This document shows, one piece after another, positions 1-20,372 of a stretch of 20,372 nt of DNA; the stretch's first letter is position 1; the number at the start of each line of letters is the position of its first letter. This DNA comes from a virus. The notes beneath the pieces are model-generated. The model saw only the letters and a list, made by a program, of their open reading frames with translations, had not been told where the DNA came from and ran no database searches. Location: positions 1 to 20,372 of IMG/VR virus record IMGVR_UViG_3300047552_000173, one strand, 5' to 3'. Made by a program: the position numbers and the translations under genes.

Positions 1-1
1 T

Positions 2-328
2 TACTCATCTGACTTTGAGAATGATACAGTAGCTTTTAATAAGTTCTTGCATTCGTTGGGTATGGATATCGACAAACCTGTGCTACGCCAAGACGGTTTA
101 CAGCATCGTAATCGCTTAAATGAAGTGGTAGTGTGCAGTCGATGGGTTGGAGAAGAGAGATTAGATGAAGCTTGGCTATATAGCGGTTACGCTAGTAGAG
201 AAGCAATTGACAAAGCCAGTGGCTCGAAGATTTTAGAAGACTTGTATCGCAGTCGTTACCTAACACAAGACGCGCAAGATTCACTAGAAGCTCGTGACCG
301 CTACAACGTAGTAAAAGAAGAGGATTAA
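2..328 (+). CDS. Hypothetical protein, 5' end outside window
   Basis: The reading frame is open from the left edge and ends at a TAA one base before nrdB, so only the last 108 residues are visible. A TTG at position 47 is in frame, but the open frame upstream of it encodes plausible protein, so I treat the gene as continuing off the window. The fragment is charged and acidic towards its end. It carries a short aromatic stretch (SRWVGEERLDEAWLYSGY) but no motif that I recognise. Its last codons contain the GAGG that serves as ribosome binding site for nrdB, so the two genes are very probably co-transcribed and translationally linked. Being first in a ribonucleotide reductase operon suggests, but does not show, a role in nucleotide or DNA metabolism. 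Confidence 0.75.
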   Translation, partial: YSSDFENDTVAFNKFLHSLGMDIDKPVLRQDGLQHRNRLNEVVVCSRWVGEERLDEAWLYSGYASREAIDKASGSKILEDLYRSRYLTQDAQDSLEARDRYNVVKEED

Positions 329-329
329 A

Positions 330-1313
330 ATGCTAGAAAAACACCTGCTACCGATTAATGAACGACCAGAACCTGTTGAGTTTGCAGACCAACAATTAAA
401 AGTATTCTGGTTACCTGACGAAATTAAAGTCGAGAAGGATGTGCAGGACGTATTAGTAAACTTTACTGAAGCTGAAAAGCATGCAGTTATTACCACCCTT
501 AAATTATTCAGTATCTATGAAACCCACGCAGGTTCTGAATATTGGGGTGGTCGCTTTAAGAACATGTTCGACAGTGCAGAATTTCACCGTATGGCTTCTG
601 TATTCTCGATGTTTGAATTAGCAGTCCATGCCCCGTTCTATAACAAGATTAACCAACTATTGCATATTGATACTCCAGAGTTCTATATGTCTTATTTGGA
701 TAATGAAGTACTGAAGAGCCGTGTAGCACATATCGGAGAGATTATCGACCATCCAGACGACTTAATTTCATTAGCTGCGTTCTCAATGGTAGAAGGTGTT
801 ATTCTGTACAGTTCATTTGCCTTCTTAAAGCATTACCAATCTCAAGGTAAGAATAAGCTAATGAATATTGTTCGCGGTATTAACTTCTCAGTACGTGACG
901 AGAATATGCATTCACAAGGTGGTGCATGGGCATTCAAATATAAGCTAGAACAATTCAAGGCGACAGTAAGCCCTGAAGTCTTTGAGGCACATATGATGGC
1001 TCTTGATTCTCAGATTCGACTTGTAGCTAAGAAGATTTATGAACACGAGTGCCAAATTATTGCTATGCTGTTTGAGAAGGGTGATATCAAAGGCATTACG
1101 GCTCACCAGTTAGAGAACTTTGTACAGTCCCGTGTGAATGAATGCCTAAAGGCTTTAGGTTTAGAAAAAGAGTATGATGTAAAGTACAATCCAATTTCTG
1201 AGTGGTTCTACAAAGGAATTAACGATTATACTTTCAACGACTTCTTTAGCGGTATGGGTAATCAATATCATCGTAATTGGGATAGTTCAGCGTTCGTATG
1301 GAATAAGGAATAA
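330..1313 (+). CDS. nrdB: Class I ribonucleotide reductase, beta subunit
   Basis: This 327-residue protein is the ferritin-like radical-generating subunit that pairs with NrdA (next gene) to make deoxyribonucleotides in the host cytoplasm. The six metal ligands can be assigned as E64, E96, H100, E155, E191 and H194, the last two in the typical RDENMH motif. W27 (FWLPDE) matches E. coli W48, D190 matches D237, and Y104 lies four residues after H100, where E. coli has radical Tyr122. The first Glu-His pair is spaced ExxxH (E96-LAV-H100) rather than the usual ExxH. The C-terminal tail differs from cellular NrdB, as expected for a beta subunit that docks only on its own phage alpha subunit. ATG follows a GAGG site, one base after the preceding stop; nrdA starts one base after this gene ends. 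Identification is firm; metal type and cofactor subclass are not determined. Confidence 0.96.
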   Translation: MLEKHLLPINERPEPVEFADQQLKVFWLPDEIKVEKDVQDVLVNFTEAEKHAVITTLKLFSIYETHAGSEYWGGRFKNMFDSAEFHRMASVFSMFELAVHAPFYNKINQLLHIDTPEFYMSYLDNEVLKSRVAHIGEIIDHPDDLISLAAFSMVEGVILYSSFAFLKHYQSQGKNKLMNIVRGINFSVRDENMHSQGGAWAFKYKLEQFKATVSPEVFEAHMMALDSQIRLVAKKIYEHECQIIAMLFEKGDIKGITAHQLENFVQSRVNECLKALGLEKEYDVKYNPISEWFYKGINDYTFNDFFSGMGNQYHRNWDSSAFVWNKE

Positions 1314-1314
1314 A

Positions 1315-3018
1315 ATGACAGATAATATTTATAAGAAGTTAAGCGAAGAACGTAAACAACTACAAGCTCAGGGCTTAGTCCCTGAATGGTACACCACAGC
1401 TGGTTACCAAATGTTTAAGGATAAGTATGAGTATGAAACAAACGGGAAATCCATTCGTGGACAGTTTGAGCGCATTGCTAAGACTGCAGCTAAACACTTA
1501 CCTGCTGATTTCCAAGCTACAGCTGAAGCTGAGTTCTTTAACTTATTTTGGAAAGGCTGGTTAAGTCCATCAACTCCAGTACTAGCTAACATGGGTACTA
1601 CTCGTGGTATGCCTGTATCTTGCTCTGGTACAGTAGTCGATGATTCAGTAGATGGTTTCTACAGTAACTTACATGAAGTTGCTATGTTAACTAAATACGG
1701 TTTTGGCACTGCTAGTGACTTCTCACATATTCGTCCTCGTGGTACTTCTATTAGTGTAGGTGGTAAGGCTTCTGGTGTTATTCCTATCATTAAAGAACAC
1801 GTTAATGCTATGCGTAATATTGCACAAGGTACTGCTCGTAGAGGTGCATGGGCTTGTTACTTAGATATTGAGCATGGTGATTTTCACGAAGTGGTTAACT
1901 TAATCTCTTCTGAACCAGACGATTTAAATATCGGTTGGACAATTCGCCAGACTTTCATTGACCGTTTGAATGCAAATGACCGTGATGCTGTTGAACGTTT
2001 CCAAGCTGCAATGAAAGTTAAAATGGTAACTGGTAAGGGTTACTTCTTCTTCATTGATAAAGCTAATGCCAAGCGTCCAGTAATGTACAAAGAGCTAGGT
2101 ATGTTGATTAATAACTCTCAGCTTTGTTCTGAGATTATGTTATTCAATGACCATGAGCATACATACACTTGTGTTTTATCTTCTATGAATGGTGCTAAGT
2201 ACCCTGAGTGGAAGGATACAGAAGCAGTTTATTGGGCTACAGTGTTCTTAGACTGTGTTGCCAGTGAATTCATTGAACGAGCTAAAGGTGTCAGCGGTCT
2301 AGAAAAGGCTGTACGATTCACAGAAAAGAGTCATGCACTAGGTTTAGGTTTATGTGGTATTCATACACTGTTCATGAGTAAGATGCTACCATTCGAATCG
2401 TTCGATGCACACATGTTAAGTCAAGAGATTCAAGCACACATTGATAAAGAATCATTACGCGCAAGTCAAGACTTGGCTTTAATCTTAGGTGAACCAGAAT
2501 GGTGTAAAGGTTATGGTGTCCGTAATACTCACCGTATTGCTATTGCACCTACAAAGTCCACAGCATTGTTAATGGGTGGTATCTCTGAAGGTATCAATCC
2601 AGACCCTGCTATGAGTTTCAACCAAATGACTGCAGCTGGTGAAGTTGATAGAACTAACCCTATCCTCTTAGACTTGATGAAAAAGAAAGGTGTTTACACT
2701 AAGAAGCATTTGCAAGAGATTACCGATAAACAAGGTTCTGTCCAGCATGTCGATTGGTTAACACCAGAAGAAAAGGAAGTTTTTAAGACTGCTTTTGAAA
2801 TTAACCAGAAAGCTGTGTTAAGATTAGCTTCTGCTCGTAGCAAGTACATTGACCAATGGCAATCATTGAACCTGTTCTTTGCTGCTGACGAAGACCCTGC
2901 GTGGATTGCTGAAGTTCACAAGGAAGCATTCTTAGATGAAAACATTTTAGCTTTATATTACATTTATACCCAAGCTGGCGTACAAGCTGCCAAAGGTGAA
3001 TGTGAAGCGTGTCAATAA
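1315..3018 (+). CDS. nrdA: Class I ribonucleotide reductase, alpha (catalytic) subunit
   Basis: This 567-residue catalytic subunit reduces ribonucleotides in partnership with NrdB. Visible active-site residues are C103 (E. coli C225), C271 (thiyl radical C439), E273 (E441), C286 (C462), the radical-transfer tyrosines Y548-Y549 and a C-terminal thiol pair CEACQ (C563, C566) that shuttles electrons from thioredoxin. It is about 190 residues shorter than E. coli NrdA (761). The N-terminal ATP cone is missing: the protein begins almost directly with the helical domain (YQMFKDKY). It therefore probably lacks classical dATP inhibition of overall activity. Position 269 is Gln (SQLCSEI) where E. coli has Asn437 (SNLCLEI). 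ATG follows an AAGGAAT site overlapping the end of nrdB, and a thioredoxin gene follows after nine bases. Identification is firm. Confidence 0.96.
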   Translation: MTDNIYKKLSEERKQLQAQGLVPEWYTTAGYQMFKDKYEYETNGKSIRGQFERIAKTAAKHLPADFQATAEAEFFNLFWKGWLSPSTPVLANMGTTRGMPVSCSGTVVDDSVDGFYSNLHEVAMLTKYGFGTASDFSHIRPRGTSISVGGKASGVIPIIKEHVNAMRNIAQGTARRGAWACYLDIEHGDFHEVVNLISSEPDDLNIGWTIRQTFIDRLNANDRDAVERFQAAMKVKMVTGKGYFFFIDKANAKRPVMYKELGMLINNSQLCSEIMLFNDHEHTYTCVLSSMNGAKYPEWKDTEAVYWATVFLDCVASEFIERAKGVSGLEKAVRFTEKSHALGLGLCGIHTLFMSKMLPFESFDAHMLSQEIQAHIDKESLRASQDLALILGEPEWCKGYGVRNTHRIAIAPTKSTALLMGGISEGINPDPAMSFNQMTAAGEVDRTNPILLDLMKKKGVYTKKHLQEITDKQGSVQHVDWLTPEEKEVFKTAFEINQKAVLRLASARSKYIDQWQSLNLFFAADEDPAWIAEVHKEAFLDENILALYYIYTQAGVQAAKGECEACQ

Positions 3019-3027
3019 GGAGTTTAT

Positions 3028-3273
3028 ATGAAACATTTAGTCGTATTTAAAGCATCATGGTGCGGTCCATGCAAAGCACTGGCAATGACAATGCAAGATT
3101 TACCCTTACCTGTTGCTCAGATTAAAACTATCGATATCGATGAAGATATGGAGGCCGCTAGAGAGTTTGCAGTTCGAGGTGTCCCTACGGTATTACTCAT
3201 GGAAGATAATCAAGTTATCAAGCGTTCTAGTGGCGCTATGACCGCTTCTCAATTGCAGGAGTTCTGTGCATGA
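3028..3273 (+). CDS. Small thioredoxin/glutaredoxin-like protein
   Basis: This 81-residue redox protein has the thioredoxin active site WCGPC (residues 11-15) at the end of the first beta strand and the cis-proline loop GVPT around residue 53. It is shorter than E. coli thioredoxin (about 109 residues) and close to glutaredoxin or phage mini-thioredoxin size. The fold is thioredoxin-like; whether it is reduced by thioredoxin reductase or by glutathione cannot be told from sequence. Its place directly after nrdA, whose C-terminal CEAC pair needs an external reductant, makes it the likely electron donor to the phage reductase. The ATG is preceded by an AAGGAG site, and its stop codon overlaps the next start as ATGA, so translation of the two is coupled. 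Confidence 0.93.
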   Translation: MKHLVVFKASWCGPCKALAMTMQDLPLPVAQIKTIDIDEDMEAAREFAVRGVPTVLLMEDNQVIKRSSGAMTASQLQEFCA

Positions 3274-3518
3274 TTGCCGAGAAGTTTGAAGAATGGTTTT
3301 GGCAGAATGAAGACGGTTTTCAGTTTCGAGCTGAACGCTTCTTTCAGTGGGCTAAGGCTAAGGCAGATGCTGCAATAGGCTTTAATGAATATTTATCTGA
3401 TTGGATGAAAGGCTCATTTGAAGCTGGCTACAAAGAAGGTTATCGTGATGCATTAGCAAGTCTGCATTACAAGCCTGACGATGGTTCTGGCAAAGCTGCC
3501 GTAATTCATTTACAATAG
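3270..3518 (+). CDS. Hypothetical protein at end of reductase operon
   Basis: I do not recognise this 82-residue protein. It is rich in aromatic and charged residues in its first half (EEWFWQNEDGF, FFQWAKAKAD) and carries a helical alternating motif FEAGYKEGYRDAL, a pattern common in small phage proteins of unknown role. No signal peptide or membrane segment is evident. The start overlaps the thioredoxin stop (ATGA) and uses an AGGAG site inside that gene. It is the last gene of the + strand operon: the bidirectional terminator begins seven bases after its stop. Its existence is supported by tight coupling and a clean reading frame; the function is unknown. Confidence 0.75.
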   Translation: MIAEKFEEWFWQNEDGFQFRAERFFQWAKAKADAAIGFNEYLSDWMKGSFEAGYKEGYRDALASLHYKPDDGSGKAAVIHLQ

Positions 3519-3525
3519 GCGTAAA

Positions 3526-3563
3526 AAATCCCCGTAGTACCTTAGTTGGTATTACGGGGATTT
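3526..3563. terminator. Bidirectional intrinsic terminator between convergent operons
   Basis: A 16-bp stem (arms 3526-3541 and 3548-3563, one G-U wobble) closes a 6-base loop TTAGTT. The stem core is CCCCGTA/TACGGGG. On the + strand it is followed by TTTCTTTT, and on the - strand by TTTTTTAC, so it has a U-tract in both directions. It sits between the last reductase-operon gene and the endolysin gene, whose stop codon lies four bases away. Confidence 0.93.
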
Positions 3564-3566
3564 CTT

Positions 3567-4058
3567 TTATGGTTTCCAAGCTGCGTATTCAGCAGCGGTT
3601 AGGATACCAGATACATACATCTTATGCGGATTAGCTGGACGCATAATCGTTAGATTCTGTCTGCGTAGGGCAGGGTCAAATGAAATATGTACCCAACCTT
3701 TATCAGGTGTCATACTATATTCATGAATCAACTGGTCGTATTTAATACCAGATGCTGCGATAGCTTTACAGATATCATATGGTGAACCAAAGCCGTTACA
3801 GCGAAAGTCGATAGCGAAACCATCCATATGTGCTGACTTTTCTGAGCCACCAACTGCTACGTTAACTTTTGGCAAACGTAACCATGATTGTACACTAATT
3901 GCTTTACCGAGTAAGTCACGAACTTGTTCCATACCCGCAGCTGCAACTTTCATATTAGCTAATTGTACAGTAGAAGGTGTATTGTCTACACCTAGTTCAA
4001 CCGCTTTAGCTGAATAAGTGCCTTCTTTGTAGCTGAAGTGTTCTGAGAGATTTTCCAT
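3567..4058 (-). CDS. Endolysin, M15-family zinc peptidase
   Basis: This 163-residue protein matches the M15 (M15_3-like) D,D/L,D-peptidase fold found in many phage endolysins, which cut peptide bonds in peptidoglycan. The zinc site is visible as SAHMDGFAIDF (H77, D84) and the later WVH (H124); the YDQLIHEY stretch around residues 107-114 also fits the family. No signal peptide or cell-wall binding domain is seen, so release would depend on the holin encoded directly upstream. Start and stop give the usual family length. The AAAGGT ribosome binding site lies in the last codons of the holin gene and only one base separates the two genes. It is the last gene of the late operon before the bidirectional terminator. 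Exact bond specificity cannot be read from the sequence. Confidence 0.9.
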   Translation of the reverse strand: MENLSEHFSYKEGTYSAKAVELGVDNTPSTVQLANMKVAAAGMEQVRDLLGKAISVQSWLRLPKVNVAVGGSEKSAHMDGFAIDFRCNGFGSPYDICKAIAASGIKYDQLIHEYSMTPDKGWVHISFDPALRRQNLTIMRPANPHKMYVSGILTAAEYAAWKP

Positions 4059-4059
4059 A

Positions 4060-4548
4060 TTATTTAATACCTTTAATCATTGCTTGTGTTTTGTCTGCGC
4101 TTGACTTAGAAGAGCCGTAGAAGAAGTTAAAGATTGAAGCAATTGCTGTACCTAATAGGAAACCTAAAATGATATTAGCAAAGTCTCTTGAACCTTCTGG
4201 CATAGTTAAGAAAGTTACACAGAAGAAATATAGTGCTGATACTACGGACCAGAACCATGCAAAGCGATACACGAAATTTTTACTTTCTGAATCACCTTGA
4301 GCTAATGCAGCTTGTTGCATCTCTCTAGCACTGTTTCTATCTTTCACTTCTTGTTCGAACATGAATTCTTCATGCTTCATAGCTGCTTCTTTAATAGCCG
4401 CTAATTTTTCTGAAGACATATCAGGTTCTAATTTTACGCCTAACTTATCTTCTACATAATCCAGACCCTTGGTTGTAACCGCATCTGCAACCTTGCCTAG
4501 ACCGTTTGAAACAAGCGAACTAATAATGCCTGTTAATAATGGTAACAT
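4060..4548 (-). CDS. Holin (GTA/3TM-type)
   Basis: This 162-residue protein resembles the 3TM/GTA-type phage holin family. It has an N-terminal amphipathic, glycine-containing segment (residues 1-20), a charged helical middle with the family-like DRNSAREMQ (70-78), and two strong hydrophobic helices at about 93-115 and 124-144. It ends in a polar tail starting FFYGSSKSS. Such proteins open the inner membrane at the time of lysis so that the endolysin, encoded one base downstream, reaches the wall. The start codon has an AAGGAAG site. A very stable UUCG-loop hairpin ends five bases upstream of that site (4564-4581) and could influence holin expression. Assignment rests on topology, motif and context. 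Confidence 0.82.
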   Translation of the reverse strand: MLPLLTGIISSLVSNGLGKVADAVTTKGLDYVEDKLGVKLEPDMSSEKLAAIKEAAMKHEEFMFEQEVKDRNSAREMQQAALAQGDSESKNFVYRFAWFWSVVSALYFFCVTFLTMPEGSRDFANIILGFLLGTAIASIFNFFYGSSKSSADKTQAMIKGIK

Positions 4549-4563
4549 ATTCTTCCTTAAATA

Positions 4564-4581
4564 ATCCCGCCGAAGCGGGAT
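4564..4581 (-). promoter_or_regulatory. UUCG-loop hairpin just upstream of holin ribosome binding site
   Basis: On the - strand the sequence reads ATCCCGC-TTCG-GCGGGAT: a perfect 7-bp stem with the exceptionally stable C(UUCG)G tetraloop. It lies between the XhlA-like gene and the holin gene. The bases after it are TATTTAAGGAAG, so there is only a weak U-tract and the hairpin runs almost directly into the holin ribosome binding site. It may be a weak terminator, an mRNA-stability element or a translational control structure. The hairpin is clear; its role is inference. Confidence 0.7.
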
Positions 4582-4585
4582 GTTA

Positions 4586-4813
4586 TTACAGACCGACCAA
4601 TAGTTTTAGCACTGTTGTGATACCTGCAGATTGTGAAATAATCACAAGTACCGCACCAATAGCTAAATATTTTATTTGATTCAGTGTCTTTTCAATTCCA
4701 GATAATGAACTGCGAAGGTCTATGGAAATATCCTGAAGCTTTTTCAGTTCCGTAGCGTGGTCTTCTACTTTCAATTCTAGTTTTATAACTCTATGCTCAA
4801 TCTGTTCGTGCAT
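4586..4813 (-). CDS. Small coiled-coil membrane protein, XhlA-like
   Basis: This 75-residue protein has a predicted coiled coil at residues 5-48 (heptad-like leucines and isoleucines with many Glu/Lys) and one C-terminal membrane helix at about 49-67 (IGAVLVIISQSAGITTVL). That layout is the one of the XhlA family, membrane-anchored proteins that accompany holins in some phage lysis cassettes. It lies between the tail fibre and the holin, with an AGGGAG ribosome binding site. A second holin, an antiholin or a spanin-like part are alternatives; it lacks the periplasmic features expected of a classical spanin. The functional label is tentative, but the gene itself is well supported by context and ribosome binding site. 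Confidence 0.72.
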   Translation of the reverse strand: MHEQIEHRVIKLELKVEDHATELKKLQDISIDLRSSLSGIEKTLNQIKYLAIGAVLVIISQSAGITTVLKLLVGL

Positions 4814-4836
4814 ATAACTAACTCCCTTTATTTAAA

Positions 4837-5601
4837 TTACAATGTCTCGCTATATGCTTCGATATCGCCAAGTGCCTTAATATTACCGTCTGAATCCAGT
4901 GTCATTTTAATATTGCCACCGAATTTAAATTGTAATACATTACCAACTTCTGTCACTGTCCAGTTCGCTGTTACTAGTGTAGTAGCTGCAGCGGCAGTAG
5001 TAGCAGTAGTAGCTGAACCAGCAGTAGTAGCTGTGGCGGCATTACCATCGCAGTTACCACTGATAGAGCCAGTGATTTTACTGCTGAAGGTTTTAGTCCC
5101 TGCAATAGTTTGGTCACCAGAAGTATAAACGCCACCTGTAACAGTGGCTGCATTACCGTTAATAGAGCCAACGATGGTGCTACTGAAGGTTTTTACGCCA
5201 GCAATAGTTTGAGCACCACTGGTATAAACACCGTTTGTTACAGTAGCTGCGTTACCATCGATAGAGCCGCTAATAGTGCTACTGAAAGTTTTTACACCTG
5301 CAATAGTCTGAGCGCCAGTGGTATAAACACCATTCGTTACAGTAGCTGCATTACCTGAGATACTAATCGAATAAATATTATCCGTGATTAGGTCTACCCA
5401 AGTACTACCATTCCATTTACGCCACTTCTTATTTTCACTACTCCAGCCAATTGAATCAACTGGAAGGTTACTAATTGTTGGGTCGCCTACTGGAGACTTG
5501 GCGGGGTCAAGACCCCTTGCCAAATCGTCAAAGCGGCTATCCATCTGAGTAACGAAATCTAAATACCCACTAGTTTGCGTGGGTAAATTATGATTAGCCA
5601 T
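4837..5601 (-). CDS. Short repeat-containing tail fibre protein
   Basis: This 254-residue protein has four parts. The N-terminus (1-60) likely docks to the tail tip. Next comes a tryptophan-rich patch WRKWNGSTW (60-68) that is common in phage fibres. Three tandem 33-residue repeats follow (83-181) with the core GNAATVTNGVYTSGAQTIAG. The end is a Thr/Ala low-complexity stretch and a closing segment with MTLDSDGNIKALGDIEAY. In many phage fibres this last motif is followed by a self-cleaving S74 chaperone domain; here the protein stops right after it. The gene lies directly downstream of the tip protein (3-base gap) with a GAGG site in the end of that gene. A role in trimeric side or tip fibre formation is likely; receptor binding is unproven. 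Confidence 0.8.
   Translation of the reverse strand: MANHNLPTQTSGYLDFVTQMDSRFDDLARGLDPAKSPVGDPTISNLPVDSIGWSSENKKWRKWNGSTWVDLITDNIYSISISGNAATVTNGVYTTGAQTIAGVKTFSSTISGSIDGNAATVTNGVYTSGAQTIAGVKTFSSTIVGSINGNAATVTGGVYTSGDQTIAGTKTFSSKITGSISGNCDGNAATATTAGSATTATTAAAATTLVTANWTVTEVGNVLQFKFGGNIKMTLDSDGNIKALGDIEAYSETL
5059..5355 (-). repeat. Three 99-bp tandem repeats inside tail fibre gene
   Basis: Codons 83-115, 116-148 and 149-181 of the tail fibre gene form three in-frame 99-bp units. Units 1 and 2 are nearly identical at protein level and unit 3 differs at a handful of residues. A partial fourth core (GNAATATT) follows. The repeats could change copy number by homologous recombination or polymerase slippage without breaking the frame. 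Confidence 0.92.
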
Positions 5602-5604
5602 ATT

Positions 5605-8600
5605 TTAATATCCTCTAATTTGCCAGCTAACTTTAGCAGATTGCCTAGTGCCAGTTGTTGAATTGAATGCATATACTCGCATTGATTGAGCATATGATGA
5701 TAAATTACCAGAAGTGTTAGCTACAGTCATACTAACTGTATATTGGTCAGCTGTGATTTTTGTAACTGTGTACACATCACTAATACCAGTACCAGTTAAG
5801 AATGCTAAACGAACCTTCTGTCCTGTCTCTAAGCCATGAGCTGTAACGTTAACAGTACATACATTAGATGTAACTGAATAGGTGCCAGACATAACTGAAT
5901 CTTTGAAGTCGTATACTGCAGAGATTGGCGTAGTTCCAGCAGGAGTTAATGTAATACTCTGTACGTCAATAACTTCCTTATTAAAGTTAACAATCGTGCC
6001 ATTAGTATCAGTGCTAAGTGCATCTACACTACCTGAGTCAGCAAGCTGTTTATTATCTAAACGTACTACTAAGTGAGTTAATGTAAACAAGTCTTGGTCA
6101 CTGTTAGCTACAGCTTTTACTGTAACTCTGATATATCTAAAATTGAATGCAAAGAGAGCATCAACAGCTTGTGGACTAGTCCATGCAGAACCGTCTAAAC
6201 TTGTTTCAATCTCAGAGTAAACAGTAGGGTAACCTGAGACAATATTTCCAAGTCTACTAATTGTAATACTACTACTTGCCAGAGTTTGACCATAATCAAA
6301 CACTTCTTGATATGAGGCTGTACCACCTGCAGGTAATGCATAGTATGAATAACCAGCAGTGATTTGTGCCTGTGGAGAAGCCCATGAGTTTGAAGTAAAA
6401 TGCTCTGACCATGTTTCAGTAGTGTCAACCAGCATTAAAAGACCAGAAGTATTAACAACCTCAGTTGTATTTACCTTAGTACCTGTAAAGGCGCTAGTAT
6501 ATTCAGCATTGAATACGAAGTCTGGTGGTTGAGCAACAGTCACTGAAACCGCAATAGGCTCTGAGTATCTATTATCAGTGTCTACTGTAGCAATCCAATA
6601 AGTATAACGACCACCTGAAAGTTCGAACACTGTTGTGAATGAACCGTTCTTAGTACCAATAGACTTATCAGCAGTCTCCCAAGTTGCACCACGGCGAATA
6701 TCTACGTGGGATATTGGCAAGCTTGTTGTATTAGGTGTGACCCAACGTAAGAGAACGTTGTTATCAACAACCTCTGTAGATAAAGATACTAAAGGTGCTG
6801 GCGCATATTTAGGTACTGTTAGTATAGCTGGATTACTTAAACCATTAGACACATCCTTAGATACAATAGATAATGTAGCATTACCTAACCAATCGGCTCG
6901 TGTTGTAAAGGTTGTACTAGCTGTTGTAATAATCTCATCCGCAACTTCGGGTCTTGAAACAGTAACTACGTATTCCTTAATATTAAAGAATGAACCTACT
7001 GCAGCATCCCAATTAAATGTTACTGTAGAGTTTGTATTACTGGTTGTACCAAAACTATAACGCAAGTTTGTAGCTTCTGTTGGTAATGGGGAGGTATAAC
7101 TAATTGTAGCACTAGTTTCTGAATAGTTACCGCCATAATCAAAAGCTCTAATATAGAAGTTCCGAGTAGACATAGACTCTTCAGGTAGCACTAAACAAGT
7201 TGTAGCTGAACCTAAGAAAACTTGGTTAGAGTTTGAACCCCATTCCGCATCTTGAGTCCGAATTTCATAACCTTTGATATCAACCTCAGAGTTAGCATCC
7301 CAAGTGAAAACTAACTTACCTGTAGTAACGTCAGGTGTTGCAATGAAATTTGTAACATCAGAAGGTTTACTTGTTTTACCTACAATTGTTGTTGTAGTCC
7401 AAGCTGACCATGTGCCTACACGATTTTCAGTAGAAACATATCGAATACGTAACTTATAGTTTTCACCTTCAGTTACATCTGGAATTGTTACAGAACCTTT
7501 CATGAACTCTGTAGTCACAATACGCTGATTCAATGAATCGGTTGCATCTGCATAATCGTACTGAACTTGGACAGCTGCAGTACTCTTAGGTAGACTAGAA
7601 GAGTTTGAGTAAGATACCTTTAAATTATATTTAAAAACACCTGCCGCAATTCGCTCCATTACAGATTCATCACTTACCATCTTAGTTATAAATGGAATCT
7701 GGTCTGCTTTAAAACTTTCTATTTGTAACTTAGCAGGTAATGTGATTTGAGATTCAAATACTACATTCTCTGTTAGATTTAAATAATCTGTGAAGATATT
7801 ATAATCTGGCGTTACGCCGTAATCAATTAAGGTAAGTCTCGCGGCTTTATTTGTTGTTGGCTCAATACTGAGTACAATTAAATCTTGTGAGTCAGTTGTA
7901 ACTTCACCAAAGATGAATAAATCTGAGGGACTTACTTCTTCATCAGTAGTTGTAGCGTCAAATTTAATCTTAGAAATAAAACCATCTGCATATTTAACAT
8001 TACCAGTTGTTAGCTCAAACTCATGGTCAAGTTCGTCTAAATCATAACTAATTGTAGTGTCGGTAGTAGCTATAATTTTTACAGGAATATTATTAAAAAT
8101 TTCTCCATCTGCTAGATTTATTATAACAGTTTCACCTACAGAGAATTGATGTTCACTTGTAAATTCGACAGTTGTAATCCCATTGGTTACGTCATGACCT
8201 ACAACAGTACTACTTGTTACAATGTTGCGAACAACGCTACTACCATCTGAGCTTCTAACTCGGATTAGATAATTTCTTGTTGAGCTATATTCTTGAGGCT
8301 CATCTAACTCTACAACTAAGTCTGTAATCTTATTCTTGATTCGACCACTACCAACACCCCACATAGGAATATCGTGAGCAACTTTAACTCTGTCTCCACG
8401 ATTACATACGAGATATTCAATATCGGTATTTAATGTATAAAGTTCAGGGCGAAGTTTAGCTTGAGCAATATGCCATCTTGCGTGGTCGATTACTGCAGAC
8501 TTCTTAGTAACACCGGGTAACTGAATAGATTCAAATACTGAAGCGTTATTGGCATTCTTACCTGCAGAGTAAACAATAATTTCACTCTCTTGGAAGTTTT

Positions 8601-10737
8601 GGTCTTCATCGTAGTAAGTAACCCGTAAACCATCTGGAATACGTGGTAATGCTTTTGATGATTCAAAATCCCAACTATTATGTGGTGTGAAATGCTGAAT
8701 TACGTTTGGCTTTTCTTCATCAATTGTAACTGTCCACTTACCATCCACTAGTGCAGGACTAGCTCTACCAGCCGCACAAATATCCCTTAGAACATCTAAT
8801 AAGCCCTTTTGAGTTCCTAGCACAGAGTTAAAAGTAAAACCTTTAGCGGCACAATATGCATGCCAGTGTTGAAGCTGGACTAAATCGAACTTGTTATTAT
8901 TAGTAATCTTTTGAGCATTAGCTGGATGTTCTAATACGTATCTAAATAAAGATGCAGGATTGTTTGTACTGTTTAAAACCCAAGCAGAACCATTCCAATC
9001 TTTAGCATAGGTTTGAACCAGTGCATTAATACCTTCAATAGAGCCGTTTAATTGGTCTGTAGCTTTAATCTTAAAAGCAGATTTAGCAATTTTACAACCA
9101 TTAGGGTCTAAAGCTGGTGTACCATTACGTGTAAAAGTTACAGTTTGTAGATACGCTTGATGGTAGTAACGATAATCAGGATTATCCTCTACATTATCTC
9201 CTGTGTTTCTACGTACACGAATAGTAATACCTTCATTACTATTCGGAAAAATCTCTGGTGCGTAGAACGATTTAGTATAAGTAAACGCATCCTTTTTAGG
9301 TGCATCGGAACCTAATGTAGTTGTGCCAAGGTCGTGCCAAGAGCCATTATAATAGACACCAAATTCGAAAGTAACTGGAGCTACATAACTATTACCTGCA
9401 CCATCACCTTTGGACTTAATCTTACGTAAACCTTGTGGGAAATGTAAGGCTACGGTCACATAGTCAACATGCTCAGTAGAGATGGATTCTGCCCAAGGGC
9501 CAGCTGTAACTGTAGTCTCAGGGTTGCCTTCACAAACTAGTTCTAATCGTGGATTTACTTGTGTAATATCTCTACCATAGATAGCATCAAAGGCACTTAA
9601 CTGGTCGTATGTTTCTGTTGTTTTTCTATCTAGATTAACTAACTGGTAATCAGTATAGTTAGAAATTGTTTGTTCACCGATTCTAAAAGAATCTGGATAA
9701 ATCGTTAACGGACCGTAACCCCAAATTAGAAGCATTGATAAATAATTATCACGTTCTGTTTCATATGTTAAGTAGTTAATAGCGCCTAGTGGAGGTGTAA
9801 CTCTAACCTTACCTAAAACTACTGGAATAGCTTGATAAGGAGTGCCACGGTTTTGAGCGCCAGCAAGCATTAAAGCTCGTTCAGCACTACCTGCATCTTT
9901 CGGGTCTGGACCCATATCTGGTGGTCGGATAGGTGCAATCATATTGACTGCTTGCATGCCAACCATACTTACTGTAGCAGTAATAACCGCTTGAGCGCCA
10001 GCTTGACTCATGCCTGTATAGGTAGCTAAGTCTGCAGCATAGGCTTGACCAGTAACAACAGCTACATAAATAACCGCTAATGTTAAAATTAAGCGGGTAG
10101 TATTACCACCTGTAGGGACAGCTCTGTATTCAATAGTATCAGTATCTTTTAAAGTAATACTTGACCACTGAGATTCTTCGATTACACGACCATTTAAAAT
10201 AATGTTAATCTTGCTCTTGATTTCTTCAGCAATTGAATACTCTTTTAAAATCCAATTAGCTAAAACATCAAGCTTAGTACCTTCTGGTACTGGAACAGTG
10301 TGACGCTCTGTACGTAAAGGATGTGGTACTACGTTGAGTAACGCACCGCTTTTAACGTTATATTTAAAGTGCCCAACAATACGTCTTTTCCAGTAAGGTG
10401 AATCAAACGCTTCAATTGCTGAATCATAACCTTCACGAGCATGCACGAAATGGGTAGGAGATACTGCTACACCAATATGAGATTCATGGCCCATAACTCT
10501 GAATAACACTGCAGTACCTTCGGATGGTGCATCTACGGCTTCCCAACCTTCTTTATACTGAGCAATCAATTCTTCAATACGATTGATATCACTATCTTCG
10601 TAGTCAGAACTAAAAGATGGCAGGGTGATATTATATTCGTTCTTATAAATAAGACGAGCTAATCCCCAACAATCTAGTCCTTCTTCGGTTCTACCTTTAT
10701 ATTTAAAAGGTATACCAATATAATTATTTGACCACAT
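5605..10737 (-). CDS. Tail tip protein: fused NlpC/P60 peptidase, I-like domain and J-like host-specificity protein
   Basis: This 1710-residue protein appears to merge lambda K, I and J. Residues 1-125 form an NlpC/P60 peptidase with catalytic C23 (LDCWG), H87 (SHIGV) and H99 (FVHA). Residues 130-210 look like a beta-grasp domain as in tail assembly protein I (ILNGRVI, W191, GG at 210). Residues 213-270 contain two hydrophobic segments, as in I and in the N-terminus of many J proteins. Residues 290-1120 are the J-type tip body. About 1125-1400 hold three fibronectin type III-like domains (PSDVTNF, PTEATNL, PAPLVSL). The rest is beta-rich with a discoidin-like stretch (1430-1560). The protein would close the tail tube, contact the receptor and possibly cut peptidoglycan during entry. 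The GAGGT site precedes the ATG. The open frame is unbroken; domain borders are approximate. Confidence 0.88.
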   Translation of the reverse strand: MWSNNYIGIPFKYKGRTEEGLDCWGLARLIYKNEYNITLPSFSSDYEDSDINRIEELIAQYKEGWEAVDAPSEGTAVLFRVMGHESHIGVAVSPTHFVHAREGYDSAIEAFDSPYWKRRIVGHFKYNVKSGALLNVVPHPLRTERHTVPVPEGTKLDVLANWILKEYSIAEEIKSKINIILNGRVIEESQWSSITLKDTDTIEYRAVPTGGNTTRLILTLAVIYVAVVTGQAYAADLATYTGMSQAGAQAVITATVSMVGMQAVNMIAPIRPPDMGPDPKDAGSAERALMLAGAQNRGTPYQAIPVVLGKVRVTPPLGAINYLTYETERDNYLSMLLIWGYGPLTIYPDSFRIGEQTISNYTDYQLVNLDRKTTETYDQLSAFDAIYGRDITQVNPRLELVCEGNPETTVTAGPWAESISTEHVDYVTVALHFPQGLRKIKSKGDGAGNSYVAPVTFEFGVYYNGSWHDLGTTTLGSDAPKKDAFTYTKSFYAPEIFPNSNEGITIRVRRNTGDNVEDNPDYRYYHQAYLQTVTFTRNGTPALDPNGCKIAKSAFKIKATDQLNGSIEGINALVQTYAKDWNGSAWVLNSTNNPASLFRYVLEHPANAQKITNNNKFDLVQLQHWHAYCAAKGFTFNSVLGTQKGLLDVLRDICAAGRASPALVDGKWTVTIDEEKPNVIQHFTPHNSWDFESSKALPRIPDGLRVTYYDEDQNFQESEIIVYSAGKNANNASVFESIQLPGVTKKSAVIDHARWHIAQAKLRPELYTLNTDIEYLVCNRGDRVKVAHDIPMWGVGSGRIKNKITDLVVELDEPQEYSSTRNYLIRVRSSDGSSVVRNIVTSSTVVGHDVTNGITTVEFTSEHQFSVGETVIINLADGEIFNNIPVKIIATTDTTISYDLDELDHEFELTTGNVKYADGFISKIKFDATTTDEEVSPSDLFIFGEVTTDSQDLIVLSIEPTTNKAARLTLIDYGVTPDYNIFTDYLNLTENVVFESQITLPAKLQIESFKADQIPFITKMVSDESVMERIAAGVFKYNLKVSYSNSSSLPKSTAAVQVQYDYADATDSLNQRIVTTEFMKGSVTIPDVTEGENYKLRIRYVSTENRVGTWSAWTTTTIVGKTSKPSDVTNFIATPDVTTGKLVFTWDANSEVDIKGYEIRTQDAEWGSNSNQVFLGSATTCLVLPEESMSTRNFYIRAFDYGGNYSETSATISYTSPLPTEATNLRYSFGTTSNTNSTVTFNWDAAVGSFFNIKEYVVTVSRPEVADEIITTASTTFTTRADWLGNATLSIVSKDVSNGLSNPAILTVPKYAPAPLVSLSTEVVDNNVLLRWVTPNTTSLPISHVDIRRGATWETADKSIGTKNGSFTTVFELSGGRYTYWIATVDTDNRYSEPIAVSVTVAQPPDFVFNAEYTSAFTGTKVNTTEVVNTSGLLMLVDTTETWSEHFTSNSWASPQAQITAGYSYYALPAGGTASYQEVFDYGQTLASSSITISRLGNIVSGYPTVYSEIETSLDGSAWTSPQAVDALFAFNFRYIRVTVKAVANSDQDLFTLTHLVVRLDNKQLADSGSVDALSTDTNGTIVNFNKEVIDVQSITLTPAGTTPISAVYDFKDSVMSGTYSVTSNVCTVNVTAHGLETGQKVRLAFLTGTGISDVYTVTKITADQYTVSMTVANTSGNLSSYAQSMRVYAFNSTTGTRQSAKVSWQIRGY

Positions 10738-10763
10738 TAAAAATACCTCATAAAAATGGTGTG

Positions 10764-11285
10764 TTAGAACATACCCGGGAAATATCTCGGTGTAAAAGAA
10801 TGTGCGGGAAATGGTTCTCTTTCCAAATCAATCATTGAAAGACTTGCAGTTACCGAATTCGCATTGTATGTAAAACTATTAATATAGAACCCATCAAAAG
10901 ATACCTCAACAATATTAGGAGTCTTGGATAATACCAGTTCCATTTTAATCGGTGGAGGTGCTGTAATAGTTCTAATAATTGGCGTAACATAACGAGTTAC
11001 ATCATGTAGTGTAATGGAGCATCTAGGTGCTTGTGCCTCTTCTTCAGTTGGTAAGCCAATTTCCATAGGCAAGAAAATAAAATCACTACCGTTGCTTTTT
11101 ACACCATAGATAACATCTGTATCAGTTTCACTAATACGTTGTGTAAAACCATCTGCTAATCTTGCAACTACTTGACTAGGACTAGCAGGGTTATAAATAG
11201 TTAATAGGAAGATTAAATCGGCATCTGCATCTGGTGAGAATACCGCTTTAATCGCCTCTGGAGACATTGTTGTTAAACGGCTCAT
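10764..11285 (-). CDS. Minor tail protein, DUF1833 family
   Basis: This 173-residue protein fits the DUF1833 phage tail family. The closing stretch EREPFPAHSFTPRYFPGMF is the family's hallmark C-terminus, and the N-terminal half has the usual pattern of a hydrophobic strand followed by a polar turn (LIFLLTIYNP). It occupies the lambda L position, immediately before the NlpC/I/J tip protein, so it is probably a tail-tip hub component. Its ATG overlaps the stop of the upstream gene (ATGA) and the two are presumably made in similar amounts. There is no visible catalytic motif or metal-binding cysteine cluster, unlike lambda L, which binds an iron-sulfur cluster; the L analogy is by position only. 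Confidence 0.85.
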   Translation of the reverse strand: MSRLTTMSPEAIKAVFSPDADADLIFLLTIYNPASPSQVVARLADGFTQRISETDTDVIYGVKSNGSDFIFLPMEIGLPTEEEAQAPRCSITLHDVTRYVTPIIRTITAPPPIKMELVLSKTPNIVEVSFDGFYINSFTYNANSVTASLSMIDLEREPFPAHSFTPRYFPGMF

Positions 11286-11647
11286 GGTAGAACCTCAAAC
11301 TGCATTGAAATACGCCAGAACTCTGGTAGAATGTAGCCAATGGAGAACAATGAACCTTCTTGTTGTGGCACAATACGTACCTCGACAATTTCATTTGTAC
11401 GTGGATGTGTAAAGCCGAAACGTGCAGTGCCTTTTAAAGTATCTTCGACAAAAGCCCGAAGTATTTCTACTTGGGCTGTTGACATTTCAAAAGTTACTTG
11501 CATAGTATTCGTTCTAGCACCTCGTCTACGCATCTTAGCAGGACCTGCATCCATAGAAGTTCTAATGATTAAAGTCCCACTAGTTTCTGAATAGTCGGTA
11601 TTAGGTGTCTGTGGTAAAGCCACAGGCCAAACATATGCATATGCCAT
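11282..11647 (-). CDS. Minor tail protein, lambda M position
   Basis: This 121-residue protein lies between the tape measure and the DUF1833 protein, the place of lambda M. It begins with a Trp-Pro motif (YVWPVALP) and has a basic patch GPAKMRRRGART (residues 35-46) followed by alternating beta strands (TNTMQVTFEMS, GTARFGFTHP) ending FEVLP. The overall shape matches small tail-tip distal proteins of lambda-like phages, but I cannot name a family with certainty. Its ribosome binding site AGGAGA is formed by the last two arginine codons of the tape measure gene, and its stop overlaps the next start (ATGA). The tail-tip role is therefore mainly inferred from gene order. Confidence 0.72.
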   Translation of the reverse strand: MAYAYVWPVALPQTPNTDYSETSGTLIIRTSMDAGPAKMRRRGARTNTMQVTFEMSTAQVEILRAFVEDTLKGTARFGFTHPRTNEIVEVRIVPQQEGSLFSIGYILPEFWRISMQFEVLP

Positions 11648-11649
11648 TA

Positions 11650-14600
11650 TTATCTCCTAATTAATTGTTGTTGTACACCGAAGGTTGATTTTAAAGCCTT
11701 CTGTGAAGAGCTACCACTGCGGCTTACTTCACTGGCTGTCATATCACCGATGATAACCTCAATTTGACGATTACCTCTAGAGTCTGTTGTTTCAGAAGTA
11801 GTAGCTTGTGAGCTAGAGTTGTTAATTACGTTAACAGATACATTACTACCGCCGCCACCTTGTGATTGAACACCTAGAGAACCATCAGGGCCTCTACGTA
11901 GTGGCATAATAGCTTCTGGACCAGCTTCACCCATCATACCAGTGCCCTTAGCAAACTTGAATAATGTAGGACTATCTACGATAGAGTTAGTGAATGAACC
12001 GCCTTTAGCAAAGAACTCTACACCGCCGCCAGCGTATGCACCACCCTTAGCTCTATAAGAACCTGCAGGAAGTGTAGCTGTATCAACTGAACCAATACTG
12101 CCCATACCTTGACCACTAGTATCAGTGGTGTAACCGGGTCCTGCAAACATGTTCATCAAACCTCTAGCACCACCTGTAGCAGAATATAGTGCAGACATTT
12201 GAGCGCGTAATTCAAAACGAATTAAATCTACAAGCATCGAGTCAATCAAGCCTGAGAAACTTAGTTTACCAGTTTGAGCGAATGTTACAAGAGCATCAGC
12301 CATACCTTCGAATACTTTGGAGAAAGCATCATTATAGGCATTTAAACGCTTAATTGACATATCGTTATACTTGATTTCAGCATCACTTGCAGCCTTACCC
12401 GCAGCAATTTGAGCATCTGAGGTAGTCTTCGCTAAATACATCTTTGTTTCAGCCACTGTACGCTCTGCTAGAACTCTTTGTTCTGTATCCGCTGGAGATG
12501 CAGCTAAGTTTCTTTCAGCTTGGTTTACTCGCTCTTGAGCAGCAGTAATAGCTGGAATTAACTTGTTGTATTCTTCACGGTAAGCTTTAATACGTTCAGC
12601 TGAAGCGCCATAAGCACCAGCAAGTTCTTTTTCAGATTCATATGTCATTGCACGTTGATTCTGAGAAGTGGCTACTATCTTAGTAAATTCTACGTAGGCA
12701 TCTTTAGCTTGTTTTACAACTTCACCAATAACCTTCATATTTTCTACAGCGCGAGTATCAATTGTATCGGCAATAGTCTTTTTAGTGTTCTCTAAACTCT
12801 TGTTTAACTCATCGAACTTATCTTTTAAGTTTTTAACATCTTGAGAACCAGCACCTGCTCTAGCAGTTAAGGCAGCACGTTGTACTGCATAAGCTTCTGC
12901 AAATTGCTTCTGGTATTTTTCAATAACAGCTAATTGCTCTGCTTCGGAACCCTCTAATAATGCAGTGTCTTCAGCTACATATTCAGCACGGTCTTTTAAA
13001 CCAATGTCGTAATAGAACTTAAGAACCTTGCGTTTATTCTCGTTCATGGATTGAGCCATTTTTAGCTCTTCGCCATAAGCTTTTTGTGAGAGTTCTAAAT
13101 TATTAGGTTGAGCGCCTTCACCGAAGATTTCCCTCTTTAAACCTTTTACCACTTGGTTGTATTTTTCCTGAGTGATAATCCCGTCTTTTAAGTATTGGTC
13201 TTGGATTCGAATCTGTTGAGTGAATTTCTCTTGATTAGTTAATGACTTCTCAGAGTACTTACCATACTTTAATTCCCAATCAGCATAAGCCGAGTTTTTA
13301 GCTTTCTCGTCACCGCTGGCTTTTTCCATGTTGACTTGATTACGTAAGCTATCTTCAATCTCTTTTAATCTTGCTAACTCTTCCTTGTAAGCTGCACCTG
13401 TTTGGAACCATGAAGCACCTTCTCTAGTTCTCTGAGCAATATCCGCTGAAGCTTCTTTGAGTCTATCAGTTAGAGTGCCTTTACGACCTACGTTAAGAAT
13501 TTTATCCCACATATCAGAGGCGGTCGAACCGATACCTTTGAAAATGCTTTCGATAATACCCATGTCAGTTTTAATATCAATGGCAGCTTTCTTGAGAGCA
13601 TCTGAATAAGCACGAGTTGCTACAGCAGCAGCTTCTGTGCGATTACCTTGTTTCTCTAGGAGGCTAACAGCTTGTAAAACTTCTGGTGCAATTAAACCAG
13701 TTGATTTAGCTAATTCACGAATAGCATCTACAGGTTTCTCACCTAGTTTACTAAATTCTTTTACTGTTTGTGCTACATCAACACCAGCTGCTTTATTTAA
13801 TGCGACTGCTGCGGTAGTAACTGCCTCTAGATTATTAGAAGTAATATTACCTGCTTTAGCTGCTTCAGTAATAGCTACAGTAAAATCTCCGATATTGCCT
13901 TTACTACCTGCAAATGTTTTTGCTAGAGCAGTTGCTTGTTCGTTAGATAAACCTAAAGCACCACCAGAAAGAGTTAACGCTTTGTTTAATTCGCTCTCTT
14001 GTTTAATAACTTCTTTTAAGCCTACTAAGAATGCGACACCCAAGGCAGCTGCACCAACAACTAAACCGCCTGTAAATACCTGTAAGGCTTTACTTGCGCC
14101 ATTGAATGCACTAATTAATCCATTGTCACCTGTAGCCATAGCCATTAAGCTTAGTTGGTATCTGGCTTTTTCCATTAGGGCTGTTACGCCAGTAATTCTG
14201 CCACCGAATTCCATAACTGCTTTGCCAGAACTCATGAAGGCAGTGCCAACTAATTGACCAACAGCCATAGCTACGTCTTTAACGCTGCCTACCATCGCTT
14301 TAGAGGCTGCTACAAGCATCTTACCCATATCAGCACCAGCTACACCTGCTAATGCAAATTGGTCGCGTAATTGACCGCCTTGTTGTAGCATAACTGTGAG
14401 TGGTGCTTGACCTGTTGCAAGACCTACCGCAATGTCGGTAATCTGTGGGCCTAAGGCACGAGATAAATAATCTACTTGACGGTTGCCACTAGCTTTTTGT
14501 AAAGCCATTAGCTTTTGTCTATAACCGTCTAAGGCTGCACCTTGTTCTTGAGCAGTCTTACCAGAGTTCTTTAATGCAGCTTCGAAACGAATCAATGCAT

Positions 14601-15306
14601 TAGTAGTTCCAGAGGACAAGTCTTTATTTTGTTCTTGTAAGGCTGTATTAACTCTGTAGATTTCTTTTTCGAGATAAGCATTAGCTTTTGAGGTAGCAGC
14701 AACTTGTTGCTCCTTAGCTCTCATACTGTTAATGATTTTATTCTCAGCATCTACGTTGCTTAAGTATGCCATATTTAAAGACATAATACCAGATTTAATA
14801 TCTGTTAAACTACGACCTTCAATTTTATATTGTTCGAGTAAACGAATCTTATCACGGGCTAACTGTTCCATTTGAGAACGAGATAAACCTAATTCAGCAT
14901 TATATAAACGCTGGACTTCTTTAATAATTGTGTATTCGTTCTTTAAAGCTGTAAGCGCACCTAAGCTTTTATCAAATGGGTCTGTGCCCATTAATGTACG
15001 TTGTTTCTGAAGTACTACACCTAAGTCGGCAATCTCTGTACTCAAAGCACCTGCAGCTTTAGCATAAGCTAATACTGAAGCCTGACCCTTAGAGAAACCG
15101 TCAGCCATAAACTTAAGGATATCTTGCTGGCGCTGTAAAACTGTTACGTTTTCTTTAGTAGCCTTGGTTGAGTTTTCAGTCTCTTTTGTATTTTCTTTTA
15201 CAGGCTTATTAAGCTTTGAGACTTCAGTACCAAGATTCTTAATGGCTGTAACAGCAGAGACTAATTCACCAGTTTCTACTTTAAATTTTAATGTTTGTAA
15301 GTCCAT
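11650..15306 (-). CDS. Tail tape measure protein
   Basis: This 1218-residue protein sets tail length and is ejected with the DNA. Residues about 275-490 match the prophage tape measure domain (LSRALGPQITDIAVGLATGQ onward), including a hydrophobic helix at about 407-430. Coiled-coil regions surround it, at 1-230 and 600-1000. The C-terminal part matches the lambda-family tape measure end, with FKFAKGTGMMGEAGPEAIMP and a Gly/Ser-rich tail. From the lambda ratio of about 0.15 nm per residue, the tail would be roughly 180 nm long (inference). The start ATG has an AGGAAA site. Upstream lie a terminator and a long hairpin that separate it from the chaperone genes. The gene is larger than the lambda H gene (853 residues) but normal for siphoviruses. 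Confidence 0.94.
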   Translation of the reverse strand: MDLQTLKFKVETGELVSAVTAIKNLGTEVSKLNKPVKENTKETENSTKATKENVTVLQRQQDILKFMADGFSKGQASVLAYAKAAGALSTEIADLGVVLQKQRTLMGTDPFDKSLGALTALKNEYTIIKEVQRLYNAELGLSRSQMEQLARDKIRLLEQYKIEGRSLTDIKSGIMSLNMAYLSNVDAENKIINSMRAKEQQVAATSKANAYLEKEIYRVNTALQEQNKDLSSGTTNALIRFEAALKNSGKTAQEQGAALDGYRQKLMALQKASGNRQVDYLSRALGPQITDIAVGLATGQAPLTVMLQQGGQLRDQFALAGVAGADMGKMLVAASKAMVGSVKDVAMAVGQLVGTAFMSSGKAVMEFGGRITGVTALMEKARYQLSLMAMATGDNGLISAFNGASKALQVFTGGLVVGAAALGVAFLVGLKEVIKQESELNKALTLSGGALGLSNEQATALAKTFAGSKGNIGDFTVAITEAAKAGNITSNNLEAVTTAAVALNKAAGVDVAQTVKEFSKLGEKPVDAIRELAKSTGLIAPEVLQAVSLLEKQGNRTEAAAVATRAYSDALKKAAIDIKTDMGIIESIFKGIGSTASDMWDKILNVGRKGTLTDRLKEASADIAQRTREGASWFQTGAAYKEELARLKEIEDSLRNQVNMEKASGDEKAKNSAYADWELKYGKYSEKSLTNQEKFTQQIRIQDQYLKDGIITQEKYNQVVKGLKREIFGEGAQPNNLELSQKAYGEELKMAQSMNENKRKVLKFYYDIGLKDRAEYVAEDTALLEGSEAEQLAVIEKYQKQFAEAYAVQRAALTARAGAGSQDVKNLKDKFDELNKSLENTKKTIADTIDTRAVENMKVIGEVVKQAKDAYVEFTKIVATSQNQRAMTYESEKELAGAYGASAERIKAYREEYNKLIPAITAAQERVNQAERNLAASPADTEQRVLAERTVAETKMYLAKTTSDAQIAAGKAASDAEIKYNDMSIKRLNAYNDAFSKVFEGMADALVTFAQTGKLSFSGLIDSMLVDLIRFELRAQMSALYSATGGARGLMNMFAGPGYTTDTSGQGMGSIGSVDTATLPAGSYRAKGGAYAGGGVEFFAKGGSFTNSIVDSPTLFKFAKGTGMMGEAGPEAIMPLRRGPDGSLGVQSQGGGGSNVSVNVINNSSSQATTSETTDSRGNRQIEVIIGDMTASEVSRSGSSSQKALKSTFGVQQQLIRR

Positions 15307-15329
15307 AATATTTCCTAGTTTATTGGAAG

Positions 15330-15367
15330 TTTTATCTTTAATAACTAACTAATTACTAAAGATAAAA
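15330..15367 (-). promoter_or_regulatory. Long AU-rich hairpin whose 5' arm is the terminator U-tract
   Basis: The - strand RNA can form a 17-bp stem: an uninterrupted 11-bp Watson-Crick part (TTTTATCTTTA with TAAAGATAAAA) extended by six further pairs, two of them G-U, closed by loop AGTT. It abuts the terminator hairpin at 15368-15383 exactly, so the terminator's U-rich tail is its 5' arm. It ends 23 bases upstream of the tape measure start. Possible roles are RNase III processing, protection of the read-through mRNA or control of termination. The structure is direct sequence evidence; the role is inference. Confidence 0.72.
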
Positions 15368-15383
15368 GCCCTCGTGAGAGGGC
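15368..15383 (-). terminator. Intrinsic terminator after tail chaperone genes
   Basis: On the - strand the hairpin reads GCCCTC-TCAC-GAGGGC with a perfect 6-bp GC-rich stem, followed by TTTTATCTTT. It begins five bases after the stop of the chaperone T frame. It probably reduces transcription into the tape measure and tip genes, which are needed in few copies per virion. Confidence 0.85.
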
Positions 15384-15388
15384 AGTTA

Positions 15389-15769
15389 TTATTTACCTTT
15401 AGAGTTCTTTTCTTGAGCCTTAGCAAATGTATCTAAAGCTAAGTTATCGAATTTACGCAATAACGTTAGCTCCCACTCTTCGGGTTCTATTTGCATAAGG
15501 TCAAAATAACTTTTCATCTCAGTGAATGTGATTGGAGAAGCACCAAAACCGTTACCAGTTCTGGTTGAGTGTAATTCTCTGAAGTATTTCCACACATATA
15601 AACAGCTTTCAGGTAGTTCTAGAAGGTCCGACAATTCTTTAGGCTTATGCCCTGTCTGTCTCCAAACGCTCTCTAAATGCTGTTTAAGCGTAGCTCCACT
15701 CTTATCCTGAGTATTGAACTTAAACTCTTGTTCAGCGAATGCTAAAGCTTGTTCAATTTCCTGCGGGTC
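15389..15769 (-). CDS. Tail assembly chaperone, T part of frameshifted G-T protein
   Basis: This is the distal frame of a lambda G-T-like chaperone pair. The frame is open from 15799 to the stop at 15389 but has no ATG or GTG; the only candidate start is a TTG at 15634, which would discard a well-formed helical region (DPQEIEQALAFAEQEF). The most likely product is a fusion with the upstream G frame through a +1 shift near 15770, giving 134 + 126 = 260 residues encoded by 15389-16172. The T part has the aromatic/helical pattern of such chaperones (VWKYFRELHSTR, PITFTEMKSYFDLM, PEEWE). The fusion would bind the tape measure and recruit tail tube subunits, and is not itself part of the virion. 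A separate short protein starting at TTG 15634 is the alternative. Confidence 0.82.
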   Translation of the reverse strand, partial: DPQEIEQALAFAEQEFKFNTQDKSGATLKQHLESVWRQTGHKPKELSDLLELPESCLYVWKYFRELHSTRTGNGFGASPITFTEMKSYFDLMQIEPEEWELTLLRKFDNLALDTFAKAQEKNSKGK

Positions 15770-16172
15770 GAAAGTTGAGAATCTGTGAAGATTCCTCCAT
15801 TACTTGTTCACGAATCCAAGAGTGTTCTTTGAAGATTTTAGCTGCAGCTTCTGGTGAGAATTTAACTTCTTCGCCATTATCTGTAATACCACGCCAGCCC
15901 ATTACGCGAACAACAGCTGTTTCTACAGCTAATTCTTCAGCGTCTTCTAAGGTCATATCTTCTACGTCCTTACCACGGCGGCGAGCTTGTGTTTGCTTTT
16001 GTTGGAATTCTTTGAATTTGTTGCGACCAAAAGCTTTTACTGTTTTGGATTCTTCACCACGGACTGTGATGAAAGCGTCAGTGCCTTCGTTGGAACCGGG
16101 TAACTTTACCTCGAATTCAAAACCAATATCAGCAGCTACGCTTAAGTTATTCTTTGCTAAATCTAATGCCAT
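15753..16172 (-). CDS. Tail assembly chaperone, G-like
   Basis: This 139-residue protein has the hallmarks of the small phage tail chaperone between tube protein and tape measure. An N-terminal beta-rich part (FEFEVKLPGSNEGTDAFITVRG) is followed by a basic helix (QARRRGKDVEDMTLEDAEELA), a tryptophan (W93), and a C-terminus ending SSQILNFRPAGN. It would cover the tape measure during assembly and, together with a minority of the frameshifted G-T form, guide tube polymerisation. An AAAGGAC ribosome binding site precedes the ATG. The gene has its own sigma70-like promoter after the tail tube terminator. The last 46 bases overlap the T frame, including the probable slip site. Confidence 0.88.
   Translation of the reverse strand: MALDLAKNNLSVAADIGFEFEVKLPGSNEGTDAFITVRGEESKTVKAFGRNKFKEFQQKQTQARRRGKDVEDMTLEDAEELAVETAVVRVMGWRGITDNGEEVKFSPEAAAKIFKEHSWIREQVMEESSQILNFRPAGN
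15770..15773 (-). other. Probable +1 programmed frameshift site in tail chaperone gene
   Basis: In the G frame the codons are AAC TTT CGA CCC. Moving from the G frame to the T frame needs +1 (or -2). At TTT-C the Phe tRNA could slip from UUU to UUC, its better codon, while the slowly decoded CGA waits in the A site; decoding then continues GAC CCG CAG in the T frame. No lambda-like -1 slippery heptamer would restore the T frame here. The need for a shift is strong; the exact slip codon is inferred. Confidence 0.62.
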
Positions 16173-16229
16173 TTTATTGTCCTTTCATGACGTTAATCTG
16201 ATGAGATATACTCCCGCTATACAGTAGTA

Positions 16230-16258
16230 ATTATAGCATAGATTTACTTGAAAAGCAA
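16230..16258 (-). promoter_or_regulatory. Sigma70-like promoter for tail chaperone operon
   Basis: On the - strand a perfect TATAAT (-10, 16230-16235) is preceded by TG at the extended -10 position (TGCTATAAT) and lies exactly 17 bp from TTGCTT (-35, 16253-16258). The start of transcription would be near 16223, about 50 bases before the chaperone ATG. The -35 box lies in a small inverted repeat CTTG-N5-CAAG (16248-16260). It sits just downstream of the tail tube terminator, as expected for a restart promoter. Confidence 0.72.
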
Positions 16259-16274
16259 GATGCAGACGTAAAAA

Positions 16275-16304
16275 AAACCCCAAGGCTTTTACACCAAGGG
16301 GTTT
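16275..16304 (-). terminator. Intrinsic terminator after major tail protein
   Basis: On the - strand the arms AAACCCC and GGGGTTT form a 7-bp stem that continues, after a 2+2 internal mismatch, with GG/CC around an 8-base loop. It is followed by a run of eight T. It lies 26 bases after the tail tube stop codon. A promoter for the chaperone genes follows 17 bases further downstream. Confidence 0.88.
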
Positions 16305-16330
16305 AATTATATGGCCTCTAAGGGCAACTA

Positions 16331-17539
16331 TTAAATAGCAGAGTCTTGAACTGCGATTGTAGTAGCAGGTAAGCCAGCTGTAGTTACTTCGTTTAAGAGA
16401 GCTTGGAAGCTTGTAGCAGCTACAACACCAAGTTCACCGTCATCCTTTGTGAAGCTACCTAATTTTACTTTAGGTAATGTAAAGGTAACGAAATCAGAAT
16501 CGTTGCTTGAATCACTTGTTAATACTAATACTAATGATACTGGAGTTTCAGCATCAAAGTATGTACGGAAAGCAGCGTCTTGGAAGTAAACACTTAGGTT
16601 ACCAGTAACACGGATACGACCTGTGAAAATATCAGCTACTGAGTTAGAACCTACAGTAGTAGCATTTTCAGTGGCACGTTCTACAGTAAAGTCAGCAGAA
16701 GTAACTAAGGCAACAGGAGCGCCATCAACTAACATAACACCGTTTACAGCAGCGAAAATACCATCAGTACCTTGTGCAGTTGGTGAAGAGAAGTATTGAG
16801 TAGTACCAGTAGCAGCCATGTCTTTACCAGCGAAAGCTACGTCAACGGTAGTTAAACCAGTTGCAGGTAATTGAACAGCTAAACTATTAACTTTCATACC
16901 AGTGTAAACTTCGGACTGAGCAATATCAGAGTACCACTCTTCGATAGTGTAAGATTGGTCAGTGTGGCCTGTAGCAGGAACGAAAGTTACTTTACCTACG
17001 GCAGTAATATTTGAAGATGCAGCAGGACCTTCTTCGACTAAATCAGAACCGTTTACAACTTTAACAGTTAAAACTGTATCAGAAACGAGTGTAACTAGTA
17101 AGTTGTTACCTACATTGTCTGTGTCTAAGTTAGCACCAGATAGGCGAATTACTTGACCAACTTTAAAACCTTCGTTTAACCAGTTGCCAGCACCGCGAGT
17201 AATAGTGTATAAAGCACCTGAAGCATCGATTGTGATTGATACACCAGTAGCTGCAGGAGCAGTAGTAAAGTCACGAGCTAAAACTGAACCCATAAAGTCT
17301 GCATAAGATGCAGGAGCTAGTTCACCGTTTAATGAACCTTCTGCGCTACGTACACCGTGGCGGAAGTCAGCGATTTGACGGTCAGTACGAATCTCACCAG
17401 ATTCATATGTCTCTTTTGTTAAGTTGAAACTAGCAGTAACACGGCGAAGTAATTTGCCAGCAGAAGTGCCAGCTAAAGTGCCGAAAGAACTTTCTTTCTT
17501 GTAGCCGACTTGTTTAGCCGTACCTTTTGCGATTGTCAT
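16331..17539 (-). CDS. Major tail tube protein
   Basis: This 402-residue protein fits the siphovirus tail tube family often labelled Phage_tube_2. The N-terminus has the family signature YKKESSFGT (13-21) followed by KLLRRVTASFNLTKETYESGEI and DRQIADFRHG, then the tube core. About residues 100-180 form an inserted beta-rich region (ITRGAGNWLNEGF, GQVIRLSG) before the core resumes near VPATGHTDQSYTIEEWY. It would stack as hexameric rings to make the tail tube, with the tape measure inside. It is longer than lambda V (246 residues), mostly because of the insertion and C-terminal half. A GGAG site precedes the ATG. A cluster of palindromes lies in its leader and a strong terminator follows it. 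Confidence 0.9.
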   Translation of the reverse strand: MTIAKGTAKQVGYKKESSFGTLAGTSAGKLLRRVTASFNLTKETYESGEIRTDRQIADFRHGVRSAEGSLNGELAPASYADFMGSVLARDFTTAPAATGVSITIDASGALYTITRGAGNWLNEGFKVGQVIRLSGANLDTDNVGNNLLVTLVSDTVLTVKVVNGSDLVEEGPAASSNITAVGKVTFVPATGHTDQSYTIEEWYSDIAQSEVYTGMKVNSLAVQLPATGLTTVDVAFAGKDMAATGTTQYFSSPTAQGTDGIFAAVNGVMLVDGAPVALVTSADFTVERATENATTVGSNSVADIFTGRIRVTGNLSVYFQDAAFRTYFDAETPVSLVLVLTSDSSNDSDFVTFTLPKVKLGSFTKDDGELGVVAATSFQALLNEVTTAGLPATTIAVQDSAI

Positions 17540-17551
17540 ATTATTTTCTCC

Positions 17552-17595
17552 AATTTAAATTTTCATTTGCAAATGAACTGATTTTAGGATATCAG
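17552..17595 (-). promoter_or_regulatory. Three abutting palindromes in leader of tail tube gene
   Basis: Three dyad-symmetric elements follow each other without a gap: AATTTAAATT (17552-17561), the perfect 16-bp palindrome TTCATTTGCAAATGAA (17562-17577) and CTGAT-N8-ATCAG (17578-17595). They fill most of the gap between the tail terminator and tail tube genes and end just before the GGAG ribosome binding site. They may be RNA hairpins that protect or process the message, or a protein-binding operator. I see no convincing promoter or U-tract here. Confidence 0.55.
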
Positions 17596-17604
17596 CAAAC
17601 CAGA

Positions 17605-18012
17605 TTAGTACGAATATACTTCGGCTACCAATTCGATTAGAACAGGGCAAATAACCTTGTCTGATACTGTCGATGTACCTGCTACTTGTGGTGTAGTAAG
17701 AACATGAATTTTTATGTTACCTTCTACAAGCACTGTACCTTTTTTAAAGCGATTTCTAACTAACTCAGCACGACTTAAAACTTCAGCTGTGCCTTTGTTA
17801 GTTGGACCTAAACAGAATACTTGCATTGTAATACGCTCTCTGTGAAATCCTTTACCGAGTACAGGGTCTTCTGGAGGTTGTATTGTAAACTGAACACGCT
17901 CATAAAGTCCAGTAGGAGGTGTAAAACTAACACCCTCCCAAGCGATTGGTACGGTAGGTGTTAGAGTATTAAGATGCCTTTCAGCAGCTTTTTTAATTTC
18001 AATTATTGCCAT
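17605..18012 (-). CDS. Tail terminator protein
   Basis: This protein (135 residues from the preferred start) resembles tail terminator proteins of the lambda U/DUF4128 type, which cap the grown tail tube and join it to the head. It has an N-terminal helix (IIEIKKAAERHLNTL), a Trp in the following strand (AWEGVSF), the turn PPTGLYERVQFTIQPPEDP and regular C-terminal beta strands. I choose the ATG at 18012 rather than the TTG at 18024 because GGAG lies six bases before it. The start overlaps the upstream gene's end by ten bases. It sits immediately before the tail tube gene, the usual place. Family assignment is moderate; position is strong support. Confidence 0.8.
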   Translation of the reverse strand: MAIIEIKKAAERHLNTLTPTVPIAWEGVSFTPPTGLYERVQFTIQPPEDPVLGKGFHRERITMQVFCLGPTNKGTAEVLSRAELVRNRFKKGTVLVEGNIKIHVLTTPQVAGTSTVSDKVICPVLIELVAEVYSY

Positions 18013-18527
18013 CCACCACTCCAATTCTTACCTGAGTTATAATAGTCATCTAGCCTGATAGCGTAGATACTCATAATTTTATCTGTAGCAGGTTTCATAA
18101 TACCTTGTGGTGCTTGACGAGAAGATGGAACACCATCTAAACCTTCTAAGTTTCCGATATAGTGTGCAGGGTTACCTATTAAAATATCTTCACCCAATTT
18201 ATAGTTCATGAGATGAGTATTTACTGCACCTAAGGCAGTATCACCTGAACCAACACCATATAATTCTTGCCTATCCAAAGTACCGTCTAAAGATACTTGC
18301 CATGAACCTCGTGCGTAACCTTCGATAGGTTGTAATCCCCAAATTTGCTGGCGCTGTTCATACATCGCAGGATATTTTGAAGCATCACCTAAAGGGGTGT
18401 AATCTATAGCTGAAGATGCGACACCATACGAAAACTGACGTACCATATTCTTCATACGGTTCTCAACATCGACAGTTAAACTCTCTAGTTGTTTTATTAG
18501 TTCGTCTGCGTTGCAAGTTACCTTCAT
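18003..18527 (-). CDS. HK97 gp10-like neck/tail completion protein
   Basis: This 174-residue protein resembles the HK97-gp10-like family of neck or tail completion proteins. It has an N-terminal helix with Leu/Val repeats (ELIKQLESLTVDVENRM), a central RGSWQVSLDG and the family-like closing block ILIGNPAHYIGNLEGL...SRQAPQGIM. Such proteins act at the head-tail connection. The gene starts one base after the end of the head closure gene with an AGAGGT site, and its last codons overlap the tail terminator gene. Compared with HK97 gp10 it is slightly longer, with a Tyr/Trp-rich tail after residue 155. Biochemical function is not resolved for most members. Confidence 0.8.
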   Translation of the reverse strand: MKVTCNADELIKQLESLTVDVENRMKNMVRQFSYGVASSAIDYTPLGDASKYPAMYEQRQQIWGLQPIEGYARGSWQVSLDGTLDRQELYGVGSGDTALGAVNTHLMNYKLGEDILIGNPAHYIGNLEGLDGVPSSRQAPQGIMKPATDKIMSIYAIRLDDYYNSGKNWSGGWQ

Positions 18528-18528
18528 A

Positions 18529-18888
18529 TTAACCTCTCGCAGCTATCAGCTTATAGAAGATTAATGAACCGTAAGCTCTGTGTTCAATTAGACTTTGAAT
18601 TTCAAATGTCTCACCGTCTACTACAATCTTATCTCGAACTGCAGGTGTAAACGTTAGATTGTAATTAGGCAGATAGAACATTGCTGCACTTCTACCAATT
18701 AAATCTGGATAGTTATATTGGTCCGTTTTTAAATGCTTCTTATACATTGTAATTGTATATTCAGTATTTGTATTAGTAGTAGAACCAGTTTCAATATTGT
18801 AAGTACCTTCGGCTACTGATATATACGTCATGGGTGAACCATGCGTTTTAATCATCTTAGTTGTTGATAGTAAAAAGGGATTAGCCAT
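18529..18888 (-). CDS. Putative head closure (stopper) protein
   Basis: This 119-residue beta-rich protein has no motif that I can assign with certainty. It opens with a short helix (LLSTTKMIKTHG), followed by strands with alternating hydrophobic residues (MTYISVAEG, EYTITMYKKHL) and a C-terminal IVVDGETFEIQSLIEHRAYGSLIFYKLIAA, a pattern seen in small head-closure proteins of the lambda FII / SPP1 gp16 type. Its position between the adaptor and the gp10-like protein is the usual one for that role: it would plug the portal after packaging. It starts with a GAGGT site and ends one base before the next gene. The call is based mainly on order, size and secondary-structure pattern. Confidence 0.65.
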   Translation of the reverse strand: MANPFLLSTTKMIKTHGSPMTYISVAEGTYNIETGSTTNTNTEYTITMYKKHLKTDQYNYPDLIGRSAAMFYLPNYNLTFTPAVRDKIVVDGETFEIQSLIEHRAYGSLIFYKLIAARG

Positions 18889-18896
18889 AATTTACC

Positions 18897-19301
18897 TCAA
18901 ATATTAAACTGAAGTGAAGGTAGATTTGTTGTATCTTGTGTCGGAACAGTTATAATATTATTATCCTGATTTGCATCATTAGCTGCCATATCTGATTTAC
19001 TAATACCGCCAGCATAAGGCATCGCATTAGTATAGATTGGGTTAAGGTCAGGATTCTTGATATACATTTGTAACGCTGCCATAAATTGTTTAGCGGCTGC
19101 ACTACCTTTAATACTAAAAATATCAAATGTTTCGTCTGGTCTTAATGATAGTTTTAATACCATTGATTTAGCGGCATCTAGTGAGGCTCTGCGAATAGAC
19201 CAGTCATTTTTATCTAGAAAATATCTATACTCTTCATCGGACATAAGAGGAAAATTAACATCGGTATCGCCGAGTTCCATACGTAATGCGTGAACTGTCA
19301 T
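18897..19301 (-). CDS. Head-tail adaptor (connector) protein
   Basis: This 134-residue protein shows the helical pattern of gp6/gp15-type head-tail adaptors. The N-terminus carries LRMELGDTDVNFPLMSDEEYRYFL, followed by helices containing SIRRASLDAAKSMVLKL and IKGSAAAKQFMAALQMYIK, the core of that family. The last 45 residues are polar, Asn/Asp/Thr-rich and probably flexible. It lies directly after the capsid gene and its terminator, where lambda-like phages encode the first protein added to the portal after DNA packaging. An AAAGGA site precedes the ATG. The leader contains the long UUCG hairpin described separately. Function is assigned from family-like sequence and position. Confidence 0.78.
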   Translation of the reverse strand: MTVHALRMELGDTDVNFPLMSDEEYRYFLDKNDWSIRRASLDAAKSMVLKLSLRPDETFDIFSIKGSAAAKQFMAALQMYIKNPDLNPIYTNAMPYAGGISKSDMAANDANQDNNIITVPTQDTTNLPSLQFNI

Positions 19302-19323
19302 AGTATATTCCTTTTATTAATGT

Positions 19324-19367
19324 CTTTCTTCAAATAGCCTATACGAATATAAGCCATTAGAAGAAAG
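19324..19367 (-). promoter_or_regulatory. Long hairpin with UUCG loop after capsid terminator
   Basis: On the - strand this 44-base stretch folds into one stem: an 8-bp end helix (CTTTCTTC with GAAGAAAG), a U-U mismatch, AAT/ATT, then an 8-bp helix (GGCTTATA with TATAGGCT) closed by TTCG. Two of the 19 pairs are G-U, which would be A-C mismatches on the + strand, so the fold suits the sense RNA. Its 5' arm is the U-rich tail of the capsid terminator. No U-tract follows, so it is not a second terminator. RNase III processing or mRNA protection are plausible roles (inference). Confidence 0.75.
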
Positions 19368-19384
19368 CCTCCCTTTCAGGAGGC
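19367..19384 (-). terminator. Intrinsic terminator after major capsid gene
   Basis: On the - strand GCCTCC and GGAGGC form a perfect 6-bp stem with loop TGAAAG, followed by the U-rich tail TTTCTTCT. It lies 15 bases after the capsid stop codon. Some read-through is required because no promoter is evident before the adaptor gene, so it probably acts as an attenuator. Confidence 0.82.
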
Positions 19385-19399
19385 AATCTTAGCTAACGA

Positions 19400-20372
19400 T
19401 TAGTTAGAAGTCTTAACCTTAACTACAGCAGCAGGGCGGCGGATTAAGTTTAAGAAGTTAGATTCAGTTTGAATCTGGATTTCAACGTCTTTAGGGTCAC
19501 GGTAAGTGAATGCATAAGCTTCTTCACCGAGAGTATTGACATGGCTGAAACGGTTAGCAGGTGAGAAATATGTCTTGAACATATCGCTTGTACCTGTTGG
19601 TAACATTACGCCTTCACCAGCAGGGATGAGAGCTGTACCATTGTATGAACCACGGTATTCGATGTAGGTTACGCCACCGTGTACGAAACGGCGATATAAA
19701 CCAGAACCTAAACGCTGACGGAGTGGCTCTTGAGTACTTGTGTAGTACTTGTAAGCTTCTTTAACAGTAGCGTGGTTGATGAGCTTACCGAAGAACGCTG
19801 GTGAGCATAATACGATAACTTCGTTCACAACTTCACCAGTTAAGATGTTGTCTTGAATGTGAGCGATACCTTCTTCAGACTTAGCTAAGAGGTCTGTAGT
19901 GCTTGTACCGAACGTGAAGTCGATTTCCTTCTGTGTAACACCGAAATCAGTGAAGAAGTTGCCAGATACTGTACCGTTTGGAGCGTAGATAGCGCCAGTA
20001 GTTAAAGCATAGGCACGAGCAGCTTCAAGGGTGATAGCGTGGCTAGAACGGATACGCTCTAACTTACGTGCGGTAACAGCAGCTTCGGTTTCAGCAGCGT
20101 CTGCATTGCCATAAGCACGTTTACCTTGGATATCTTGAGGCTTGATAGCGTCATCTAATGGGAAGTGAGGGATTGGGAATGAACGTAGGTTACGTGTGTC
20201 GTCACTGTTCATAGTGTTACGAGCGCCACGAACTTGGTCAGTAACTAAACCGAGTGTACCCTGAGTAGCTTCTACAGTAACTGAGTGTTGTGAAACTGGC
20301 TCATTAGAGAAGATACCTAATTCATTGATTAGACCCCATTTATTAGGAACTAGTAAGAGTTCTTGTGTGTAG
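19400..20372 (-). CDS. Major capsid protein, lambda E-like (5' end outside window)
   Basis: The visible 323 residues match the phage major capsid protein E family. The frame stays open through the right edge, and the stretch before the internal ATG at 20212 clearly belongs to the protein (LLLVPNKWGLINELGIF, RGARNT), so that ATG is not the true start. Family landmarks include RSFPIPHFPLDDAI, DIQGKRAYG, the helix ending HAITLEAARAYAL, and a C-terminal part with FSPANRFSHVNTLGEEAYAF. With lambda E at 341 residues, only a short N-terminal piece should be missing. The protein forms the icosahedral shell; a decoration protein gene would be expected just upstream, outside the window. An intrinsic terminator follows the stop, in keeping with its need for many copies. 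Confidence 0.93.
   Translation of the reverse strand, partial: YTQELLLVPNKWGLINELGIFSNEPVSQHSVTVEATQGTLGLVTDQVRGARNTMNSDDTRNLRSFPIPHFPLDDAIKPQDIQGKRAYGNADAAETEAAVTARKLERIRSSHAITLEAARAYALTTGAIYAPNGTVSGNFFTDFGVTQKEIDFTFGTSTTDLLAKSEEGIAHIQDNILTGEVVNEVIVLCSPAFFGKLINHATVKEAYKYYTSTQEPLRQRLGSGLYRRFVHGGVTYIEYRGSYNGTALIPAGEGVMLPTGTSDMFKTYFSPANRFSHVNTLGEEAYAFTYRDPKDVEIQIQTESNFLNLIRRPAAVVKVKTSN

Follow-up and report, generated by a model that had tools for sequence, protein, structure and literature searches.

Behind the major capsid gene of a virus fragment of 20,372 bases, a terminator runs without a gap into a second, much longer hairpin. The question raised by this locus is what such an arrangement does, and whether it acts as DNA or as RNA. 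The whole fragment was analysed and is called the window in the following. Its late module lies on the minus strand and contains genes for capsid, connector and neck proteins, tail chaperones, the tape measure and a lambda J-like fibre, together with a tail gene annotated as minor tail protein (Table 1). The capsid reading frame is open to the window end, which the DNA similarity with the capsid gene of Limnohabitans phage DC31 also reaches, and the true start of the gene is thus probably outside the window. The window scan gave no promoter-like site between the capsid gene and the next gene, which suggests that the connector genes depend on read-through.

Table 1. Features of the late module of the window at the two composites
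Feature	Position	Strand	Description	Basis
Major capsid gene	19400..20212	-	Upstream of composite 1	PHROG 29 major head protein
Terminator (clamp) hairpin 1	19367..19384	-	GCCTCCT-GAAA-GGGAGGC, U-rich tail UUUCUUCU	Fold; top-ranked terminator-like site of the scanned region
Long read-through hairpin 1	19324..19366	-	18 pairs and one U.U mismatch, UUCG loop	Fold; conservation
PHROG 1732 gene, connector region	18897..19301	-	Downstream of composite 1	
Tail-chaperone-like gene	15389..15634	-	Upstream of composite 2	PHROG 3817 tail chaperonin and related families
Terminator (clamp) hairpin 2	15368..15383	-	GCCCTC-TCAC-GAGGGC, tail UUUUAUCUUU	Terminator ranking, composite scan, fold
Long read-through hairpin 2	15330..15367	-	17 pairs, 4-nt loop, U-tract in 5' arm	Fold; covariation in 15 relatives
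Tape-measure gene	11650..15306	-	Downstream of composite 2	PHROG 24

The minus-strand sequence of composite 1 is GCCTCCTGAAAGGGAGGC followed by TTTCTTCTAATGGCTTATATTCGTATAGGCTATTTGAAGAAAG. Directly past the capsid stop codon the RNA reads GCCUCCU-GAAA-GGGAGGC and then UUUCUUCUAAUGGCUUAUA-UUCG-UAUAGGCUAUUUGAAGAAA; the U-tract of the terminator sits within the 5' arm of the long hairpin, and the gap between the hairpins is 0. The minimum-energy fold of 19400-19300(-) is made up of the two adjoining hairpins and nothing else (-31.4 kcal/mol, z = -4.0), with 0 of 200 shuffles as good, and it contains both the gapless order and the double use of the U-rich tail that a sequence-only reading of the locus had proposed. 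That reading had assigned 19 base pairs with one mismatch to 19324-19367. The stem is indeed long, but C19367 can pair in only one of the two hairpins, and with this base placed in the terminator the 19 positions of the stem are 18 pairs and one U.U mismatch. The two G-U pairs are real and correspond to A.C in the antisense RNA. The fold of that strand is clearly weaker (-21.8 kcal/mol) and there is no U-tract on its side, and a bidirectional terminator was rejected on these grounds. The UUCG loop, which had been given weight, has no special meaning: it is closed by A-U and not C-G, and is therefore not the extra-stable cUUCGg loop, nor is it conserved, the apex being UACG in one relative (L082) and carrying other loops in further ones. 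An Rfam search of the window gave 0 matches above the gathering score, and no known RNA family or tRNA was found.

The capsid composite, although real, is not the sole copy. The window was searched for inverted repeats without regard to strand and for composites (a GC-rich hairpin, a gap of 0-2 and then at least 13 ungapped pairs). This located a second one at 15383-15330(-) that the earlier reading had overlooked. Its RNA reads GCCCUC-UCAC-GAGGGC and then UUUUAUCUUUAGUAAUU-AGUU-AGUUAUUAAAGAUAAAA, and the z score of its fold is -6.6. Exactly 2 composites were found by the scan in the window and 0 in 10 shuffled windows, and the clamps (19384-19367 and 15383-15368) are the two top-ranked terminator sites of the minus strand. 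The composites have a common design and no common sequence.

Relatives were collected from IMG/VR, with the capsid as query (80 loci, 64-97 % identical) and with the gene next to it, and also from GenBank. Their capsid 3' regions have the two-hairpin layout almost without exception, with the letters changed. An energy search scored the long hairpin in 57 of 62 distinct regions, the stems having a median of 23 pairs (range about 15-29) and at least 17 pairs in 52 of the 57. The regions missed by the search include two with an insert within the hairpin apex and the outer arms kept (L052 and L053), one with a 17-pair abutting hairpin behind a terminator whose loop is longer (L072), one with arms of 18 positions (L081) and one exception in spacing (L067). 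The first energy control was too permissive, since its cut-off of -8 kcal/mol let through 24 of 124 shuffles, and a dinucleotide control at a fixed position took its place. With the start fixed, -12 kcal/mol or lower was reached by 52 of 54 observed hairpins compared to 7 of 216 dinucleotide shuffles.

A lack of compensatory changes in related phages had been named beforehand as evidence against the structure; this was checked, and the structure passed. Among 15 relatives at site 2, 98.8 % of the cells are paired, 9 of the 17 long-stem pairs have changed on both sides and covariation is 0.385 (0.151 when shuffled), while sliding the partner leaves only 37-56 % pairing. The six nearest relatives at the capsid site are 96.0 % paired with a covariation of 0.224 compared to 0.124 shuffled; their number of pairs changed on both sides was reached by 76 of 500 shuffles and is not itself unusual with so few sequences. 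A chance fold beside an ordinary terminator would agree with the plain terminator found in outgroups (see below), but no composite occurs in shuffles and the fold is conserved with compensation at two loci, which makes this explanation barely conceivable. A chance inverted repeat is likewise ruled out by the shuffles and the comparative data.

Many relatives have a separate terminator upstream (GCCCUUCGGGGC-UUUCU), and a U-poor clamp beside the long stem, e.g. GGAGGC-AUCUAACAU. The two-hairpin geometry is kept even where the U-tract of the clamp is poor and another terminator lies upstream. Judged from these relatives, termination and two-hairpin geometry are separable, and the retention of the geometry argues that the clamp may do more than terminate, for example cap the 3' end left by processing.

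A selected DNA palindrome is expected to show G.T and A.C departures from pairing equally often, and the arms were aligned treating both alike. In 54 distinct hairpins G.U was counted 131 times and A.C 17 times; after clustering the numbers were 61 and 10, whereas composition alone predicts a ratio of 1.6:1 (p = 1e-5). Every A.C case is a C.A, with 11 of them in one stem column, which is the -35 of a promoter-like sequence in a subgroup. At site 2 alone, 7 and 1 distinct types were found, respectively, which is the same direction and not significant. The fetched phage loci, which partly duplicate each other by overlap, contain approximately 110 composites, every one of them on the sense strand of the late genes. 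The large excess of G.U over A.C, together with the compensatory changes, indicates that the fold is selected in the sense transcript, as had been surmised from the two G-U pairs, and the strand asymmetry rules out a DNA palindrome or cruciform. Both arms are present only in RNA that has passed the terminator, which supports the earlier claim that the second hairpin can form only there. Since it is the sense transcript that is kept, the read-through RNA would be the molecule under selection, and selection at a terminator can thus act on read-through RNA and not only on terminated RNA.

These data also bear on the possibility of a DNA element, i.e. a palindrome that serves the downstream genes as operator or promoter. 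A DC31-like subgroup has a promoter-like pair, TTG-N6... (TTGC.. N17 TGTTATAAT or TGTTAGAAT), at fixed spacing in the hairpin. However, neither the window nor its closest relatives have the pair, the motif does not recur as an operator in DC31, and G.U far above A.C is a mark of RNA selection, so that we consider a DNA element highly improbable; the promoter in the hairpin looks like an add-on of one subgroup. A dispersed operator repeat (TCTAACAT/ATGTTAGA) was also considered and rejected, as DC31 has only single scattered copies elsewhere. An RNA site recognised by a phage or host protein, such as an operator controlling translation of the downstream gene, would suit the position of both composites 12-15 nt upstream of a ribosome-binding site, but is improbable when the sequences of stem and loop both vary among relatives and the two loci have no sequence in common.

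What has to be explained is a geometry that recurs at two loci, is conserved and is selected in the sense RNA. In our main reading, to which we assign a probability of about 0.55, each composite is a partial (leaky) intrinsic terminator fused to a processing hairpin of the RNase III type, one at each of two fixed boundaries in the late operon. Both sites of the window have the GC-rich stem-loop followed by a U-rich tract that is typical of intrinsic terminators, and also the long, nearly regular double-stranded stem in the transcript (18 and 17 pairs) that is sought in RNase III sites. Most polymerases would stop at the U-tract and give abundant capsid (or chaperone) mRNA. A minority would read through, and when the 3' arm had been made the U-tract would be captured in a helix of about 15-29 bp adjoining the terminator hairpin. 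The long helix would then be cut by RNase III of the host, or by a different nuclease specific for double strands, leaving an upstream message that ends just past the terminator hairpin, nearly identical to the protected 3' end produced by termination, and freeing a downstream message in which a short leader precedes the ribosome-binding site. Partial termination and cleavage are inferred, and so is their influence on stability and stoichiometry.

It is plausible that RNase III cleavage gives the capsid mRNA a defined 3' end, as the sequence-only reading suggested. The 5' hairpin it expected on the downstream mRNA would not result, as a cut within the stem would leave only an unpaired half-arm about 12 nt before the ribosome-binding site. 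The long stems exceed what is needed to block an exonuclease, and their lengths therefore suit RNase III rather than a mere block, with the stems of the capsid site in the window (18-19 positions) and of site 2 (17 pairs) near the short end for this enzyme. We know of no reliable way to predict RNase III sites from sequence, and a hairpin that is never cut would give an identical comparative signature. It is possible, although we think it less likely, that the composite is an uncut structural barrier. The two hairpins make the read-through intercistronic RNA almost fully double-stranded, which might keep RNase E, Hfq and exonucleases away from the U-rich tract or shield the 5' side of the downstream gene. 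Such a barrier accounts equally well for the sense-strand selection and the zero gap, but stems of 17-29 pairs are not needed for it; the shortest stems observed have about 15 pairs. That the two hairpins stack coaxially is suggested only by the absence of a gap between them.

The terminator fused to a processing hairpin has counterparts in Escherichia coli. At ahpC-ahpF and pflB-pflA, RNase III cuts between the genes and stabilises the upstream message; the pflB-pflA cut follows transcription through a strong terminator, and the pflBA hairpin contains the pflA promoter (PMC5371410). Both resemble the phage composites in having a terminator hairpin after a highly expressed gene and then a long hairpin, the second stem of ahpC-ahpF having 17 pairs in the predicted fold, and the promoter of the pflBA hairpin resembles the promoter-like sequence within the hairpins of the DC31-like subgroup. 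However, in the folds they have a spacer of about 13-15 nt and an unpaired U-tract, whereas in the phage composites the U-tract is the 5' arm. The rplL-rpoB attenuator with its RNase III site (Barry et al. 1980, as cited in PMC5371410) and the rpsO-pnp leader have a partial terminator that separates the gene of an abundant product from that of a scarcer one, and then an RNase III hairpin. Their parts are much longer and about 12 nt or more apart in the folds, the phage composites being tighter.

In lambda sib/tI retroregulation an RNase III substrate is present only in RNA reading through the terminator. There the terminator hairpin is within the cut structure and the int message is destroyed, whereas in the phage composite it is intact upstream of the stem, which predicts the opposite of such destruction of the upstream message. 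Phage T7, whose messages are processed by RNase III, has Tphi annotated at 24210, directly after capsid gene 10. Its terminator is placed as in composite 1, but the scan found no composite in the T7 genome (nor in 45 kb of PAK_P3), and T7 is not known to combine termination and RNase III processing at one place. The best reading by analogy is that the phage composite would be a tighter variant of the E. coli order of terminator and RNase III site, in which one U-tract has two uses.

We regard it as an even bet that the composite is a compact, reusable phage RNA module in which the U-tract is the tail of the terminator and, once polymerase has read through, becomes one arm of the helix to be processed. 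Termination and cleavage would then yield nearly the same protected 3' end, and the late operon would be split between capsid and connector and between chaperone and tape measure. A single operon has to supply a phage with capsid subunits in the hundreds and with a dozen connectors. A strongly conserved and easily cloned RNA element may use one shared sequence both to set the capsid/connector ratio and to protect the abundant message, and a conserved fold with changing letters probably helps to cut or cap the capsid and tail messages at fixed points. The model predicts RNase III-dependent ends at two mapped places, in widespread and little-studied freshwater phages.

Curvibacter phage P26059A (capsid 62 % identical) has exactly 2 composites in 35 kb, one after the capsid gene and one directly before the tape measure, at the same boundaries as in the window. 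Phage DC31 also has both, which the strict scan misses because the capsid stem is more mismatched and the site-2 clamp AT-rich. The hosts of these two isolates of the clade are Curvibacter and Limnohabitans, respectively. In lambda the scan gave one weak, G.U-rich match. The capsid genes of outgroups have at most a plain terminator (PAK_P3, phiPsa374, Henu5, KpS8, Barba14A, phAPEC8, naswa and ICP1), and the Felix-type phages wV8 and Moogle have no terminator at the capsid gene. Judging from these genomes, it looks as if the plain terminator is ancestral and the fused hairpin specific to this freshwater-phage clade. Literature searches did not find the layout described in phages, which is weak evidence, subscription journals being little covered. 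In PAK_P3 (NC_022970.1 5108-5790; L110/L129), a distant relative, RNA-seq-based antisense RNA lies over the capsid 3' end and terminator. It is one of 20 antisense RNAs, mostly early, in this genome, and PAK_P3 is without the long hairpin, so it was rejected as an explanation.

Some further observations were made at and near these boundaries. After the capsid gene of five relatives (L052-L056), the hairpin apex contains an insert of approximately 100 nt with short internal repeats, the outer arms being kept. In many relatives, among them L021, L025, L031, L033, L057 and P26059A, endonuclease-like genes follow the capsid composite directly and precede the adaptor gene; that of P26059A (L111 1969-2799) is annotated HNH, and others appear GIY-YIG-like by eye. 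The distance from capsid to adaptor is about 660-1275 nt with such a gene and about 90-140 nt elsewhere, and the boundary looks like an insertion hot spot. A weak composite-like structure is present upstream of the capsid gene in three near-identical loci only (L025, L026 and L030, 1550-1639). In the window, the tail gene 16331-17539 is followed at 16173-16330(-) by a plain terminator (AAACCCC...GGGGTTTTTTTT) and then a promoter-like TGCTATAAT, without a composite, and DC31 has a terminator and a promoter-like TGTTATAAT site at the matching place. A strong inverted repeat with an A-tract and a T-tract at 3523-3566, between convergent genes ending at 3518 and 3567, is an ordinary bidirectional terminator.
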